In this document: in pieces, positions 1 to 64,000 of the stretch
How positions within the stretch are numbered: position 1 is the stretch's first letter
Layout: each line of letters begins with the position of its first letter
Origin: Kitasatospora sp. NA04385
Lineage (GTDB): Bacteria > Actinomycetota > Actinomycetes > Streptomycetales > Streptomycetaceae
DNA length: 64,000 nucleotides
Direction of reading: 5' to 3'
Assembly: GCF_013364235.1 (NCBI RefSeq)
Contig: NZ_CP054919.1
Coordinates: 4,252,701-4,316,700, forward strand
Made by a program: the position numbers and the translations under genes
Notes under the pieces: generated by a model
Databases searched by the model: none
The model's input: only the letters and a program-made list of their open reading frames with translations
Told to the model about the DNA's origin: nothing

Positions 1-2003
1 CCCTGCGACTGCAGGGTGACCGGGAGCGGGCCGAGGTCGCGGTCGGGGAGGGTGAAGGCGAGCTCCAGTTCCGGCACCTCGGTGGGCTGACCGGTGGAGT
101 CGGTGAGCTTCAGGGTGACGGCGTTGGGGCCGGTGGCGACCGGGTTGACGGTGACGACCGCGGTGCCCTTGGCGTTGGCGGTGCGGCCGCCGGTGTCGTA
201 CGGGAGCTTCAGCTCCTCGGTCCGCCCCGGCACCGCCGAGGCTCCGGCGCTCGCGCCCGCGCCGGCCGGCGCGGGCGCGTCGGCGACGGCCTGGGCCACG
301 CGTCCGGGCGGGGAGTTGGTGAGCATGGTGGTGACCACCAGCACCAGCACCGCCACCGCGGTCTCCACCGCCACGCTGCGCCGCAGCCCGGCCCGGGCGG
401 GGAGCGGCGGCGGACCGCTCGCCCGGGCCCGGTCGCGCAGCGCCCGCTGCCGGGCGAGCTGGGCGGCCCGCTCCGGGTCGGCGCCCTCGGCGGCCCCGCC
501 GTTCCGGCCGTTCCCGCCGTTCCGGCCGTTCCGGCCGTTCCCGCCGTTACCGGCGTTCCCGGCCGGGGTGCTCGCGGCGGCCTTTGCGCCCACCGCCGCG
601 GCGCCCTCCTGCTGCTCCCGCTCCTCCCGGCCCTCGTCCGTGCCCGTGCCCGTGGCCGTGGCCGTAGCCACGGCCGCGGTCTCGTCGGCGCCGCGCAGCC
701 GGGCCGTCCAGGCGCGGGAGATCCAGGCGACGCCGAGCATCGCCGCCACGCAGCCGACCTTGATCAGCAGCAGCCGCCCGTACTCGGTGTCGACCAGCGC
801 GCTCCAGGAGCCGAGACCGCGCCAGGACTGGTAGACGCCGGTCACCACGAGCACCGCGACCAGCCAGAACGCCAGCTTGGAGAAGCGGTCGACGGCGGCG
901 GCGGGCAGGCCGTGGCGCAGGCCGACGACCAGGACGGCCAGGCCGCCGAGCCAGCCGGCCATCGCGAGCAGGTGCAGGGCGGCCAGCGGCAGCGCCAGCG
1001 GGACCTGGATGCCGACCGAGGAGTGGTCGGCACCGACCCAGGTCGCGGACAGCGCGAGCGCCAGGGCGAGCCCGGCCAGGCCGAGGCCGAGCCGGGTGTC
1101 GCGCTGCGGGCGCTCGGCGGCGGCCCGCTCCAGCCGGCGCAGCTCCGCCTCCTCCTCGTCCTCGGGTTCCGCCTCGGGCTCCGCGACGGCGGGGACGGCC
1201 TTGGGCTGCTGCATCCCCAACTGGCCGACCAGCAGCGACAGGAAGACGCCCGCGGCGGCGAGCAGCAGCAGCCGGGCGGCCAGCGCGGTGCCGATCCGCT
1301 CGTCCAGGGTGGCGCGCACCAGCGACAGGTCGAAGGACTGCCCGAGGCCGGTGCCGCGCTCGTACGGGCCGCGCAGCATCAGCACGGCCACGGTGGACAG
1401 CAGCAGCGCGATCCAGCCGGTCATCAGCAGCCGCTGCACGCCGCGCACGGACGCGCCGCCCGGCCACGCCACGATCACGAACGCGGCGGCGCCGGCCAGC
1501 AGCGCGAACGCGAGGTAGGCCACGGTGCGGGCGGTGCCGTAGGCGAAGGCGACCGCGCCGTCGGCCTTGGCGCCCTGCACGGCGGCGGCGTTCACCGAGG
1601 TGTCGGAGGGGGCGCCGACGGAGAAGGTGAAGGCGCCGCCGACGGGGTGGGAGTCCTCCGAGACGGCCCGCCAGGCCACCGTGTAGGTGCCGTTGGCGAG
1701 GTTCGGGCGCAGCGCCACCCGGGCGGTGGCGGCCTTGCCGTCGACGTGCTCGGGCTTGCCGTCGTCGACCGGGTTGCCCTGCGGGTCGAGCACCCGCACC
1801 GAGTCCGCGGCCAGCGACACGCCCTCGCTGAAGGTCAGCGTGACCGCGGCGGGCGCGGTCGCCACCACCGAGCCCCGCGCCGGGTCGGTGCCCTCCAGGG
1901 TGGCGTGCGCGGACGCCGCCGTCGCCCCGCCGAGCACCAGTCCGAGCGCCGCCACCAGCACCGCCAGCAGCGCGCCGAGCCGCCGCCTCACCCCTGTCAC
2001 CAC
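1..2003 (-). CDS. CopC-CopD copper resistance fusion protein (3' end outside window)
   Basis: Membrane protein combining a periplasmic-type copper-binding CopC domain with a CopD multi-TM transporter domain; it probably handles copper import or resistance at the cell envelope. The GTG at 2003 follows a GAGGAGAGG ribosome site. A signal peptide ends at an alanine just before a histidine, the usual N-terminal Cu ligand of mature CopC. The CopC part (about residues 35-130) has the family's DSHPVGGAF-type segment. Hydrophobic helices follow, then a charged and Asn/Gly-rich cytoplasmic linker (NGGNGRNGRN-type, near 480-560). The C-terminal extracellular beta part resembles YtkA-like domains. The frame stays open to base 1, so the C-terminus is missing. 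First gene of the copper cluster when read rightwards, last in transcription order. Confidence 0.85.
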   Translation of the reverse strand, partial: MVTGVRRRLGALLAVLVAALGLVLGGATAASAHATLEGTDPARGSVVATAPAAVTLTFSEGVSLAADSVRVLDPQGNPVDDGKPEHVDGKAATARVALRPNLANGTYTVAWRAVSEDSHPVGGAFTFSVGAPSDTSVNAAAVQGAKADGAVAFAYGTARTVAYLAFALLAGAAAFVIVAWPGGASVRGVQRLLMTGWIALLLSTVAVLMLRGPYERGTGLGQSFDLSLVRATLDERIGTALAARLLLLAAAGVFLSLLVGQLGMQQPKAVPAVAEPEAEPEDEEEAELRRLERAAAERPQRDTRLGLGLAGLALALALSATWVGADHSSVGIQVPLALPLAALHLLAMAGWLGGLAVLVVGLRHGLPAAAVDRFSKLAFWLVAVLVVTGVYQSWRGLGSWSALVDTEYGRLLLIKVGCVAAMLGVAWISRAWTARLRGADETAAVATATATGTGTDEGREEREQQEGAAAVGAKAAASTPAGNAGNGGNGRNGRNGGNGRNGGAAEGADPERAAQLARQRALRDRARASGPPPLPARAGLRRSVAVETAVAVLVLVVTTMLTNSPPGRVAQAVADAPAPAGAGASAGASAVPGRTEELKLPYDTGGRTANAKGTAVVTVNPVATGPNAVTLKLTDSTGQPTEVPELELAFTLPDRDLGPLPVTLQSQ

Positions 2004-2033
2004 GTGCGTGCCTCTCCTCGTCGCCATCGCCGA

Positions 2034-2513
2034 TCAGCTACCCGGACGGTACGTCAGCGGTTTCACCGGAACCTTGACCACGACCCGGCCCGCCTTGGCG
2101 AACTGCAGGTCCAGCTCCAACTCGTCGCCCAGCGCGGGCTGCGCGGCCCAGTCCATGATCATCAGGTGCGCGCCGCCGCGGGCCAGGTCGAGCGTGCCGC
2201 CGGCCGGCACGTCCATCTCGTCGACCTGCTCCATCGAGGTGTCGGTCGAACGGTGCATGGTCACCGACCCGGCGGCCGGGCTGCTCACGCCGAGCAGGGT
2301 GTCCGCGCCGCCGGCGTTGCGGACCGTCAGGTAGCCCGCGCCCATCCCGCCGGGCGTCGCGGGCAGCGGTATGTACGGGTCCGCGACGGTCAGCCGCGGC
2401 GCGCCGCCGGGGCCGCCGCCGGACTGGTGCGCCACCGCGCCCGCGCCGACCGCGAGCGCGGCCGCCAGCCCCGCCCCGAGCAGCGCGGAGCGCCGGAACG
2501 ACCGGCTGCTCAC
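2034..2513 (-). CDS. PCuAC-type periplasmic copper chaperone
   Basis: 159-aa exported protein of the PCuAC (DUF461) family, which carries Cu(I) to cytochrome oxidase or other cuproproteins outside the membrane. An Ala-rich signal segment covers residues 8-30. The copper motif H(M)X10MX21HXM is visible: MHRSTDTSMEQ, then GGAHLMIM about 20 residues later. The GTG start at 2513 overlaps the stop of the upstream SCO1-like gene in a GTGA arrangement (2510-2513), so the two are translationally coupled. PCuAC and SCO1 act together in CuA-site assembly in other bacteria, which fits the gene order. Confidence 0.9.
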   Translation of the reverse strand: MSSRSFRRSALLGAGLAAALAVGAGAVAHQSGGGPGGAPRLTVADPYIPLPATPGGMGAGYLTVRNAGGADTLLGVSSPAAGSVTMHRSTDTSMEQVDEMDVPAGGTLDLARGGAHLMIMDWAAQPALGDELELDLQFAKAGRVVVKVPVKPLTYRPGS

Positions 2514-3190
2514 ACCGCCACCCCGTCCGCCATCAGCTCCAGGTCGTGCCGGTAGACGTCGATCGAGGTGCCCGCCATGTACAGCAGGTGCGCCTTGTCG
2601 TCGGTGGGCAGGAACGCCAGCACCTGCGCGCCGTGGGTGGAGGTGACCGCGCCCTTGTCGTCGACCACCGGGTCCTCGACCGCGATGCCCAGCGGCTTGG
2701 CGGCGGCCTTCACCTTCGCCAGGTCGCCGGTCATGCCGATGAAGTCCTTGCCCATCGAGTCCAGCCAGGTCCGCAGCACCTGCGGGGTGTCCCGCTCCGG
2801 GTCGGTGGAGACGAACACGACCGCCAGCTTCTCCCGCTGCGCGGGGGTCAGCTTCGACATCGCGACGCCGATGTCGCCCATCGTGGTCGGGCAGACGTCC
2901 GGGCAGCTGGTGTAGCCGAAGAACAGCAGCACCGTCTTGCCCGCGGTCTTCGCCCGCAGGTCGTACGGCTGCCCGGAGGTGTCGTTCAGCACCAGGTCCG
3001 GCTTCTCGAAGTTCTTGCTCAGCACCGTGCCCCGGTACTGGCTGGTCGACGCCTTCTTGCTGACCTTCGCCGCCCCGGTGCTCTCCCCGCCGCCACCGGA
3101 CGAGGAGCAGGCGGACAGCGCGAGCGAGGCGCCGAGGACGAGGGCGGCGGCGGTCAGCAGCCGGGGACGGGGGCGGTGGAGGGAGGCCAA
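2510..3190 (-). CDS. SCO1/SenC family lipoprotein
   Basis: 226-aa thioredoxin-fold copper-binding lipoprotein involved in cytochrome c oxidase CuA assembly or thiol redox at the membrane. The N-terminus is a lipoprotein signal with lipobox LSAC near residue 27, followed by a Ser/Gly linker. The copper motif CxxxC is present as SCPDVCPT, and the conserved distal His lies in the STHGAQ segment. The likely start is TTG at 3190 behind an AGGAAAG site. It precedes and overlaps the PCuAC gene by 4 bp. A C-rich leader (3191-3335) separates it from the YcnI gene. Confidence 0.9.
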   Translation of the reverse strand: MASLHRPRPRLLTAAALVLGASLALSACSSSGGGGESTGAAKVSKKASTSQYRGTVLSKNFEKPDLVLNDTSGQPYDLRAKTAGKTVLLFFGYTSCPDVCPTTMGDIGVAMSKLTPAQREKLAVVFVSTDPERDTPQVLRTWLDSMGKDFIGMTGDLAKVKAAAKPLGIAVEDPVVDDKGAVTSTHGAQVLAFLPTDDKAHLLYMAGTSIDVYRHDLELMADGVAV

Positions 3191-3335
3191 GGGACTTTCC
3201 TGTTCGTGCGGGGAGCGCGGGAGCGTGGGAGTACGGGGAGCTCGCGGGAGCAGCGCGGGTGCGGGAAGTGCGAGAGGTGCGGGAGGTGCGGGAGGTGCGC
3301 CGGGACGGGGCGCGCGGCCCCGTCCCGGCGGCGGG

Positions 3336-4070
3336 TCAGGACTGGCCGGAGCGGCGGCGCAGCCCGGCGACGCCCAGCGCGGCGCCGACCACGCCGACCA
3401 CGATGCCGACCACGCCCAGCGTGCGGGCCGTCGAGTCGGAGCCCTTCGGGGCGGCCGCGGCGCTCTCCTGCTTGCCGGTGGAGTCCGTCGAGTGCTGGTC
3501 GGCGGCGGCCGAGGGGGCGGCCGCGGCGGCCTTGGTCAGCTTCAGCGTCGGGGCGGGCTTGGCCGGCTCGGGCTGCCCGTCCTTGGCCTCCTCGATCCAG
3601 CGGACCACGTCGCCGTTGTCGTACGTCTGCAGCGCCTTGAAGGTCAGCTTGTCGGTGTCGGTCGGCAGGGCGCCGAGCGAGACCGAGAAGTCCTGGTACT
3701 GCCCGGGCGCGATCTTGGTGCCGTCGTTCGCGGTCCAGGTGATCTTCGTGACGGCCTCGGTGATCTGCTGGCCGTGCGAGTCCAGCGGCTTGTCGAGCTT
3801 CGACTTCTCCATCACGGCCGTCCAGCCCGGCACCGGCTGGGTGCGCACCGAGGCCATCGGGTGGTCCGCCGGCAGGTTGACTTCGACCTTCACGGTGGAG
3901 GCGGTGTCGCTCTCGTTCGGCACCCGGAACGCCACGGCGGTGTACCCGCCCTGCTGGGCGTTGCCCGACTGGACGGTCACGTGCGCGGCGGCCGGGACGG
4001 CGGACGCCAGCAGGGCGGCGCCGGCCAGCGCGAGCGCACCGAGGGAACGACGGGCGGAAAGCGAACGCAT
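3336..4070 (-). CDS. YcnI family copper-binding membrane-anchored protein (DUF1775)
   Basis: 244-aa exported protein. The ATG at 4070 follows an AGGAG site. A signal peptide ends in AAA just before HVTV, placing a histidine at the mature N-terminus; this is the known Cu(II) ligand of YcnI. The DUF1775 domain fills about residues 30-170, an Ala/Ser-rich spacer follows, and a C-terminal TM helix with basic tail (LRRRSG) anchors it. A longer upstream reading in the same frame crosses the neighbouring gene and was not used. YcnI, CopC/CopD, SCO1 and PCuAC together make a compact copper handling cluster. Confidence 0.9.
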   Translation of the reverse strand: MRSLSARRSLGALALAGAALLASAVPAAAHVTVQSGNAQQGGYTAVAFRVPNESDTASTVKVEVNLPADHPMASVRTQPVPGWTAVMEKSKLDKPLDSHGQQITEAVTKITWTANDGTKIAPGQYQDFSVSLGALPTDTDKLTFKALQTYDNGDVVRWIEEAKDGQPEPAKPAPTLKLTKAAAAAPSAAADQHSTDSTGKQESAAAAPKGSDSTARTLGVVGIVVGVVGAALGVAGLRRRSGQS

Positions 4071-4207
4071 CAGGGGACTCCTGAGGAAAGGGGGCCGCGC
4101 GGCAGTGCGCGTCGGCACGGGGTGAGGTGCGGGGACCCGTCCGGCCCGCTCACGTCGCGGGCACGGCGGCAGCGGTGCGCGCCCGGCCCCGGTCCTTCCC
4201 GGGCCGA

Positions 4208-4999
4208 TCAGCGCGCGAACGCCACCACGGGCGGGCCCCGGCGCAGCACGCAGTGCCGCAGCGCCGCCGCCACCGGCAGCGGCCAGTCCTCCGCGCGCCC
4301 GCCGCACCGGCGCGGCGCGGCCGGCCGCCCGGTGCCCAGCAGCAGCGCCGTCAGCAGCGCCACCGCGGTGCGCAGCGGGGCCGCCCACCCGCGGGCGGTC
4401 AGCGCCGTCGTCCGCACCAGCCGCCACAGCGCGGCCTCGCCGCGCCGCAGCCACCAGCCCGCGACCAGCGCCGCCGCCAGGTGGCCCAGCAGCATGCCGG
4501 TGGTGAGCCCCAGCCAGCCGGACGGGTGCGGCATCGCGGCCGCGACCACCGCCTGCGGGTCCAGGCCCGCGGCGCTCACCACCTGCTCCGGCGTGGTGTC
4601 CAGCGGGACGACGGTCAGCCCGTTGCCCGGGACGTCGTCGCACAGCAGCCGGCCCGCGACCACCGCCAGCGGGTCCGTGGAACCGGTTCCGGCCATCTGC
4701 GCGTGCGCCATCGGCGCACCGCCGCCCAGGCCGCCGCCGAGGAAGTGGAACAGCAGGTGCAGCCCCAGCTGCCCGGCGCCCAGCGCGGCCGCGATGGCCG
4801 CCAGCGAGCGCTCCCGCCCGCCGACCAGCGCCGCCGCCGCGCACACCGCCAGGAAGCCCAGCAGCAGCACGTCCGGCGCCACCGCGCCACCCGCCCGCGC
4901 GTGCCCGAAGGCCGCCACCAGGGTGCACACCAGCGCGAACGGCACCGCCCGCAGCAGCCGCAGGTCCCAGGCCGCCACCGGCACCCGGCGCGCGGGCAC
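4208..4999 (-). CDS. Conserved multi-TM membrane protein of the copper cluster
   Basis: 263-aa protein with about five to six hydrophobic segments, His-containing membrane stretches (LGLHLLFHFLGG) and a conserved-looking PHPSGWLGLTTGM segment. I do not recognise a named family. Its position directly upstream of YcnI on the same strand suggests a role in copper handling (inference). The start is uncertain: GTG at 4999 or 4984, neither with a clear ribosome site. In this frame a stop lies at 5122, and the segment between is an arginine-rich translation of a short GC-rich tandem repeat. Confidence 0.6.
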   Translation of the reverse strand: MPARRVPVAAWDLRLLRAVPFALVCTLVAAFGHARAGGAVAPDVLLLGFLAVCAAAALVGGRERSLAAIAAALGAGQLGLHLLFHFLGGGLGGGAPMAHAQMAGTGSTDPLAVVAGRLLCDDVPGNGLTVVPLDTTPEQVVSAAGLDPQAVVAAAMPHPSGWLGLTTGMLLGHLAAALVAGWWLRRGEAALWRLVRTTALTARGWAAPLRTAVALLTALLLGTGRPAAPRRCGGRAEDWPLPVAAALRHCVLRRGPPVVAFAR

Positions 5000-5353
5000 C
5001 CGGCGCGGGCGCGGCGGCGACCCGGCGCGCGAGCGCGGCGGCGACCCGGCGCGCGAGCGCGACGGCGCTCCGGCGGCCGGGCACGGCGGCGCCCCGGCGG
5101 GCGGCGGCGGTGGGGTCGGTCATGGCCGGGCCATCATCTCACCGCCTACACCCGGCTCCGGGGCAGGGGCGGCAACCCGCTCCGAATGGCGAGAAACCGA
5201 CCGGCGCACTCACCCGTCCGCGCGCTGATCGGCACACCCGACAGGACCAGTCCATCCGCCGAACGGGCGGGCTTCGCTCGTGCGGACGGTTCGCCGTGCG
5301 CGGCCGAGGAGATAGCTAGTTGTATGTGGAGCCGCAGCCAGGAGGGATCTCCC
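5000..5353. other. Intergenic region with short 24-bp tandem repeat
   Basis: No convincing gene. Bases 5021-5068 hold two near-identical copies of a 24-bp GC-rich unit beginning CCCGGCGCGC, preceded by a shorter degenerate copy at 4999-5020. The right half should carry promoters for the divergent genes. The AT-richer segment GATAGCTAGTTG at 5311-5322 is the only plausible -10 region for the plus-strand gene. Confidence 0.5.
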
Positions 5354-6031
5354 GTGGAAATCTGGTGGACTCTGCACCTCAAGCGCGACCCGGCCAGCGT
5401 GCCGCTCGCCCGCCGCATCCTGCTCGGCGCCATGGACTCCGCCGGAGTCGACCCGCAGGTCGCCTTCGACCTCGGCCTCGCCCTCACCGAGGCGTGCGCC
5501 AACGCCGTCGAGCACGCCGTGCCCGCCCACGCCGGGGACACCTTCCAGGTCACCGCCTCGCGCAGCGGCGACCTGCTGCGGATCGAGGTCGCCAACACCA
5601 GCCCGGCCGCGTCCGTGCCCGCGTCCTTGTTCGCGCCCGCGCCCGTCGCCGTCGCCGTCGCCGAGCGCCCCGGGGTGCGACCGACCGCGACGCGCCGCCC
5701 GGCCGCCGAGCGGCCCGCCCCGCGCTGTCGCACCCGCCGCGGCCGCGCCTCCGTCCCGGCCCGGGTGCTCACCGTCCGCCGTCCCGTCGCGGACCGGCCC
5801 GCCCCGTACGACACCCACGTGCTGCCCCCGCTGCCGTGCCCCGTCCCGCCGGGCCCCGCCGCCGACACCGTGCCCGACCTGGACGCCGAGTGCGGCCGCG
5901 GACTGTTCCTGATCCACGCCCTGGCCGACCACGTCCAGCTCCGCACCCACCCGCTGCGCGGCGCCACCGTCAGCTTCGACAAGCTGCTCACCCCCGGCCC
6001 CGCCGCCGCCCTGCTGCGCACCGCCTCCTGA
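5354..6031 (+). CDS. ATP-binding protein, RsbW-like anti-sigma factor kinase fold
   Basis: 225-aa HATPase_c protein of the RsbW/SpoIIAB type that is abundant in Streptomyces. Such proteins bind sigma factors or phosphorylate anti-anti-sigma factors. The GTG start at 5354 has GGAGGGA 7 bases upstream. The N box is clear (LTEACANAVEHA, about residues 45-56), and the C-terminal ATP lid has ECGRGLFLIHALAD. Between them sits an unusual Pro/Arg/Ala-rich insertion of roughly 80 residues (about 85-165) that separates the N box from the G2 region and is far longer than in ordinary RsbW proteins. The gene stands alone, with no adjacent sigma or anti-anti-sigma gene. Confidence 0.8.
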   Translation: MEIWWTLHLKRDPASVPLARRILLGAMDSAGVDPQVAFDLGLALTEACANAVEHAVPAHAGDTFQVTASRSGDLLRIEVANTSPAASVPASLFAPAPVAVAVAERPGVRPTATRRPAAERPAPRCRTRRGRASVPARVLTVRRPVADRPAPYDTHVLPPLPCPVPPGPAADTVPDLDAECGRGLFLIHALADHVQLRTHPLRGATVSFDKLLTPGPAAALLRTAS

Positions 6032-6180
6032 ACGGCCGACCGTAGTCTGCCGAACTGCCACGGTCCGCTGAACCGCCACGGGCCGCCCGTTCGTATCCGA
6101 CCCCATTTCGTCCCCTTTGACGCCCCGGCGCATCTCACGGTCCGAAATCCGCTGGCCACGCGTCCGGGAGCGCCGGTTAA

Positions 6181-6190
6181 GGTCTAGACC
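6181..6190. promoter_or_regulatory. GGTCTAGACC palindrome upstream of MFS gene (possible DasR/GntR site)
   Basis: Perfect 10-bp palindrome 17 bases upstream of the MFS start codon and just 5' of its GGAGGGG ribosome site. It matches the central ten bases of the published DasR responsive element (ACTGGTCTAGACCACT), but the outer bases do not match. An outer GCCGGT/ACCGGC pair extends the symmetry. The regulator assignment is inference. Confidence 0.4.
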
Positions 6191-6207
6191 GGCCACCGGA
6201 GGGGACC

Positions 6208-7446
6208 ATGACCACCACTGCCGCGGAGCCTGCCTCCGCCTCCCGTCGTGCGCTGTCCCGGATGGGCAACGCCTTGCAGGGGCGGGACTTCCGCCTCTGG
6301 TTCTACGGCCAGCTGACGTCCGCGTCCGGCGGTCTCGCGCAGGGCGTCGCGATGTCCTGGATGATCCTCGAACTCACCCACAACGCGGTCTGGCTGACGG
6401 TCCAGACGGCCTGCGCCTGGGGCCCGACGCTGCTCCTCGGCCCGTGGGCCGGAGCGCTGGTCGACCGCTCGGACCGGCGTCGGCTGCTGATGGTCACCCA
6501 GAGCCTGATGATGGCCATCGGCCTGTCCCTGGCCCTGATCGCCGCCTTCGGCGGGATCCGGCTGTGGGTGCTGCTGACGCTCTCCGCCTGCACCGGACTG
6601 ATCACCACCGTCGACTCCCCGGCCCGCCAGGTCTTCGTGGTCGACCTGGTCGGCGCCGGAGCGGTGGCCAGCGCCGTCGGACTCTGGGAGGTCGCGCTCA
6701 ACGCCTCCCGGGTGATCAGCCCCAGCATCGCCGGGGCGCTGCTCGCCACCAGCGGCGCCGCGTTCTGCTTCGCCTTCAACGCGCTCTCCTACACCGCCCC
6801 CATGGTCGCCCTGCTCAAGCTCCGCCCGGCCGGCGGCGGCCCGCGCCGCGCACCGGCCCGCGGCCCCAAGGCGAGCGCCCGCGAGGGACTCTCCTACGCC
6901 TGGCACTCGCCGCTCATCCGCGGCCTGCTGCCGATGTCCGCCGCCAGCGGCCTGATCTTCGCGATGGGACTCACCCTCCCGCCGTTGGTCAGCTACGCCC
7001 TGCACCGCGGCGGCGGCGGGTACGGCCTGCTGATGGCGGCCTTCGGCATCGGCGGCCTGCCCGGCGCCCTGCTGGCCGCCGCCTCCCCGGAGCCCACCCC
7101 GCGCCGGGTGCGCACCCTGGCCCTGGCCACCTCGGCCGCGATCCTGCTCACCGCACTCTCGCCGAACATCTACGTCGCCGTGATCGGCCTGGCCGCCGTC
7201 GGCCTCACCTCGATCTGGTTCATCGCCACCGCCAACACCCTGGCCCAGCTGCGCTCCGCCCCCGAGCTGCGCGGCCGGGTGATGTCCCTGTGGGGCAGCG
7301 CGATGACCGGCACCCTCCCGGTCACCGGCCTCGCCGTCACCTTCGTCTCCCAGCACGTCGACGCCCGGATCGGCTTCTCCCTCTCCGGCGCCGCCCTGCT
7401 CCTGGCCACCCTCGCGGCCTGGCGGGCCCTGCGCCCGACCACCTGA
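6208..7446 (+). CDS. MFS transporter
   Basis: 412-aa major facilitator protein of the MFS_3/enterobactin-exporter-like subgroup, probably an exporter of small molecules across the membrane. About ten to twelve hydrophobic segments are visible. The loop-2 motif appears as GALVDRSDRRRLLM and a second-half copy near ELRGRVMSLWG. The ATG at 6208 follows GGAGGGG. No cognate regulator is adjacent. The palindrome at 6181-6190 lies in its leader. Confidence 0.85.
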   Translation: MTTTAAEPASASRRALSRMGNALQGRDFRLWFYGQLTSASGGLAQGVAMSWMILELTHNAVWLTVQTACAWGPTLLLGPWAGALVDRSDRRRLLMVTQSLMMAIGLSLALIAAFGGIRLWVLLTLSACTGLITTVDSPARQVFVVDLVGAGAVASAVGLWEVALNASRVISPSIAGALLATSGAAFCFAFNALSYTAPMVALLKLRPAGGGPRRAPARGPKASAREGLSYAWHSPLIRGLLPMSAASGLIFAMGLTLPPLVSYALHRGGGGYGLLMAAFGIGGLPGALLAAASPEPTPRRVRTLALATSAAILLTALSPNIYVAVIGLAAVGLTSIWFIATANTLAQLRSAPELRGRVMSLWGSAMTGTLPVTGLAVTFVSQHVDARIGFSLSGAALLLATLAAWRALRPTT

Positions 7447-7559
7447 CCGGCGCCGCTCTCCGCCGCCTCGCTGCTCTGCCGTCCCTGCGCCCGCTGTGTT
7501 CGTTCCCGCGCCGTGCTGCGGGGTGGGACGGTCGCGGGGTGCGGCGCCGCGGGGTAGGA

Positions 7560-7605
7560 CGCCGCGGGGCGGGGCGGGGCGGGGCGGGTCGGGGCGGGGC
7601 GGGAC
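7560..7605. repeat. G-rich GGGGC tandem tract
   Basis: Eight or so consecutive GGGGC/GGGTC units on the plus strand, between the MFS gene and the YCII gene. Four or more G3-4 runs separated by single bases form a candidate G-quadruplex. The surrounding 7447-7689 interval has no gene that I can support. Confidence 0.6.
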
Positions 7606-7689
7606 GCCGGGATGTCGAGAACGCCTCCCCGGCTCCGACCTTGGTACGGAAGAGCGACACCGCCCGCCCGTACCGCGAGGAGCCCCGCC

Positions 7690-8085
7690 GTGACGTACAT
7701 GCTGCAGATGCACTTCAGCCAGGACGACACCCACGTCCCGCCGATCCCCACCTGGAGCCCCGAGGCCACCGCCGTCCACGTCGCCCACATGCGCCAGACG
7801 GTGGCCGACCTGACCGCCACCGGCGAACTGGTCGAGGCCCGCGGCCTGGCCATGCCCGACACCGCCCGCATCGTCCGCGCCACCGACGGGGCCCCCACCG
7901 TTACCGGCGGCCCGTTCCCGGACAGCAAGGAGTTCCTGTTCGGCTGGTGGCTGGTCGACTGCGCCGACGAGGCGCGGGCGGTCGAGATCGCCGCGCGGGT
8001 CTCTGCCGCGCCCGGGCACGACGGGAAGCCGATGAACATGCCGATCGAGGTGCGGGAGCTGATGTCGGAGCCCCCGGCGGAGTAG
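7690..8085 (+). CDS. YCII-related domain protein (DGPF family)
   Basis: 131-aa YCII-fold protein; such proteins are ferredoxin-like barrels, often encoded beside ECF sigma factors, with poorly known enzymatic roles. The GTG at 7690 has GAGGAG 7 bases upstream. The characteristic GGPFPDSKEFLFGWWLVD segment (about residues 76-93) matches the DGPF/YCII core. The longer reading from 7612 enters the GC-rich leader and is rejected. The stop codon at 8083-8085 is followed after one base by the 14-bp repeat array. Confidence 0.8.
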   Translation: MTYMLQMHFSQDDTHVPPIPTWSPEATAVHVAHMRQTVADLTATGELVEARGLAMPDTARIVRATDGAPTVTGGPFPDSKEFLFGWWLVDCADEARAVEIAARVSAAPGHDGKPMNMPIEVRELMSEPPAE

Positions 8086-8086
8086 T

Positions 8087-8366
8087 GATGACACGTCATT
8101 GGTGTGCGGGCATGGATGTTGCGGCATCAGTGTCGGCGCATCGATGTCGCGACATTGATGTCGGCGCATCTGTGGCGCGACATCGGTGATGGGGCATTCA
8201 TGACGCTGCACCGATGACGTGACATCGGTGTCGCAGCACCCATGCCGCAGCACCGATGTCGAAACACGGATGTCGCAGCGCGGATGCTGGGACATGGGTG
8301 ACGCGACACCGATGTTGGGGCACGGATGTCGGAACACCGATGCCAGAGCACCGGTGACAAAGCACC
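8087..8366. repeat. Array of 20 degenerate 14-bp palindromic direct repeats
   Basis: Twenty consecutive units of exactly 14 bp with no indel. Consensus is roughly GATGTCGCGACACC, whose centre TGTCGCGACA is self-complementary. Columns 3-4 (TG) are invariant in all 20 units, as is column 11 (C); column 12 (A) fails only in unit 14 (8269-8282). The six central bases vary freely. Each unit is therefore a TG-N6-CA inverted repeat. The array fills the space between the YCII stop codon and the next small gene. There are no spacers, so it is not a CRISPR. All reading frames through it are by-products of the repeat. Confidence 0.9.
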
Positions 8367-8407
8367 GACCTGCGCGCGAATTGCCGGTCCCGCCCGGGCA
8401 GCGGACC

Positions 8408-8650
8408 ATGGTGATCATGATGCATCAGATGCGCGCCGAGACCGGCCCGAACGGCGCCACGGACTCCGTGGTCAGCTGGCACATCGTCCGCGATGCGGAC
8501 CTCATCGCGTTGTGCGGCAGGGAGCTGTCCGCCGCCGCGCCCCTCCAGGACGCCGCCGGGTGGACCGTCGACCCCGACCACAACTGCCACACCTGCGGGG
8601 CGCTCTTCCTGCGCGAGACCCCGTACCTGCCGGGCGAGCACACCGGCTGA
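8408..8650 (+). CDS. Small Cys-rich hypothetical protein
   Basis: 80-aa protein starting at one of several clustered codons (ATG 8408, 8417, 8420 or 8429); no clear ribosome site decides. The C-terminal half carries LCGREL and DHNCHTCGALFLRE, giving a Cys, a His-Cys and a CxxC-type cluster (HxCHTC) compatible with a small metal site. Similar short proteins are common in actinomycetes, but I know no function. It lies immediately after the 14-bp array, which may contain its regulatory region. Confidence 0.6.
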   Translation: MVIMMHQMRAETGPNGATDSVVSWHIVRDADLIALCGRELSAAAPLQDAAGWTVDPDHNCHTCGALFLRETPYLPGEHTG

Positions 8651-8707
8651 GGGCTGCTCCGGCGTACTCTGGCGGGTGTCCCGACCCGTTCCGCCGGAGG
8701 TGTTCCC

Positions 8708-9331
8708 GTGGTCATCGACTCCGCCACCGACGGCCGGGTCCAGCGCGGCAACGAGACCCGACGGGCGGTGCTCGGCCGGGCCGTGCAGATCGCCTCGGTC
8801 GAGGGACTGGGCGCGCTGTCGATCGGGCGGCTGGCGACGGACCTGGGGCTGAGCAAGAGCGGCGTGTTCGCGGGCTTCGGTTCGAAGGAGGAACTGCAGC
8901 TGGCGACGGTCCGGGCGGCCCGGCGGATCTTCTACGACCGGGTGGTGACCCCGGCGCTGGAGCGTCCCGAGGGGGTGGACCGGCTGCTGGCGCTGTGTGA
9001 GTCCTGGCTCGACTACTCGCGCGGCCGGGTCTTCGACGGCGGCTGCTTCTTCTACTCGGTGACGGCCGAGTTCGACGCCCAGCCCGGCCCGGTGCGGGAC
9101 GCGCTGGCCCAGTCGGCGCTGGAGTGGGAGGCCCTGGTGGTCGACCTGGCCCGGGCGGCCGAGGCGGCCGGCGAGCTGCCCGCGGGCACCGACCCGGAGG
9201 AACTGGCCATGCTGCTGACCGGTCTGATGGACAGCGCCAACAGCCTCGCGGTGCTGCACGACGACCCGTCCCGCTACGACCGGACGATGCGGGCGGCCCG
9301 CCGCCTGCTCGGTCTCCCTCCGGCGGCCTGA
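8708..9331 (+). CDS. TetR family transcriptional regulator
   Basis: 207-aa TetR repressor. The GTG at 8708 lies 7 bases after CGGAGG. The N-terminal HTH (about residues 18-64) shows LGALSIGRLATDLGLSKSG and FGSKEELQLAT, the typical TetR recognition and post-HTH helices. The C-terminal ligand domain resembles the TetR_C_16/YxaF-like group (DGGCFFYSVTAEFD). It may control the alpha/beta hydrolase downstream, whose promoter contains a palindrome (9598-9613); that link is inference. The stop codon lies inside a 9-bp repeat. Confidence 0.88.
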   Translation: MVIDSATDGRVQRGNETRRAVLGRAVQIASVEGLGALSIGRLATDLGLSKSGVFAGFGSKEELQLATVRAARRIFYDRVVTPALERPEGVDRLLALCESWLDYSRGRVFDGGCFFYSVTAEFDAQPGPVRDALAQSALEWEALVVDLARAAEAAGELPAGTDPEELAMLLTGLMDSANSLAVLHDDPSRYDRTMRAARRLLGLPPAA

Positions 9332-9446
9332 CCGGCCTGACCGGCCTGGCTGCCCTTCCGGCTGCCGCCCACCATCCTCCGGCGGCCTGACCGGCCTGAC
9401 CGGCCTGACCGGCCTGACCGGCCTGACCGGCCTGACCGGCCTGACC
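9325..9446. repeat. GGCCTGACC 9-bp tandem repeat, two blocks
   Basis: Two perfect copies at 9325-9342 include the TetR stop codon, and seven perfect copies occupy 9384-9446. A CCTCCGGC-led segment of about 30 bp is present at both 9317 and 9376, so the second block looks like a duplication that then expanded. Downstream to 9560 the sequence is low-complexity CACC/CGTC-rich. Minus-strand frames through it read GQAGQA and are not genes. Confidence 0.85.
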
Positions 9447-9597
9447 GCCCGCCGCCCGTCGACTGCTGCCCACCACCCGTCGACCGCTGCCCGTCACTCA
9501 CCGCCCGTCACCCACCACGTACCACCCACCACCCGTCGCCCCGCCGGAGTCTGCCGGCTCGCGCCTTCTCGGTGTGCCTCTCCGCGCCCTCAAAACT

Positions 9598-9620
9598 GCA
9601 CGAACGGTCGTGCTAATATT
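9598..9620 (+). promoter_or_regulatory. Promoter with operator palindrome; probable leaderless start
   Basis: GCACGA-ACGG-TCGTGC at 9598-9613 is a perfect 6-bp-arm palindrome. It abuts the -10 hexamer TAATAT (9614-9619), which is followed by only 7 bases before the ATG at 9627. Transcription would start at or next to the ATG, giving a leaderless message. No good -35 is seen. A repressor bound here would block RNA polymerase; the neighbouring TetR is a candidate (inference). Confidence 0.55.
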
Positions 9621-9626
9621 CCGCCC

Positions 9627-10658
9627 ATGGTAGCTACCGCTCTCGTGCGCACCGCGTTGAACGCCACCTCCCGGGTCGCCACCGCCCCGCCGGGGCGGGT
9701 GGTCTTCGAGCTCTTCCGGCATCCGATGCGCCGCAGCCGGGTCCGTCCCGCCGAGCGCGAGCTGCACGACCGTGCGACCACCGAGGAGCTGGTGGTGAAC
9801 GGCAAGCGGGTGCGGGTCTACCGGTGGGGTGACGGCGGGCGGCCGGTGCTGCTGGTGCACGGGTGGCGGTCCCGGGCGTCCCGGTTCACCCCGTACGTGC
9901 AGGGGCTGCTGGACCTCGGGATGAGCCCGGTGGCCTTCGACGCGCCCGCTCACGGTGACTCCGGGGGGCGGAGCGTCACGATCCTGGAGTACCGCGAGCT
10001 GATCGGTCGGCTCTCCGAGCGGTACGGCCCGTTCGAGGCCGCCGTCACGCACTCCTTCGGGGCCTGCTGCACCCTCCTCGCGATGGCCGAGGGGGTGCCG
10101 GTGGGGCGGCTCGTCTCGATCGCGGGGCTTGCCGAATTCGGTTACCTGGTCGAGGCGTTCACGGCCATCCTGGGCCTGAACGAGCGCCTGGAGCGGGACT
10201 TGGCGCGGCGGATCGAGCAGGTCCTGCTGCCGGGCGCCGGGGACATCTGGCAGCGCTTCGACGCCACCCGCCGCCCGGAGCTGGTCACCGCGCCGATCCT
10301 GGCGGTGCACGACGAGGGTGACGACGTCGTCCCGTACCGCCAGTCGCAGCTGCTGCGCGCGGCGTACGGCGAGGAGCAGTTGCGCCTGATCACCACCCGG
10401 GGGCTCGGCCACCGCCGGGTGCTGTCCGAGCCGACGGTGGTCGACAACGTGCTGGCCTTCCTGTCCGAGCCGTTGCCAGTGCCAGTGCCAGTGCCAGTGC
10501 CAGTGCCAGTGCCGGTGCCGGTGCCGGTGCCGTCGGTCGGGCCTGCCGCGCTGCCGACGTCGGTTGCGCCGGTTGCGTCGGCAGCGCCGGTCGCGCCGTT
10601 GGCGGAGGCGGCTGAGGCGGTTGAGGCGGCGGAGCCCCCCGCGGTCCCGGTCGCCTGA
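9627..10658 (+). CDS. Alpha/beta hydrolase with Pro-Val repeat tail
   Basis: 343-aa serine hydrolase of unknown substrate. The core shows the oxyanion-type VLLVHGWRSR, the nucleophile elbow THSFGACC (Ser about residue 142), acid residue in HDEGDDVVPY and catalytic His in GLGHRRVL. After the core, a (Pro-Val)9 run encoded by a hexanucleotide repeat leads to an Ala/Pro/Val-rich tail of about 50 residues with no recognisable domain. No ribosome site precedes the ATG; the -10 sits 7 bases upstream, so translation is probably leaderless. Confidence 0.85.
   Translation: MVATALVRTALNATSRVATAPPGRVVFELFRHPMRRSRVRPAERELHDRATTEELVVNGKRVRVYRWGDGGRPVLLVHGWRSRASRFTPYVQGLLDLGMSPVAFDAPAHGDSGGRSVTILEYRELIGRLSERYGPFEAAVTHSFGACCTLLAMAEGVPVGRLVSIAGLAEFGYLVEAFTAILGLNERLERDLARRIEQVLLPGAGDIWQRFDATRRPELVTAPILAVHDEGDDVVPYRQSQLLRAAYGEEQLRLITTRGLGHRRVLSEPTVVDNVLAFLSEPLPVPVPVPVPVPVPVPVPVPSVGPAALPTSVAPVASAAPVAPLAEAAEAVEAAEPPAVPVA
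10476..10529 (+). repeat. In-frame CCAGTG/CCGGTG hexanucleotide repeat
   Basis: Six CCAGTG followed by three CCGGTG units, 54 bp, encoding alternating Pro-Val at the end of the hydrolase domain. Because the unit is six bases, slippage changes tail length without shifting frame. Confidence 0.95.
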
Positions 10659-10743
10659 CGGAGGGCCGACGGGAACGCCGAACGGCCGGTCCTGCGCACG
10701 TGGCGCGGGACCGGCCGTCCGGGGCGGTGGGCCGGGCGGGTGC

Positions 10744-10980
10744 TCAGCCGCCGCTCTTGCGGCGGAAGGTGCGCTTGCCGCCGGCCGCGCCGTGGGTGCC
10801 GTGGATCTTCGAGTCGCCGCCGGGGCCGCCGTTTGAGCCCCGGCCCCCGTTGCCCTTGCGCTGCAACGCGGCCAGGAACTTGGCCTTCTGGTCTTCCGGG
10901 GCGGCGGCCTCGGTGCCGGTGTCGGCGTCGGCGGTGGCGTCCGGCGCGGGCTCGGCGGCTGGGGCGGTGTCGCTGCTCAT
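10744..10980 (-). CDS. DUF5302 family small protein
   Basis: 78-aa actinobacterial protein of unknown function. The ATG at 10980 follows AGGAGG. The N-terminal half is acidic and Ala-rich. The C-terminal half has the family signature: KAKFLAALQRK, then DSKIHGTHG, then RTFRRKSGG. Basic and low in hydrophobic residues, so probably cytosolic and possibly nucleic-acid associated (inference). Convergent with the hydrolase gene. Confidence 0.8.
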   Translation of the reverse strand: MSSDTAPAAEPAPDATADADTGTEAAAPEDQKAKFLAALQRKGNGGRGSNGGPGGDSKIHGTHGAAGGKRTFRRKSGG

Positions 10981-11158
10981 TCGGGACCTCCTGGACGGGA
11001 AGCTGGTGTGCTGGAGCACACCCTGTCATGCCGACCGGGGGTGCTGTCAGCCGATATCGCCGTCGGCGGGCCCCGGCGCGCCGCGTCCGGCGGCCGTGGG
11101 GCCGCCGTCCGGTCGCCGTCCGGACGCCGTCCGACCGTATGGGGCGGGGCGGGACGGG

Positions 11159-11290
11159 TCAGCCCTGGCGGGCCGTGCCGTGCGGGTGCTGCCGGTCGTC
11201 GCGGTACTCCAGGCCGCCCATCATGAACAGCAGGGCGAGGATCGGGAAGCCGATCGAGGCGATCACCAGTACGAAGAACTGCCAGACCAT
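11159..11290 (-). CDS. 43-aa single-TM small membrane protein
   Basis: Very short gene. The ATG at 11290 follows AGGAG at 8-base spacing. It encodes one hydrophobic helix (VWQFFVLVIASIGFPILALL) followed by a charged tail, EYRDDRQHPH. Function is unknown. The good ribosome site and clear membrane helix support it as real. A longer in-frame extension upstream lacks such support. Confidence 0.65.
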   Translation of the reverse strand: MVWQFFVLVIASIGFPILALLFMMGGLEYRDDRQHPHGTARQG

Positions 11291-11464
11291 GGGGACGCTC
11301 CTGTCGCGGACGTCGGGCACGGGGACAAGGACGGGGACGGAGGGGCGAGGGCGGTTGATTGCCCGGTTTCGCACCATTATGTCCGATCAGCGCCCGACCA
11401 CTCCCGGGAGGGAACACGGTCGTCCCCCTGTTCGGGACCGGGCGGCGGCCGCAGACTGGTGGGC

Positions 11465-12286
11465 ATGCGGGTAGAGCTGGCAGTCGAAGCACGCCGTCCC
11501 GACCGGGCCAACGAGGACTTCGCGGTCGCCACCCCGGAGGCGCTCGTCCTCCTGGACGGCTCCAGCGCCCCGGACTCCCTGCCGTCCGGCTGCACCCACG
11601 GCATCGCCTGGTACGTGCGCCGCCTCGGGGTGCACCTGCTGGCCAGGCTCACCGACCGGGTCGACCGTCCGATCGCCGACTGCCTCTCCGACGCGATCGC
11701 CGAGACCGCCGCGCTGCACGGCGGCGCCTGCGACCTGGCGAACCCGGCCACGCCCGCCGCCATGGTGGTCGCCGCCCGGCTGCGCGAGGACACCCTGGAG
11801 TACCTGGCGCTCGGCGACTCCCTGCTGGTGCTGCACCTCAAGGACGGTCCGCCCCGGGTGATCGGCGACAACCAACGCTTCCCCGGCGGCGAGGCGCTGC
11901 GCCGGCAGATCTGGTCGACCGTTCCGGGCACCGCCGAGCGGGCCGCGCTGTACATGCGGTACGCGGTCGCCGTCCGGGCCGCCCGCAACACCGGGCGCGG
12001 CCCGTGGATCGCCGCCGCCACCCCGCACGCCGCCGCGCACGCCGAGACCGGCACCGTCGCCCGGGCCGACCTGCACGGCGTGGCCGCCCTCTCCGACGGT
12101 GCCGCCCGCTACACCGACCGCCTGGGGCTGGGCAGTTGGGCCGACGCCGTGCGACTGCTGGCGGAGGCGGGACCGGCCGAGCTGATCGCCCAGGTCCGGG
12201 CCGCCGAGCGCACCGACGCCGCCTGCCTGCGCTGGCCCCGCGGCAAGGCGCACGACGACGCGGCCGCGCTCTACGCCCGCCTCTGA
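11465..12286 (+). CDS. PP2C-like protein phosphatase domain protein
   Basis: 273-aa protein resembling PPM/PP2C serine-threonine phosphatases. Recognisable elements are NEDFAVATPEALVLLDGS near the N-terminus (metal-binding Asp), LEYLALGDSLLVL in the middle and VAALSDGAARYTDRLG near residue 220. Similar stand-alone actinobacterial proteins are annotated as phosphatases without known substrate. The first metal site is loosely conserved, so catalytic activity is uncertain. The ATG at 11465 has only a weak GGTGGG upstream. Confidence 0.7.
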   Translation: MRVELAVEARRPDRANEDFAVATPEALVLLDGSSAPDSLPSGCTHGIAWYVRRLGVHLLARLTDRVDRPIADCLSDAIAETAALHGGACDLANPATPAAMVVAARLREDTLEYLALGDSLLVLHLKDGPPRVIGDNQRFPGGEALRRQIWSTVPGTAERAALYMRYAVAVRAARNTGRGPWIAAATPHAAAHAETGTVARADLHGVAALSDGAARYTDRLGLGSWADAVRLLAEAGPAELIAQVRAAERTDAACLRWPRGKAHDDAAALYARL

Positions 12287-12358
12287 CCCCGGATCAGCCC
12301 GGCCCCGACCCCGACCTCAGCCCCGGCCCGGCGCCCGTCCGTCAGTTCCGCCCGCCCG

Positions 12359-12916
12359 TCAGTTCCGGCCGTCCGCCACGAACACCGCCCGCTGCGCCGT
12401 CCCGTCCGGTGCGGTGTACCCGGCCACCGCCTCGCCCGGCGCGGGCTCCCCGGCGGGGCCGACGGGCACCAGCACCCGGCGCAGCACCGGTACGGCCGGG
12501 CCCGCCGTCGGGGCCACCGCCACGCCGTCGTCCACCGTGTCGCTCTCGTGCTGCATCTGCGGCACCGCCTCCCCGCTCAGCAGCCGCGCCAACTGCTCGC
12601 TCGCCACCGGGTCCTGGGCCGCGTCGTAGAGCCAGCGCGCGCCCAGCACCCCGTGCACGGCCGTCCCGATCAGCGCCCCGGCCGGGGCTCCCTCCAGCGG
12701 CGCGCCCCGGTAGGCCATCGGCACCAGGTAGGCGTCCCGGTCGTCGGTCACCACCAGCAGTTCGATGCCCACCTCGCCCGCCGGATCGTCCAGCCGGAAC
12801 CCGCCGGCCCGCGCCAACTCGCCGCCGCCGGGCCGGAACCAGTCCTGTTCCGGCAGCCACTTCGCCAGCATCTCCAGCTTGTCCGGCTCGATCGTGGTGT
12901 CGTGGATCGTCGCCAT
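12359..12916 (-). CDS. Maltokinase N-terminal cap-like domain protein
   Basis: 185-aa cytosolic protein. The ATG at 12916 follows AAGGAG. The opening segment (IEPDKLEMLAKWLPEQDWF), then FRLDDPAGEVGIELLVV and MAYRGAPLEGA and GVLGARWLYD, matches the cap domain that forms the N-terminus of actinobacterial maltokinase (Pep2/Mak). Here it stands alone with no kinase domain. Function is unknown; binding a sugar or an enzyme partner is inference. It is convergent with the PP2C-like gene. Confidence 0.7.
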   Translation of the reverse strand: MATIHDTTIEPDKLEMLAKWLPEQDWFRPGGGELARAGGFRLDDPAGEVGIELLVVTDDRDAYLVPMAYRGAPLEGAPAGALIGTAVHGVLGARWLYDAAQDPVASEQLARLLSGEAVPQMQHESDTVDDGVAVAPTAGPAVPVLRRVLVPVGPAGEPAPGEAVAGYTAPDGTAQRAVFVADGRN

Positions 12917-13013
12917 TGCCGCTCCTTCGGTCCGGTGTTCCCGTTGCCCTCCAGCCTACGAACCCACGGCCGGTAGCGTGGTGCGCGCAGCGAGGACACG
13001 GGGGAGGACGGGC

Positions 13014-13892
13014 GTGGGGATCAGGCAGGTCGGCGAGGGGGCGGGACGGCGGGCCGGGGCGGCGCTCGGGTCGGTGTCGGGCGCCGTGACGGGGGCGGTC
13101 TCGGGCGCGGTGGCCTCGGCCCGGGCCAGGGCCGGGTCGGACTGGGCGCGGCGGGCGCTGGAGACGCACCCGAAGCCGGGGGTGCCGCCGACGGAGGACT
13201 GGGAGGTCTCGCTCGCGGGGCTGGTCGGGCGGCTGCCGCACGTCCCGGGCCCGGCGGTGCGGCTGCTGCACCTGCTGGACGGGCTCGGCCAGGTCGCGGT
13301 CGGGCCGGACGAGGTCGGCTTCGACGGGGAGTCCGTCGCCTGGGGCAGGGTGCTGGAGATCCGCTGCCACAGCACCGTCGACCTGCTGCCGGACGTGGTG
13401 GTCGAGCGCGAGGTGGACCGGATCCGCGAGTTCCTGCCGCCCGTCCCCGGCCGCAAGTGGCTGGTCACCAGGGCCGCCGAGGCGCTGCTCACCGTCGCCC
13501 TGGCGGCGACCGCCGCCGCCGAGCGGCAGGAGCGCTCACTGCCCTGCGAGATCGTCGCCAAGAACCTGATCGGCCGTCCGAAGAACCTGGCCGGCGGCCT
13601 GTTCGCCGCCTCCGCGCTCACCCTGATCCCGGAGGCGGGCGAGGCACTCCTCGCCGTCGCCCGGGAACGCGGCATCCCGGTCACCGTCGTCGACGACCCG
13701 ATGACCGGACTGCACGCCGAGCGCGCCGCCCAACTCCGCGGCGCCACCGACCGGCTCACCGAGGCACTGCGCCGCCTGCGGGCCGCCGAGACCGACCCCG
13801 AGACCGGCCCCGACCGGGACAAGGCCGCGGCGGGCGCCGCCGTGCTCGCCGAACTCGACCTGCCGCCCGCCCCGCGCCCGCCCCGGGACTGA
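13014..13892 (+). CDS. Conserved hypothetical actinobacterial protein
   Basis: 292-aa protein. The GTG at 13014 sits behind GGGGGAGG. The N-terminal 35 residues are Gly/Ala/Val-rich (SVSGAVTGAVSGAV). The body includes a helical LLHLLDGLGQVAVGPDEVGFDGE segment and a basic region, KNLIGRPKNLAGGLF. I do not recognise a domain. Its stop codon TGA (13890-13892) directly abuts the stop of the converging gene. Confidence 0.65.
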   Translation: MGIRQVGEGAGRRAGAALGSVSGAVTGAVSGAVASARARAGSDWARRALETHPKPGVPPTEDWEVSLAGLVGRLPHVPGPAVRLLHLLDGLGQVAVGPDEVGFDGESVAWGRVLEIRCHSTVDLLPDVVVEREVDRIREFLPPVPGRKWLVTRAAEALLTVALAATAAAERQERSLPCEIVAKNLIGRPKNLAGGLFAASALTLIPEAGEALLAVARERGIPVTVVDDPMTGLHAERAAQLRGATDRLTEALRRLRAAETDPETGPDRDKAAAGAAVLAELDLPPAPRPPRD

Positions 13893-14135
13893 TCAGGGGC
13901 GGTGGTAGGCGGCCCAGAGTTCTTCGCTGCCGTCGCGTGATCTCCGGTGCCCGTAGCGGTCGGACTCACCGAGGACGGACAGCACCGCACCGTGGTCCGT
14001 GCCGCTGTCGCCGGAGTTCACCGGAAACCTGATGCGGACCCCCCCGGCGACTTCCGACACCTGCACTTCCGCACCCGTCAACGCCGCCAAGCGGGACGCC
14101 GCCTCCCACGCCCTGCGAGCGGTCTCGTCCGTCAC
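13893..14135 (-). CDS. Small hypothetical protein, accessory type
   Basis: 80-aa protein with a helical N-terminus (ARRAWEAASRLAALTGAEVQ) and a beta-like centre (GGVRIRFPVNSGD). The GTG start at 14135 overlaps the TGA of an upstream reading frame (GTGA, 14132-14135) and has GGAGG close upstream, so it looks like the second gene of a once translationally coupled pair. The first gene survives only as a tail (see 14132-14245). Confidence 0.55.
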   Translation of the reverse strand: MTDETARRAWEAASRLAALTGAEVQVSEVAGGVRIRFPVNSGDSGTDHGAVLSVLGESDRYGHRRSRDGSEELWAAYHRP

Positions 14136-14245
14136 AGCTCCTCCACCACGCGCCCCAGCGGGGTGAGTTCGCCCAGCGTGGTGATGCCCTCCCGCCCGTC
14201 CCGCAGGCTCCGGCCCGAGGGCGGGACGGCTCCCGCTGCCGCCGG
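14132..14245 (-). pseudogene. 3' relic of the gene that preceded the 80-aa protein
   Basis: An open frame ends in a protein-like tail (REGITTLGELTPLGRVVEEL) with its TGA overlapping the next start. The frame closes at a stop (14246-14248) about 37 codons upstream without any ATG, GTG or TTG. It therefore appears to be the C-terminal remnant of a deleted gene. Confidence 0.4.
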
Positions 14246-14331
14246 TCAACTGACGAGCAGTCAGTCCGATGGAGTCGTAGTCTCGAAGAAGGCCCGAATG
14301 CCCCCGGGGGCTTCGAGCGCGCCTCTGCCTA

Positions 14332-15021
14332 TTGCCAGGGGTGACTCGGAAGACCGTAGAGCGCTGGCTGGCCGATCCGGACCGCGTGCCGCACCCACGG
14401 AACCGTGAGGACGCCTGCAGGGCGTTGGGAGTTGACGAAGAGATGATCTGGCCGCAGGTAGTGAAGGACAAGATCAAGACGGGGCACGACAGGGAGTTGG
14501 TCCACTCCTACCCGTACCGGTCGGCCTGTCCGTCCACCGTGTGGGGGGAGCTGATCGGGAAGGCCGCCGAGAACGTGTTCTTCGCCGGCTATACCAACTA
14601 CTTCGTCTGGCTGGAACAGCCGAACTTCGCCGAGACGCTGCGCCGCAAGCTCGAAGCGGGGTGCCGGGTGCGGTTCCTCCTGGGGGACCCGGACGGGGCG
14701 GTGACCCGGCAGCGGGAGGCCGTCGAAGAGACCGCGCTCACGGTCTCCACCCGCATCCGGATCACCCTCCAGTCCCTGGAGGGCATAGCGGAGTCGGAGG
14801 GGCTGGAGGCCCGGTTCAGCGCACCGGAGGACGCCACCAACCACGTCAGCCTGTCCGTTTTCCGGTTCGACGAGCAGGAGTTGGTGACTCCGCACCTGGC
14901 TCGGCTGGTCGGCCATGACTCCCCGCTCCTGCACCTGCGCCGAGTCGAGCAGGGCGGACTCTTCGACCGCTTTGCCGAACACGCGGAGGAGTTGTGGTCC
15001 AGGGGGATCCCGGTCGAGTGA
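14332..15021 (+). pseudogene. XRE-type regulator, N-terminally truncated
   Basis: About 225 residues remain. The remaining sequence begins at GVTRKTVERWLADPDRVPHP, the recognition helix and following segment of an HTH seen in Streptomyces XRE-like regulators. RALGVDEEMIWPQ and a C-terminal sensor part follow (ENVFFAGYTNYFVWLEQPNF). The first one to two HTH helices that normally precede this point are missing, and an in-frame stop lies at 14278-14280. Only a TTG (14332) could start it, with no ribosome site. It is either a 5'-deleted pseudogene or a shortened protein unlikely to bind DNA normally. Confidence 0.6.
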
Positions 15022-15094
15022 TCCGCCTCCGAACAGCACAGAGGTGCCCACTCGCCACGGGCAGGGGCCCTGCCGACTGGCTGCTCGGCACCTG

Positions 15095-15206
15095 CTCGGT
15101 GCCCGCCGCCCAGACGTCGTCCGGGCCGGTGGCGACCACGGCGGAGAGCGTCCAGTAGTCGGTGCCGAGGCCCGGGGCGGGCACCGGCCGCCAGGTCTCG
15201 CGGAAA
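15095..15206 (-). pseudogene. Fragment of a secreted beta-propeller-like protein
   Basis: One frame reads RETWRPVPAPGLGTDYW and then LSAVVATGPDDVWAAGTEQ, the repeated blade motif of Streptomyces secreted propeller proteins (typically VAATGPDDVWAVG). No start is present, and the reading becomes non-protein-like on either side. It is a short relic. Confidence 0.5.
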
Positions 15207-15261
15207 AGCCCGCCCCCACCGCTTCGCAGCCGGCGGGGGCGGGGTTCGCGCGGTGCGGGGC

Positions 15262-15855
15262 CTACTTCTCGCAGGCCACCCCGTCCCCGTCCCGGTCGAG
15301 CGCCGAGCGGTACCCGGGCTCGCCCCGGTGCAGCGGTGCGGCCCCGGCGGCCTTCGCCTCGGTGCAGTTCTTGTAGTACGCCGCCGGCTGCTCGGTGGTG
15401 CGGGACGGTTCGGGCTCGTTCTCGGTCTGCGCGGGCTCCGGAGCCACCGGCGGCGTGGTGGGCGTGGGCGCCTCCGGGGTCGGCGTCGGCGTCGGCGTCG
15501 GGCTGGGCGTCGGCTCCGGCGTGGGCGTGGGCGTCGCTTCAGGCGTGGGCGTCGGGCTCGGCGAGGGGCTGTCGCTCGCCACCGGGCTCGGCGAGGCCGT
15601 GGTGGCCGCGGGCGCGGGCGCGGGCGTGGGCTCGGTGCCCCGCTTCTCCGATCCGAAGAGCCCCGCGAGCCAGATGAACGACATCACCACGCACCACACC
15701 AGCAACAGCACCCGCACCCCCCGGTGCAGCCGCTTCGAACGCCACACCATCACCCCGGCCACCGGCGGCAGGAACACCAGCAGGGCGATCCGCAGCACCC
15801 GGTTCCCCGTCGTCCGCTGCTCCGGCGTGGTCGATGGCGTCTGGTACGGGTTCAC
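15262..15855 (-). CDS. Excalibur domain membrane protein
   Basis: 197-aa protein with two hydrophobic segments (about residues 22-38 and 47-70). A long Pro/Thr/Ser/Glu linker of P-T-P-T type spans roughly 75-150. The C-terminal excalibur calcium-binding domain has Cys in YYKNCTEAKAAG, then SALDRDGDGVACEK with the DxDxDGxxCE calcium loop. The linker suggests that the domain is displayed outside the membrane or spans the wall. The ATG is at 15855. The linker DNA is repetitive and may vary in length. Confidence 0.85.
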   Translation of the reverse strand: MNPYQTPSTTPEQRTTGNRVLRIALLVFLPPVAGVMVWRSKRLHRGVRVLLLVWCVVMSFIWLAGLFGSEKRGTEPTPAPAPAATTASPSPVASDSPSPSPTPTPEATPTPTPEPTPSPTPTPTPTPEAPTPTTPPVAPEPAQTENEPEPSRTTEQPAAYYKNCTEAKAAGAAPLHRGEPGYRSALDRDGDGVACEK

Positions 15856-16274
15856 TGGTGTGTTCCTCGGGTGATCGGATGTGAATGAGACGTGATCATC
15901 CTCGCTCCCCGCCCCGATCCTTCGTCCGCGTTCACCGAAGCCGTGACCGAACCGGAAGCAAACGATCCGAAGGCGGGACGGGGGCGGTCAACCGGACGGC
16001 GGGCGGTGCGGCGGAGGGCTCCGACGGGTGGGGTCCGGGGCCGGGCCGAGCCATGTCGAACTGCGCATTGACGATGCGTCGGATCGCTAAAGGTCTTTTT
16101 CAGTGCGCTATTTGACGGCTGATGGGGACAGCGTGAGCGCAATGCCGGTCACCCGTCGACCGTGTCGGTTTTCCACTGGTACGTGTGCTACGTTCCCCAC
16201 GCCAAGAACCAGAAAAGACGACCCCGGCGGTGCGCCAACACCCCGGGGTCCGACACCAGGAGCAAACCCTCCCG
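15856..16274. other. Intergenic region between divergent genes
   Basis: 419 bp without a supportable gene. AT-richer patches with TTGACG at 16068-16073 and 16112-16117 are candidate -35 elements for the plus-strand HTH gene, but neither has a good -10 at proper spacing. An AGGAG at 16258-16262 lies 12 bases before the ATG at 16275. Confidence 0.5.
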
Positions 16275-17267
16275 ATGCGTGTTCATCGTAGCGCTCACGC
16301 GCGCAGTTTCACCGTGCTGCCCAACTGCCTGCTGCAGTGCCGACAGCTGTCCTACACCGCCCGCGGGCTGCTCGCGGACCTGCTCTCCCGCCCGGACGGC
16401 TGGCGCGAGGACGGGCGGCACATGGCGGACACCAGCCCGCAGGGGCGCGGTGCGATCCGCCGGGCCCTGCGGGAGCTGACCGAAGCCGGGTACTACCGGG
16501 TGGAGAAGATCCGGCTGTCCGACGGCCGGATCATCACCGAGGCCCACGTCTACGACGTCCCGCAGCGCCCGCCGCTACCGGGTGCCACCCGTCCGGCACC
16601 CGGTGGGCCGACCACCGGCGCTGCTGACGTCCTTCCAAAGGACGGGGACCAAGAACCCTCCCACCCCGCCGCGCCCGTAGAGCACGCCGAGCCCGTCGAG
16701 CCCGTCGGTGAACCGGAGGCGGGCGGGGGAGCGCGGCAGGACGCGGCGGAACTCCCGCCGGTGCCGGACGCGCAGACCCGCGAGGCGGTCGCCGCGCTGT
16801 TCCGGGTGATCCGGCCCGAACCCCGGCTGTGTCTCGGTGCGGGCGAGGCCGGGGAGCTCGCTCCCCTGGTCGCCCGGTGGCTGGAGCGCGGCGCGACCCC
16901 CGCCGACCTCGCCGCCGCCCTGCTGCCGGGCCTGCCCGTCCCGCTGCACTCACCGGCCGCCGTGCTCCGCGACCGCCTGACCCGCAAGATGCCGCCCGCC
17001 GCGCGACCCGCCCCGGCCCGTTACGCGGAGTGCGCCAGGTGCCACGACCCCGTGCCCCGCCCCGGCATCTGCGGCCCCTGCGCGGGCCTGCCGGACCGGC
17101 GGCCCGCCTCCGGTGCGGGCGGGAGCGCGCGGCCGGGGAGCCGCCCGCGTCCGGGACGCGATGCGTGCCGCACGGGCCGCGCTGCCGGTCGGTCCGGCCG
17201 CGACGGCCACCGGCTGATCCCCCGGGCCGCCCGGGCCGCCCGGGCCCCGACGTCCGGCGGGCGGTGA
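16275..17267 (+). CDS. Winged-helix DNA-binding protein with C-terminal CxxC motifs
   Basis: 330-aa protein. The N-terminal 95 residues resemble a replication-initiator or regulator-type winged helix: LSYTARGLLADLLSRP, then GAIRRALRELTEAGYYRVEK. A Pro/Glu/Ala-rich linker follows. A second helical domain near 180-260 (EAGELAPLVARWLERGATPA) precedes a zinc-ribbon-like CARCHDPVPRPGICGPC near residue 260 and a basic Arg/Gly tail. Such proteins are common in Streptomyces, and I know no defined target. The ATG at 16275 was chosen over an in-frame codon at 16185 because of AGGAG at 16258. Confidence 0.7.
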   Translation: MRVHRSAHARSFTVLPNCLLQCRQLSYTARGLLADLLSRPDGWREDGRHMADTSPQGRGAIRRALRELTEAGYYRVEKIRLSDGRIITEAHVYDVPQRPPLPGATRPAPGGPTTGAADVLPKDGDQEPSHPAAPVEHAEPVEPVGEPEAGGGARQDAAELPPVPDAQTREAVAALFRVIRPEPRLCLGAGEAGELAPLVARWLERGATPADLAAALLPGLPVPLHSPAAVLRDRLTRKMPPAARPAPARYAECARCHDPVPRPGICGPCAGLPDRRPASGAGGSARPGSRPRPGRDACRTGRAAGRSGRDGHRLIPRAARAARAPTSGGR

Positions 17268-17281
17268 CCGGTGCCGGAACG

Positions 17282-17327
17282 GCCGGTGCCCGCACGTCCG
17301 CTGCGGGAGCGGGGTGCGGGCACCGGC
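17282..17327. terminator. Bidirectional hairpin between convergent genes
   Basis: A perfect 14-bp stem, GCCGGTGCCCGCAC (17282-17295) with GTGCGGGCACCGGC (17314-17327), has an 18-nt loop. It sits between the stops of the winged-helix gene and the pirin gene. Confidence 0.8.
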
Positions 17328-17345
17328 GGTCGGACCGGTCGTGGG

Positions 17346-18305
17346 TCAGTTGGCGTCGGCCGGGACGGTGCCGAGGCGGCCGGCCTGGAAGTCCTCCATG
17401 GCCTGCTGGAGTTCGCGGTGGCTGTTCATCACGAACGGGCCGTACCAGGCGACGGGCTCGCGGATCGGGAGGCCGCCGAGGAGGACGAACTCGAAGGTGG
17501 CGGACCGGGAGTCCTGCTTCTCGTCGGCGCGGATGGTCAGGCTGTCGCCGTCGCCGAAGACCACGGCCTGGCCGGTGCGGAAGGGGCGGCGCTCCTCGCC
17601 CGCGGAGCCGCTGCCGGCGAGGCCGTAGGCGAGGGCGTTGAAGTCGGGGCGCCAGGGGAGGGTGAGCTGGGCGCCGGGGGTGAGCGAGACGTGGGTCATC
17701 GTGATGGGGGTGTGGGTGGCGCCGGGGCCCTGGTGGCCGTCGACCTCGCCGGCGATGACGCGGATCAGGGCGCCGCCGTCCGCGGAGGTGAGCAGCTTGA
17801 CGCTGCCGCCGCGGATGTCCTGGTACTTCGGGGTGATCATCTTGTCCGAGGCGGGCAGGTTCACCCAGAGCTGGAGGCCGTGGAAGAGGCCGCCGGACAT
17901 CACCAGCGACTCGGGCGGGGTCTCGATGTGCAGCAGGCCGGAGCCGGCGGTCATCCACTGGGTGTCGCCGTCGGTGATGGTGCCGCCGCCGCCGTGCGAG
18001 TCACGGTGGATGAAGGTGCCGTCGATGATGTAGGTGACGGTCTCGAAGCCGCGGTGCGGGTGCCAGGGGGTGCCCTTGGGCTCGCCGGCCTCGTAGTCGA
18101 CCTCGCCCATCTGGTCCATCATGATGAACGGGTCGAGGAACTTGGTGTTGATCTTCGCGAAGGCCCGGCGGACGGGGAAGCCCTCGCCCTCGTAGCCCTC
18201 GGGCGCGGTGGCCACGGTGAGGACCGGCCGGGCGGTGCTGTGCACCGGGTCGGGGGTGGTGACGCGCGGCAGGGTCAGCGGGTTCTCGACGGTCACGGCG
18301 GGCAT
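17346..18305 (-). CDS. Pirin family protein
   Basis: 319-aa bicupin. Pirins bind iron and act as redox sensors, quercetinases or regulators of central metabolism. The metal site of the N-terminal cupin is intact: HPHRGFETVTY supplies two His, and a third His and the Glu lie in LLHIETPPE. The C-terminal pirin_C part ends in REPVAWYGPFVMNS. The ATG at 18305 is preceded by AGGAGG (reading GAAGGAGGCCGAC). A striking inverted repeat at 18349-18388 marks its promoter region. Confidence 0.92.
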   Translation of the reverse strand: MPAVTVENPLTLPRVTTPDPVHSTARPVLTVATAPEGYEGEGFPVRRAFAKINTKFLDPFIMMDQMGEVDYEAGEPKGTPWHPHRGFETVTYIIDGTFIHRDSHGGGGTITDGDTQWMTAGSGLLHIETPPESLVMSGGLFHGLQLWVNLPASDKMITPKYQDIRGGSVKLLTSADGGALIRVIAGEVDGHQGPGATHTPITMTHVSLTPGAQLTLPWRPDFNALAYGLAGSGSAGEERRPFRTGQAVVFGDGDSLTIRADEKQDSRSATFEFVLLGGLPIREPVAWYGPFVMNSHRELQQAMEDFQAGRLGTVPADAN

Positions 18306-18348
18306 GTCGGCCTCCTTCGGCGGGTCTGTGGCCTACGTCCACCACAGT

Positions 18349-18388
18349 AGTTCAACTCTCAACCACTCGCAAGGTTGAACGTTGAACT
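18349..18388. promoter_or_regulatory. 40-bp composite operator upstream of pirin gene
   Basis: AGTTCAAC-TC-TCAACC (18349-18364), an 8-base centre and GGTTGA-AC-GTTGAACT (18373-18388) form nested inverted repeats: the outer 8-bp and inner 6-bp arms are both perfect. The core also contains TTGAAC direct repeats. It begins 44 bp upstream of the pirin ATG. This looks like a dimeric or tetrameric repressor site; no regulator gene is adjacent. Confidence 0.6.
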
Positions 18389-18441
18389 ATGTGGGTGCAT
18401 TCCCGCCCGGGCGAGAACCGCAAGAAGGGGGAGGGGGGAGG

Positions 18442-18930
18442 TCAGCCGTACATCCGGCGCATGGTGAAGTCCACCATCTGCTCGACCGCGCGGGCGTCGA
18501 AGACCATCCGGTGCTCGCCCTCCATGTCGAGGGCGAAGCCGTAGCCGGTGGGCAGCAGGTCGAGGATCTCGGCGCCGGTCACCGAGAAGTGCTTGGACTC
18601 CTTGCCCGCGTACCGCTTCAGCTCCTTGAGCGAGCTGAACATCGGGATCACCGGGGTCGGGGTGTTGTGCAGGGCCAGGAAGCCGGGGCGGTCGCCGCGC
18701 GGGCAGTACACCTTGGAGGTGATGAAGATGGCCTGGAAGTCCTCCACCGGCATCGCGCCGGTGGTGAAGGCGCGCACCGCGTCCGCCAGCGAGGGCGGGG
18801 AGGGCTCGGGGTAGAGCGACTGCTGGGCGGCCTGCGGGTCGCCGTACCCGGGGCCGGGCATGCCGGACATCCCCTGCTGCATCTGCTGCTGGTAGGGGTC
18901 CTGGTAGGCGCTCTGCTCGTAGCCGTACAC
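18442..18930 (-). CDS. SseB-like N-terminal domain protein
   Basis: 162-aa protein with a Gln/Tyr/Pro-rich N-terminus (YQDPYQQQMQQGMSGMPGPG), followed by an SseB-type domain: DFQAIFITSKVYCPRGDRPG and PVIPMFSSLKELKRYAGK. SseB-like domains in Streptomyces are of unknown function, and some are linked to secretion or stress. The start is assigned to GTG 18930 without a strong ribosome site. It lies upstream of pirin on the same strand, but the operator between them argues for separate transcription. Confidence 0.65.
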   Translation of the reverse strand: MYGYEQSAYQDPYQQQMQQGMSGMPGPGYGDPQAAQQSLYPEPSPPSLADAVRAFTTGAMPVEDFQAIFITSKVYCPRGDRPGFLALHNTPTPVIPMFSSLKELKRYAGKESKHFSVTGAEILDLLPTGYGFALDMEGEHRMVFDARAVEQMVDFTMRRMYG

Positions 18931-19051
18931 GGGGACAAGGCTATCGGGCCGCGCCCCGCTTGGGGGCGGGTGATCCGCACAATCCCGGGCGGGGCGCCAT
19001 TGTGGGACGTGACCACGTTCATACCCCGGTCACGTCAGGGGGCTTGAACAA

Positions 19052-19069
19052 GTTACCAACGGGTAGCAT
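19052..19069 (+). promoter_or_regulatory. Inverted repeat and -10-like element before acyl-CoA dehydrogenase
   Basis: GTTACC-AACG-GGTAGC (19052-19067) is a near-perfect 6-bp inverted repeat with one mismatch. It overlaps the -10-like TAGCAT (19064-19069). The location suggests repression of the acyl-CoA dehydrogenase gene, perhaps by a fatty-acid-responsive TetR or GntR regulator (inference). Confidence 0.4.
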
Positions 19070-19143
19070 CATGGGGCGTACTGGTGGGTAAGCGGTGCGC
19101 CGGAATCGGCCGCCCGTGGAGCAGACGAACCGGAGAAACGGTC

Positions 19144-20973
19144 ATGGGTCACTACAAGTCCAACCTGCGGGACGTGGAGTTCAACCTCTTCGAGGTGTTC
19201 GGCCGCGACCAGGTGTACGGCACCGGTCCGTTCGCCGAGATGGACGTCGACACCGCGAAGAACATCCTCGCCGAGATCGCCCGGCTGGCCGAGAACGACC
19301 TCGCCGCCTCCTTCGTCGACGCCGACCGCAACCCGCCGGTGTTCGACCCGGAGACCAACACCGCTCCGATCCCGGAGACCTTCAAGAAGAGCTACCAGAC
19401 CTTCATGGACGCCGAGTGGTGGCGCCTGGGCATCCCGGAGGGCATCGGCGGCCAGGTCACCCCGAACTCCCTGGTCTGGGCGTACGCGGAGCAGGTGCTC
19501 GGCTCCAACCCGGCGATCTGGATGTACTCCTCCGGCCCGGCCTTCGCCGGCGTCGTGCACGACGAGGGCACCGAGGAGCAGCAGAAGGTCGCCCAGCGCA
19601 TGGTCGAGGGCCTCTGGGGCGCCACCATGGTGCTGACCGAGCCGGACGCGGGCTCCGACGTGGGCGCCGGCCGCACCAAGGCGATCAAGCAGGACGACGG
19701 CTCCTGGCACATCGAGGGCGTCAAGCGCTTCATCACCTCGGGCGAGCACGACATGTCCGAGAACATCGTCCACCTGGTGCTGGCCCGCCCCGAGGGCGGC
19801 AAGCCGGGCACCAAGGGCCTGGGCCTGTACATCGTGCCGAAGTACGACTTCGACTGGGAGACCGGCGAGCTCGGCGAGCGCAACGGCGTCTACGCCACCA
19901 ACGTCGAGCACAAGATGGGCCTCAAGGCGTCCAACACCTGCGAGATGACCTTCGGCGCCAAGCACCCGGCCAAGGGCTGGCTGCTCGGCGAGACCGTCGA
20001 CGGCATCCGCCAGATGTTCAAGATCATCGAGTTCGCCCGGATGATGGTCGGCACGAAGGCCATCGCCACCCTGTCCACCGGCTACCTGAACGCGCTGGAG
20101 TACGCCAAGGAGCGCGTGCAGGGCGCCGACATCGCGCAGTTCATGGACAAGACCGCGCCGCGCGTCACCATCACCCACCACCCCGACGTGCGCCGCTCGC
20201 TGCTGACCCAGAAGGCGTACGCCGAGGGCATGCGCGCCCTGGTCCTGTACACCGCCTCGGTGCAGGACGACATGCTGGCCGCCCGCCTGCGCGGCGAGCA
20301 CGACGCCGCCGCCGAGCGCCTGAACGACCTGCTGCTGCCGATCGTGAAGGGCTACGGCTCGGAGAAGTCCTACGAGCAGCTCGCCCAGTCGCTGCAGACC
20401 TTCGGCGGCTCCGGCTACCTGCAGGAGTACCCGATCGAGCAGTACATCCGGGACGCCAAGATCGACACCCTGTACGAGGGCACCACCGCCATCCAGGGCC
20501 AGGACTTCTTCTTCCGCAAGATCGTCAAGGACGGCGGCCAGGCGCTGACCGCGGTCAACGAGCAGATCGGCAAGTTCCTCGCCACCGGCGAGGGCGGCGC
20601 CGAGCTGGCCGCCGAGCGCGACCTGCTGGCCAAGGCCGCCGGCGACCTGGAGGCCATCGTCGGCACCCTGATCGCCGACCTGACCGCGGTCGAGCAGGAC
20701 GTCAAGAACATGTACAAGGTGGGCCAGAACACCACCCGCCTGCTGATGGTCTCCGGCGACGTGGTGGTCGGCTGGCTGCTGCTGCGCCAGGCCGCCGTCG
20801 CGCTGGCCAAGCTGGAGGCCGGCGCTTCCGGGAAGGACGTCCCGTTCTACCGGGGCAAGGTCGCCGCCGCGAAGCACTTCGCCCGCACCGTGCTGCCGAC
20901 CACCGCCGCGCAGCGCCAGATCGCCGAGAACATCGACAACGAGCTGATGGAGCTGGCCGAGGAGTCGTTCTGA
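19144..20973 (+). CDS. Acyl-CoA dehydrogenase
   Basis: 609-aa flavoprotein catalysing alpha,beta-dehydrogenation of acyl-CoA in beta-oxidation; the length fits the larger FadE/DmdC-like class with a C-terminal extension. FAD/substrate motifs are [12 protein letters not shown] and [12 protein letters not shown]. The catalytic-base region is [15 protein letters not shown], with Glu445 as candidate base, and [24 protein letters not shown] is the typical C-terminal signature. The C-terminal domain after about 470 matches the extra helical domain of this class. The ATG at 19144 follows a GGAGAAACGG leader; an in-frame GTG at 19084 is less likely. Confidence 0.92.
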
Positions 20974-21014
20974 TCCGGCGCGCCCGCCACAGGACCGCCT
21001 GACCCACCCTCACC

Positions 21015-21047
21015 CCGCGGGGCCCGGTGCTGCACCGGGCCCCGCGG
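21015..21047 (+). terminator. Rho-independent-type hairpin after acyl-CoA dehydrogenase
   Basis: A 16-bp perfect stem, CCGCGGGGCCCGGTGC at 21015-21030 pairing with 21032-21047, has a minimal loop and no strong U-tract, as is usual in Streptomyces. Confidence 0.85.
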
Positions 21048-21237
21048 CGTCGTTCCGGGCGGCCCGGCGGTGCCGTTCCCGGGCGGTGCGGGCGCGCCGC
21101 GTCGCGTTGTGTCGCGCTGCGTTCACTGTTGTGTCACCGTTGCGGACTTCCCGAAGTCCTGTCCGTGTACGGGCATATGCTCAGGGGGCGGACCCGCAAC
21201 CCCACCAGGCCCGCCCCGCCCTCTACCCAGGAGCAAA

Positions 21238-22539
21238 ATGTCGACCGCCGCCCGCAGGGCCCACTTCGACCGGAAGCACACGGACGACCTCGTCGCCTTC
21301 CTGGCCGCCTCCCCCTCCCCGTACCACGCGGTGGCGAGCGCGGCCGAGCGGCTGGAGCGGGTCGGCTTCCGCCGGGTCAGCGAGACGGACGCCTGGGACG
21401 GCGACGGCGGCGGCCGCTACCTGGTGCGCGGCGGCGCCCTGATGGCCTGGTACGTGCCGGAGAACGCGACGGCCGCCACCCCGTACCGGGTGGTCGGCAC
21501 GCACACCGACTCGCCGAACCTGCGGGTCAAGCCGGTGCCCGACACCAGCTCGGCCGGCTGGCGGCAGGTCGCCGTGGAGATCTACGGCGGCGTCCCGCTG
21601 AACACCTGGCTCGACCGGGACCTCGGGCTCTCCGGCCGGCTCGCGCTGCGCGACGGCTCGACCCGGCTGGTGCACCTGGACGAGCCGCTGCTGCGGGTGC
21701 CGCAGCTGGCCATCCACCTCGACCGCGGGGTCAACGACGGCCTCAAGCTCGACCGCCAGCGCCACCTGACGCCGATCTGGGGAATCGGCGGCACCACCGA
21801 GGGCGCCCTGCTGGAGTACGTCGCGGAGAAGGCCGGGCTGGCCGCCGCCGACATCGCGGGGTGGGACCTGATGGCGCACGACGTGCAGCCGCCCGCCTAC
21901 CTGGGCCGCGACCGCGAACTGCTGGCCGGGCCGCGGCTGGACAACCAGCTGTCGGTGCACGCCGCCACCGCCGCGCTGGCCGCCGTCGCCGAGGCCGGCG
22001 GCGAGCTGCCGTACATCCCGGTGCTGGCCGCCTTCGACCACGAGGAGACCGGCAGCGAGTCCGACACCGGCGCGCAGAGCCCGCTGCTGGGCAACGTGCT
22101 GGAGCGCTCCTGCCACGCCCGCGGCGGCACCCTGGAGGACCGCGCCCGGGCGCTGGCCGGCACCGTCTGCCTCTCCTCCGACATGGGCCACGCCGTGCAC
22201 CCCAACTACAGCGAGCGGCACGAGCCCGGCCACCACCCGATGCCCAACGGCGGCCCGATCCTCAAGGTCAACGTCAACAACCGGTACGCCACCGACGGCG
22301 TCGGCCGGGCGGTGTTCGCCGCCGCCTGCGAGCGGGCCGGCGTGCCCTGGCAGTCCTTCGTCTCCAACAACGCGATGCCCTGCGGCACCACGATCGGCCC
22401 GATCACCGCGGCCCGGCTCGGCATCACCACCGTGGACTGCGGCATCGCCGCGCTGTCCATGCACTCCGCCCGCGAGCTGTGCGGCGCGGAGGACCCGCAC
22501 TACCTGGCGAGCGCGATCAAGGCCTTCCTGGAGGGCTGA
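21238..22539 (+). CDS. M18 family aminopeptidase
   Basis: 433-aa cytosolic zinc aminopeptidase (aspartyl or broad-specificity aminopeptidase, ApeB-like) that removes N-terminal residues from peptides. The dizinc ligands are visible: His89 in GTHTDSPNLR, bridging Asp235 in GPRLDNQLSVH, catalytic Glu pair in FDHEETGSES, Asp in SSDMGHAVHPN and the last His in ALSMHSARE. Length is typical. The ATG at 21238 sits 4 bases after AGGAG. Transcribed alone; convergent with the thioredoxin-NHL gene. Confidence 0.92.
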   Translation: MSTAARRAHFDRKHTDDLVAFLAASPSPYHAVASAAERLERVGFRRVSETDAWDGDGGGRYLVRGGALMAWYVPENATAATPYRVVGTHTDSPNLRVKPVPDTSSAGWRQVAVEIYGGVPLNTWLDRDLGLSGRLALRDGSTRLVHLDEPLLRVPQLAIHLDRGVNDGLKLDRQRHLTPIWGIGGTTEGALLEYVAEKAGLAAADIAGWDLMAHDVQPPAYLGRDRELLAGPRLDNQLSVHAATAALAAVAEAGGELPYIPVLAAFDHEETGSESDTGAQSPLLGNVLERSCHARGGTLEDRARALAGTVCLSSDMGHAVHPNYSERHEPGHHPMPNGGPILKVNVNNRYATDGVGRAVFAAACERAGVPWQSFVSNNAMPCGTTIGPITAARLGITTVDCGIAALSMHSARELCGAEDPHYLASAIKAFLEG

Positions 22540-22553
22540 GCGGCCCCCCGGAC

Positions 22554-22587
22554 GACGGGGGCGGGCCCGCGCGGGCCCGCCCCCGTC
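22554..22587. terminator. Perfect 34-bp palindrome, bidirectional terminator
   Basis: GACGGGGGCGGGCCCGC (22554-22570) is followed directly by its exact complement (22571-22587), with no loop beyond the dyad centre. It lies between the convergent aminopeptidase and thioredoxin-NHL genes. Confidence 0.85.
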
Positions 22588-22593
22588 CGCGCG

Positions 22594-24414
22594 TCACTCC
22601 ATCCCGGCCAGCACCAGCGGCAGCCGGCTCGCGCCGCCCGCCACCAGCTTCACCGGCACGCCCCAGTCCTGCTGGTGCACGTGGCAGGCCGGGTACTCGA
22701 CCGCCGGGTCGTCGTCGCAGGACGCCGCCATCGCCGAGACGTGCAGCACCCCCTCGGCGACCTCGGGAGAGAGCACCAGCTCGCGGCTGAGCGCGCTGTC
22801 CGCGCCCGCGCCGGACACCAGCAGCTCCGGCGGCGTCGCACTGACCAGCAGCCGGGTGGAGGGGCCGTAGCGCTCGTCCAGCTTCTGGCCGGTCGGCGCG
22901 GAGAACACCACGTCCAGCCGCAGCGCGCCCGGGGCGACCTCGGTCGCGGCCCGCTGCGTGCGGTGCGCGACGGCCTCCACCCGGACGGCCTCCTCGGGCA
23001 GCCGCAGCCTGGTCAGCCGGTGCCGGGCCGACTCCACCACCACGATGTCGCCGTCCACCACCACCGCGCCGGACGGCTCGCGCAGGTCGGTGGCCAGCGT
23101 GCTGACCTCGTCGGAGGCCGGGTCGTAGCGGCGCAGCGCGTGGTTGTAGGTGTCGCTGACGGCCACCGAGCCGTCCGGCAGCACGGTCACGCCCAGCGGG
23201 TGCTGGAGCAGCGCCTGCCCGGAGGCGCCGTCGCGGTGCCCGAAGTCGAACAGGCCGGTGCCGACGGCGGTGCGCACCTCGTGGGTTCCACGGGAAACCC
23301 GGCGCAGCGCGGAGGTCTCCGCGTCGGCCACCCACAGCCGCTCGCCGTCCGCGGACACCGCCAGGCCGGACGGCTGGGCGAACCAGGCCTCGTCGGGCGG
23401 GCCGTCCACCAGGCCCTCGTTGGTGGTGCCGGCCGCGACCCGCACCGTGCCCGCCACCGGGTCGAACGCCCACAGCTGGTGCACGCCCGCCATCGCGATC
23501 CACACCTCGCCGTCGAAGAACGCCACGTCCCACGGCGAGGAGAGGTCCACCCCGCGGGCCGGACCGGCGGTCGGCGAGCCCTGCCACCACTGCTTGCCGG
23601 TGCCGGCCAGCGTGGTCACCGAGCCGTCCGCGAGCCGCACCCCGCGCAGCGCGTGGTTCACGGTGTCCGCCACCACCACGTCGTACCCCGGGTCGAGCCC
23701 CTCCGGCACCAGCGCCAGGCCCTGCGGCTCGCTGAACCGCGGCGCGGCCCCGTCCACCAGCCCGCGCACCCCGTCGCCGATCCGCCGCAGCACGCGCTCG
23801 CCGTCCGCGTCCAGCTCCACCAGCGAGTGGTGCCCCGAGTCCGCGACCAGGTAGTGCCCGTCCGGCAGCCGCACCGCCTTCCCCGGGAACCGCAGGTCAC
23901 CCGCCTGCGGCTCGGGCGCCACGTACGGCCCGTCCCCGCGCCGCAGCGTCCCCTTCGCCGCGTGCTCGGCCTCCAGCTCCTCCACCAGCTTCGCGATCGC
24001 GTGCGCGTGCCCCTCCCCGGCGTGCTGCGCGACCACGTACCCCTCCGGGTCGATCACCACCAGCGTCGGCCAGGCCCGCACCGCGTACTGCTTCCACGTC
24101 ACCAGCTCCGGATCGTCCAGCACCGGGTGGTGCACCTCGTACCGGGCCACCGCGTCGACCACCGCCCGGTGGTCGGCCTCGTGGACGAACTTCGGCGAGT
24201 GCACGCCGACGATCACCACGGTGTCCCGGTGCCGCTCCTCCAACTCCCGGAGTTCGTCCAGGACGTGGAGGCAGTTGATGCAGCAGAAGGTCCAGAAGTC
24301 CGCGATCACGATCTTGCCGCGGAAGTCGGCCAGGGACAGGTCCTTGCCCCCGGTGTTCAGCCATCCGCCCTTGCCCACCAGCTCGGGGGCGCGGACGCGT
24401 GCACGAGAAGTCAT
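22594..24414 (-). CDS. Thioredoxin-like/NHL repeat protein (NHLRC2-like)
   Basis: 606-aa protein. A thioredoxin-like domain (residues 1-160) carries the redox motif in DFWTFCCINCLHVLDE, where CCINC replaces the usual CxxC. A six-bladed NHL beta-propeller (about 185-480) follows, with blades such as HYLVADSGHHSLVEL and DVVVADTVNHALRGVRL. A C-terminal beta domain holds CDDDPAVEYPACHVH. The architecture matches animal NHLRC2 and its bacterial relatives; substrate unknown. The ATG at 24414 lies within one copy of the 57-bp repeat that bounds the inserted Fic gene. A partial second copy of its first ten codons (MTSRARVRAP) survives at 25640. Confidence 0.88.
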   Translation of the reverse strand: MTSRARVRAPELVGKGGWLNTGGKDLSLADFRGKIVIADFWTFCCINCLHVLDELRELEERHRDTVVIVGVHSPKFVHEADHRAVVDAVARYEVHHPVLDDPELVTWKQYAVRAWPTLVVIDPEGYVVAQHAGEGHAHAIAKLVEELEAEHAAKGTLRRGDGPYVAPEPQAGDLRFPGKAVRLPDGHYLVADSGHHSLVELDADGERVLRRIGDGVRGLVDGAAPRFSEPQGLALVPEGLDPGYDVVVADTVNHALRGVRLADGSVTTLAGTGKQWWQGSPTAGPARGVDLSSPWDVAFFDGEVWIAMAGVHQLWAFDPVAGTVRVAAGTTNEGLVDGPPDEAWFAQPSGLAVSADGERLWVADAETSALRRVSRGTHEVRTAVGTGLFDFGHRDGASGQALLQHPLGVTVLPDGSVAVSDTYNHALRRYDPASDEVSTLATDLREPSGAVVVDGDIVVVESARHRLTRLRLPEEAVRVEAVAHRTQRAATEVAPGALRLDVVFSAPTGQKLDERYGPSTRLLVSATPPELLVSGAGADSALSRELVLSPEVAEGVLHVSAMAASCDDDPAVEYPACHVHQQDWGVPVKLVAGGASRLPLVLAGME

Positions 24415-24442
24415 GCCCCCAGTCAACCTCACCGGGCCGGGG
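24386..24442. repeat. 57-bp direct repeat, left copy (contains start of thioredoxin-NHL gene)
   Basis: It matches 25610-25666 at 53 of 57 positions, offset exactly 1224 bp; the four mismatches all lie in the right-hand half. It includes codons 1-9 of the thioredoxin-NHL gene and its immediate leader, so the gene keeps an intact 5' end next to the Fic insert. Confidence 0.9.
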
Positions 24443-24460
24443 AGCTGTTCACTCCTGCGC

Positions 24461-25522
24461 TCACACCCCGTCGGACTTGGGCCTGCGCCGGTGCTTGTCG
24501 GCCTGGTAGGCGGCCACGGACTTCCGGGACGAGCGCCACACCCCGTCCGGCCCCTGCACGGCGTTGAGCCGACCCCGTTGGGCCGCCTGCCGCAGTGCGG
24601 CCAGGGAGTGCTCTGCGTCCACCAGCGCGGCGAGCGGAACCAGCCGTGCGGGGCCGGCCACGTTCGGCACGATGAAGCGGTTGAGGTTGTCCTCCATGGC
24701 CCGGGCGATCAGCTCGCCGAGGGTTCCGCAGTCACCGGCGTCGGCGCGGCGCAGGGCGGCCAGGTAAGCCTCCCGCTGCCTCTTGAGGATGATGATCGGC
24801 GGGTAGCCCAGGCGGACGAGGACGAGGTTCATCACCAGTCGTCCTGTTCGCCCGTTACCGTCGAGGAACGGATGAATGCGTTCGAACCGGTTGTGGATCC
24901 CGGCCAGGACCTCCGGGAGCGGCCGGCCCAGTTCCTCACCGCCCCCGATCTGCTTGCCGAAGGCACAGACCTCGCCGACCCACTCCTCGACACGGGGAGG
25001 AACGAGCGGCCACTTCGGGGGCGTCATTCCCTCCGCGAACGGGTGGATGTCGTGTTCCCGGAAGCTGCCGGGGCCCTCCCGGTCGGTGGCCTCCGGATGG
25101 GGCGCGACGTTCCAGACCGGCGACATGGCGACGTGATGGATGTGGCGGACCTCGCCGAGCGTGATCAGCCGTCCGTCATGCCATGCGTCCGGTTCAAGGG
25201 CCTGCCCGTAGACCCAACGGGCGGCATCCGCGTAGCCCTGGACCTCGTTGTACTCCTTCAGCGGCTTGGCACCGACGGCTCGGCCCTGGTCGAGTAGCGC
25301 CTCGACCTCGCGAAGGACGAGGGTGTTGCCTTCGAGCGCGGTCGAATGGTGCGCTTCCTGGTGCCAGATGTCGTCCCAGATCTCTCGGGCCTCCCGGGGG
25401 CTCGGCAGCCCGCCGAAGCGCTCGTTCAGCTCGGCCAGGGCCCCGCTCAGCCGCTGGTACACCGTGCTGCGACTGGGCCTGCCCCTGCCTGCCACGAACT
25501 TCCTCCCCGAGAGTTGATACAT
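24461..25522 (-). CDS. Fic domain protein (AMP-transferase type)
   Basis: 353-aa Fic protein. Fic enzymes usually attach AMP from ATP to Ser, Thr or Tyr of a target. The catalytic motif HPFLDGNGRTGR (His217 to Arg228) is complete. An N-terminal inhibitory helix motif (S/T)xxxE(G/N) is present as STALEGN (residues 60-66), so this is a class II, self-inhibited Fic. The N-terminal Fic_N part (DIWHQEAHH) and a C-terminal helix-turn-like region (LAALRQAAQRGRL) complete it. No antitoxin gene adjoins. The promoter region is unusually AT-rich for this genome, with AGTTGATA/TATCAACT arms (25511-25518, 25545-25552) flanking the start codon. The gene and little else lies between direct repeats, which suggests transfer. 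Confidence 0.9.
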   Translation of the reverse strand: MYQLSGRKFVAGRGRPSRSTVYQRLSGALAELNERFGGLPSPREAREIWDDIWHQEAHHSTALEGNTLVLREVEALLDQGRAVGAKPLKEYNEVQGYADAARWVYGQALEPDAWHDGRLITLGEVRHIHHVAMSPVWNVAPHPEATDREGPGSFREHDIHPFAEGMTPPKWPLVPPRVEEWVGEVCAFGKQIGGGEELGRPLPEVLAGIHNRFERIHPFLDGNGRTGRLVMNLVLVRLGYPPIIILKRQREAYLAALRRADAGDCGTLGELIARAMEDNLNRFIVPNVAGPARLVPLAALVDAEHSLAALRQAAQRGRLNAVQGPDGVWRSSRKSVAAYQADKHRRRPKSDGV

Positions 25523-25609
25523 GCCGATGGTGGCTAATTGAACTTATCAACTTCGGGCGGGGGGCTCTGCCCGGTTGCCGCGGTGTCACCCCCGGGGGTG
25601 ATCCTTCCA

Positions 25610-25666
25610 GGGGCGCGGACGCGTGCACGAGAAGTCATGCCCTCGGTCAACCCCATCGGGCCGGGG
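25610..25666. repeat. 57-bp direct repeat, right copy
   Basis: Right-hand copy of the sequence at 24386-24442. On the minus strand it retains ATG and nine codons of the thioredoxin-NHL gene, after which the reading diverges. It lies just outside the terminator of the lectin gene, probably where the original thioredoxin-NHL leader stood. Confidence 0.9.
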
Positions 25667-25676
25667 CGGACGGGAA

Positions 25677-25706
25677 GGGGCCCGGACGCGGGTGCGTCCG
25701 GGCCCC
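25677..25706 (-). terminator. Terminator of lectin gene
   Basis: Perfect 13-bp stem GGGGCCCGGACGC / GCGTCCGGGCCCC with GGGT loop, 17 bases beyond the lectin stop. Confidence 0.88.
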
Positions 25707-25722
25707 CGGGTGGGGGTGGTGG

Positions 25723-26574
25723 TTACCAGTTGCCCCAGGTGCCGGTGGACCAGACGGCCTGGTTGGAGCCGTTGTAGACCACGAAGTTGCCGTCGTCCTG
25801 GACCACGGCGTAGGTGCCGGGGCCGCCCTTGGCGGGGGTGCGCCAGACGGTCGCGCCGGTCTTGACGTCGTACATGACGATGGCGGCCGTGGACGAGGTG
25901 GTCTGGACGAAGGCGGTGGACTTCGGGCGGCCCGGGGTGTTGGTGGACCACAGGGCGGCGCCGTCGCGCTTGCGGTAGAGGACGACGTTGCCGTCCTGCT
26001 GGTTGACCAGCCACACCGAGTTCGACTTCAGCCACGTCCCGGTCATCAGGCCGCGGTTGGAGTTGAACATGCCGGCCGGGTTGGAGCCGCCGTAGCCGAC
26101 GGCCACGGAGACGCCGGTGCCGGTCTCCCACAGCGCGCGGCCCTGCGCGGTGACCAGCATCACCTGGCCGTCCCACATGGTCAGGTAGGCGCCGGGGTTG
26201 TTCCAGCTACTGGTGCTCCACACCGCGTTGGTCGGGGTGTCGCCGCCCCGGCGGTAGAGGACGAGGTTGCCGTCGTCCTGCATGACGAGGTGGGCGCCCG
26301 GGTTGCCCCAGGTGCTGGTGCTCCACACGGCGGGGCCGCGCCGGCCGGCGGTGTTGACCAGGTAGAGGACGAGGTTGCCGTCGTCCTGCATGACGAGCTG
26401 GGACTCGCCGCTCTGCAGGTACTGGCCGGCCGTCAGCTGCGAGCCGCGCGCCAGCTGGACGGAGGTCGGGTTCGAGGGCGAGTCGGCGTTGGCCTGGACG
26501 GCCGGGGCCGCCAGCGCGATGGCGGCCGCGCCGAGCAGGGCGGCGGTGGTGCGCTTGAAAACTGTCGTCCGCAC
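25723..26574 (-). CDS. Secreted bulb-type mannose-binding lectin domain protein
   Basis: 283-aa exported protein. The GTG at 26574 follows AGGAGGGGG. A signal peptide ends near AVQANA (about residue 30). The mature part holds two B-lectin (GNA-like) domains with QxDxNxVxY carbohydrate motifs: VMQDDGNLVLY twice, NQQDGNVVLY, and VVQDDGNFVVY close to the C-terminus. Each is followed by WST-type strands. It probably binds mannose-containing glycans outside the cell. No catalytic domain or membrane anchor is visible. Confidence 0.9.
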   Translation of the reverse strand: MRTTVFKRTTAALLGAAAIALAAPAVQANADSPSNPTSVQLARGSQLTAGQYLQSGESQLVMQDDGNLVLYLVNTAGRRGPAVWSTSTWGNPGAHLVMQDDGNLVLYRRGGDTPTNAVWSTSSWNNPGAYLTMWDGQVMLVTAQGRALWETGTGVSVAVGYGGSNPAGMFNSNRGLMTGTWLKSNSVWLVNQQDGNVVLYRKRDGAALWSTNTPGRPKSTAFVQTTSSTAAIVMYDVKTGATVWRTPAKGGPGTYAVVQDDGNFVVYNGSNQAVWSTGTWGNW

Positions 26575-26670
26575 GGGCGGAGACCCCCTCCTGAGCTATG
26601 GGCACACAGTGTCGTGCGCGCACAACTTACTCACCCGCACCGGCCCCTCCTCGGCGGGGGGTAGTACTGG

Positions 26671-26706
26671 CGGCCCCGGCCGCGCGCGCCGTCGCGCGCG
26701 GGGCCG
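26671..26706 (-). terminator. Hairpin after APH-family kinase gene
   Basis: CGCGCGCG arms (26681-26688, 26693-26700), extended by CGGCCC/GGGCCG with a 3-4 base bulge, lie 12 bases beyond the minus-strand stop at 26719. Confidence 0.65.
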
Positions 26707-26718
26707 TCAGAGAAGCCG

Positions 26719-27450
26719 TCAGCTCTCGGATGCAGCCGCAGCCGCAGCCGCCGCGCAGGCGCGGACCAGGGCGACGGCCGCGTCCAGCCGTGCGTGGTCG
26801 GCCGCGTCGAGGGCCGGGTCGGCGGCGCGGCGGGCGCGGGCCCGGGCGAGGTGGGGCTCGGTGAGCGGGGGGAGGGCGCGCAGCAGGGGGACGAGGACGG
26901 CGGGGGCGGCGTCGGCGAAGGCGGGCATGCCGAGCAGGGCCTGGGCGAGGACGACGGCGCTCATCGCGACGTCCAGGCCGGGGTCGCCCTCGGCGGCGGT
27001 GGCCCAGTCGATGACCACCGGCCCGCGCGCGGTGAGCAGCACGTTCTCGGGGTGCAGGTCGAGGTGCAGCACCCGGTCGCCGGGCCGGGCGCCGGTGCGC
27101 GGCGGGAGGGCGTGCAGGCGCAGCAGCAGGTCGGCGAGGATCCGCCCGGCGGCGTCGGGCGCGACCGCGCCGGTGGTGACGGCCTGCGCCAGGGTCGGGC
27201 CCGCCAGCCGTTCCATCAGCAGGTCCGCGGGCCGCTCGCCGGGCCACGCGGCCGGCACCGGGTAGCCGTGCCCGGCCAGGTACGCCATCAGCTCGGCCTC
27301 GGCGTGCGCGTCGGCCCACGCCTCGGCGCCCTCGCGGTAGCGGCGCAGCACCCGCCCGTCGGGCAGCGCGAACACGTCCGCGGTGCGGCCGGTGCCGATC
27401 GGTTCGCCCGGCCCCGGCCCCGGCGCCGTGGCGCGGTTCTCCTCGGACAC
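26719..27450 (-). CDS. APH/choline-kinase-fold phosphotransferase
   Basis: 243-aa kinase-like protein. Nucleotide-loop region GTGRTADVFALPDGRVLRRY, catalytic loop VLHLDLHPENVLL and metal-binding VIDWATAAEGDPGLDVAM are all present, so it is probably active. The substrate is unknown and may be a small molecule rather than an antibiotic. The start is set at GTG 27450 (VSEENRATAPG) behind a G-rich stretch. Poly-Ala C-terminus. It is transcribed divergently from a second APH-type gene only 103 bp away. Confidence 0.8.
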   Translation of the reverse strand: MSEENRATAPGPGPGEPIGTGRTADVFALPDGRVLRRYREGAEAWADAHAEAELMAYLAGHGYPVPAAWPGERPADLLMERLAGPTLAQAVTTGAVAPDAAGRILADLLLRLHALPPRTGARPGDRVLHLDLHPENVLLTARGPVVIDWATAAEGDPGLDVAMSAVVLAQALLGMPAFADAAPAVLVPLLRALPPLTEPHLARARARRAADPALDAADHARLDAAVALVRACAAAAAAAASES

Positions 27451-27553
27451 GTCGTCCCCCCGTTCCTCGTGCCAGTAGGCACGCCCGGCCTCCCGCCGCG
27501 GTTCCCGCCGGAATCCGGGTGACGCCGCACGGGCGCCGGACGACAATGGCCGG

Positions 27554-28342
27554 ATGACCGCTCACGCGCCGCAGGGCGAGGTCGCCGTCCCGTCCGCCGT
27601 GCTCGCCCTGGCCGCGGGCGCGCCGATCGCCGCGGTGTGGCGCAACGAGCTGCACGGGCTGACGTTCCGGCTGGGGGACGGGCCGGGCCGCCGGTTCGCC
27701 AAGTGGGCGCCGGCCGGCAGCCCGGCGGACCTCGCGGCGGAGGCCGAACGGCTGGGCTGGGCACGGCGGTTCACCACCGTCCCCGAGGTGCTGGAGCTGG
27801 GTGCCGACGAGCACGGCAGCTGGCTGCTGACGGCCGGCCTGCCGGGCAGCTCGGCCGTGGACGAGGCGTGGAAGCGGGATCCGGCGACGGCCGTCCGGGC
27901 GATCGGCGAGGGCCTGCGCGCCTTCCACGAGGCGCTGCCGGTGGCCGACTGCCCGTACGACTGGTCGGCGCCGTCCCGGGTCGCCCGGGCCGTCGAGCTG
28001 CGCCGCCCGCCCGAGGCGTGGCACCCGGAGCTGCGCCACCACGGCACGGTGGACCGGGCGCTCGCCGTGCTGGCCGACCCGCCGCCGGTCGACCGCCCGG
28101 TGGTCTGCCACGGGGACGCCTGCGCGCCCAACACCCTGATCGGCGACGACGGCCGCTTCCGCGGCCACGTCGACCTGGGCGCCCTGGGCACCGCCGACCG
28201 CTGGGCCGACCTCGCGGTGGCCTCCTGGAGCACGGTGTGGAACTACGGCCCGGGCTGGGAGCTCCCGCTGCTGGCGGCGTACGGGGTCGAGCCGGACACC
28301 GAACGCCTCGCCTACTACCGCCTGTTGTGGGACGCGACCTAG
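27554..28342 (+). CDS. Aminoglycoside 3'-phosphotransferase family protein
   Basis: 262-aa protein matching the length and motifs of APH(3') enzymes, which phosphorylate the 3'-hydroxyl of aminoglycosides. The catalytic loop is VVCHGDACAPNTLI. The second motif, HVDLGALGTADRWADLAVA, is the DLGxxGxADRxxDLA signature of APH(3'). The early AKWAPAGSPADLAAEAERLGW gives the ATP-binding Lys and Glu. Substrate range is not predictable; chromosomal APH(3')-like genes in actinomycetes may serve self-resistance. The ATG is at 27554. Confidence 0.85.
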   Translation: MTAHAPQGEVAVPSAVLALAAGAPIAAVWRNELHGLTFRLGDGPGRRFAKWAPAGSPADLAAEAERLGWARRFTTVPEVLELGADEHGSWLLTAGLPGSSAVDEAWKRDPATAVRAIGEGLRAFHEALPVADCPYDWSAPSRVARAVELRRPPEAWHPELRHHGTVDRALAVLADPPPVDRPVVCHGDACAPNTLIGDDGRFRGHVDLGALGTADRWADLAVASWSTVWNYGPGWELPLLAAYGVEPDTERLAYYRLLWDAT

Positions 28343-28409
28343 GCCCCGGTGGCACCATGTCGGGTGCCGCCCGACGGCGGGTCGGCGAACAGGACGAGGA
28401 GTCGGGGAC

Positions 28410-28901
28410 ATGGGTCGGAAGTTCGTGGTCAAGGAGCGGCTCTTCGCGGTCGGCGACGACTACTGGGTCGAGGACGAGCACGGCGAGAAGGCGTTCCTGG
28501 TGGACGGCAAGGTGCTGCGCCTGCGCGACACCTTCGAACTGCAGGACACCGCGGGCAACACGGTCGCCACCATCCGGGAGAAGGTGCTGACCGTCCGCGA
28601 CGCGATGAAGATCGAGAACGCGGACGGGGACGTGGTCGCGACCGTCCGCAAGAAGCTGTTCACCCCGTTCCACGACAAGTACCACGTGGAGCTGGAGAAC
28701 GGCGGCGAGTACGAGGTCCACGGGGACCTGCTCGACAAGGAGTACACCGTCAAGGGCGACGGCCACCGCCTCGCCGAGGTCTCCCGCAAGTGGTTCCGGA
28801 TCCGCGACACCTACGGCGTGGAGATCGAGGACGGCGTCGACGTCCCGCTGATGATCGCCGTCGCGGTCTGCCTGGACCGCCTGGTCGAGCACAACGACTG
28901 A
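28410..28901 (+). CDS. LURP-one-related (tubby-like fold) protein
   Basis: 163-aa beta-barrel protein of the LURP-one/scramblase-like group. It has repeated beta-hairpin units such as FLVDGKVLRLRDTFELQD and KYHVELENGGEYEVHGDLL, and ends with a hydrophobic helix region, LMIAVAVCLDRL. The function in bacteria is unknown; binding of the membrane or a hydrophobic helix is inferred from tubby relatives. The ATG at 28410 is followed closely by the DUF350 gene on the same strand (98-bp gap). Confidence 0.85.
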   Translation: MGRKFVVKERLFAVGDDYWVEDEHGEKAFLVDGKVLRLRDTFELQDTAGNTVATIREKVLTVRDAMKIENADGDVVATVRKKLFTPFHDKYHVELENGGEYEVHGDLLDKEYTVKGDGHRLAEVSRKWFRIRDTYGVEIEDGVDVPLMIAVAVCLDRLVEHND

Positions 28902-28999
28902 GCCCCGCCGCAGCCCCCTTCCGCCGCCGCCCCGTGCGCTATGTTGTGCCGGTCCTCGGCACGGGGCCGGCAGGCGGACAGGCAGGAGGGGCGGGGCGG

Positions 29000-29422
29000 A
29001 TGAACGACATCCTTCACCAGTTGGGGTACGCGGCGGCCTACGGCGCGGTCGGCCTGGTGCTGCTGCTGCTCGGCGTCCTGCTGGTCGACGCGCTGACGCC
29101 GGGCGAGCTGCGCCGGCAGATCTGGATCGAGCGCAACCGCAACGCCGCCGTGGTGCTCAGCTCGGCGCTGCTGGCGATCGGCGCGATCGTGTTCACCGCG
29201 GTGATCTCGACCTACCAGGAGTTCGTCAAGGGCCTGGCCGCGGCCGCCGTGTTCGGCCTGTTCGGCCTGCTGCTGATGGCGGTCTCGTTCTGGGTGCTCG
29301 ACCTGGTCACCCCCGGCAAGCTGGGCGAGCTGCTGGTCGACGGCGAGCCGCACCCGGCGGTCTGGGTGACCGCCTCCACCAACCTGGCCGTGGCGGCGAT
29401 CGTCTCCGCCGCCATCTACTGA
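29000..29422 (+). CDS. DUF350 membrane protein
   Basis: 140-aa integral membrane protein with four TM segments. The repeated DUF350 motif is visible as LLGVLLVDALTPGELRRQIW and VLDLVTPGKLGELLVDGE. The ATG at 29000 lies behind GGAGGGGCGGGG. DUF350 proteins often occur with potassium- or stress-related genes, but their activity is not established. Possibly cotranscribed with the LURP-one gene. Confidence 0.85.
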   Translation: MNDILHQLGYAAAYGAVGLVLLLLGVLLVDALTPGELRRQIWIERNRNAAVVLSSALLAIGAIVFTAVISTYQEFVKGLAAAAVFGLFGLLLMAVSFWVLDLVTPGKLGELLVDGEPHPAVWVTASTNLAVAAIVSAAIY

Positions 29423-29440
29423 CCCGCCCCGCCCGGGGGT

Positions 29441-30034
29441 TCAGCCCGCGGCCAGCCGTTCGGTGAGCCGGGCCCGGGCGGCGGGCCACTCGTCGGCCAG
29501 CATCGAGAAGTACACGCTGTCGCGCCAACTGCCGTCCGGCCGCCGCCTGGCCCGCCGGAAGGTGCCCTCGTAGCTGGCGCCGAGCCGCCGGATCGCGTTC
29601 TGCGAGCGCTCGTTGAGGTGGTCGGTCTTCCAGCAGACCCGGCCGGTGCCGAGGTCCTCGAAGGCGTGCGCCAGCAGCAGCAGCTTGGCCTCGGTGTTCA
29701 CCGCCGTCCGCCACACCGAGCGGCCGTACCAGGTGCCGCCGATCTCCAGCCGCTCGTCCGCCGCGTCGGCGTCCAGGTAGCAGCTGACCCCGACCGCCCG
29801 CCCGCTCGCCCGGGCCACCACCGCCAGCGGCGTGCAGTCGCGGTCGGCCAGCCGGGCGTCGACGACCGCCGCCATGTCCGCCACCGTGCGCGGGACGGGG
29901 GAGGGCAGCCAGCGCCACACCTCCTCGTCCCCGCCGCCGGCCGCGAACAGGTCGGGCACGTGGGCGCGGGTCAGCGGCTCCAGCCGGACGTGCCGGCCGG
30001 TGAGGACGACGGGTGCGGGCAGCTTCGAGACCAT
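29441..30034 (-). CDS. GNAT family N-acetyltransferase (RimJ/RimL type)
   Basis: 197-aa acetyltransferase using acetyl-CoA; substrate unknown. It shows the RimJ/RimL-like beginning LTGRHVRLEPLTRAHVPDL, then LEIGGTWYGRSVWRTAVNTEAKLLLL and NERSQNAIRRLGASYEGTFR. The ATG at 30034 has no ribosome site. A promoter TTGCTA-17 bp-TACCGT places the start of transcription at the ATG, so the message is probably leaderless. Confidence 0.85.
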   Translation of the reverse strand: MVSKLPAPVVLTGRHVRLEPLTRAHVPDLFAAGGGDEEVWRWLPSPVPRTVADMAAVVDARLADRDCTPLAVVARASGRAVGVSCYLDADAADERLEIGGTWYGRSVWRTAVNTEAKLLLLAHAFEDLGTGRVCWKTDHLNERSQNAIRRLGASYEGTFRRARRRPDGSWRDSVYFSMLADEWPAARARLTERLAAG

Positions 30035-30041
30035 GCGCCCC

Positions 30042-30090
30042 ACGGTAGGGCGGTGTTGCACCAGTAGCAAGTGCTTTTTGCACTAGTGCA
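30042..30090 (-). promoter_or_regulatory. GNAT promoter with TGCACTAGTGCA palindrome
   Basis: On the minus strand, -35 TTGCTA (30065-30070), 17-bp spacer and -10 TACCGT (30042-30047) end 7 bases before the ATG. Just upstream, TGCACTAGTGCA (30079-30090) is a perfect 12-bp palindrome. A related TTGCACCAGT lies in the spacer. Two similar sites suggest an autoregulatory or external repressor. Confidence 0.5.
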
Positions 30091-30103
30091 TTCGTCCGGA
30101 GGT

Positions 30104-30157
30104 GTGCGAAAGGCCCGGCACCCCCGCGTGCGCGCGGGAGCGCCGGGCCTTTCGCAC
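30104..30157 (-). terminator. Terminator of purA
   Basis: A perfect 16-bp stem, GTGCGAAAGGCCCGGC (30104-30119) with 30142-30157, has an internal smaller CCCGCG/CGCGGG hairpin in its loop. Confidence 0.88.
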
Positions 30158-30193
30158 CACGGCCCGCCGGGTACGGCCTACAGGCCTACGGGC

Positions 30194-31582
<1,389 letters not shown>

Positions 31583-31603
31583 TTACCTGAGGAAGGACCG
31601 GTC

Positions 31604-32416
31604 GTGTCGTCGCTGTCCACGCCCGTATCCCGCCCCCCGGAGGACGCCGGGGGCCCCGGGCCGCTGCTGGTGCTCCTCGACCCCTCGGCCCGGGAGGCCG
31701 ACGGCGAGTCGGTGCGGATCGCCAAGGACGTGCTGTGCGGCGGCGCCGACGTCAAGGTCGCGCTGCCCGAGAGCCCGTCCGAGCTCGACCGGGTGCTGGC
31801 GCACCGGGGGCGGCGCCGGGCCGTGGTGATCGGCTCGGACCAGGCGCTCCAGCGGGTGCTCCAGGCCCTGCACCGGCAGCGGGAGCTGGACACCGACCCG
31901 GTGGGCCTGGTGCCGGTCGGCGGGCCGGTCGCCACCGCCACCGCCCGGCTGCTCGGGGTGCCCGCCGAGCCGGTCGCGGCCGCCCGCGCGGTGCTGGCCG
32001 GCACCGCCCGCCGGCTCGCCCTGCTGCTGGACGACGGCGGCGGCGTGGTGCTCGCCGAAGTGCGCTTCACCGGCCCGCGCCAGGGCCGGACGGGTGGTTG
32101 GCGTTCGCTATGGGCGAAATTGGCTGCGGCCGAGCAGGCGAGCCCTTCCAACCCGGAGGAGCTGCGGATCGAGGCCGACGGCCGCCTGCTCGCCGACGTC
32201 CACCAGCGGGTCCGCCACCTGCGGGTGGCCGTGGTCGACGGCGGGATGGAGCTCGCCCTCGACCTCGACGGCCGCCCGCTGCGCCACCGGGCCGGCCGGC
32301 TCACCGTCGCCGGGCGCGGTTTCGGCTACGAGGCGGACGGCTGCCCGGTCGGCCCGGTCCGCCACCGCACCTGGACGGTCCGCCCGGACTCCTGGCGGCT
32401 GCTGCTGCCCGACTGA
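31604..32416 (+). CDS. Diacylglycerol kinase catalytic-domain-like protein
   Basis: 270-aa protein resembling lipid/diacylglycerol kinases. It has an early LLVLLDPSAREADGESVRIA (strand plus nucleotide-binding loop region) and later RAVVIGSDQALQRVLQAL and VGLVPVGGPVATATARLLGVP, which correspond to the GGDGT and GLVP-G-N elements of the family. The canonical GGDGT is replaced by IGSDQ, so kinase activity is doubtful. The GTG at 31604 follows GAGGAAGGA. Similar genes sit beside purA/purF in Streptomyces. Confidence 0.7.
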   Translation: MSSLSTPVSRPPEDAGGPGPLLVLLDPSAREADGESVRIAKDVLCGGADVKVALPESPSELDRVLAHRGRRRAVVIGSDQALQRVLQALHRQRELDTDPVGLVPVGGPVATATARLLGVPAEPVAAARAVLAGTARRLALLLDDGGGVVLAEVRFTGPRQGRTGGWRSLWAKLAAAEQASPSNPEELRIEADGRLLADVHQRVRHLRVAVVDGGMELALDLDGRPLRHRAGRLTVAGRGFGYEADGCPVGPVRHRTWTVRPDSWRLLLPD

Positions 32417-32611
32417 GCCGCCGCCGGGCCCCGCCGATCACCCAGGGTGAGCAGGCTCACGTTCCGCCGCCCGTCCGCCGTGCGAAGGCCCGATGACAAG
32501 GGCGTGAAGGCGGCCGCCCGCGGTGCGGAAAACTGGTAAGAGGCGGTGTCTACGCGCGTACCAGGAGGCCGCCAGCAGGCCGTTCGCCCAGGCTGCCCTA
32601 GACTCGGAGAC

Positions 32612-34192
32612 GTGCCACGTGGTGACGGACGACTCAACCACGACCTCCTCCCCGGCGAGAAGGGCCCCCAGGACGCTTGCGGCGTCTTCGGGGTCTGGGC
32701 TCCCGGCGAAGAGGTCGCGAAGCTCACGTACTTCGGCCTCTATGCCCTGCAGCACCGCGGACAGGAATCCGCGGGCATCGCAGTGAGCAACGGCTCCCAG
32801 ATTCTCGTCTTCAAGGACATGGGACTCGTCTCCCAGGTCTTCGACGAGACCTCCCTGGGGTCGCTGCACGGGCATATCGCCGTCGGACATGCCCGCTACT
32901 CGACCACCGGGTCCTCGGTCTGGGAGAACGCCCAGCCGACCTTCCGCGCGACCGTCCACGGCTCGCTGGCCCTCGGCCACAACGGAAACCTGGTCAACAC
33001 CGCCGAACTCGCGGCGAAGGTCGCCGAACTGCCCGGCGAGGAGCACGTCTCCCGCTCCGGCCGGACCGCGGCGACCAACGACACCGACCTGCTGACCGCC
33101 CTGCTGGCGGGCCACCCGGACCTCACCATCGAGGAGACGGCCCGCAAGGTCCTGCCGGACGTCAAGGGCGCCTTCTCGCTGGTCTTCATGGACGAGCACA
33201 CGCTCTACGCCGCCCGCGACCCGCAGGGCATCCGCCCGCTGGTGCTCGGCCGGATCGAGCGCGGCTGGGTGGTGGCCTCCGAGACCTCCGCCCTCGACAT
33301 CGTCGGCGCCAGCTTCATCCGCGAGGTGGAGCCCGGCGAGCTGATCGCCATCGACGAGAACGGCATGCGCACCTCGCGCTTCGCCGAGGCCAAGCCCAAG
33401 GGCTGCGTCTTCGAGTACGTCTACCTGGCCCGCCCGGACACCACCATCGCCGGCCGCAACGTGCACCTCTCCCGGGTGGAGATGGGCCGCAAGCTGGCCG
33501 CCGAGGCCCCGGTCGAGGCCGACCTGGTGATAGCCACGCCGGAGTCCGGCACCCCCGCCGCGATCGGCTACGCCGAGGCCAGCGGCATCCCGTTCGGCTC
33601 CGGCCTGGTGAAGAACGCCTACGTGGGCCGCACCTTCATCCAGCCCAACCAGACCATCCGCCAACTCGGCATCCGGCTCAAGCTGAACCCGCTCAAGGAG
33701 GTCATCCGGGGCAAGCGCCTGGTGGTCGTGGACGACTCGATCGTCCGCGGCAACACCCAGCGCGCGCTGGTCCGGATGCTGCGCGAGGCCGGCGCCGCCG
33801 AGGTCCACATCCGGATCTCCTCGCCGCCGGTGAAGTGGCCGTGCTTCTTCGGCATCGACTTCGCCACCCGCGCCGAGCTGATCGCCAACGGCCTGTCGGT
33901 CGACGAGATCGGCCGCTCGCTGGGCGCCGACTCGCTCGCCTACATCTCCATCGACGGGATGATCGACGCCACCACGCAGCCCAAGGACCAGCTCTGCCGG
34001 GCCTGCTTCGACGGCGAGTACCCGATGGAGCTGCCCGACCCGGCGCTGCTCGGCAAGCTCCTGCTCGAGGCTGAAATTGCCGGCGGCCAGGCCAAGCAGC
34101 CCGTCCGCGGGAACAAGCAGACCAGCGACCTCGACGGCGTGCAGTCGCTGCTGGGCGGCGCCGGCGCGGCGGACGCGCTGCGACGCCCGTAA
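32612..34192 (+). CDS. purF: Amidophosphoribosyltransferase
   Basis: 526-aa glutamine PRPP amidotransferase, first step of purine synthesis. A short propeptide ends before catalytic Cys23 (QDACGVFGV). The glutaminase region has YALQHRGQESAGIA. The PRPP loop is VVVDDSIVRGNTQRA. Cysteines in PKGCVFEYVY, KWPCFFGID and LCRACFDGEY match the four ligands of the Bacillus-type 4Fe-4S cluster. The GTG at 32612 (VPRGDGRLNHD) has GGAG only 3 bases upstream. TAGACT, a -10-like hexamer, ends 7 bases before it. Followed by purM after a hairpin. Confidence 0.96.
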   Translation: MPRGDGRLNHDLLPGEKGPQDACGVFGVWAPGEEVAKLTYFGLYALQHRGQESAGIAVSNGSQILVFKDMGLVSQVFDETSLGSLHGHIAVGHARYSTTGSSVWENAQPTFRATVHGSLALGHNGNLVNTAELAAKVAELPGEEHVSRSGRTAATNDTDLLTALLAGHPDLTIEETARKVLPDVKGAFSLVFMDEHTLYAARDPQGIRPLVLGRIERGWVVASETSALDIVGASFIREVEPGELIAIDENGMRTSRFAEAKPKGCVFEYVYLARPDTTIAGRNVHLSRVEMGRKLAAEAPVEADLVIATPESGTPAAIGYAEASGIPFGSGLVKNAYVGRTFIQPNQTIRQLGIRLKLNPLKEVIRGKRLVVVDDSIVRGNTQRALVRMLREAGAAEVHIRISSPPVKWPCFFGIDFATRAELIANGLSVDEIGRSLGADSLAYISIDGMIDATTQPKDQLCRACFDGEYPMELPDPALLGKLLLEAEIAGGQAKQPVRGNKQTSDLDGVQSLLGGAGAADALRRP

Positions 34193-34203
34193 CCGTGCGC
34201 ACC

Positions 34204-34228
34204 GCCCCCGGCGCCGGACGCCGGGGGC
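34204..34228 (+). terminator. Intercistronic hairpin purF-purM
   Basis: GCCCCCGGCG (34204-34213) pairs perfectly with CGCCGGGGGC (34219-34228) around a 5-base loop. It could attenuate purM expression or stabilise purF mRNA. Confidence 0.6.
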
Positions 34229-34286
34229 ACCCCGTCCCGGCCCCGGCCGGGGAGGCAGCACCACCACTTCGAAAGGGCCACACCAG

Positions 34287-35363
34287 GTGACCAGCAACGA
34301 GACCGGGGCGACCTACGCCGCCGCGGGTGTCGACATCGAGGCCGGCGACCGTGCCGTCGAGCTGATGAAGCAGTGGGTGAAGAAGAGCAACCGGCCCGAG
34401 GTGGTCGGCGGGCTCGGCGGCTTCGCCGGACTGTTCGACGCCTCCGCCTTCAAGCGCTACGAGCGCCCGCTGCTGGCCACCGCCACCGACGGCGTCGGCA
34501 CCAAGGTCGCCATCGCCCAGGCCATGGACAAGCACGACACCATCGGCCACGACCTGGTCGCCATGGTCGTCGACGACCTGGTGGTGTGCGGCGCCGAGCC
34601 GCTGTTCATGACCGACTACATCTGCGTCGGCAAGGTCGTCCCGGAGCGGGTCGCCGCGATCGTCAAGGGCATCGCCGAGGGCTGCACGCTGGCCGGCTGC
34701 GCGCTGGTCGGCGGCGAGACCGCCGAGCACCCGGGCCTGCTCGGCCCGGACGACTACGACGTCGCGGGCGCCGGCACCGGCGTGGTCGAGGCCGACGCGC
34801 TGCTCGGCCCGGACCGGGTCCGGGCGGGCGACGTGGTCATCGCGATGGCCGCCTCCGGCCTGCACTCCAACGGCTACTCGCTGGTCCGGCACGTGCTGCT
34901 GAACCAGGCCGGCTGGTCGCTGGACCGCCGGGTCGAGGAGTTCGGCCGCACCCTGGGCGAGGAGCTGCTGGAGCCCACCCGGATCTACTCGCTGGACTGC
35001 CTGGCGCTGGCCCGGGCCACCGAGATCCACGCCTTCTCGCACGTCACCGGCGGCGGCCTGGCCGCCAACCTGGCCCGGGTCATCCCGGACGGCCTGCACG
35101 CCCGCCTCGACCGCGGCACCTGGTCCCCGCTGCCGGTGTTCCGCACCGTCGCCAAGGTCGGCGCGATGCAGACCCTGGAGATCGAGAAGACCCTGAACAT
35201 GGGCGTCGGCATGGTCGCCGTCGTCCCGCCGGAGTCGGTCGACACCGTCCTCGCCGTCCTGGAGGACCGCGACGTGGAGGCCTGGCTGCTGGGCGACGTG
35301 GTCGAGCGCACCGACGAGCACGACGGCGGCGCCGCGCTGTACAACGCCTACGAGGCGTTCTGA
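34287..35363 (+). CDS. purM: Phosphoribosylformylglycinamidine cyclo-ligase
   Basis: 358-aa AIR synthetase that closes the imidazole ring in purine synthesis. Conserved motifs: LLATATDGVGTKVAIAQ, GHDLVAMVVDDLVVCGAEPL, LVGGETAEHPGL and HVTGGGLAANLAR. The GTG at 34287 lies behind GAAAGGG. Downstream of purF in the usual Streptomyces order. A strong terminator follows. Confidence 0.97.
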   Translation: MTSNETGATYAAAGVDIEAGDRAVELMKQWVKKSNRPEVVGGLGGFAGLFDASAFKRYERPLLATATDGVGTKVAIAQAMDKHDTIGHDLVAMVVDDLVVCGAEPLFMTDYICVGKVVPERVAAIVKGIAEGCTLAGCALVGGETAEHPGLLGPDDYDVAGAGTGVVEADALLGPDRVRAGDVVIAMAASGLHSNGYSLVRHVLLNQAGWSLDRRVEEFGRTLGEELLEPTRIYSLDCLALARATEIHAFSHVTGGGLAANLARVIPDGLHARLDRGTWSPLPVFRTVAKVGAMQTLEIEKTLNMGVGMVAVVPPESVDTVLAVLEDRDVEAWLLGDVVERTDEHDGGAALYNAYEAF

Positions 35364-35375
35364 TCCGAGGCGCGC

Positions 35376-35410
35376 CGAGGGGCCCCGCCGCGGTGCGGCG
35401 GGGCCCCTCG
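35376..35410 (+). terminator. Terminator after purM
   Basis: A perfect 16-bp stem, CGAGGGGCCCCGCCGC (35376-35391) with 35395-35410, has a GGT loop. Confidence 0.92.
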
Positions 35411-35512
35411 CGCTCGCCGGGACGGCGCGGCGCCGGTGGTGCGCGACGCGGGGACGCCGAAAACCGGCCCGGCGCTCACGGGGAGCGCTCGGACCGGCCC
35501 GGTCGGAGAACG

Positions 35513-35752
35513 TCAGGCGCGGCGACGAGCCGGAGGGGTGTCCTCGTCGTCATCGTCGTCGTCGTTGTACCTGTCGGCGTACGCCGCGTAGGGGTCGTCC
35601 TCGTCGTCGTCCTCGATCGGCTCAGGCTCGATCGCGGTGGACGGAGATACACCCAGCTCGTGAGACAGACGGTTAGCGTCGAACCCGCCGCTGTTGTACT
35701 TCAGCTCGCGGGCGACCTTCGTCTGCTTGGCCTTGGCCCGGCCGCGCCCCAT
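35513..35752 (-). CDS. DUF3073 family protein
   Basis: 79-aa conserved actinobacterial protein. The basic N-terminus GRGRAKAKQTKVARELKYNS and the acidic C-terminus with Asp runs (RYNDDDDDDEDTP) are diagnostic. A dipolar basic/acidic layout suggests nucleic-acid or protein contacts, but no function is known. It lies between purM and vdh as in Streptomyces coelicolor. Confidence 0.9.
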   Translation of the reverse strand: MGRGRAKAKQTKVARELKYNSGGFDANRLSHELGVSPSTAIEPEPIEDDDEDDPYAAYADRYNDDDDDDEDTPPARRRA

Positions 35753-36076
35753 GGGTCGACCCCCTCAACGGTGGGGCTCACGGCCCCGAGTCTGACACGT
35801 GTTGATGATCAGGTCCGGCCTGCCCGAAGTGGGAGACCGTCCCTTGGAGCATTAACGGTACCTGTTTCCGCCGCCGGACGGTACGTCGCCGGTGTGACGT
35901 GGCGCGCACCCGAGCCCCCCCGAACCAGGTCCGCCCAGGTCAGAGGGGAATTACGGGGCTTTCGCAGGCTGTCCGGCAGGTGACCGGACCCGTCGTTCCT
36001 GCAGAGATTATCCCCCGAAGGGGGCGCGGTATCGCCCGATCGGGGGACGGACTGAGAATCCGGTTCCACATCGTGA
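35753..36076. other. Leader region of DUF3073 gene
   Basis: No gene is supported. It contains the minus-strand promoter region of the DUF3073 gene, including an AT-richer GCATTAACGGTACC-type patch near 35850. It also holds a small CCCCC-GAA-GGGGG hairpin near 36014-36026. Confidence 0.5.
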
Positions 36077-36108
36077 TGCGCGGGGCGGGGCGCTCCCGGC
36101 CCCGCGCA
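36077..36108 (-). terminator. Hairpin after valine dehydrogenase
   Basis: TGCGCGGGG (36077-36085) pairs with CCCCGCGCA (36100-36108), 16 bases beyond the minus-strand stop. Confidence 0.7.
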
Positions 36109-36124
36109 CCGCGGGCGGCGGCGG

Positions 36125-37267
36125 TCAGCCCCGGCGGGCCGCCGGGAGCAGCACCGAGCGCAGCGCGCTGATCTCCCGCATCCGCTTCTCGGCGAGCCGG
36201 TCGGCGGCCACCGCCGGGGGGACGCCGTCGGCGGCGGCCCGGGTGAAGATCTCCAGCGTGGTGTCGAAGATCCGGGTGGCCTTCTTCTTGGCCCGGTCGA
36301 AGTCGAAGCCCTCGATCTCGTCGGCGACCTGGATCACGCCGCCGGAGTTCACCAGGTAGTCCGGTGCGTAGAGGATGCCGCGGTCGGCGAGGTCCTTCTC
36401 CACGCCCGGGTGGGCGAGCTGGTTGTTGGCCGCGCCGCAGACGACGGAGGTGCCGGCCGCGCCGAGCACGGCGACGGTGTCGTCGGTGAGCGCGCCGCCG
36501 AGCGCGCAGGGGGCGTAGACGTCCAGCGAGGCGTTCAGCAGGGCGGCGGTGTCGGCCACCACCTCGACCTCCGGGTGGGCGGCCCGGACGCGGTTCACGG
36601 CGGCCTCGGAGACGTCGGTGACGACCACGGTGGCGCCGTCCTCGACCAGGTGGCCGACCAGGTGGTGGCCGACCTTGCCGACGCCCGCGACGCCGACCCG
36701 CCGCCCGCTCAGGGTGGGCCGGCCCCAGCGGGCCCGGGCCGAGGCGCGCATGCCCTGGAAGACGCCGAAGGCGGTCAGCACGGAGGAGTCGCCGGCGCCG
36801 CCGTGCTCGGGCGAGCGGCCGGTCACGAAGGAGGTCTCCCGGGCCACCACGTCCATGTCCTGGACGTAGGTGCCGACGTCGCAGGCGGTCACGTAGCGGC
36901 CGCGCAGGGACTCCACGAAGCGCCCGTAGGCGCGCAGCACCGCTTCGCTCTTGTCCCGGTCCGGGTCGCCGATGATGACGGCCTTGCCGCCGCCGAGGTC
37001 GAGTCCGGCCAGGGCGTTCTTGTAGCTCATCCCGCGGGAGAGGTTCAGCGCGTCCTGCAGCGCCTCCTCCTCCGTCCCGTACGGGAAGAAGCGGGTGCCG
37101 CCCAGGGCCGGGCCGAGGGCGGTGGAGTGGATGGCGATGATCGCCTTGAGGCCGGAGGAGCGGTCGTGGCAGAGCACGACCTGCTCGTGCCCCTCGCCGT
37201 CCCGGTCGGTGCCGAAGACTCGGCCCAGCACGCCTGGTGCGGGGTGCGTGGTGTGTACGTCGGTCAC
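36125..37267 (-). CDS. vdh: Valine (Leu/Phe/Val) dehydrogenase
   Basis: 380-aa NAD-dependent amino acid dehydrogenase that oxidatively deaminates branched-chain amino acids; in Streptomyces it feeds precursors for polyketides. Motifs: [12 protein letters not shown], the catalytic Lys in [14 protein letters not shown], the Rossmann [12 protein letters not shown] and [12 protein letters not shown]. The ATG at 37267 was chosen because it gives the normal length; an upstream extension is Arg-rich and not protein-like. The neighbours DUF3073 and bldC match the known Streptomyces locus. Confidence 0.95.
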
Positions 37268-37429
37268 GGTGGTGACTCCAGTAAGGGATGGCCCGCGGCG
37301 GTGGTGCGGGCGTCTGGTCGAAGCCTAGCCCCGGGATCGCCTTCGAATCTGCCCCTCGGACGCCCCCGGGGAACAACGACCGAAGCCGTCCGTACGACAC
37401 CCTGCCGGTTGTCCCGGGCGCGTGCGACG

Positions 37430-38341
37430 ATGCGGAGCGTGACCGCCTGGCGCACGACCGTGCTTCCTCCGTACACCGCGCAGCTGCGGGTCTACGAGCC
37501 GCTGGCCGCCTTCCCCGAGCCCGACCGCGCCCGCTGGCAGGCGTACGCCGCCGAGCACGGCCCCGACGCCGAGGGGCCGGGGCAGTCGGTGGCCGCGGCG
37601 GCGCTGGCCGAGCAGCGGGCCGCGCTGGCCGCGGTGGCGGCCCTGACGCCCCGTCCGCTGCCCGAGCAGGAGGACGAGCGGGCGTACGTGCGGCTGCTGG
37701 ACGGGGTGGTCTACGTGTGCCCCTGGACGACCCGGCTGCGGGGCTGGCTGGCCCTCCAGGAGCTCCGGCGGACGCTGCCCGCGCACCTGGTGGACACGGT
37801 GCTGCCGCCGGCCCTGCGGGCGGCCGGGGAGGCCGACCGGGAGCGCTGGCAGCAGGGGCACCCCGACGCCCGGCCGTGGATCGCCTCCAGCCGCTGGGAG
37901 GTGCCGCTGCGCTGGTTCCTGCCGTTCGGCGAGGAGGACCGGCGGCACGTGCCGGCCGGCGAGTACGGCTCGTCGGGGGAGGGCGAGCGGCCGGAACCGG
38001 CCACGCTGTTCTACCTGACGCCGATGGTGCAGGCCCGCCGCCGGGTGGCCCGGGCGTACCGGGTGCTGCGCGAGCGGGCGCCGGGCGGGCCGCTGGCGGA
38101 CGGCGCGGAGGAGGTCGGGCGGTGGCTGGAGGAGTTCCACCCGCGCTCGCTGGTGGAGCTGGACTACGGCGGCCTGGCCGGGCTGCTGGGCCCGCGGGGG
38201 CTGGCCGAGGAGCACTCGGTGGGCGAACTGGCGGACGGACTGGGCTCCTTGCGGGCCGGGGACACCGACGCGGCGCTGCGGGCCCACGAGGCGCTGACGG
38301 CGCGCTGGCGGCGGGTGCTGGCCCTGCGGCAGGCGTCCTGA
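37430..38341 (+). CDS. Conserved hypothetical protein between vdh and bldC
   Basis: 303-aa cytosolic protein, conserved at this locus in Streptomyces to my knowledge, with no recognised domain. It begins VLPPYTAQLRVYEPLAAFPE, and a core VYVCPWTTRLRGWLALQEL and SSRWEVPLRWFLPFGEEDRR follows. C-terminal helices are Glu/Leu-rich. ATG 37430 and GTG 37439 are both possible starts. It diverges from vdh. Confidence 0.75.
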   Translation: MRSVTAWRTTVLPPYTAQLRVYEPLAAFPEPDRARWQAYAAEHGPDAEGPGQSVAAAALAEQRAALAAVAALTPRPLPEQEDERAYVRLLDGVVYVCPWTTRLRGWLALQELRRTLPAHLVDTVLPPALRAAGEADRERWQQGHPDARPWIASSRWEVPLRWFLPFGEEDRRHVPAGEYGSSGEGERPEPATLFYLTPMVQARRRVARAYRVLRERAPGGPLADGAEEVGRWLEEFHPRSLVELDYGGLAGLLGPRGLAEEHSVGELADGLGSLRAGDTDAALRAHEALTARWRRVLALRQAS

Positions 38342-38825
38342 ACCGGCCGGGGCGTAACGCGGCGGCGGTGATGGGGCGTCAGGAAAATGCCACTGGCCGA
38401 ATCCGGGCCTGCGGGGGAGGATGGTCCGGACCATTGCCGCGGTTTCCGGGACCATGGTCCCGGATCGGGTCAATCCCCATGGAACGTGATACTACTCACC
38501 GTTGACGCGAACTCAGACCTATATGCCAAAATGGGACAACCAGCCCAAGCGCGCACAGGCGTGTCGCAACGTGACCGGACGTCACCACTGCGTGACTGTC
38601 CGCTATGGGGTGGTCCGGGGCCTTCCGTCGCTCTTGAACCCGTGAGGGGTCAATTTTGGCGGTTTGGCCGATGGGGCTGGACGGATGGTGTAGTTGTAGA
38701 CACCAGGACAAGCCGTTCGTCCTATAACCGACTCGGCCCGTCCCTGCCATTTCGGGCATCGCGGGCCAAGGTGCAGAATTTGAAGGATAGAACCGCCCTG
38801 GTTCGGTTCTCCGAGGAGGCCGCTC
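38342..38825 (+). promoter_or_regulatory. Long upstream region of bldC with two large palindromes
   Basis: 484 bp with no gene. ATGGTCCGGACCAT (38421-38434) and CCGGGACCATGGTCCCGG (38446-38463) are perfect palindromes sharing the half-site GGACCAT/ATGGTCC and separated by 11 bp. Closer to bldC, GAACC-GCCCT-GGTTC (38790-38804) is another inverted repeat, just before the GAGGAGG ribosome site. The length is typical of developmental genes under complex control. Confidence 0.6.
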
Positions 38826-39032
38826 ATGACCGCTCGTACCCCTGACGCCGAGCCCCTGCTGACGCCGGCAGAGGTCGCCACCATGTTCCGCGTGGATCCG
38901 AAGACCGTGACCCGCTGGGCCAAGGCCGGCAAGCTCACGTCCATCCGGACCCTCGGCGGCCACCGCCGTTACCGCGAGGCGGAGGTGCGTGCCCTGCTGG
39001 CCGGTATTCCGGCCCAGCGCACTGAGGTCTGA
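38826..39032 (+). CDS. bldC: Developmental transcriptional regulator BldC
   Basis: 68-aa MerR-like single-domain DNA-binding protein that delays entry into development in Streptomyces; it binds AT-rich direct repeats cooperatively. The sequence is characteristic: LLTPAEVATMFRVDPKTVTR (winged HTH), then WAKAGKLTSIRTLGGHRRYR. The ATG at 38826 has GAGGAGG upstream. Flanked by the vdh block and hrpA as in S. coelicolor. Confidence 0.97.
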   Translation: MTARTPDAEPLLTPAEVATMFRVDPKTVTRWAKAGKLTSIRTLGGHRRYREAEVRALLAGIPAQRTEV

Positions 39033-39090
39033 TCCCGTTCTTCCCAGGCAGCTCCCCGACTCCGCCGGGTCGGGGCGCCGCCGACAGCCC

Positions 39091-39136
39091 AAGGGCCGCT
39101 TCCTCCGACTCCGCCGGGTCGGAGGGGGCGGCCCTT
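39091..39136 (+). terminator. Terminator after bldC
   Basis: Two stacked stems: AAGGGCCGC/GCGGCCCTT (39091-39099, 39128-39136) and CCTCCGAC/GTCGGAGG (39102-39109, 39118-39125). The segment GACTCCGCCGGGTCGG occurs both here and at 39059-39074. Confidence 0.8.
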
Positions 39137-39365
39137 CGGCGTGCCCGGGGGAGACCGGAGGGGTGCTCGAAGGAGTGCCTCCGGCCGGAACGCGCGATTC
39201 CCTTTGGGGTGGCTGGTGGAGGGGGGCATTCTTGGGAAAGCAAGTGCAATTTTACATATTAAATCTGGGCACTTTGCGGAGATGCTCCCGAAGTGGCATC
39301 TCAAAAGGCGTTCAGTGACGGTGGTCACAGTCGTGTCACCTTGCCCGGCGGCCCGGAAATGCGAT
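39137..39365. other. AT-rich non-coding region between bldC and tRNA-Asp
   Basis: No gene is supported. It has a marked AT-rich patch (39247-39265, including TTTTACATATTAAAT) framed by AAGTGC/GCACTT arms (39242-39247, 39269-39274). A second hairpin, GAGATGC/GCATCTC, lies at 39279-39302, and TCACAG/GTGTCAC elements near 39325-39339. It may hold a regulatory RNA or a protein-binding region. Confidence 0.45.
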
Positions 39366-39395
39366 AAGGCCCGGAACCTTACGGTTCCGGGCCTT
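39366..39395 (-). terminator. Terminator of tRNA-Asp
   Basis: Perfect 13-bp stem AAGGCCCGGAACC / GGTTCCGGGCCTT with TTAC loop, 10 bases beyond the tRNA 3' end on the minus strand. Confidence 0.9.
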
Positions 39396-39405
39396 CACGC
39401 TACTG

Positions 39406-39479
39406 CGATCCCGACGGGACTTGAACCCGCGACCTCCACCTTGACAGGGTGGCGAGCTAACCAACTGCTCCACGGGACC
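39406..39479 (-). tRNA. tRNA-Asp (GTC)
   Basis: 74 nt; the acceptor GGTCCCG pairs with CGGGATC (one G-U). The anticodon stem CCACC/GGTGG encloses the loop CTGTCAA with anticodon GTC. The T arm has GGTTCAAGTCC. The 3' CCA is not encoded. Identical in sequence to 60656-60729. Confidence 0.93.
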
Positions 39480-39595
39480 AGTGTTCTGATCCTTGCCCGC
39501 CTGCTCTCGCCTGCGAACAAGACAGACTGTACTGCATCGCGACCCCCCAGGTCGAACCGGCTCCGGAGCACCCCGGAACCGGCCCGACCAGGGGC

Positions 39596-42500
39596 TCAGA
39601 GGGTGGCCGCCGCGGCCTCCATCGCCTTGAGGATCCGCTTCTCCGACACCGGGCTCGGCGTCCCCAGCCCCTGGGCGAAGAAGCTCACCCGCAGCTCCTC
39701 GATCATCCAGCGGACCGCCCGCACCTCCGGCGAGGGCTCCCGGCCCGCCGGCACCTTCGCCAGCAGCTCCCCGTACGCCTGCTGGACCGCCTGCACCTTC
39801 AGCAGGTTCTGCAGGTCGCGCTGCGGGTGGTTGGGCAGCGCCTCCAGCCGGCGGTCCACCGCCAGCAGGTAGCGCTTCAGGTCGCCCAGGCGCTGCCAGC
39901 CGGTGTCGGCCACGAAGCCCGGGTGCACCAGCGAGGCCAGGTGCAGCCGGACGTCGTTCACCGCGGACAGCAGCACCGGGCTGGAGACCGACTTCAGGCG
40001 GGTGGACGCCTTGTGGAAGGCGATCAGCACCGTCGCCGTCTTCAGCGTGGTGTCCGCCGACAGCTCGTACAGGTCCGCCCGGACCTTGTCGTACAGCGTG
40101 CCGAACGCCTCCGCGTCCCAGGCCACGCCGCCGTTCAGCGTCATCAGGCGGTCGGTCGCCGCCGCCACCACGTCCTCGAACAGCGCCGGGATCGAGCCGT
40201 GCGGGTTGTACGACAGGGCCAGCTTGGCCTGGTTGCCCAGCCGGCCCTGGATCGACTTGGCCGGGGAGTTGACCTGGAGCATCAGCAGGCGGCGGGTGCC
40301 CGCCCACATCGCCCGCTGCTGGGCCTCCGGGGTGTCGAACAGCTTGATGCCCACGCCGGTGCCCTCGTCCACCAGCGCCGGGTAGGCGCGCAGCGAGTGC
40401 CCCTTGGAGCGCTGCTCGAAGGTGCGCTGCAGGACCGGCAGGTCGGCCGGCCAGGCGGTCAGCCCGGTGCGCTCGATGCCGCGGCCGGACGCGGCGCTGG
40501 AGAGCGTCGCGGACAGCTTCGGCCGGAGCTTCCGGCGCAGCTCCTCCAGGTCCTTGGACTCGGCGAGCTTCCGCTTGCCGTCCACCACCCGGAAGGTCAC
40601 CTTCAGGTGGTCCGGGACGCGCTCCTCGTCCCAGGCCTCCGGCGGGATCGGCAGGCCCGACATCCGGTGCAGCACCCGCTCCAGCGTCGGCAGCAGGGGC
40701 TCCTGCCGGTCGGTCAGTTCGCGCATCGCCGCCCGGGCGTAGTCCGGGGCCGGGACGAAGTTGCGCCGCACCGCCTTCGGCAGCGAGCGGATCCAGGCCG
40801 TCACCAGCTCCGCGCGCAGGCCCGGGATCTGCCAGTCGAAGCCCTCCGACACCACCTGGTTCAGCACCGCCAGCGGGACGTGCACCGTCACGCCGTCCGC
40901 GTCGCTGCCCGGCTCGAACTGGTACGTCAGCGGGAAGCGCAGCTTGCCCTGCTGCCAGAAGTCCGGGTAGTCGGCCTCGGTGACGCCGTCCGCCGAGTCG
41001 TTGATCAGCATCGACTTCTCGAAGTTGAGCAGGTCGGGCCGGTCGCGGCGGGTCTTCTTCCACCAGGCGTCGAAGTGCCGCCCGGAGACCACGTCCTCGG
41101 GCAGCCGGGCGTCGTAGAAGTCGAACAGGGTCTGGTCGTCCACCAGGATGTCCCGGCGGCGGGCCCGGTTCTCCAGCTCCTCGACCTCGTCGAGCAGCTT
41201 GCGGTTCTCCGCGAAGAACCGGTGGTGGGTCTCCCAGTCGCCCTCGACCAGCGCGGTGCGGATGAACAGCTCCCGGCACAGCTCCGGGTCGATCCGGCCG
41301 TAGTTGACCTTGCGCTGGGCGACGATCGGCAGCCCGTACAGGGTGACCTTCTCGTAGGCCAGCACCGCGCCGGCCTTCTTCTCCCAGTGCGGCTCGCTGT
41401 ACGTCCGCTTGATCAGGTGCGCCGCCAGCGGCTCCACCCACTCCGGCTCGATCTTCGCGTTGATCCGCGCCCACAGCCGGGAGGTCTCCACCAGCTCGGC
41501 CGACATCACCCAGCGCGGCGGCTTCTTGAACAGCCCCGAGCCGGGGAAGACCGCGAACCGGGCGCCGCGGGCGCCCGCGTACTCGCGCTTCTCCACGTCG
41601 AACAGGCCCAGGTGGGAGAGCAGGCCGGAGAGCAGCGCCTGGTGGATCCGGTCGGCGTCCGGCTCGGCGTCGTCCGCCGGCTCGTCGATGGTGACGCCGA
41701 GCTGCTTGGCGATGGTGCGCAGCTGGACGTAGACGTCCTGCCACTCCCGTATCCGCAGGTAGTTGAGGAACTCGGACTTGCACATCCGGCGGAACGCCGA
41801 GGAGGACAGCTCCTTCTGCTGCTCCCGCACGTAGCGCCAGATCGACAGGTAGGACAGGAAGTCGGAGGTCTCCGACTGGAAGCGGCGGTGCCGGTCGTCG
41901 GCGGCCTGGCGCTTCTCGGCCGGGCGCTCGCGCGGGTCCTGGATGGAGAGCGCGGCGGCGATCACCATCACGTCCCGGACGCAGCCGAGGCGGTCGGCCT
42001 CCAGCACCATCCGGGCCATCCGCGGGTCGACCGGGAGCTGGGCGAGCTTGCGGCCCAGCTCGGTCAGCCGCTTGCGGTGGTCCTTCTCGGCCGGGTCGAG
42101 GGCGCCCAGCTCGTGCAGCAGGTTGACGCCGTCCTTGATGTTCCGGGAGTCCGGCGGGTCCAGGAACGGGAAGGCGGCGATGTCGCCCAGGCCCGCCGCG
42201 GTCATCTGCAGGATCACCGAGGCCAGGTTGGTGCGCAGGATCTCGGCGTCGGTGAACTCGGGGCGGGAGAGGAAGTCCTCCTCCGAGTACAGCCGGATGC
42301 AGATGCCGTCCGAGGTGCGGCCGCAGCGGCCCTTGCGCTGGTTGGCGCTGGCCTGGCTGACCGCCTCGATCGGGAGGCGCTGCACCTTGGTGCGGTGGCT
42401 GTAGCGGGAGATCCGGGCGGTGCCCGGGTCGATCACGTACTTGATGCCGGGGACGGTCAGCGAGGTCTCGGCGACGTTGGTGGCCAGCACCACCCGGCGT

Positions 42501-43564
42501 TGCGAGGAGCGCTGGAAGACCCGGTGCTGCTCGGCCGAGGAGAGCCGGGCGTACAGCGGCAGCACCTCGGTGGACTTCAGTTTCAGCTTGGTCAGCGCGT
42601 CGGCGGTGTCGCGGATCTCGCGCTCGCCGGAGAGGAACACCAGGACGTCGCCCGGGCCCTCGGCCTGGAGCTCCTCGACGGCGTCGCAGATGCCCTGGAT
42701 CTGGTCCCGGTCGCGGTCCCGGTCGTTGCCGTCCTCGTCCTCGTCGAGCTCGTCGTCCTCGACCAGCGGGCGGTAGCGGACCTCGACCGGGTAGGTGCGG
42801 CCGGAGACCTCGATGATCGGGGCGTCGTCGAAGTGCGCGGCGAAGCGCTCCGGGTCGATGGTCGCGGAGGTGATGACCACCTTGAGGTCGGGGCGGCGGG
42901 GCAGTAGTTGCTTGAGGTAGCCGAGCAGGAAGTCGATGTTCAGGCTGCGCTCGTGCGCCTCGTCGATGATCAGGGTGTCGTACTGGCGCAGGTCCCGGTC
43001 GGTCTGGATCTCGGCCAGCAGGATGCCGTCCGTCATCAGCTTCACCAGGGTGTCCTGGCCGGCCTGGTCGGTGAACCGGACCTTCCAGCCGACCGCTCCG
43101 CCCAGCGGGGTGTCCAGCTCCTCGGCGACCCGTTCGGCCACCGTGCGGGCGGCGATCCGGCGCGGCTGGGTGTGCCCGATCAGGCCCTGGACGCCGCGGC
43201 CCAGCTCCAGGCAGATCTTCGGGATCTGGGTGGTCTTGCCGGAGCCGGTCTCGCCCGCCACGATCACCACCTGGTGGTCGCGGACGGCGGCCAGGATCTC
43301 GTCCTTCTTCTGGGCGACCGGCAGCTCCTGCGGGTACCTGATCACCGGCACCGCCGACCGGCGGGAGGCCACCCGGGCCTCGGAGCGGTCGAAGTCGGAC
43401 GCCAGCTCGGCCAGGACCTGCTGCCGGCCCTCGGCCGACCTGACCTTGCGGGTGCCCTCCAGGCGGCGGCCGAGCCGCTGCGCGTCGCGCAGCATCACAC
43501 CGGGCAGCCGGGCGGCCAGCTCCGCGAACGTGGGGGCGGGCTGCGGGGCTACGGGAGAACTCAC
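39596..43564 (-). CDS. hrpA: ATP-dependent RNA helicase HrpA (DEAH box)
   Basis: About 1322-aa DEAH/RHA helicase of full HrpA length. Walker A is GETGSGKTTQ (about residues 104-112), and DEAH is in LIIDEAHERS (201-204). SAT is in VVITSATIDPERFA. Helicase motifs V/VI give ATNVAETSLTVPG and QRKGRCGRTSDG. HA2/ratchet, OB and the large DUF3418 C-terminal domain follow. GTG 43564 is the most likely start, with GAGGG in good position upstream; ATG at 43573 and 43588 are alternatives. Acidic run DEDEDGNDRDRDRD near residue 280. Confidence 0.95.
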   Translation of the reverse strand: MSSPVAPQPAPTFAELAARLPGVMLRDAQRLGRRLEGTRKVRSAEGRQQVLAELASDFDRSEARVASRRSAVPVIRYPQELPVAQKKDEILAAVRDHQVVIVAGETGSGKTTQIPKICLELGRGVQGLIGHTQPRRIAARTVAERVAEELDTPLGGAVGWKVRFTDQAGQDTLVKLMTDGILLAEIQTDRDLRQYDTLIIDEAHERSLNIDFLLGYLKQLLPRRPDLKVVITSATIDPERFAAHFDDAPIIEVSGRTYPVEVRYRPLVEDDELDEDEDGNDRDRDRDQIQGICDAVEELQAEGPGDVLVFLSGEREIRDTADALTKLKLKSTEVLPLYARLSSAEQHRVFQRSSQRRVVLATNVAETSLTVPGIKYVIDPGTARISRYSHRTKVQRLPIEAVSQASANQRKGRCGRTSDGICIRLYSEEDFLSRPEFTDAEILRTNLASVILQMTAAGLGDIAAFPFLDPPDSRNIKDGVNLLHELGALDPAEKDHRKRLTELGRKLAQLPVDPRMARMVLEADRLGCVRDVMVIAAALSIQDPRERPAEKRQAADDRHRRFQSETSDFLSYLSIWRYVREQQKELSSSAFRRMCKSEFLNYLRIREWQDVYVQLRTIAKQLGVTIDEPADDAEPDADRIHQALLSGLLSHLGLFDVEKREYAGARGARFAVFPGSGLFKKPPRWVMSAELVETSRLWARINAKIEPEWVEPLAAHLIKRTYSEPHWEKKAGAVLAYEKVTLYGLPIVAQRKVNYGRIDPELCRELFIRTALVEGDWETHHRFFAENRKLLDEVEELENRARRRDILVDDQTLFDFYDARLPEDVVSGRHFDAWWKKTRRDRPDLLNFEKSMLINDSADGVTEADYPDFWQQGKLRFPLTYQFEPGSDADGVTVHVPLAVLNQVVSEGFDWQIPGLRAELVTAWIRSLPKAVRRNFVPAPDYARAAMRELTDRQEPLLPTLERVLHRMSGLPIPPEAWDEERVPDHLKVTFRVVDGKRKLAESKDLEELRRKLRPKLSATLSSAASGRGIERTGLTAWPADLPVLQRTFEQRSKGHSLRAYPALVDEGTGVGIKLFDTPEAQQRAMWAGTRRLLMLQVNSPAKSIQGRLGNQAKLALSYNPHGSIPALFEDVVAAATDRLMTLNGGVAWDAEAFGTLYDKVRADLYELSADTTLKTATVLIAFHKASTRLKSVSSPVLLSAVNDVRLHLASLVHPGFVADTGWQRLGDLKRYLLAVDRRLEALPNHPQRDLQNLLKVQAVQQAYGELLAKVPAGREPSPEVRAVRWMIEELRVSFFAQGLGTPSPVSEKRILKAMEAAAATL

Positions 43565-43789
43565 TGCGGGCATCCCTCTAGGTTGCATAAGGCCGGGGCC
43601 GGAGCGCACCTCGGTTTTGTCGGTCTCGCTCTTTCGAGCCTCCAGTGTCACAGGCGCGGCGGGCGGACCGCGAACAGCCGGGGCGGGGCTCCCGGGCGGT
43701 ACCCGGCCATTTCGCCCGGGCGCCGTACTGACTAGCCTGGGGGGAACAGGCTTTCGGGGAAGAACACACGGGGAAACAGGGGGACGGTC

Positions 43790-44134
43790 ATGGACTTGAT
43801 CGGAGACGTCAAACACCTCGTCGGTGACGTGGCCAAGGTCGGCGAGGACATCGTCATGGCGCCGGCCGAGATCGCGCACTGGGCGCTCGGCAAGATGTTC
43901 GGCGACGCCGACGCCGAGCTGAACGCGATCGCCCAGGAGCTGGCGGAGCTGGGCAAGCAGGTGGACGCCCTCGGCCGCGACGTGAGCGCGGTGCTCGGCG
44001 GGATGACCTGGCACGGCGCCGCCGCGGACGCCTTCACCGCGCACGCGCAGGGCCGGGTGCGGGAGTTGAACACCGTCGCGGACGAACTGGGGCAGCTGAG
44101 CGGCTCGGTCAAGCAGCTCGCCAACGTCCTGTAG
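43790..44134 (+). CDS. WXG100-like small secreted-type helical protein
   Basis: 114-aa two-helix protein. The turn motif is WHG (GGMTWHGAAADAF), a variant of the WXG of Esx proteins. Flanking amphipathic helices are ELNAIAQELAELGKQVDALG and RVRELNTVADELGQLS. No signal peptide is visible. The family is exported by type VII secretion systems as dimers. It is followed after 41 bp by the NlpC/P60 gene, which it probably partners. Start ATG 43790. Confidence 0.75.
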   Translation: MDLIGDVKHLVGDVAKVGEDIVMAPAEIAHWALGKMFGDADAELNAIAQELAELGKQVDALGRDVSAVLGGMTWHGAAADAFTAHAQGRVRELNTVADELGQLSGSVKQLANVL

Positions 44135-44175
44135 GGCCTCCCGCACGGGGGCGAGAACGAGGAGGCGCCAGACAG

Positions 44176-45285
44176 ATGGCGGGGAGTCAGTTCGGTTTTC
44201 AGGTGGGCGAACTGCAGAAGATCCAACGGGACTTCGAGCAGGTCAACCAGCGGATGGAGGAGATGACCGGCAAGATCGGTCAGATCAAGGCGACGATCGC
44301 GAAGGCGGCCGCCACGGACATCTTCTCCGGCGGGATCCTCGGGGTCCTCGGCGCGGGGAAGATCCTGGCCGAGGTCGCGGGGGACGTGCGGGACATCAAC
44401 GCGCGGGCCCAGGCGCTGGCCGAGGCCAAGGAGCGGCTCACCAAGGAGCTCGGTGAGGACGCGGCGAAGATCAAGAAGATGATCGACGCGTACGAGGAGA
44501 CCGAGCGGAAGATCGCCGAGGACCTCAAGCGCAAGCAGAGCGAGCAGCCGAAGCCGCCCGCGCCCAAGTCGCCCGGCACCAAGATCGACGGTGTGGGCGG
44601 TGGCGGCGGCGGTGGCGGCGGTGGCGGGAGCCACCAGCCGCAGCCCTCCTCGCCCTCCACCGGGCACGGCGGCGGTGGCGGTGGCGGTACCGGCGGCGGT
44701 GACGGCGGGACGGGCACGGTGGTCGGCGGCCCGGGCGGGAAGTTCGACGGCCCAAAGCTCAAGGACCACTCGACCGGCGACTGGAAGACGAAGATCACCA
44801 ACGGCAACAGCTGGGACGCCTGGTCCGACCACCGGCACCGGAAGAACGGCGAGGGCCTCGGCGTCCTGGCCCGGCCCAAGCTCGAAGGGCTGTCCGCCGA
44901 GCGCAAGGCCATGGTGGAGCGCGCCCTGGAGCGCGCCGAGCACAAGCTCGGCTACAGCCAGGGCGCCGTCACCAACGGCTACCGGGTCGACTGCTCGGGC
45001 CTGGTCTCCTGCGCCTGGGGCCTGCCCGGCCCGGGCCTGAACACCTGGGGCCTGATGGGCGGCAACGTCTCCCACCACATCACCAAGGGCGACCTCCAGC
45101 CCGGCGACGCGATGATCTCCGGCGACCACACCATCCTGTTCGCGGGCTGGGCGGACGCCGCGCACACCAGGTACATCGGCATCGAGGACAGCGGCGACGC
45201 GGGCATGGTCTCCCGGGAGATCCCCTACCCGTACTTCCACGGCGGATCGGCCTACCAGCCCTACCGCCGCAACGGCGTCGACTGA
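44176..45285 (+). CDS. Putative type VII secreted NlpC/P60-like cell wall hydrolase
   Basis: 369-aa protein. The N-terminal helical part (residues 1-120) has coiled-coil character (KIQRDFEQVNQRMEEMTGKI) and an internal Gly/Ala-rich helix. A YxxxE element (AYEETE) resembles the type VII export signal. A Pro/Gly linker with a long Gly run follows (about 125-180). The C-terminal NlpC/P60-type domain has Cys273 in YRVDCSGLVSCAWGLPG and a candidate His318 in SGDHTILFAGW. It probably cuts peptidoglycan peptides. No signal peptide and no adjacent immunity gene. The ATG at 44176 follows GGAGG. Confidence 0.75.
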   Translation: MAGSQFGFQVGELQKIQRDFEQVNQRMEEMTGKIGQIKATIAKAAATDIFSGGILGVLGAGKILAEVAGDVRDINARAQALAEAKERLTKELGEDAAKIKKMIDAYEETERKIAEDLKRKQSEQPKPPAPKSPGTKIDGVGGGGGGGGGGGSHQPQPSSPSTGHGGGGGGGTGGGDGGTGTVVGGPGGKFDGPKLKDHSTGDWKTKITNGNSWDAWSDHRHRKNGEGLGVLARPKLEGLSAERKAMVERALERAEHKLGYSQGAVTNGYRVDCSGLVSCAWGLPGPGLNTWGLMGGNVSHHITKGDLQPGDAMISGDHTILFAGWADAAHTRYIGIEDSGDAGMVSREIPYPYFHGGSAYQPYRRNGVD

Positions 45286-45436
45286 CGGCGCCGGTCGACG
45301 GCCCCGCGGCAGGGCGTCCCCCGGTGGTTCCGGGGGGCGCCCTGCCGCATGAGCGGCCGTTGGTCCGAGGCGGGCGCCGTCCGGTGCGGGCGCGGGTGCG
45401 GGTGCGGTCCGGGGCGCCGTCCGCCGCCGAAAGTAT

Positions 45437-45451
45437 ACTGTACGGGGTAGT
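45437..45451 (+). promoter_or_regulatory. TetR operator, copy 1
   Basis: ACTGTAC-G-GGGTAGT lies 25 bp upstream of the TetR ATG and overlaps the -10-like TAGTTT (45448-45453). It matches the two sites before the hydrolase gene (46209-46251), implying autoregulation. Confidence 0.6.
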
Positions 45452-45476
45452 TTCCCAATGGAAGGGTTCGGTGAGG

Positions 45477-46127
45477 ATGACCAACGCCACCCCGGGGAGC
45501 GCCCCCGCCGGGCGCCCCGAGAAGCGCGCCGCGATCGTCGCGGCCGCGATGGCCGTGTTCGGGCGCGAGGGCTACGCGCGGGCCAGCATGGACGCGATCG
45601 CCGCCCAGGCGGGCGTGTCGAAGCGCACGGTCTACAACCACTTCTCCGACAAGGAGACGCTGTTCCTGTCGGTGGCCCTGGAGACCTCCGGGGCGCTGAC
45701 CGAGCGGATCGGGGAACTGGCCGCCCGCCGCCTGGACGACGTCACGGACCTGCGCGCGGACCTGATCGCCTTCGCCGCCGACCGCGCCCGGGAGGTGGTC
45801 GGCGCCGGTGACCACGCCGCCCTCGGGCGGGCGATCCGGGCCGAGGCGGGCAACATCCCGCCGGAGGCGCTGCGGGCCTGGGAGGAGGCCGGCGTCGTCG
45901 CCGCGCTGCGCGACCAGGAGGTGCGCCTGCGCCGGCTGGCGGACGAGGGGCACCTGGTGGTCGAGGACGCCGGCCTGGCGGCCGAGCACTTCATGCTGCT
46001 GACCTTCCACGGCGTCGCCGACCGCTCGTACTGGGGGACGTTCCCGATCGACGACGCGGAGATCGTCCGGATCGCCACCACCGGCGTGGACGCCTTCCTG
46101 AAGATCTACGGCGCCGCCGCCGGCTGA
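45477..46127 (+). CDS. TetR/AcrR family repressor
   Basis: 216-aa regulator. HTH: AIVAAAMAVFGREGYARASM, then AIAAQAGVSKRTVYNHFSDKETLF, the standard TetR DNA-binding domain (residues 17-62). The C-terminal part matches the TetR_C_7/AefR-like type (ALGRAIRAEAGNIPPEAL). The ATG at 45477 follows a GAAGGG site; an in-frame GTG is 6 bases upstream. Shared operators indicate that it represses itself and the hydrolase at 46318. Confidence 0.9.
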   Translation: MTNATPGSAPAGRPEKRAAIVAAAMAVFGREGYARASMDAIAAQAGVSKRTVYNHFSDKETLFLSVALETSGALTERIGELAARRLDDVTDLRADLIAFAADRAREVVGAGDHAALGRAIRAEAGNIPPEALRAWEEAGVVAALRDQEVRLRRLADEGHLVVEDAGLAAEHFMLLTFHGVADRSYWGTFPIDDAEIVRIATTGVDAFLKIYGAAAG

Positions 46128-46146
46128 CCCCGGCCCGCACCCGCCC

Positions 46147-46188
46147 GACCCGCAGGGGCCGACCGCGCCAGGTCGGCCCCTGCGGGTC
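46147..46188 (+). terminator. Terminator after TetR gene
   Basis: 18-bp perfect stem, GACCCGCAGGGGCCGACC (46147-46164) with 46171-46188, GCGCCA loop, followed by TTCT. Confidence 0.92.
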
Positions 46189-46208
46189 TTCTCGTCGCCG
46201 GAAAGTGC

Positions 46209-46251
46209 ACTGCACGGTGCAGTTGATTGAGTACTCTGCACGGTGTAGTTT
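46209..46251 (+). promoter_or_regulatory. Hydrolase promoter with TetR operator copies 2 and 3
   Basis: Copy 2, ACTGCAC-G-GTGCAGT (46209-46223), is a perfect 15-bp palindrome; copy 3, TCTGCAC-G-GTGTAGT, lies at 46235-46249. A promoter fits between and over them: -35 TTGATT (46223-46228), 17-bp spacer, -10 TAGTTT (46246-46251). Bound repressor would cover both promoter elements. Confidence 0.65.
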
Positions 46252-46317
46252 ACTTCTCGGGTCGCCGGGAACGGCGGCTCGCCCCAGGGACCAGCCTCCA
46301 GCAGAAGGACCACCGCC

Positions 46318-47124
46318 ATGCCGATCGTCACCGTGGGCACCGCCCGCATCCCCTACCGCGTCGTCGGCGCGGGCCCCGCCCTCGTCCTCGTCCACGGCAC
46401 CGGCCCCGGCTCGGGCATGTGGGACGTCCTGCTCGACCGCTTCACCGACCGCCACACCGTGCTCCTGCCGGACCTCTCCGGCAGCGTGGACGCCGAGGAC
46501 GACGGCGGCGAGATCACCGTCGAGGGGCTCGCCGAGCAGGTCGCCGCCGTCATCCGGGACGCCGGGGCCGGGCCCGCCGACGTGGTGGGCTTCTCCATGG
46601 GCTCCACCGTCGCCGTCGCCACCGCGGCCCTGTACCCCGAACTCGTCCGGCACCTGGTCCCCGTCTCCGCCTGGGTCGCCTCCCGGGACGACGCCTACCT
46701 GGTCAACCTGATGCGGGTGTGGGCGGCGTCGGCCGCCGACCCGGACGCCTTCGGCCGGCTCGCCATGATCACCGCGTTCAGCACCACCTTCCTGAACTCG
46801 GTCGGCCCCGAGGCCGTCGAGGGCATCGCCGCCTACATGCGGCCGCTGCCCGGCACCCTGCGCCACATCGACCTCGACGCCCGCGTCGACCTGCGGCCCC
46901 TGCTGCCGAAGGTCACCGCCCCGACCCTGGTCGTCGGGGGCACCCGCGACGCCACCATTCCCGTCCACAACGCGCGCCGCCTGCACGCCGAACTCCCCGG
47001 CAGCTCCTACGCCGAGTTCGACACCGGCCACATCGTCTTCGCCGAGGAGCCCGAGCCCTTCCTCGCCGCGCTGCACGACTTCCTGGCCACCCCGGTGCGC
47101 GCCGGGGCCCTGGCCGGGGCGTGA
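46318..47124 (+). CDS. Alpha/beta hydrolase
   Basis: 268-aa hydrolase of the esterase/haloperoxidase-like group. Oxyanion region VLVHGTGPGSGMW, nucleophile Ser in VGFSMGSTVAVA, Asp in VVGGTRDATIPVHN and His in DTGHIVFAEEP form a full triad. The ATG is at 46318. Regulated by the upstream TetR through two operators. Substrate unknown; TetR control suggests an inducible small-molecule or xenobiotic ester. Confidence 0.88.
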   Translation: MPIVTVGTARIPYRVVGAGPALVLVHGTGPGSGMWDVLLDRFTDRHTVLLPDLSGSVDAEDDGGEITVEGLAEQVAAVIRDAGAGPADVVGFSMGSTVAVATAALYPELVRHLVPVSAWVASRDDAYLVNLMRVWAASAADPDAFGRLAMITAFSTTFLNSVGPEAVEGIAAYMRPLPGTLRHIDLDARVDLRPLLPKVTAPTLVVGGTRDATIPVHNARRLHAELPGSSYAEFDTGHIVFAEEPEPFLAALHDFLATPVRAGALAGA

Positions 47125-47212
47125 TCCCCGCGCTGCCCGCGCTGCCCGCGGGCCGGGCGGCGGGAGGTGTCGGGGCGGGGGGAAGCACGGGCCGTCCGGT
47201 TAGGGTGGACGG

Positions 47213-47647
47213 ATGAGCGAGCAGCGGCGACCCGGGTACGAGGCGGATCCGACCGAGGTCCACCCGGTGGCCCGAGTCGCCCTCGTGGTGGCCGGGACGG
47301 TGCTCATCGCGGTCGGCGTGCTGCTGCTGGTCCTCCCCGGTCCGGGCATGCTCCTGCTGCTGGCCGGCATGGTGCTCGTCGCCCGGGCGGTGCCGGCCTT
47401 CGCCCGGTTCGTGGAACCGGTGCGGGTCAAGGCGATGCAGGGCGTCGAGGCGAGCGTCGCCTCCGGCTGGCGGATCGCCGGCTCGGTCCTCGCCGGGCTC
47501 GGCCTGATCGCCGCGGGCGTCGTCGCCGCGGCCGTCCCCTCGCTGCCCTTCGCGGGCTGGGCGACCGGGACCAGCCTGATCCTGTCGGGCCTGATCCTGC
47601 TGGGCCTGCTGGCCTGGAGCCACCGCCGCGTGCACGGCGCACGCTGA
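47213..47647 (+). CDS. PGPGW-type transmembrane protein
   Basis: 144-aa membrane protein with four hydrophobic segments. The first pair contains LLLVLPGPGMLLLLAGMVLV, the signature of the actinobacterial PGPGW/TIGR02611-like family of unknown function. The ATG is at 47213 with a weak leader. A long inverted repeat begins 9 bases after its stop. Confidence 0.8.
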   Translation: MSEQRRPGYEADPTEVHPVARVALVVAGTVLIAVGVLLLVLPGPGMLLLLAGMVLVARAVPAFARFVEPVRVKAMQGVEASVASGWRIAGSVLAGLGLIAAGVVAAAVPSLPFAGWATGTSLILSGLILLGLLAWSHRRVHGAR

Positions 47648-47655
47648 GCGCCCCG

Positions 47656-47810
47656 TCAGGGGCTCGGGGAACGGCGAGGCCGTGGCTGCTGGCGGTGCAC
47701 TGCCGTTGCGCGCGTCGGCTTCCGGTTCTGTTCAGGACACGCAGCAGCACGGACACTTCGATGGGTTCCGGCCGTCAGCAGCACGGACTCGCCGTTCCCC
47801 GAGCCCCTGA
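47656..47810. repeat. 155-bp element with 23-bp perfect terminal inverted repeats
   Basis: The left arm begins TCAGGGGCTCGGGGAACGGC (47656-47678, 23 bp), and its exact complement is at 47788-47810; the 109-bp interior has no gene. The arm resembles abundant AGGGGCGCGGGGAAC-type intergenic repeats that I recall from Streptomyces genomes, so it may be a non-autonomous, MITE-like element or a long RNA hairpin at a convergent gene junction. Confidence 0.7.
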
Positions 47811-47842
47811 TGTCGCATCCCGTCGTTTCTGCCGAGGTGCTC

Positions 47843-48523
47843 TCAGCGGGTGAGGCGGAAGGCGAGGCGGGCGGCCGCGCGGAGGGGGAGGGGCGGGCGG
47901 GGGACGGCGAAGGCCGTGCGGAGCGGGGCGTCGAGGAGGGCGGCGGCGAAGGCGGGGGCGTGGCGGGCGAGGGGGCCGGGGAGGCGGGCGGCGAAGAGCG
48001 GGGCGACGGCGTCCCAGAGACGGCGGCCGGCCTCGCTGGGTGCGAACCTGGCGGCCTCGAACTCCCGCATCCAGGCGGCGGTCTCGGCCAGGGTGGGCCC
48101 GGCCGGCGGTGGCAGCCGCAGCGCCGCGGCGAGTTCGGCGGCGAAGGCGGCGGCCGCTTCGCGTTCGGCGGGGGTGGCGGCGGCGGACTCGACCGGGCAG
48201 ACGGTGAAGCAGGCCAGGACGTAGCGCATCACCTCCTCGTCCACGCCGGGAATCCGGTGCATCGCGGCGAGTTCGGCGACGATCCCCCGCCCGGCGGGGC
48301 TGTCGACGCCGTGGCCGATCAGGGCGAACATCATGGCGCCGGTGGCCTTCGCCCGGGCCTTCGGGGCGGCGGCCAACCTGCCGGTGCCGGCCAGGACTTC
48401 GGCGATCTCGGGGACGGCGAAGGTGCGGACGAAGCCGAGCGTGAGACCGACCCGGGCGCGTTGCGGGCGGCGGTGCAGGACGAGGGCGGCGAAGGCGTCC
48501 CGCGCCGGTGGCGGGGGGTTCAT
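47843..48523 (-). CDS. MpaB-like oxygenase (DUF2236) protein
   Basis: 226-aa protein. The helical scaffold of the MpaB/latex-clearing-protein superfamily is suggested by MRYVLACFTVCPVESA and by HRIPGVDEEVM, AAWMREFEAARFAPSEAGRR and RPPLPLRAAARLAFRLTR. The His residues that bind haem in oxygenase members are not obvious, so enzymatic activity is uncertain. Its ATG overlaps the stop of the upstream membrane gene (ATGA, 48520-48523). Last gene of a four-gene operon. Confidence 0.65.
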   Translation of the reverse strand: MNPPPPARDAFAALVLHRRPQRARVGLTLGFVRTFAVPEIAEVLAGTGRLAAAPKARAKATGAMMFALIGHGVDSPAGRGIVAELAAMHRIPGVDEEVMRYVLACFTVCPVESAAATPAEREAAAAFAAELAAALRLPPPAGPTLAETAAWMREFEAARFAPSEAGRRLWDAVAPLFAARLPGPLARHAPAFAAALLDAPLRTAFAVPRPPLPLRAAARLAFRLTR

Positions 48524-49752
48524 CCGCGCGGGTCCAGGGCGCGTTCCAGCAGCGGGGAGCGCAGGTAGGCGGCGACCAGGACCAGGTGGGCGCGCTCCTC
48601 GGCGGGGGCGGCGTCCAGACCGGGCAGGGCGGGCTGCTCCTCGCGGGGGCGGGGGACGGCACCGGTGGCCAGCGCGGTGACGGCGGAGCGCATCGCGGTG
48701 GCGACGACCAGCGCGTCCCGGTGGGTGGGGGCGAGCGAGGCGCGGCCGGCCAGGCGCTGCGCGGCGTGCACGGCGGCGGGGTCGACGAACGGGCGGAGGG
48801 TCAGCTGGCCGTCGCGGATCTCCAGGCCGCGCCGGGTGGTGCGCCACTCCAGGTCGCGCAGGGCGATGCGCTCGCGCCAGGCGGGGGAGGGCGGGCCCTC
48901 CAGGGCGAGGCGGCGGTCGGCCCGGTAGACCAGGTCCCAGAGCGGGCGCAGGGCGCGGAAGTCGCGGCGGCGGACGGCCCAGGCGGCACCGGCCGGGCCG
49001 GCGAAGCCGCAGGTGATGCCGATCGCGCCGAGGGCGGCGAAGGCCGGGCCGAGCGCGGTGCTGAGCCACTCGGCGCCGTCCACCCCGGCGTACGCGAGGG
49101 CGATGGCGGCGATCTTGCACACCACGTAGCCGCAGGCGGTGAGCGCGCCCAGGGCGATCAGCCGGATGCCGCGGCGCAGCCAGCCGTCCGGGAGCCGGGC
49201 GGCGTGGCCGAGGCAGACCCGGCCGATGTCGATCAGGGCGTAGGCGAACAGGCCCTGGTAGAGGGCGAGGAACAGGGCGGTGGCGGTGCGCGGGGCGAAG
49301 GTGGTGTCGAAGGTGAGCGGCGTTTCGGGCCGGTACGGTCCGCCGGCCAGGAAGAGCGCGGCCAGCACGGGGACGAGGGCGGCGAAGACGGCGGTGCGGC
49401 GGCGCACCCGCTGCCGCAGCCGGTCGTCCAGCGGGGCCCAGACCTGGGTGCCGGCGCGTTCCTCGGGCGGGGTCCAGACCAGGGCGAGGACCACGGCGGC
49501 GGCGGAGAAGCCGACGATGCCGAGGTAGACGAACAGGGTGGCGAGGTTGCCGACGCCGCTGAGGCTCCCGACGGCCCGGTACAGCAGCGGGGAGGCGAGC
49601 AGGAAGGCGGTGGAGGGGGAGGCGATGGCCAGGGCGACCACCAGCAGTCCGAAGGAGGGATCGCGCCGCCAGGCCCTGAGCTTCAGGGCGGCGACCAGCC
49701 AGGCGGCGCTGCCGATACCCAAGTAGACCAGGTTGTACGGCAGTTCAGACAT
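48520..49752 (-). CDS. Multi-TM protein of the MAB_1171c-like family
   Basis: 410-aa protein with about seven TM helices in the first 240 residues (YLGIGSAAWLVAALKLRAWR, LATLFVYLGIVGFSAAAVVL, LALYQGLFAYALIDIGRVCL and others). A cytosolic C-terminal domain follows (LWDLVYRADRRLALEGPPSP). The arrangement matches a family described as putative transporters, nearly always next to XRE and ImmA/IrrE genes in Streptomyces; transport itself is unproven. Overlaps the ImmA/IrrE gene by 8 bp. Confidence 0.75.
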   Translation of the reverse strand: MSELPYNLVYLGIGSAAWLVAALKLRAWRRDPSFGLLVVALAIASPSTAFLLASPLLYRAVGSLSGVGNLATLFVYLGIVGFSAAAVVLALVWTPPEERAGTQVWAPLDDRLRQRVRRRTAVFAALVPVLAALFLAGGPYRPETPLTFDTTFAPRTATALFLALYQGLFAYALIDIGRVCLGHAARLPDGWLRRGIRLIALGALTACGYVVCKIAAIALAYAGVDGAEWLSTALGPAFAALGAIGITCGFAGPAGAAWAVRRRDFRALRPLWDLVYRADRRLALEGPPSPAWRERIALRDLEWRTTRRGLEIRDGQLTLRPFVDPAAVHAAQRLAGRASLAPTHRDALVVATAMRSAVTALATGAVPRPREEQPALPGLDAAPAEERAHLVLVAAYLRSPLLERALDPRG

Positions 49753-50320
49753 GCTGTCCTTTGCGGTGCTCCAGCGCGGGGGCGAGCTGGGAGGTGGTGC
49801 CGGCGCCGGGGGCGAGCACCAGGATGCGCATCAGTTCGGCGCCGAGGACCTCTGCCTCCTCCTCGGCGGCGTCGTCGTAGTGCGAGCGGCCGAGCACCAG
49901 CCGGACCATGTCCGGGTCGATGGTGGGCAGTTCGACCTCCCCGGCGCCCTGGTCGAGGAGCGCGGGGGCGGTCAGGTGGCCGCACAGCAGGTGGGCCAGT
50001 TCGTGGCAGATGATGTGCGCCCGGTGCAGTCCGGAGGTCTCCTGCTCGACGTGGACGACGTCCTCGGCGGGGAGCCGTTCGACGAAGCCGGACGGCTCGC
50101 CCACCCGCATCCGGCGCGGGGCGATCCGGATCGGGCGGTCCAGGTGGGCGGAGACCGCGGTGCACAACTCCTCGACGGTGCTCAGCGGTGGCAGGCGCAG
50201 TTCGCGCGCCACCGCCCGCATCCGTCGGCGGGTCCGCCCCAGTCCGCTCCCCACACCCCGCACGTCGACCCCTTCCGGCAACCGCCAGTGTCCCAGCGGC
50301 ACCTGCTGGCGCTCCGTCAC
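49745..50320 (-). CDS. ImmA/IrrE family metallopeptidase (DUF955)
   Basis: 191-aa zinc protease. HEXXH is present as CHELAHLLCGH (His106, Glu107, His110), with a downstream acidic EEEAEVLGAELM providing the third ligand region. ImmA-type proteases cleave partner XRE repressors to derepress genes. The start codon GTG at 50320 overlaps the stop of the XRE gene (GTGA, 50317-50320). A target relation with that XRE is inference from coupling. Confidence 0.88.
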   Translation of the reverse strand: MTERQQVPLGHWRLPEGVDVRGVGSGLGRTRRRMRAVARELRLPPLSTVEELCTAVSAHLDRPIRIAPRRMRVGEPSGFVERLPAEDVVHVEQETSGLHRAHIICHELAHLLCGHLTAPALLDQGAGEVELPTIDPDMVRLVLGRSHYDDAAEEEAEVLGAELMRILVLAPGAGTTSQLAPALEHRKGQHV

Positions 50321-50766
50321 GTCTTCGGGCCGGCCTCGCCCGGCTGCCCGTCGGTCAGGCCGACGGCCCGCCGCAACTGCTCCACAATAGTGAGTGCGGC
50401 GTCCTGCATCTCCGGCGGCAGCCCGGCCGCGCGCATCGCGATCCGCTCGACCCGGGCGTCCCGCAGGGCCTCGATCTTGCGCAGGTCCTGCTCCACGGCG
50501 TGGGCGGTCTCCGAGTCGGAGAAGTAGTCGAGCGGGACGCCGAAGAACTTCGCGATCCGGACGGCGTTCTCCAGGCTCGGTTTCTGGGTGCCTTTGCGCA
50601 GGTTGCCGATGTACGTGCCGCTCAGGCCGGTGCCTTCGGCGATTTCGGTGTCCCGCCAGGGGCGGCCGAGGTCCTTGGGGTAGATCACCGCTATCAGGCG
50701 CCGGAAGCGGCTGGCGAAGTCCGGGGCTTCGGCGCGGGATGTGTCCTGGGGCATGTGCCGGATCAT
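50317..50766 (-). CDS. XRE family transcriptional regulator
   Basis: 149-aa regulator. The HTH (about residues 38-80) reads DTEIAEGTGLSGTYIGNLRK and SLENAVRIAKFFGVPLDYF. The C-terminal helix region (ALRDARVERIAMRAAGLPPE) is typical of regulators paired with ImmA/IrrE. ATG 50766 is preceded by AAGGA. First gene of the four-gene operon. CACGAT-containing inverted repeats just upstream (GCACGAT/ATCGTGC, 50811-50834) are candidate operators. Confidence 0.88.
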   Translation of the reverse strand: MIRHMPQDTSRAEAPDFASRFRRLIAVIYPKDLGRPWRDTEIAEGTGLSGTYIGNLRKGTQKPSLENAVRIAKFFGVPLDYFSDSETAHAVEQDLRKIEALRDARVERIAMRAAGLPPEMQDAALTIVEQLRRAVGLTDGQPGEAGPKT

Positions 50767-51201
50767 AGAGGGTCCTTACCCCCGGGCGTATCCCTCATCC
50801 ATCCCGTTCTGCACGATCGTTGGTGGAATCGTGCGGAAAACGTGGCGACCGGTCCGGCCGGGGATCGGATCGCCGGGAAAGAATCCACGATAGTTGACAC
50901 ACCGTGGAGCCGGTCGGCAGGATCGGTGTCCGGATGCTCGGGCGCCGTTGCCCCACGGGGGTGGGCAGCGGCGCTCGGTGGTCCCCCGCGTCGCGGTGCC
51001 GCTTTTCCGCCGTCCGCCGACTGCCGTCCACCATCCGCCGTCCGCCATCTGCCGGATGTTCGGAGCGGCCGATTCCGCTACTTTCGCTTCACCCGCCGTT
51101 TCCGGCACGGTAGTTCGGGCCGGATAGGCTGCGCGCGTCCGCGCCCGGCGGCATTTCCGCCAGCCAATTCGGGCGCCCGGCCCGAAAGGCGCGCGCAGCC
51201 G
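50767..51201. other. Divergent intergenic region, XRE operon / glycosyltransferase
   Basis: 435 bp with no supported gene. It has the GCACGAT/ATCGTGC inverted repeat (50811-50817, 50828-50834) and a further CACGAT at 50887. TTGACA at 50894-50899 on the plus strand is a perfect -35 without a clear -10. CCGTCC-rich low complexity fills 51003-51055. Confidence 0.5.
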
Positions 51202-52233
51202 ATGGCACCCCGTCTCTCCGTCGTCGTCCCGGTGTACAACGTCGAGCGCTACCTCGCCGCCTGCCTGGACTCGATCGCCGACCAGGCGTTCGCCGACCTG
51301 GAGTGCGTCATGGTCGACGACGGCTCCACCGACACCAGCGCCGCCATCGCCGAGGCGTACGCCGCGCGCGACCCCAGGTTCCGGCTGGTCCGGCAGGAGA
51401 ACCGGGGCCTCGGCGCGGCCCGCAACACCGGCGTGCGCCACCTCGCCCCCGGCGCCGAGTACCTGGCCTTCGTCGACAGCGACGACGTGGTGCCGCCGAA
51501 CGCCTACCGGCTGATGGTCGACACCCTGGACGGCACCGGCTCCGACTTCGCCACCGGCAACGTGCTGCGGCTGCGCACCGCCGGCCTGGAGCCCTCGCAC
51601 GTGCACGTCCGCCCGTTCGCCGAGACCAGGCTGCGCACCCACGTCGGCGAACTGCCCGGGCTGGTCACCGACCGCACCGCCTGGAACAAGGTCTACCGGC
51701 GCTCCTTCTACGACGCCGCCGGCCTGGACTACCCCGAGGGCATGCTCTACGAGGACGCCCCGGTCAGCGTCCCGCACCACTTCCTGGCGAAGAGCGTCGA
51801 CGTGCTGTCCGAGCCGGTCTACCACTGGCGGATCCGCGAGGACGGCGACCGCTCGATCACCCAGCGCCGCACCGACCCGCGCGGCCTGGCCGACCGGGTC
51901 CGCTCGATCGAGCTCGTCCGCGGCTGGCTGCTCGACCGGCCCGAACCCGTCTTCCGCGAGCACCTGCGGGCCTACGACCACAACACCCTGGTCGAGGAGA
52001 TCCCGATGTTCTTCTGGACCGTCCCCGAGGGCGACCACGACTACCGGTACGCCTACCACCGGCACGTCACCCGGCTGATCAGCGCCATAGGGGACGACCG
52101 GATCGACGCCCTGCCGCGCTTCCTGCGCCTCAAGTACCGCCTCACCGTGGCCGGGCGGGTGCACACCCTGGCCAACGTCCAGCGCCTGCACCGCCGGGTG
52201 CGCAACACCCGCAAGGCGCTGCGCCGGAAGTAG
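51202..52233 (+). CDS. Family 2 glycosyltransferase
   Basis: 343-aa GT-A fold enzyme transferring a sugar from a nucleotide donor, probably for wall polymer or surface glycan. N-terminal LSVVVPVYNVERYLAACLDS, VMVDDGSTDTS, QENRGLGAARNTGV and the metal-binding DSDD in AFVDSDDVVPPN are classic. The C-terminal half with GMLYEDAPVSVPHHFLAKS and HWRIREDGDRSITQ matches teichoic-acid type transferases. The ATG at 51202 has GAAAGG upstream. No other polymer genes adjoin. Confidence 0.9.
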   Translation: MAPRLSVVVPVYNVERYLAACLDSIADQAFADLECVMVDDGSTDTSAAIAEAYAARDPRFRLVRQENRGLGAARNTGVRHLAPGAEYLAFVDSDDVVPPNAYRLMVDTLDGTGSDFATGNVLRLRTAGLEPSHVHVRPFAETRLRTHVGELPGLVTDRTAWNKVYRRSFYDAAGLDYPEGMLYEDAPVSVPHHFLAKSVDVLSEPVYHWRIREDGDRSITQRRTDPRGLADRVRSIELVRGWLLDRPEPVFREHLRAYDHNTLVEEIPMFFWTVPEGDHDYRYAYHRHVTRLISAIGDDRIDALPRFLRLKYRLTVAGRVHTLANVQRLHRRVRNTRKALRRK

Positions 52234-52250
52234 CGCCCGCCGTCCGCCGC

Positions 52251-52892
52251 TCAGCGCCGCCCGCGGGACTCCACCTCGGCGCGGGCCAGCCAGTCGAGGT
52301 ACCAGGTGCGGAAGTCCGGGGCGAGCTGCGACATCAGCGCGTCCGCGGCGAAGCCGTCCTCCCAGACGCTGCCCCGGTGCGGGCCGGAGACCACCAGCCA
52401 GGAGGAGTAGCCGCAGCCCTGCTCGCCGATCTGCACCGAGCCCGCCGTCATCCGGCGGCGCAGCGTCTCCCACTCGTCGTCCCAGGCCCGGAACGCGGCC
52501 AGGTGGGCCTCCGGGTCGGCGAAGTCCGCCTCCCGGGGCTCGCGGGCGGAGTGCTCCGCGTCCAGCCGTTCGCGCTCCGTCACCGAGAGGAACTCCGCCG
52601 CCAGGTCGGCCGGTTCGTCGTCGTACTGCCCCGGCCAGCCCCAGCCGTCCGGGGTGGCGGCCAGCGGGAACAGGCCGTAGTCCGGGCCCGCGCCGCCCGC
52701 ACCGACCTCGGCCAGGAAAGTGCGGTACTCGGCGGGCAGGGTGACGCCCAAATATCGTTCGGCATCGCGGAGTTGGGATTCGGTCAGCGGGTCGGCCAGG
52801 GCGAAGCCGTGCCGTCCGGAGCCGAAGGCCCGGCCGCGGTGCGGCCGGAGGGCGGTCACCCGGGCCCGGACCCCCGTCCAGTTCGTCGTCAT
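52251..52892 (-). CDS. SMI1/KNR4 family protein
   Basis: 213-aa protein. SMI1_KNR4 core: LTESQLRDAERYLGVTLPAE, then YRTFLAEVGAGGAGPDYGLF, DDEWETLRRRMTAG and GYSSWLVVSGPHRGSVWED. Many bacterial members are immunity proteins against contact-dependent toxins, others are general regulators. No toxin gene adjoins here, so immunity is only a possibility. ATG 52892. Confidence 0.85.
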   Translation of the reverse strand: MTTNWTGVRARVTALRPHRGRAFGSGRHGFALADPLTESQLRDAERYLGVTLPAEYRTFLAEVGAGGAGPDYGLFPLAATPDGWGWPGQYDDEPADLAAEFLSVTERERLDAEHSAREPREADFADPEAHLAAFRAWDDEWETLRRRMTAGSVQIGEQGCGYSSWLVVSGPHRGSVWEDGFAADALMSQLAPDFRTWYLDWLARAEVESRGRR

Positions 52893-52930
52893 GTGGCGGA
52901 CTCTAGGCGAGGGGGCGGCCGGACGGCAGC

Positions 52931-54798
52931 TCAGTTTCCGGGGCAGCCCGGGGCCGCCGGACCGCCCTGCACGTCGGTCGACTTGAGGTAGGCCAGCCGG
53001 TGGTCGTAGCGGATCGGGTAGTAGGCGTCGCAGCCGACCACCAGGGTGCGGTCCTCCGGGGCGTCGCCGTCGATGTTCCGCGCGTAGTAGAAGTCGCCCG
53101 GCACCGGCTCGGCGTCCGCGGCCGGGTACGCCTGCCCGGCCGGGACGGTCGCCGACAGCGGCACCACCTGCTGGACGGGGATCGAGGGGTGCTGCCGGTA
53201 GGCGGCGGCCTCCGGGTAGGCGCGGCCGTACACCGGGATCGAGGCCGCGCCGGGGCGCGGGGTGAGCACCGTCCGGCCGGGGCGGGTGTCGGGGGCGCCG
53301 ACCGAATCGGCGGGGTCGGCGAACCACGCCTTCTGCCCGCCGTACCAGATCGCCGTCCAGCCGTCGGCGGTGTCCGCCACCACGTAGTGGGTGCCGGTGA
53401 CCGCCTTGTCGCGCCAGTCGGCGGCGTCCCGGGTGCCGCCGTTCAGCAGCGGGGCGTCGGCGGACGGGCCGGTGCGCAGGTAGACGAAGTTCTCCGGGCG
53501 ATCCGAAGTGCCGTTCACCGGAGGGCGGTTGGTGTCGAACGCGGGGGAGACGGTGACCACCGCGCCGACGGCGGGCCGTCCGGCCGGGCCGGGCAGCGGG
53601 GCGCCCAGCAGCTCCAGGTAGTGCGCCCAGTCCCAGAAGGTGCCCGGGTCCCAGTGCATCCCGGCCACGTTCGCCTGCACCGGCCCGGGGACGTCGTCGT
53701 GCCCGAGGACGTGCTCCCGGTCCAGCGGGATGCCGTAGCGCGCCGCCAGGTGCCGTACCAGCGCGGCGGAGGACTGGTACAGCTGCTCGGAGTACCAGGT
53801 CGGCCGGTCCTTCGGGAAGGCGTAGCCCTCGTGCTCGATGCCGATGCCGTGCATGTTGAAGGTCTTGTTCCCGGCGTGCCAGGCGACGTCCCGGTTGGCC
53901 ACCAGCTGGGTGACGTGCCCGTCCGAGGAGCGCACCAGGTAGTGTGCGCTGGCCTGGCTGCGGGGGTTGGCGAAGGCGGCCAGCGAGCCGTCGTAGCCGC
54001 CCTCGGTGTCGTGCAGCACGACGTACCGGATCCGCTGGCCGTCGTCCGGGCGGTTCGCCCTGGTGTAGTTCCCGTACGAGGTCGGGTCCTTCGGGTCGGT
54101 CAGGGCGTACGCGGCCGGGCGGACGTCGCAGTCCAGACCGGCCGGGCAGTCCGCGGCGGCGTCGGCGGCGCGGGGCGCCGGGCGGTCCGGCCGGTCGGGC
54201 GCACGGCGGGCGCGGCGGCCAGCCGGACGTGCTGGCCGTCGGCGGTGGTGCGCTCGGCGCCGGTGCGCAGGGTCGCGAACACCCGGTCGGCGAACGGGTT
54301 CCGCTCGTCGCCGCCGCCGAACCCGGCCACCGTTCGGTACCAGTCGCCCGGGTCGGCGCTCACGGCCCGGCCGGACTCCCGCTGGTCGTGCGCGAGCAGC
54401 GCGGCGGCGGCGCGGAGGTTCTGCGCCGGGTCGGCCGCGACCTGCCCGGCGGGGCGGCCGATCAGCGCGGCGGCCGCGTCCAGGGTGTGCAGCCACGGGC
54501 CGTCCGATCCGGCCGGGACGGCGGCCGGGTCGACCCGGGTCAGCCCGGTCACTCCGTGGTTGCCGGTGGTGCTCGGCTCGCCGCCGTGCGACTCCCACCT
54601 GGTCTGCTGGTAGGCCAGCGCCAGCAGCAGGCCCTCCGGGACGTGGAACTCCGCCGCGGCGGCGGCGAACCGGAGTTGCAGCCGGCCGTCGGCGGGCGGG
54701 CGGCCGGTGGCGGTGGCGGTGGCCGGGGCCGCGCCCAGGGCGGCGGCGACCAGGGCCGTTGCGGCGGCCGCGACGGCGGCCCGGGGCATCCGGATCAC
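52931..54798 (-). pseudogene. Secreted N-acetylmuramoyl-L-alanine amidase with apparent frameshift
   Basis: Two overlapping frames make one protein. The N-terminal frame (54798 down to about 54190) has a signal peptide and a lysozyme-like domain: LQLRFAAAAAEFHVPEGLL, then WLHTLDAAAALIGRP. A different frame (about 54240 down to 52931) has the amidase_2 domain: IRYVVLHDTEGGYDGSLAAF, WHAGNKTFNMHGIGIEHEGY and EHVLGHDDVPGP, giving the three zinc His ligands. It then has SH3-like repeats. Joining needs a -1 shift near 54180-54240 in the linker; no slippery heptamer is seen. It is a genuine frameshift mutation or a base missing from the sequence. It would otherwise cut wall amide bonds. Confidence 0.75.
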
Positions 54799-54918
54799 CG
54801 GTGACCTCCCTGCGGTGGGTGCCCGCGGACGTTCGCACGGGTGGTCGCGACGCTACCGGCCGGGCCCGGCCGGACGGCGCTGCGACCCGCGCCCGGACGG
54901 GTGGCCGTCCCGCGGGCC

Positions 54919-55200
54919 TCAGCCCCGGCGGCGCAGCAGGGCGGCCCGGGCCCGCAGCAGCGCGGGCACCAGCAGGTAGACCACGGCGGGGACGACCAGG
55001 CCGGTGATGACCAGCACCCGCAGCGGCACGGCCAGGCCCGCCAGCGGGGGGCCGAGCAGGACCTGGGCGAGCGTGATCGCCGGGTAGACGGCCAGCCAGG
55101 TGAGCAGGGCGCGGACGTGCACGGAGGGGACGGCCTGCGGCGCGGCGGTGGCGGTGACGGCGGTGGTGACGGTCGAGGGCGCGGTGGCGGTGATCGGCAT
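54919..55200 (-). CDS. Small two- to three-TM membrane protein
   Basis: 93-aa protein. The Thr/Ala-rich N-terminus leads to hydrophobic helices LLTWLAVYPAITLAQVLLG, LRVLVITGLVVPAVVYLLV and a basic tail, LLRARAALLRRRG. The ATG is at 55200. The strong promoter TTGACA-17 bp-TTACTT lies 70 bp upstream, with a TetR-type operator in its spacer, so it is the probable target of the divergent TetR. Function unknown. Confidence 0.7.
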   Translation of the reverse strand: MPITATAPSTVTTAVTATAAPQAVPSVHVRALLTWLAVYPAITLAQVLLGPPLAGLAVPLRVLVITGLVVPAVVYLLVPALLRARAALLRRRG

Positions 55201-55276
55201 GGGGGCGCTTCCTGTTCGTCTTCATCGGGAGGTCCGTCGGGAGGTTCGTCGGCAGGGAGGTGCGGCGGCTGGTCGA

Positions 55277-55347
55277 AAGTAACCAACCAACCAGTTGGGT
55301 GTCAACTATCCAGTTGGTTGGCGGGCGGGGCCGCTCCGTCCTAGGCT
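55277..55347. promoter_or_regulatory. Divergent promoters with paired CCAACC/GGTTGG operators
   Basis: Minus strand: -35 TTGACA (55300-55305), 17-bp spacer, -10 TTACTT (55277-55282). Plus strand: -35 TTGGCG (55318-55323), 18-bp spacer, -10 TAGGCT (55342-55347), 6 bases before the TetR ATG. CCAACCAACCAGTTGG (55283-55298) fills the first spacer, and CCAGTTGGTTGG (55310-55321) overlaps the second -35. Confidence 0.7.
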
Positions 55348-55353
55348 GACCGC

Positions 55354-55947
55354 ATGACCCAGGACCCGACCTCCACCAAGCAACGGCTCCTCTCCGCCGC
55401 CCGGGAGGAGTTCGCCGCGCACGGGATCGCGGGCGCCCGCGTGGACCGCATCGCCGAACTCGCCGGCGTCAACAAGGAGCGCATCTACGGCTACTTCGGC
55501 AGCAAGCAGAAGCTCTTCGACCAGGTGGTCTCGCTGGCCCTGGACGAACTCGCCGAGGCCGTCCCGCTGCGCCCCGGCGACGACCCCGCCGAGTACGTGG
55601 GCCGGGTGTACGACTTCCACCGCGCCAACCCCGCCCTGGTGCGGCTCTCGCTCTGGGAGGGCCTGCACTACCGCGACGACGCCCTGCCCCGCGAGGAGCG
55701 CCGGGCCACCCACTACGAGCGGAAGGCCGCCGCGCTCGCCGAGACCTTCGGCACCGAGGTCTCCGCGCAGGTCACCACCTGCCTGCTGGGCCTGATCGCG
55801 CTGGCCGCCTGGCCCAGCGCGGTGCCCCAGATGTCCCGGCTGATCCTCGGCGCCGGGCCCCGGCCCGAACCCGACCTGCGCGCCCACCTGGTGGAGTTCG
55901 CCCGGCGCGCGGTCGCCGACTCCCTCCCGGCCGCGGGGAGCGCCTGA
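55354..55947 (+). CDS. TetR family transcriptional regulator
   Basis: 197-aa repressor. HTH: RLLSAAREEFAAHGIAGARV, then RIAELAGVNKERIYGYFGSK (residues 10-55). The C-terminus is of TetR_C_35-like type. The promoter places transcription start at the ATG, so it is likely leaderless; no ribosome site is present. It probably represses itself and the divergent membrane gene by the shared operators. Confidence 0.9.
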   Translation: MTQDPTSTKQRLLSAAREEFAAHGIAGARVDRIAELAGVNKERIYGYFGSKQKLFDQVVSLALDELAEAVPLRPGDDPAEYVGRVYDFHRANPALVRLSLWEGLHYRDDALPREERRATHYERKAAALAETFGTEVSAQVTTCLLGLIALAAWPSAVPQMSRLILGAGPRPEPDLRAHLVEFARRAVADSLPAAGSA

Positions 55948-56025
55948 CCGGGGCGCGCGCACGACGTGCCGGTGCCCCCGGAGCGGCCCCGGGACCGGCG
56001 GCCCGGCCCGGCGGCTGAGCCCGCG

Positions 56026-56427
56026 CTACTCCCGGCCCGGTGGCTGCTCGGAGCCCGGCGGCTGCTCGGGGCCGGCCGCGCGGAGGGTCTCCTCCACGGT
56101 GACCCGAACGATCCGGTCCCGCTCGGCCGGGCCGAGCCCGGCGTCCCGCCCGCCGTCCCGGTCGAGCTCGACCCGGACCAGCCGGGTCACCACGTCCGGC
56201 CGCGGGGCCCGGCCCTCCTTCCGGCGGTCCTGGTAGACCGTCCAGGCCAGGGTGGCGACGCTGACGATCAGCGACCCGAGCGAGACCGGGTCGAAGTACC
56301 GCTCGGGCCGGTCCGCCGCCCCGCGGGCGTGCAGGGCCGCTTCGACGTCGGTGGCGAGGGCGGGCGTGCGCCGCGTGGCCAGGCGCCGCGCCGCGGCTCG
56401 GGCGCCCGCTTCGACCGGGTGCGTCAT
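56026..56427 (-). CDS. Small membrane protein partnered with CHAT-STAND gene
   Basis: 133-aa protein. The N-terminal 45 residues are Ala/Arg-rich helix (EAGARAAARRLATRRTPALA). One TM helix (SLGSLIVSVATLAWTVYQ, about 49-66) is followed by a basic DRRKEGR and a mixed C-terminal domain (VTRLVRVELDRDGGRDAGLG), ending in Pro/Gly/Glu. The ATG at 56427 has AAGGAG and lies 20 bp after the CHAT gene stop, so the two form an operon. Possible effector, anchor or substrate of the CHAT protease (inference). Confidence 0.7.
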   Translation of the reverse strand: MTHPVEAGARAAARRLATRRTPALATDVEAALHARGAADRPERYFDPVSLGSLIVSVATLAWTVYQDRRKEGRAPRPDVVTRLVRVELDRDGGRDAGLGPAERDRIVRVTVEETLRAAGPEQPPGSEQPPGRE

Positions 56428-56447
56428 GGGACGGGTCTCCTTCCGGG

Positions 56448-59400
56448 TCAGTCGGTGGGTTCCGGTTCGGGGCAGACCTGCTCGCGGACGGCGGCCGGGA
56501 GCGGCTCGCCGGTGACCTCCCGCCACACCTCCTCCAGGGCCGCCGACCCGAGCGCCGCCACCAGGCGCCGCAGGTGCCAGGGCGCCGGCCCGGTCGCGGG
56601 GTGGGGGAACTCGGCGAAGCAGGCCACGCACCTGACCATCCAGGCCAGGGCCTCCCGCTGGGCGCCCCACTGCTCGAAGAGCAGGCCGAGCTGCCCGTAG
56701 CTGGCGGCCATGCCGGGCAGGATGCGCAGCTCCTCCTTGATCGCCAGGGACTTGCGGTGCCACTCCCAGGCCTCCTCCAGCCGTCCCTGCAACTGGGCGA
56801 TGATGCCCAGCTGGTGGTAGCTGCGGGCCATGCCCGGCAGGTTGCCCAGCTCCTCCTTGATCGCCAGCGACCTGCGGTGCCACTCCTCGGCCTCCGCCAG
56901 CCGCCCCCACTCCTGGGCCACCCGGCCGAGCTGGTGGTAGCTGCTGGCCATGCCGGGCAGGTTGCCCAGCTCCTCCTCCATGGCCAGCGACTTGCGGTAC
57001 CAGTCCTCGGCCTCCTCCAGCCGCTCGCCGAGCTGGGCGACGATGCCGAGCTGGTGGTAGCTGCTGGCCATCCCCGGCAGGTTGCCCAGTTCCTCCATGA
57101 TGGCCAGCGACTTCCGGTACCACTCCCTGGCCTCCTCCAGCCGCCCCCACCCCTGGGCGACGATGCCCAGCTGGTGGTAACTGCCCGCCATCCCCGGCAG
57201 GTTGCCCAGCTCCTCCTTGATCGCCAGCGACCTGCGGTGCCACTCCTCGGCCTCCGCCAGCTCCCCCCGGTCCTCGGCGACCATGCCCAGCTGGTGGTAG
57301 CTGCCCGCCATCCCCGGCAGGTCCCCCAGCTCCTCCTCGATGGCCAGGCACTTGCGGTACCACTGCTCGGCCTCCGCCAGCCGTCCCCGGTCCTGGGCGA
57401 CGATGCCCAGCTGGTGGTAGCTGGTGGCCATCCCGTGCCGGTTGCCCCTCTCCTCCTCGATGGCCATGGACTGCCGGTACCACTCCCCGGCCTCCGCCAG
57501 CCGCCCCCGGACCTGCGCCACGATGCCCAGCTGGTGGTAGCTGGTGGAGAGGTGGCCGCGCTGCCAGTCGCTGGTCGGCTGCTCGCGCAGCGCCTGCAGG
57601 ATGTCCCGGTAGGTGCTCTCGGCCTGGTCGAGCCGGTGCGCGTCGATCTGCCGGCTGGCCTCGGACCCGACCAGGAACATCCACAGCGCGCCCGCCGGGG
57701 TGTCCAGGAGCGGCGGGGTGCCGTCGGAGTCCTCGACGGCGACCCGCACCCGGTCGACCCAGCCGCGCGCCTCGACGAACAGCCCCCGGATGTCCCAGTA
57801 GGCGTCCAGCGGGATCACCACGCGGACGGCCTGCTCCCACAGGCCGTGGTCGAGGGCGTAGCCGAGCAGGTTGCCCAGCGTCCGCCGCTGGAGGTCGATC
57901 AGGGCGACCGCGAACTGGGCGTTCCCGCCCGTCAACTGCCGCTCCAGCCACACCGAGAGGTCGGTGTAGGCGTTCAGCAGGGCGAGGGTGGCCGCCCGGC
58001 GCTGCCCGCCGTGGCCGTCCGGCTCCTCGTGGCGCCACCGGGCGGCGAGGTAGGCGGGCAGCGCCGGGTGGATGCGGTACATGCCGCCGCCCAGTTCGGT
58101 GAGCAGCCCGATCTCCACCGCGCGCCGCAGCAGCCGGTGCCAGTCCTCCGCGGTGCAGCCCCGGAAGCGTTCGGGGACCGCCGGGTCCTGCGAGAGGAGC
58201 CCCAGCACGTCGGCGTCGGCGACGCCGTGGAACAGGCTGAGCGCGGTCATCCTCCGCTGGTCTGCGGCGGGCAGGTGGTCGAAGGAGTAGGCGATCCCGG
58301 CGGACAGCGAGCCGCTCTCGTGCTCCGGCAGCGGATCGGTGCCCTGGAGCCCGGCCAGCAGGTCCTGCGGATCGCGGGCGTCCAGGTGCGGCAGCACGAT
58401 CCGCATGCTGTCGGGGTGCCCGGCCAGCCACTGCATGAGCTCGCCGAACGAGCGCTGCTCGCGCCGCCGCCCGGCCCGCGGGTAGGGGGCGAGCAGCAGC
58501 TCGGCGTACTGGGTGGCCTCCTCGGCCTCCAGGCCGGGGACCTCGATCCGGCGCACCTCGCCGAGCCAGGTCTCGGGGGTGCGGCTGGTGATGACGACCG
58601 CGCTCCGGCCGTCCCGGGCGACGTGCTCCAGGAAGCCGCGCAGGGCGCCGCGGTCCTCCTCGCTCAGGGCGGGGGTGGCGGCGGTCGGGTCGGGCATGGT
58701 GTGGACGGACTCGAAGTTGTCCCAGAGCAGCAGCAGCCGCCGGGTCGCCAGCAGGTCCTCGACCACGGCCCGCCGCTCCGCCGGGTCCTGGAGGCGGGCG
58801 AACTGGGCGCCGTACACGTGCAGGCCGATGTCGGTGACCACGCCGTCCAGCCCGAAGGAGGCCACGCCGGGCTTGAAGGAGTGCCAGAGCACCCACTCGG
58901 GCCGGTCGACCGCCCCGGTGTCCCGGCACCAGCGGCCGAACGCCCGGGCCAGCTCGGTCTTCCCCACGCCCCCCGGGCCGTGCAGCACCACCACGCGCTG
59001 CAGCCGGGCGGCCACGTCCAGGGTGTACAGCAGCCCGTCCCGGCCGACGAACGCGCCCGCCGGGGCCAGCCCCTCGGCGGGGCCGGCCCCGCCCGCCGGG
59101 CGCTCGCGGATCCGGTCCAGGACCGCCCCGAGCGACTCCTCGCCCGCCCGCTCGGTGCGCAGCCCGGGGAAGGACACCTCGCTGCGCGCGTACAGCACCG
59201 GCACCATCCAGTCGGCCAGCGGCAGCAGGCCCTTGGGCGAGGGGCGCCGGTCGTGCTCGGCGAGGCGCAGGCGGCCGGCGGCCACCGCGTCGGCCACCCG
59301 GTCACCGGCGAACAGCCGCTCGTAGAAGGCCGCCATGAACTCGGCCGCGGCCACCGCGTACACGCTGTACGCCATCGCGACGACCGCCCCGGCGCCCTCC

Positions 59401-60374
59401 TGCAGCAGCCGGGTCGCCACCGCCGCCTCCAGCTGCGAGCCGATCACCGCGGACTGGCAGGCGTTCAGGATCACCACCGGCACCCGGGCCCGTGCCAGCA
59501 CCCGCGCCACCTGCTCGACCGGCACCAGGTCCGCGCCGCCGCCCGGCCGCTCGAACGCCAGCATCCCGCGCGGGCCGGGGCCGGTGAAGGTCAGCGCGTT
59601 CCAGCCGCTCGCCGGCCCGGCCGGCTCGCCGAAGACCCCGTGCCCGTCGAAGTGCACGATCTGGAACGGCCGGCCCGCCGCCCGGGCCTCCGCCAGCACC
59701 TCGCCGAGCCGCTCCAGGGTCGGCGGGCGCAGCACCACCAGCTCCACGCTCCCGCGCACCGCCTCCAGCCGGTGCAGCAGCGGCCGGGCGATCATCCGGT
59801 AGCCCACGTCCGCCTCGCCGTGCGGACGGGAGATGACCATCAGCACCCGCAGCCGCGAACCCCCGACCGTGAAGACCTCGCCCAGCTCCGCCGAGGGCAG
59901 GCTGCGGGTCACCGCGACCCGGTCCAGCGCGACCGGCGTCGGCCGGCCCGGGTCGGCCATCAGCTCCCACGGCAGCCCGAGCAGCTGCGGCGTCCGGGAG
60001 CGCAGCACGATCTCCAGCGACCCGCCGCCGGTCCGCGCCCGCGCCCTGGCCCGCACGTAGGCGCTCCTGGCCGGCCCCGCCCCGAACAGCGCCTCGAACA
60101 CCCGGGCCCCCCACTCCGGCAGCCGCCCGGCGATCCGCGGCCCGCGCTCGCTGTACACCCCGAACGGGGCCCGCAGGTACTCCTCCAGGTACCACCGCAG
60201 GTCGTCCAGCGCCCGGGCGTCCAACGGCCACTCCAGCGGAACCGGCTCACCCACCTGGCTCGGGAACGCCTCCCCGCCGCGCCACTCGGACACCACGACC
60301 AGGCCGTCCGCGGTCAGCTCCACCAGCAGTCGCTCCACCCCGGCCCCCATCCCCAGCAATTGCGGACAACCCAT
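56448..60374 (-). CDS. CHAT protease / NB-ARC / TPR STAND protein
   Basis: About 1308 aa. N-terminal CHAT caspase-like peptidase (to about 390) with His in VHFDGHGVFGEP (about 245) and Cys in VVILNACQSAVIG (about 305), so catalytic residues are intact. STAND NTPase (about 440-830): P-loop HGPGGVGKTELARAFG (about 465-480), Walker B LLLLWDNFES, sensor VVITSRTPETW, winged-helix region. C-terminal TPR sensor with seven near-identical 40-aa repeats plus a diverged eighth (SYHQLGIVAQ..., from about 945 to 1260). The architecture is that of ligand-triggered conflict or defence proteins: TPR binding releases nucleotide-driven oligomerisation and protease activation. Start uncertain among ATG 60374, ATG 60350 and GTG 60338. 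Confidence 0.9.
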   Translation of the reverse strand: MGCPQLLGMGAGVERLLVELTADGLVVVSEWRGGEAFPSQVGEPVPLEWPLDARALDDLRWYLEEYLRAPFGVYSERGPRIAGRLPEWGARVFEALFGAGPARSAYVRARARARTGGGSLEIVLRSRTPQLLGLPWELMADPGRPTPVALDRVAVTRSLPSAELGEVFTVGGSRLRVLMVISRPHGEADVGYRMIARPLLHRLEAVRGSVELVVLRPPTLERLGEVLAEARAAGRPFQIVHFDGHGVFGEPAGPASGWNALTFTGPGPRGMLAFERPGGGADLVPVEQVARVLARARVPVVILNACQSAVIGSQLEAAVATRLLQEGAGAVVAMAYSVYAVAAAEFMAAFYERLFAGDRVADAVAAGRLRLAEHDRRPSPKGLLPLADWMVPVLYARSEVSFPGLRTERAGEESLGAVLDRIRERPAGGAGPAEGLAPAGAFVGRDGLLYTLDVAARLQRVVVLHGPGGVGKTELARAFGRWCRDTGAVDRPEWVLWHSFKPGVASFGLDGVVTDIGLHVYGAQFARLQDPAERRAVVEDLLATRRLLLLWDNFESVHTMPDPTAATPALSEEDRGALRGFLEHVARDGRSAVVITSRTPETWLGEVRRIEVPGLEAEEATQYAELLLAPYPRAGRRREQRSFGELMQWLAGHPDSMRIVLPHLDARDPQDLLAGLQGTDPLPEHESGSLSAGIAYSFDHLPAADQRRMTALSLFHGVADADVLGLLSQDPAVPERFRGCTAEDWHRLLRRAVEIGLLTELGGGMYRIHPALPAYLAARWRHEEPDGHGGQRRAATLALLNAYTDLSVWLERQLTGGNAQFAVALIDLQRRTLGNLLGYALDHGLWEQAVRVVIPLDAYWDIRGLFVEARGWVDRVRVAVEDSDGTPPLLDTPAGALWMFLVGSEASRQIDAHRLDQAESTYRDILQALREQPTSDWQRGHLSTSYHQLGIVAQVRGRLAEAGEWYRQSMAIEEERGNRHGMATSYHQLGIVAQDRGRLAEAEQWYRKCLAIEEELGDLPGMAGSYHQLGMVAEDRGELAEAEEWHRRSLAIKEELGNLPGMAGSYHQLGIVAQGWGRLEEAREWYRKSLAIMEELGNLPGMASSYHQLGIVAQLGERLEEAEDWYRKSLAMEEELGNLPGMASSYHQLGRVAQEWGRLAEAEEWHRRSLAIKEELGNLPGMARSYHQLGIIAQLQGRLEEAWEWHRKSLAIKEELRILPGMAASYGQLGLLFEQWGAQREALAWMVRCVACFAEFPHPATGPAPWHLRRLVAALGSAALEEVWREVTGEPLPAAVREQVCPEPEPTD
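56703..57542 (-). repeat. Seven 120-bp tandem repeats encoding TPR units (eighth diverged)
   Basis: The unit boundary codons for Ser-Tyr-His-Gln recur every 120 bp exactly (minus-strand anchors at 57540, 57420, 57300, 57180, 57060, 56940, 56820, with a diverged copy at 56700). Units 3 and 6 share WHRRSLAIKEELGNLPGMA unchanged, so DNA-level duplication or gene conversion is recent. Confidence 0.92.
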
Positions 60375-60511
60375 CAATTACCCACCCGAGCCGGTGAGTA
60401 GTGACCGGTTCCCGCCCCTGCCGGAAGAACACCCGCACTGCCCGCACCGTGCGCGCGGGGGAGACGGACGGGCGTACCACTGCCATTGGCGTACCGGGCC
60501 CGCCGCACACG

Positions 60512-60547
60512 GAAGAGGCCCCGGAGCTGCTGCTCCGGAGCCTCTTC
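60512..60547 (-). terminator. Terminator of tRNA cluster
   Basis: 16-bp stem, GAAGAGGCCCCGGAGC (60512-60527) with 60532-60547, one mismatch, TGCT loop, lying 7 bases past the tRNA-Phe 3' end on the minus strand. Confidence 0.88.
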
Positions 60548-60554
60548 ACTGCTG

Positions 60555-60628
60555 TGGCCAGGGCCGGGGTCGAACCGGCGACCTTCCGCTTTTCAGGCGG
60601 ACGCTCGTACCAACTGAGCTACCTGGCC
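60555..60628 (-). tRNA. tRNA-Phe (GAA)
   Basis: 74 nt; acceptor GGCCAGG/CCTGGCC plus discriminator A, anticodon loop CTGAAAA giving GAA, T arm GGTTCGACCCC. 3' CCA is not encoded. Last of three tRNAs read on the minus strand. Confidence 0.95.
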
Positions 60629-60655
60629 GTACTGCACCGCCTCTTGCGAGACGAG

Positions 60656-60729
60656 CGATCCCGACGGGACTTGAACCCGCGACCTCCACCTTGACAGGGT
60701 GGCGAGCTAACCAACTGCTCCACGGGACC
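60656..60729 (-). tRNA. tRNA-Asp (GTC)
   Basis: Same 74-nt sequence as 39406-39479, with loop CTGTCAA and anticodon GTC. Lies between tRNA-Glu and tRNA-Phe. Confidence 0.95.
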
Positions 60730-60771
60730 TCATGCGGATCGCTCCGCACAGGACCTTACTACGGTACTGCG

Positions 60772-60844
60772 TACCCCCAACGGGATTCGAACCCGTGCTA
60801 CCGCCTTGAAAGGGCGGCGTCCTGGGCCACTAGACGATGAGGGC
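60772..60844 (-). tRNA. tRNA-Glu (TTC)
   Basis: 73 nt; the anticodon stem CCGCC/GGCGG encloses CTTTCAA with anticodon TTC. Acceptor GCCCTCA pairs with TGGGGGT through two G-U pairs. T arm GGTTCGAATCC. First of the three-tRNA unit. Confidence 0.93.
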
Positions 60845-60989
60845 TTGCGGCCCTTCCGGCCGGATCATCCGGCGTTCGGGGACGTCGAGAAGCATATGGG
60901 ATGCCGGGCGGGAACGCCAAAACGGTTTCCGGTGGTCGGCGCGGCGCGATGTGGCGCGGCGCGGCGCGGGTGGTCGGGAGGGGCGGGGG

Positions 60990-61346
60990 TCAGGACCAGC
61001 CGAGTTCGTGGAGTTCGTCGTCGTCGAAGCCGAAGTGGTGGGCGACTTCGTGGATGACGGTGGTGCGGACCTCCTCGACGGCCTGCTCGCGGGTCTCGCA
61101 GTGGCGGAGGGTCGGGCCCATGTAGACCATGATCCGGTCGGGGAGGACGCCGGCGTACCACTCGCCGCGCTCGGTGAGCGGGATGCCCTCGTAGAGGCCG
61201 AGCAGGTCGGGGGTGGCGGGGTCGGGCTCGTCCTCGACGAAGACCGCGACGTTGTCCATCATCGCGGCCAGCTGCGGCGGAATGCGGTCCAGCGCGTCGG
61301 ACACCAGCGCCTCGAACTCGTCCCTGGTCATCTCCACGTGCCCCAT
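60990..61346 (-). CDS. Zincin-like metallopeptidase family protein (DUF1025)
   Basis: 118-aa minimal zincin. HEXXH appears as VIHEVAHHFGFDDDELHELG near the C-terminus, with the third ligand likely His or Asp downstream. The N-terminal MTRDEFEALVSDALDRIPPQ and MDNVAVFVEDEPD are typical of the family. Proteolytic activity has not been demonstrated for most members. ATG 61346 is used; GTG 61337 and ATG 61331 are alternatives. Confidence 0.88.
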   Translation of the reverse strand: MGHVEMTRDEFEALVSDALDRIPPQLAAMMDNVAVFVEDEPDPATPDLLGLYEGIPLTERGEWYAGVLPDRIMVYMGPTLRHCETREQAVEEVRTTVIHEVAHHFGFDDDELHELGWS

Positions 61347-61410
61347 TGTCCGAGTTCCGCTGACGGGGCGCCAGGTCATCCGGGCGGTGGCGGGTGCTTG
61401 ACTTCGGAGC

Positions 61411-61857
61411 ATGACGACGAGGAAGCCGGTGCCGCTGCTGCGCGGGCAGGGCCGGGCGGTGGCCGCGGTCTGCGCGGGCGGGGTGCTCGGGGCCTGCGCC
61501 CGGTACGGGGCGGGGCTGCTCCGGCCGACCGCGCGGGACGGCTTCCCGTGGACGACGCTGCTGGTCAACGCGGTCGGCTGCGCGCTGATCGGGGTGGTGC
61601 TGGTGGCGCTGACCGAGGGGCGGCGCGCGCCGCACCCGCTGCTGCGGCCGTTCCTGGCGACCGGCGTCCTCGGCGGGTTCACCACCTTCTCGACGTACGC
61701 GGTGGACGCGCAGCAGTTGTTCGGGCACGGGGTGCCCGGCCGGGCGCTGCTCTACCTGGCCGGGACGCTGCTGGCCGCGCTGGCCGCGGTGCGGGCGGCC
61801 GCGAGCGCGACCCGGGCGGTGCTGTCGGCGTACGGCGGGCGGGCGGGGGCGGGGTGA
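61411..61857 (+). CDS. crcB: CrcB/Fluc fluoride channel
   Basis: 148-aa four-TM protein exporting fluoride as an antiparallel dimer. Motifs: [28 protein letters not shown] (pore Asn) and [18 protein letters not shown] (the Phe box residues and central Na site). Only one copy is present, whereas many actinomycetes have two adjacent crcB genes. ATG 61411. Confidence 0.93.
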
Positions 61858-62003
61858 AGCCGGCCGCCGGCGGTGCGGGCGGGTGCGGGGGCGGTCGCGC
61901 GGTCCGGGGGTGAGCGCGGGGCTACCCGTGTCCCGGCGGGCGGCCGCGCGTTGGGCACCGGGAAAGGTGGCGGCCCCGGGCGGGCCGTGCGGGAGGTGGC
62001 GTG

Positions 62004-62552
62004 ATGGTGGCGGGTGCGGTGGTCCGGTCGGCGCGCGGGCGGCGGACGGCGGCGGGTTCGGTGGCGGCGGCGCTGGCCGTGCTCGGACTGGGCGGGTGCA
62101 TGTCGGTGGGCGCGGACGCCCCCGGCGGGGTGGTGCAGGTGAAGCCGTCCGGGACGGGCGGCCCGGCGGCCAGCGCCAAGCCGGGCGCCGGGCCGGGCGT
62201 GCGGCAGGGGGCCAGGCCGGGGGAGCACGGCGGTTCGCTGAGCCTTGACGGGGCGTCACCCGGCGCGACGCCCTCCACCGGGGCCCAGGCGCCCGGGGCC
62301 ACCCCGCCGCCGGTGTCCGCGGGGGTGCCGGGCGCGCCGGTGCAGGTGCCCGCCCCGTCGGTGAGCAGCGCGGCCCCGTCCGGGACGCCGAGCGGACCGG
62401 CCACGCCCCCGTCGCCGCCCGCCTCGCCCCCGGCGGACACCTCGCCGACCCCGCAGAGCAGCCCGCCGGCGCCCTCGCACTCGGCGGCGCCGTCCGGGAC
62501 GCCCAGCGGCCCCGGGCCGGAGTCGCCGAGCGGGTCGCCCTCGGCGCACTGA
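62004..62552 (+). CDS. Pro/Ser-rich lipoprotein
   Basis: 182-aa secreted lipoprotein. Signal with lipobox LGLGGC near residue 33. The rest is low-complexity Gly/Pro/Ser/Thr/Ala (SAAPSGTPSGPATPPSPPAS) without a folded domain, ending in repeated PSGTPSGPGPESPSG. It may be a wall spacer or extracellular glycan-like filler. ATG 62004 with GGAGG at 7-base spacing; GTG 62001 also possible. Confidence 0.6.
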   Translation: MVAGAVVRSARGRRTAAGSVAAALAVLGLGGCMSVGADAPGGVVQVKPSGTGGPAASAKPGAGPGVRQGARPGEHGGSLSLDGASPGATPSTGAQAPGATPPPVSAGVPGAPVQVPAPSVSSAAPSGTPSGPATPPSPPASPPADTSPTPQSSPPAPSHSAAPSGTPSGPGPESPSGSPSAH

Positions 62553-62773
62553 GCCGTCCCGGCCTTCGTTCGACCGTGCTGACCAGGGGATTTGCCTCTG
62601 ATCCGGAGGCTCCCCTATGGTGGTAGATCGTTCGTTTGATCCTATTTGGCTGGCGCTCCTCATACACCTTTGAGCGCCCTTGGCGCGTTCCGGCGATCCG
62701 TGGCTGACCGCATAGAGGCGGTTTTTCAACAGACCCCCGGACTTTGGCGCGTGCCACTTCCGGAAGGTTTTGC
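62553..62773 (+). promoter_or_regulatory. Leader of DEAD-box helicase gene
   Basis: 221 bp, relatively AT-rich for the window (GATCGTTCGTTTGATCCTAT near 62626-62645; a TTTTTC run near 62720). No gene. Such long leaders are usual for cold- or growth-controlled RNA helicase genes; I cannot identify a defined riboswitch. GGAAGG precedes the ATG at 7 bases. Confidence 0.4.
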
Positions 62774-64000
62774 ATGTCTCTCGTTGACGACGCCCGCTTC
62801 GCCATGCCCGCGAACGGGTCCGACGCCGACTCCCTCGACACCGACACGCTGGACGCGGAGCTCGCCGAGCTGACCGACGTCGACAGCGACACCGACCTCG
62901 ACGCGGACACCGACGCCGCCGAGGCCGCCGACACCGAGCCCACCATCACCTTCGGTGACCTGGGCCTGCACGACGACGTCGTCCGGGCGCTCGCCAAGCG
63001 CGGCGTCACCACCCCGTTCCCGATCCAGGCCGCGACCATCCCGGACGCGCTGGCCGGCAAGGACGTGCTCGGCCGCGGCCGCACCGGCTCCGGCAAGACC
63101 CTGAGCTTCGGCCTCCCGCTGCTGACCCGCCTCGCCGACGGCGAGCGCACCAAGGCCAAGCACCCGCGCGGCCTGATCCTGGTCCCGACCCGCGAGCTGG
63201 CGATGCAGGTCGCCGACGCGCTGGAGCCGTTCGGCTCGGTGCTCGGCCTGCGCCTGAAGGTGGTCTGCGGCGGCACCTCGATGTCGAACCAGATCTACGC
63301 CCTGGAGCGCGGCGTCGACGTCCTGGTGGCCACCCCCGGCCGCCTGCGCGACCTGATCAACCGCGGCTCCGCCAAGATGGACGAGGTCGAGATCGCCGTC
63401 CTGGACGAGGCCGACCAGATGGCCGACATGGGCTTCCTGCCCGAGGTCACCGAGATCCTCGACCTGGTGCCGGCCGGCGGCCAGCGCCTGCTGTTCTCCG
63501 CCACGCTGGAGAACGAGATCGACACCCTGGTCAAGCGCTACCTGAAGAACCCGGTCACCCACGAGGTCGACCCGTCGGCCGGCGCGGTCACCACCATGAC
63601 CCACCACATCCTGGTCGTGAAGCCCAAGGACAAGGCGCCGATCACCAACGCGATCGCCGCCCGCAAGGGCCGCACCATCATCTTCGTCCGCACCCAGATG
63701 GGCGCGGACCGGGTCGCCCAGCAGCTGCTGGAGGCCGGGGTGAAGGCCGACGCGCTGCACGGCGGCATGACCCAGGGCGCCCGCACCCGGGTCCTCGGCG
63801 ACTTCAAGGACGGCTACCTGAACGTGGTCGTCGCCACCGACGTCGCCGCCCGCGGCATCCACGTCGACGGCATCGACCTGGTGCTGAACGTCGACCCGGC
63901 CGGTGACCACAAGGACTACCTGCACCGCTCCGGCCGCACCGCCCGGGCCGGCCGCTCCGGCATCGTCGTCACCCTGGTGCTGCCGCACCAGCGCCGCGGC
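62774..64000 (+). CDS. DEAD-box RNA helicase (3' end outside window)
   Basis: 409 codons present. Acidic N-terminal extension (DTDLDADTDAAEAADTEP) precedes the Q motif (TTPFPIQAATI). Walker A is GRGRTGSGKT, motif Ia PTRELAMQV, DEAD in VLDEADQMADMG and SAT in LLFSATLENE. The second RecA domain has FVRTQMGADRVAQQLL, VVVATDVAARGIHVDG and HRSGRTARAGRSG. The frame is open at base 64000. Member of the CsdA/RhlE-like group; roles in ribosome assembly or mRNA decay are likely. Confidence 0.95.
   Translation, partial: MSLVDDARFAMPANGSDADSLDTDTLDAELAELTDVDSDTDLDADTDAAEAADTEPTITFGDLGLHDDVVRALAKRGVTTPFPIQAATIPDALAGKDVLGRGRTGSGKTLSFGLPLLTRLADGERTKAKHPRGLILVPTRELAMQVADALEPFGSVLGLRLKVVCGGTSMSNQIYALERGVDVLVATPGRLRDLINRGSAKMDEVEIAVLDEADQMADMGFLPEVTEILDLVPAGGQRLLFSATLENEIDTLVKRYLKNPVTHEVDPSAGAVTTMTHHILVVKPKDKAPITNAIAARKGRTIIFVRTQMGADRVAQQLLEAGVKADALHGGMTQGARTRVLGDFKDGYLNVVVATDVAARGIHVDGIDLVLNVDPAGDHKDYLHRSGRTARAGRSGIVVTLVLPHQRRG

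What the first reader, a model, noticed from the sequence alone, without database searches (positions are those of the whole stretch)
24386..25666. Fic gene bounded by 57-bp direct repeats at the start of the thioredoxin-NHL gene
The two repeats are 1224 bp apart, 53/57 identical, and each contains the ATG and first codons of the thioredoxin-NHL gene. Only a Fic gene with an AT-rich promoter lies between. This is what an integrative event at a gene's 5' end would leave (attL/attR-like), with the host gene regenerated by the element. No integrase is present, so it would be a minimal, non-autonomous element or the scar of one.
Basis: partly seen in the sequence, partly recalled or inferred. Interest (0 to 1): 0.75.

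Follow-up and report, generated by a model that had tools for sequence, protein, structure and literature searches.

The report
Scar of a gene-start-replacing mobile element
The Fic gene sits in what look like the remains of a mobile DNA insertion of a kind that, in related Kitasatospora bacteria, goes into the start of a thioredoxin-like gene and supplies that gene with a new start, so the two short repeats are leftovers of the doubled gene start.

Summary
The repeats are real: 24386-24442 and 25610-25666, 53/57 identical; their core occurs only twice in the 8.4-Mb genome. The genus is Kitasatospora. Comparing 70 genomes shows that the 5' end of the thioredoxin-NHL gene is an integration hotspot. 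In nine relatives 5.9-9.7 kb lie between the truncated gene start (codons 1-41) and the complete gene, beginning with a 511-512 aa large serine recombinase (Pfam-tested in two). Host sequence stops at GACTTCTGG; the element carries its own promoter and codons 1-41, so the gene is rebuilt. Eleven of 70 genomes, including this one, have an orthologous fic gene there and no such recombinase; six of the 11 keep a second gene-start copy. In the window that copy lost everything after codon 9. The papers I saw passages of describe serine-recombinase elements in protein genes mostly as disrupting them; one that rebuilds promoter and 5' end looks like a new variant. That this recombinase family brought fic in is inferred, not shown.

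The parts
22594..24414 (-). thioredoxin-NHL gene (606 aa), the integration target
   Evidence: ORF; Pfam NHL, Thioredoxin_8, AhpC-TSA; full-length in all 70 genomes of the genus sample
24292..24300 (-). GACTTCTGG, codons 39-41: inferred exchange point (attR side); predicted crossover dinucleotide TG at 24293-24294
   Evidence: position checked; host/element boundary in nine recombinase elements; 19 of 23 change points at nt 108-120 of the gene. The TG dinucleotide is inference from the reconstructed palindrome GACTTC-TG-GAAGTC
24386..24442 (-). repeat copy A: start of the complete NHL gene (attR side), with host-type sequence
24461..25522 (-). fic gene (353 aa; the start conserved among orthologs is GTG at 25495, 344 aa); motifs STALEGN and HPFLDGNGRTGR
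   Evidence: median dN/dS 0.09 over 36 pairs of nine orthologs
25513..25551 (.). inverted repeat GTTGATA..TATCAAC overlapping the 5' end of fic; probable operator or promoter part
   Evidence: present upstream of 10 of 11 fic genes, absent only at the truncated G050; function inferred
25610..25666 (-). repeat copy B: remnant of the original gene start (attL side), 28 nt upstream plus codons 1-9; the rest, with the exchange point, is missing at 25609/25610
   Evidence: in G024 the copy runs to codon 45
24435..25658 (.). DNA that interrupts the homology to the empty site of G023
   Evidence: homology ends 1245 bp upstream of the ATG and resumes 20 bp upstream (G023 has another 139 bp in between)

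Best explanation
The locus is the decayed remains of an integrative element. Its relatives integrate at one point in the 5' coding region of the thioredoxin-NHL gene by a large serine recombinase. Integration parts the gene near codon 41: the old promoter and codons 1-41 stay outside the element as an orphan fragment (attL), while the element's other end carries a substitute promoter and codons 1-41 that join in frame to the rest of the gene (attR), so the gene stays whole. Seen in relatives: recombinase gene, both junctions, substitute gene start, empty sites; recombinase activity itself is inferred from its domains. Seen in the window: doubled gene start, fic between the copies, no integrase, orphan copy cut down to 57 bp. 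Inferred: that this recombinase family or a close cousin brought fic in; that deletions removed the recombinase and most of the orphan copy; that gene conversion between the copies made the complete gene start host-like again and the two copies 93% alike. What remains is a conserved fic gene 46 bp upstream of the thioredoxin-NHL gene and probably co-transcribed with it. By its motifs Fic is most likely a self-inhibited AMP-transferase (FICD-like).
For: 13 genomes without fic, of 70, have a truncated gene start, other DNA, then the complete gene; in 10 of these 13 the recombinase follows the truncated copy, in G036, G048 and G055 it is absent. Of 27 close recombinase loci in Streptomycetaceae, 20 have the truncated gene start directly upstream, 9 of 15 outside Kitasatospora. 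Of 63 close genome pairs, 23 passed a filter for an abrupt drop of identity at the gene start; 19 of the 23 switch at nt 108-120. Six of 11 fic loci carry a gene-start remnant (scores 94-343; shuffles at most 39); of 45 control loci 44 score at most 46 and one, G034, scores 171. The complete gene in fic loci G024, G011 and G041 has the element-type codons seen in 12 of 13 cargo loci and 0 of 17 truncated copies. G011 and G012 share 98.0% over 6.5 kb upstream and 98.3% of the NHL body, but their fic genes are 84.3% identical. Of 394 family genomes 13 match this fic at E <= 1e-80, 12 of them next to NHL; the thirteenth is 60% identical.
Against: No intact element with both this fic and the recombinase was found. 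The spacer upstream of fic shows no similarity to the recombinase end above shuffles (10 of 11 loci tested). The truncated copies in five fic loci end 7-18 nt further in than the recombinase junction, although left arms vary and can mimic host sequence there (G034). Only 3 of 11 fic loci have the element-type codons; the window's gene start is host-like. Five of 11 fic loci have no detectable remnant. The truncated copy is nearer than the complete one to the closest empty relative in only 10 of 13 loci, sign test p = 0.09.
Confidence: 0.72

Rival explanations
1. A different, now lost integrase that shares the hotspot brought fic in; the serine recombinase family in relatives is a separate visitor.
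For: Fic loci have their own left-arm sequence and a slightly later end of the truncated copy (nt 130-141 against 123); no recombinase remnant in the spacer (10 of 11 tested).
Against: Both classes share the site and the doubled gene start; the motif TAGGGATC lies near the left junction in 7 of 9 recombinase elements and in fic loci G011 and G056; three fic loci have the element-type codons. I recognised no other integrase at the site, but only part of the cargo ORFs was tested, and small resolvases are among them.
Confidence: 0.2
2. No site-specific event: fic moved between species by homologous recombination in the NHL gene on one side and illegitimate joining on the other, leaving a fragment of the recipient's gene start.
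For: Fic and NHL histories disagree; 8 of 11 fic loci lack the element-type codons.
Against: Remnants in five fic loci end within 11 nt of each other, next to the recombinase junction; illegitimate joins should scatter, unless all five descend from one event. It may still explain secondary spread of fic alleles, e.g. G011 against G012.
Confidence: 0.15
3. The 57-bp repeat is a regulatory element, a target-site duplication of a transposon, or a simple tandem duplication.
For: It includes part of a promoter region.
Against: Copy B contains coding sequence cut at codon 9 and is longer in relatives. No inverted-repeat pair at the two boundaries among the 25 longest of 83 listed. DDE transposases duplicate 2-13 bp (PMC4701971, passage).
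Confidence: 0.02

Closest known systems
Tyrosine-recombinase ICEs at gene 5' ends (Streptococcus rbgA, ftsK, ebfC)
   Same: Integration at the 5' end of a protein gene with the N-terminus kept; in some the upstream sequence with the promoter is replaced (PMC4701971, passages).
   Different: In the relatives here the enzyme is a large serine recombinase, and the substitute includes about 41 codons with altered residues.
Serine-recombinase IMEs and ICEs in rumA, mutT, hsdM, traG
   Same: Resolvase + Recombinase (+ zinc ribbon) integrase at one end, integration inside a protein gene.
   Different: Those disrupt the target or exchange its 3' part (PMC5704250 and PMC4701971, passages); here the target is rebuilt.
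CIMEs (decayed ICE/IME that kept attL and attR)
   Same: Site occupied, integrase lost, cargo left (term from PMC5704250, passage).
   Different: The window's left copy has lost the exchange point, so it is a scar rather than a mobilizable element.
phiC31 integrase attachment site in the Streptomyces pirin gene (recalled)
   Same: Same enzyme class; a pirin gene with a phiC31-attB-like sequence lies about 6 kb away in the window (pattern from memory).
   Different: Other target gene; the best-ranked phage match of the NHL recombinase is 31.6% identical and none of 731 phage records reaches 60%.
FICD / BtFic-like Fic proteins
   Same: HPFxDGNGR active site, and the N-terminal EGN motif aligned to FICD.
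   Different: Target and activity unknown; Pfam gives only Fic and a sub-threshold Fic_N match.

Membership tests
Large-serine-recombinase integrative element | Encodes a Resolvase + Recombinase integrase next to att | tested here: not met
   Window: none; own genome has no member of this family. Relatives: in 11 of 70 fetched regions, plus G066 on another contig.
Large-serine-recombinase integrative element | Conserved integration point with host sequence outside and element sequence inside | tested here: inconclusive
   Met in relatives: GACTTCTGG boundary. In the window the gene start is doubled at the same place, but the left boundary is deleted.
Large-serine-recombinase integrative element | Free circular form / attP | tested here: inconclusive
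   No complete attP in 70 genus genomes, only attL or attR halves and one unrelated partial match; none in viral contigs. Assemblies rarely show circles.
CIME (cis-mobilizable element) | Both attL and attR retained | tested here: not met
   Copy B lacks codons 10-45, hence the exchange point.
Gene-regenerating 5'-end integration | Complete target gene with element-supplied start; truncated original start outside | tested here: met
   Relatives, e.g. G024: outer copy 98.0%, inner copy 74.8% like the nearest empty relative. In the window both copies are host-like, so met by position only.
Transposon or IS insertion | Terminal inverted repeats and short target duplication | tested here: not met
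   No boundary inverted repeat among the 25 longest pairs listed; repeat 57 bp.
Fic AMP-transferase with N-terminal inhibitory motif (class II; class name recalled) | HxFxxGNGRxxR and (S/T)xxxE(G/N) motifs | tested here: met
   HPFLDGNGRTGR and STALEGN invariant in 10 orthologs; FICD alignment.
Fic AMP-transferase | AMP transfer and self-inhibition | not testable with these tools
   Needs an assay.
Fic-antitoxin pair | Separate adjacent antitoxin gene | tested here: not met
   Little room: 46 bp between fic and NHL, and the upstream side is not conserved beyond the inverted repeat. An unlinked antitoxin is not excluded.

The most novel reading that the evidence does not exclude
The ~1.2-kb fic cassette itself is a unit that moved repeatedly between thioredoxin-NHL genes, mobilised in trans by the serine recombinase; each entry swaps the host enzyme's promoter and first 41 residues. 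The recombinase elements thereby act as natural promoter-and-N-terminus exchangers of a thiol-stress gene, with an attachment half-site that doubles as coding sequence.
Probability: 0.25. Interest if true: 0.75.

Novelty: new variant of a known kind. Interest (0 to 1): 0.55.

Why it matters
In the passages I read, serine-recombinase elements in protein genes are described as breaking or altering the target, while tyrosine-recombinase elements can spare it. A serine-recombinase family that carries a spare promoter and N-terminal coding region, and so rebuilds a redox gene right before its thioredoxin-type active-site motif (motif recalled), would be an exception and a possible new attachment site (GACTTCTGG region of a gene found in all 70 genomes compared). 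The window shows a likely end state: recombinase gone, one cargo gene kept beside the host gene. If the substitute gene starts change expression of the thioredoxin-NHL enzyme, mobile elements have been rewriting a stress gene across the family; that is testable.

Tried and rejected
57-bp repeat as att core: rejected, since the duplication is longer in G024 and cut short in the window. Simple deletion of the known recombinase element to give fic: not shown; the spacer gave no recombinase similarity above shuffles in 10 of 11 loci, G050 left out. Phage or plasmid origin of the recombinase: all matches in phages (731 records) and plasmids (110) are under 60% identity; no viral contig matched its patterns. 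Fic as a general partner of NHL genes: rejected outside Streptomycetaceae; of the best 80 of 155 fic loci from genome contigs, 8 have NHL nearby and 72 have neither NHL nor this recombinase at E <= 1e-4. The classes (11 fic, 13 cargo, 46 empty) are rough: G034 has a decayed second copy, G066 has recombinase and truncated copy on another contig, G015 has the recombinase without a truncated copy. I kept one search's classes in later counts; one empty genome with too short a region was skipped. The codon signature was defined after seeing the data. Pairs are not independent, and pairs with a weak or opposite change were dropped by the filter.

Full report
OBSERVATION. Each copy holds an ATG and the first codons of the thioredoxin-NHL gene. 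Fic lies between. No integrase is in the window.

EMPTY SITES. All 70 genomes of the genus sample have the NHL gene. I fetched the region from the 69 others (longer stretches of seven) and classed all 70 by script: 11 with fic, 13 with a truncated second gene start and other DNA, 46 with neither (corrections in Tried and rejected). G023 has the same lectin neighbour as the window; homology to it ends 1245 bp upstream of the window's ATG and resumes 20 bp upstream, that is inside the two repeats. G025, G009, G008 and G028 also show one copy.

THE HOTSPOT. In G003, G007, G014, G040, G043, G047, G060, G061 and G067 the two gene starts lie 5.9-9.7 kb apart. The upstream copy follows the gene to codon 41 (GACTTCTGG or GATTTCTGG) and then turns into element sequence; about 40 bp later begins a 511-512 aa ORF. 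The two I gave to Pfam (G003, G007) have Resolvase, Recombinase and zinc-ribbon domains; the others are 89-97% identical to G007's. G010 has a 68% identical one; G036, G048 and G055 have the doubled start without it. The complete copy has different codons up to the same point (e.g. GGTAAGTGTGTCGTACTAGACTTCTGG). By the rule this signature is in 12 of 13 cargo loci, 6 of 46 empties, 3 of 11 fic loci and 0 of 17 truncated copies; Fisher p = 1.9e-7 for cargo against empty. So the element supplies a gene start. Combining the two element arms gives attP GACTTC-TG-GAAGTC, a palindrome around TG (G067 has GATGTC on the right); this is inference. Family members outside Kitasatospora also follow a truncated NHL start, 9 of 15 close matches; 20 of 27 with Kitasatospora (only the 30 best matches were fetched, three of them under 45% identity and left out of this count). 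Other cargo, from a part of the ORFs: phage capsid protein, NUDIX, methyltransferase, D5-like primase, a small resolvase, helix-turn-helix proteins.

WHERE THE EXCHANGE LIES. Among 63 genome pairs with at least 94% identical NHL bodies, 23 show a strong drop of identity in the first part of the gene; 19 of these switch at nt 108-120, the other four at 136-182. GACTTCTGG is nt 115-123.

PROMOTER. 62 of 70 complete copies have GGAAT-N18/19-GTT within 50 nt of the ATG, as do 10 of 13 truncated copies complete at the 5' end; the window's 64 kb has one match on both strands, not at this gene. This is the published SigR consensus (PMC9205884, passage). SigR control of this gene is inferred. The complete gene of the window lacks an exact match, as do G024, G011 and G012, the fic loci nearest to it in the NHL tree; so do three empties and one cargo locus, while seven fic loci have one (spacing 17-19).

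FIC LOCI. All 11 fic genes of the genus sample lie upstream of NHL; 46-60 bp separate the end of the match from the ATG. Remnants of the gene start are found upstream of fic in 6 of 11 (positions relative to ATG): G024 (-57 to 135), G056 (-45 to 130), G011 (16 to 133), G041 (46 to 130), G044 (40 to 141) and the window (-28 to 29); none in G012, G035, G038, G050, G058. In G024 the outer copy is 98.0% like its nearest empty relative and the inner one 74.8%, as expected if the outer is the native start. Over 13 loci with a complete outer copy, the outer is closer in 10; G014, G036 and G040 go the other way. In the window both copies look native, most simply by gene conversion; G056 is similar (93.9% between its copies).

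MOVEMENT OF FIC. Fic and NHL-body histories disagree. G011 and G012: 98.0% over 6.5 kb upstream, 98.3% in the NHL body, 84.3% in fic. G038 and G044: NHL 95.3%, fic 84.0%. G038 and G041: NHL 91.1%, fic 94.1%. So fic alleles arrived more than once or were swapped. Fic is conserved (median dN/dS 0.09, 36 pairs; GC3 0.87 in the window against 0.98 for NHL). G050's fic is truncated.

WHO BROUGHT IT. No element with both genes was found. The fic matches 13 of 394 family genomes at E <= 1e-80, and in genus-wise samples at 1e-150 1 of 35 (the same G155) and 1 of 392 (S. bambusae, also next to NHL). None of the 11 genus fic loci has the recombinase within the fetched region. For the recombinase family speak the shared site, the doubled gene start, element codons in three fic loci, and a parallel: a small ORF near the substitute start in an intact element (G007) also stands near the gene in G032, G034, G036 and G069, which have no recombinase there. 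Against it speak the negative spacer test and the later end of the truncated copy.

LITERATURE. An IME review says tyrosine-recombinase elements use gene ends without disruption, while site-specific serine-recombinase IMEs disrupt dispensable genes (PMC5704250, passages). A Streptococcus ICE survey describes 5'-end insertions that keep the N-terminus and sometimes change the promoter, and serine insertions that disrupt or exchange the 3' part (PMC4701971, passages). A large LSR catalogue speaks of target genes as disrupted (PMC10083194, passages). An AICE survey mentions serine recombinases in protein genes and in a tRNA gene; the word Kitasatospora is not in its main text (PMC3218068, passages). 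Searches for this site or for serine integrases restoring a gene start gave no paper that I recognised from the listings; most subscription papers are not held, and supplements were not read.

VERDICT.

Noticed in passing
window 18063-18083 (+): A phiC31-attB-like sequence (one mismatch to a recalled core) inside the ORF 17346-18305, which looks like pirin (name recalled), about 6 kb from the NHL site: two serine-recombinase target genes lie close together.
   Followed up: partly
L106 (G060), positions 8021-8095 in NHL orientation: A further, internal NHL gene-start fragment inside a recombinase element, just after the small MFENVAGL-type ORF: looks like accretion of two elements.
   Followed up: partly
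loci of G007, G032, G034, G036, G069, also G055 and G060: A small ORF (MFENVAGL..) recurs at this site, in five of seven within 350 bp upstream of the NHL ATG, with or without a recombinase; the two copies given to Pfam had no match.
   Followed up: partly
window 24414-24461: Upstream of the window's NHL gene there is no exact SigR-type promoter as in most relatives; the gene may now depend on the fic promoter.
   Followed up: no
L103 5273-6472 and L104 8197-9612: Phage capsid protein and D5-like primase in short recombinase elements: possibly phage satellites.
   Followed up: no
NHL genes of G016, G037, G053, G057, G062: Genomes classed as empty but with element-type or similar codons at the gene start, suggesting past occupation and loss.
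   Followed up: no
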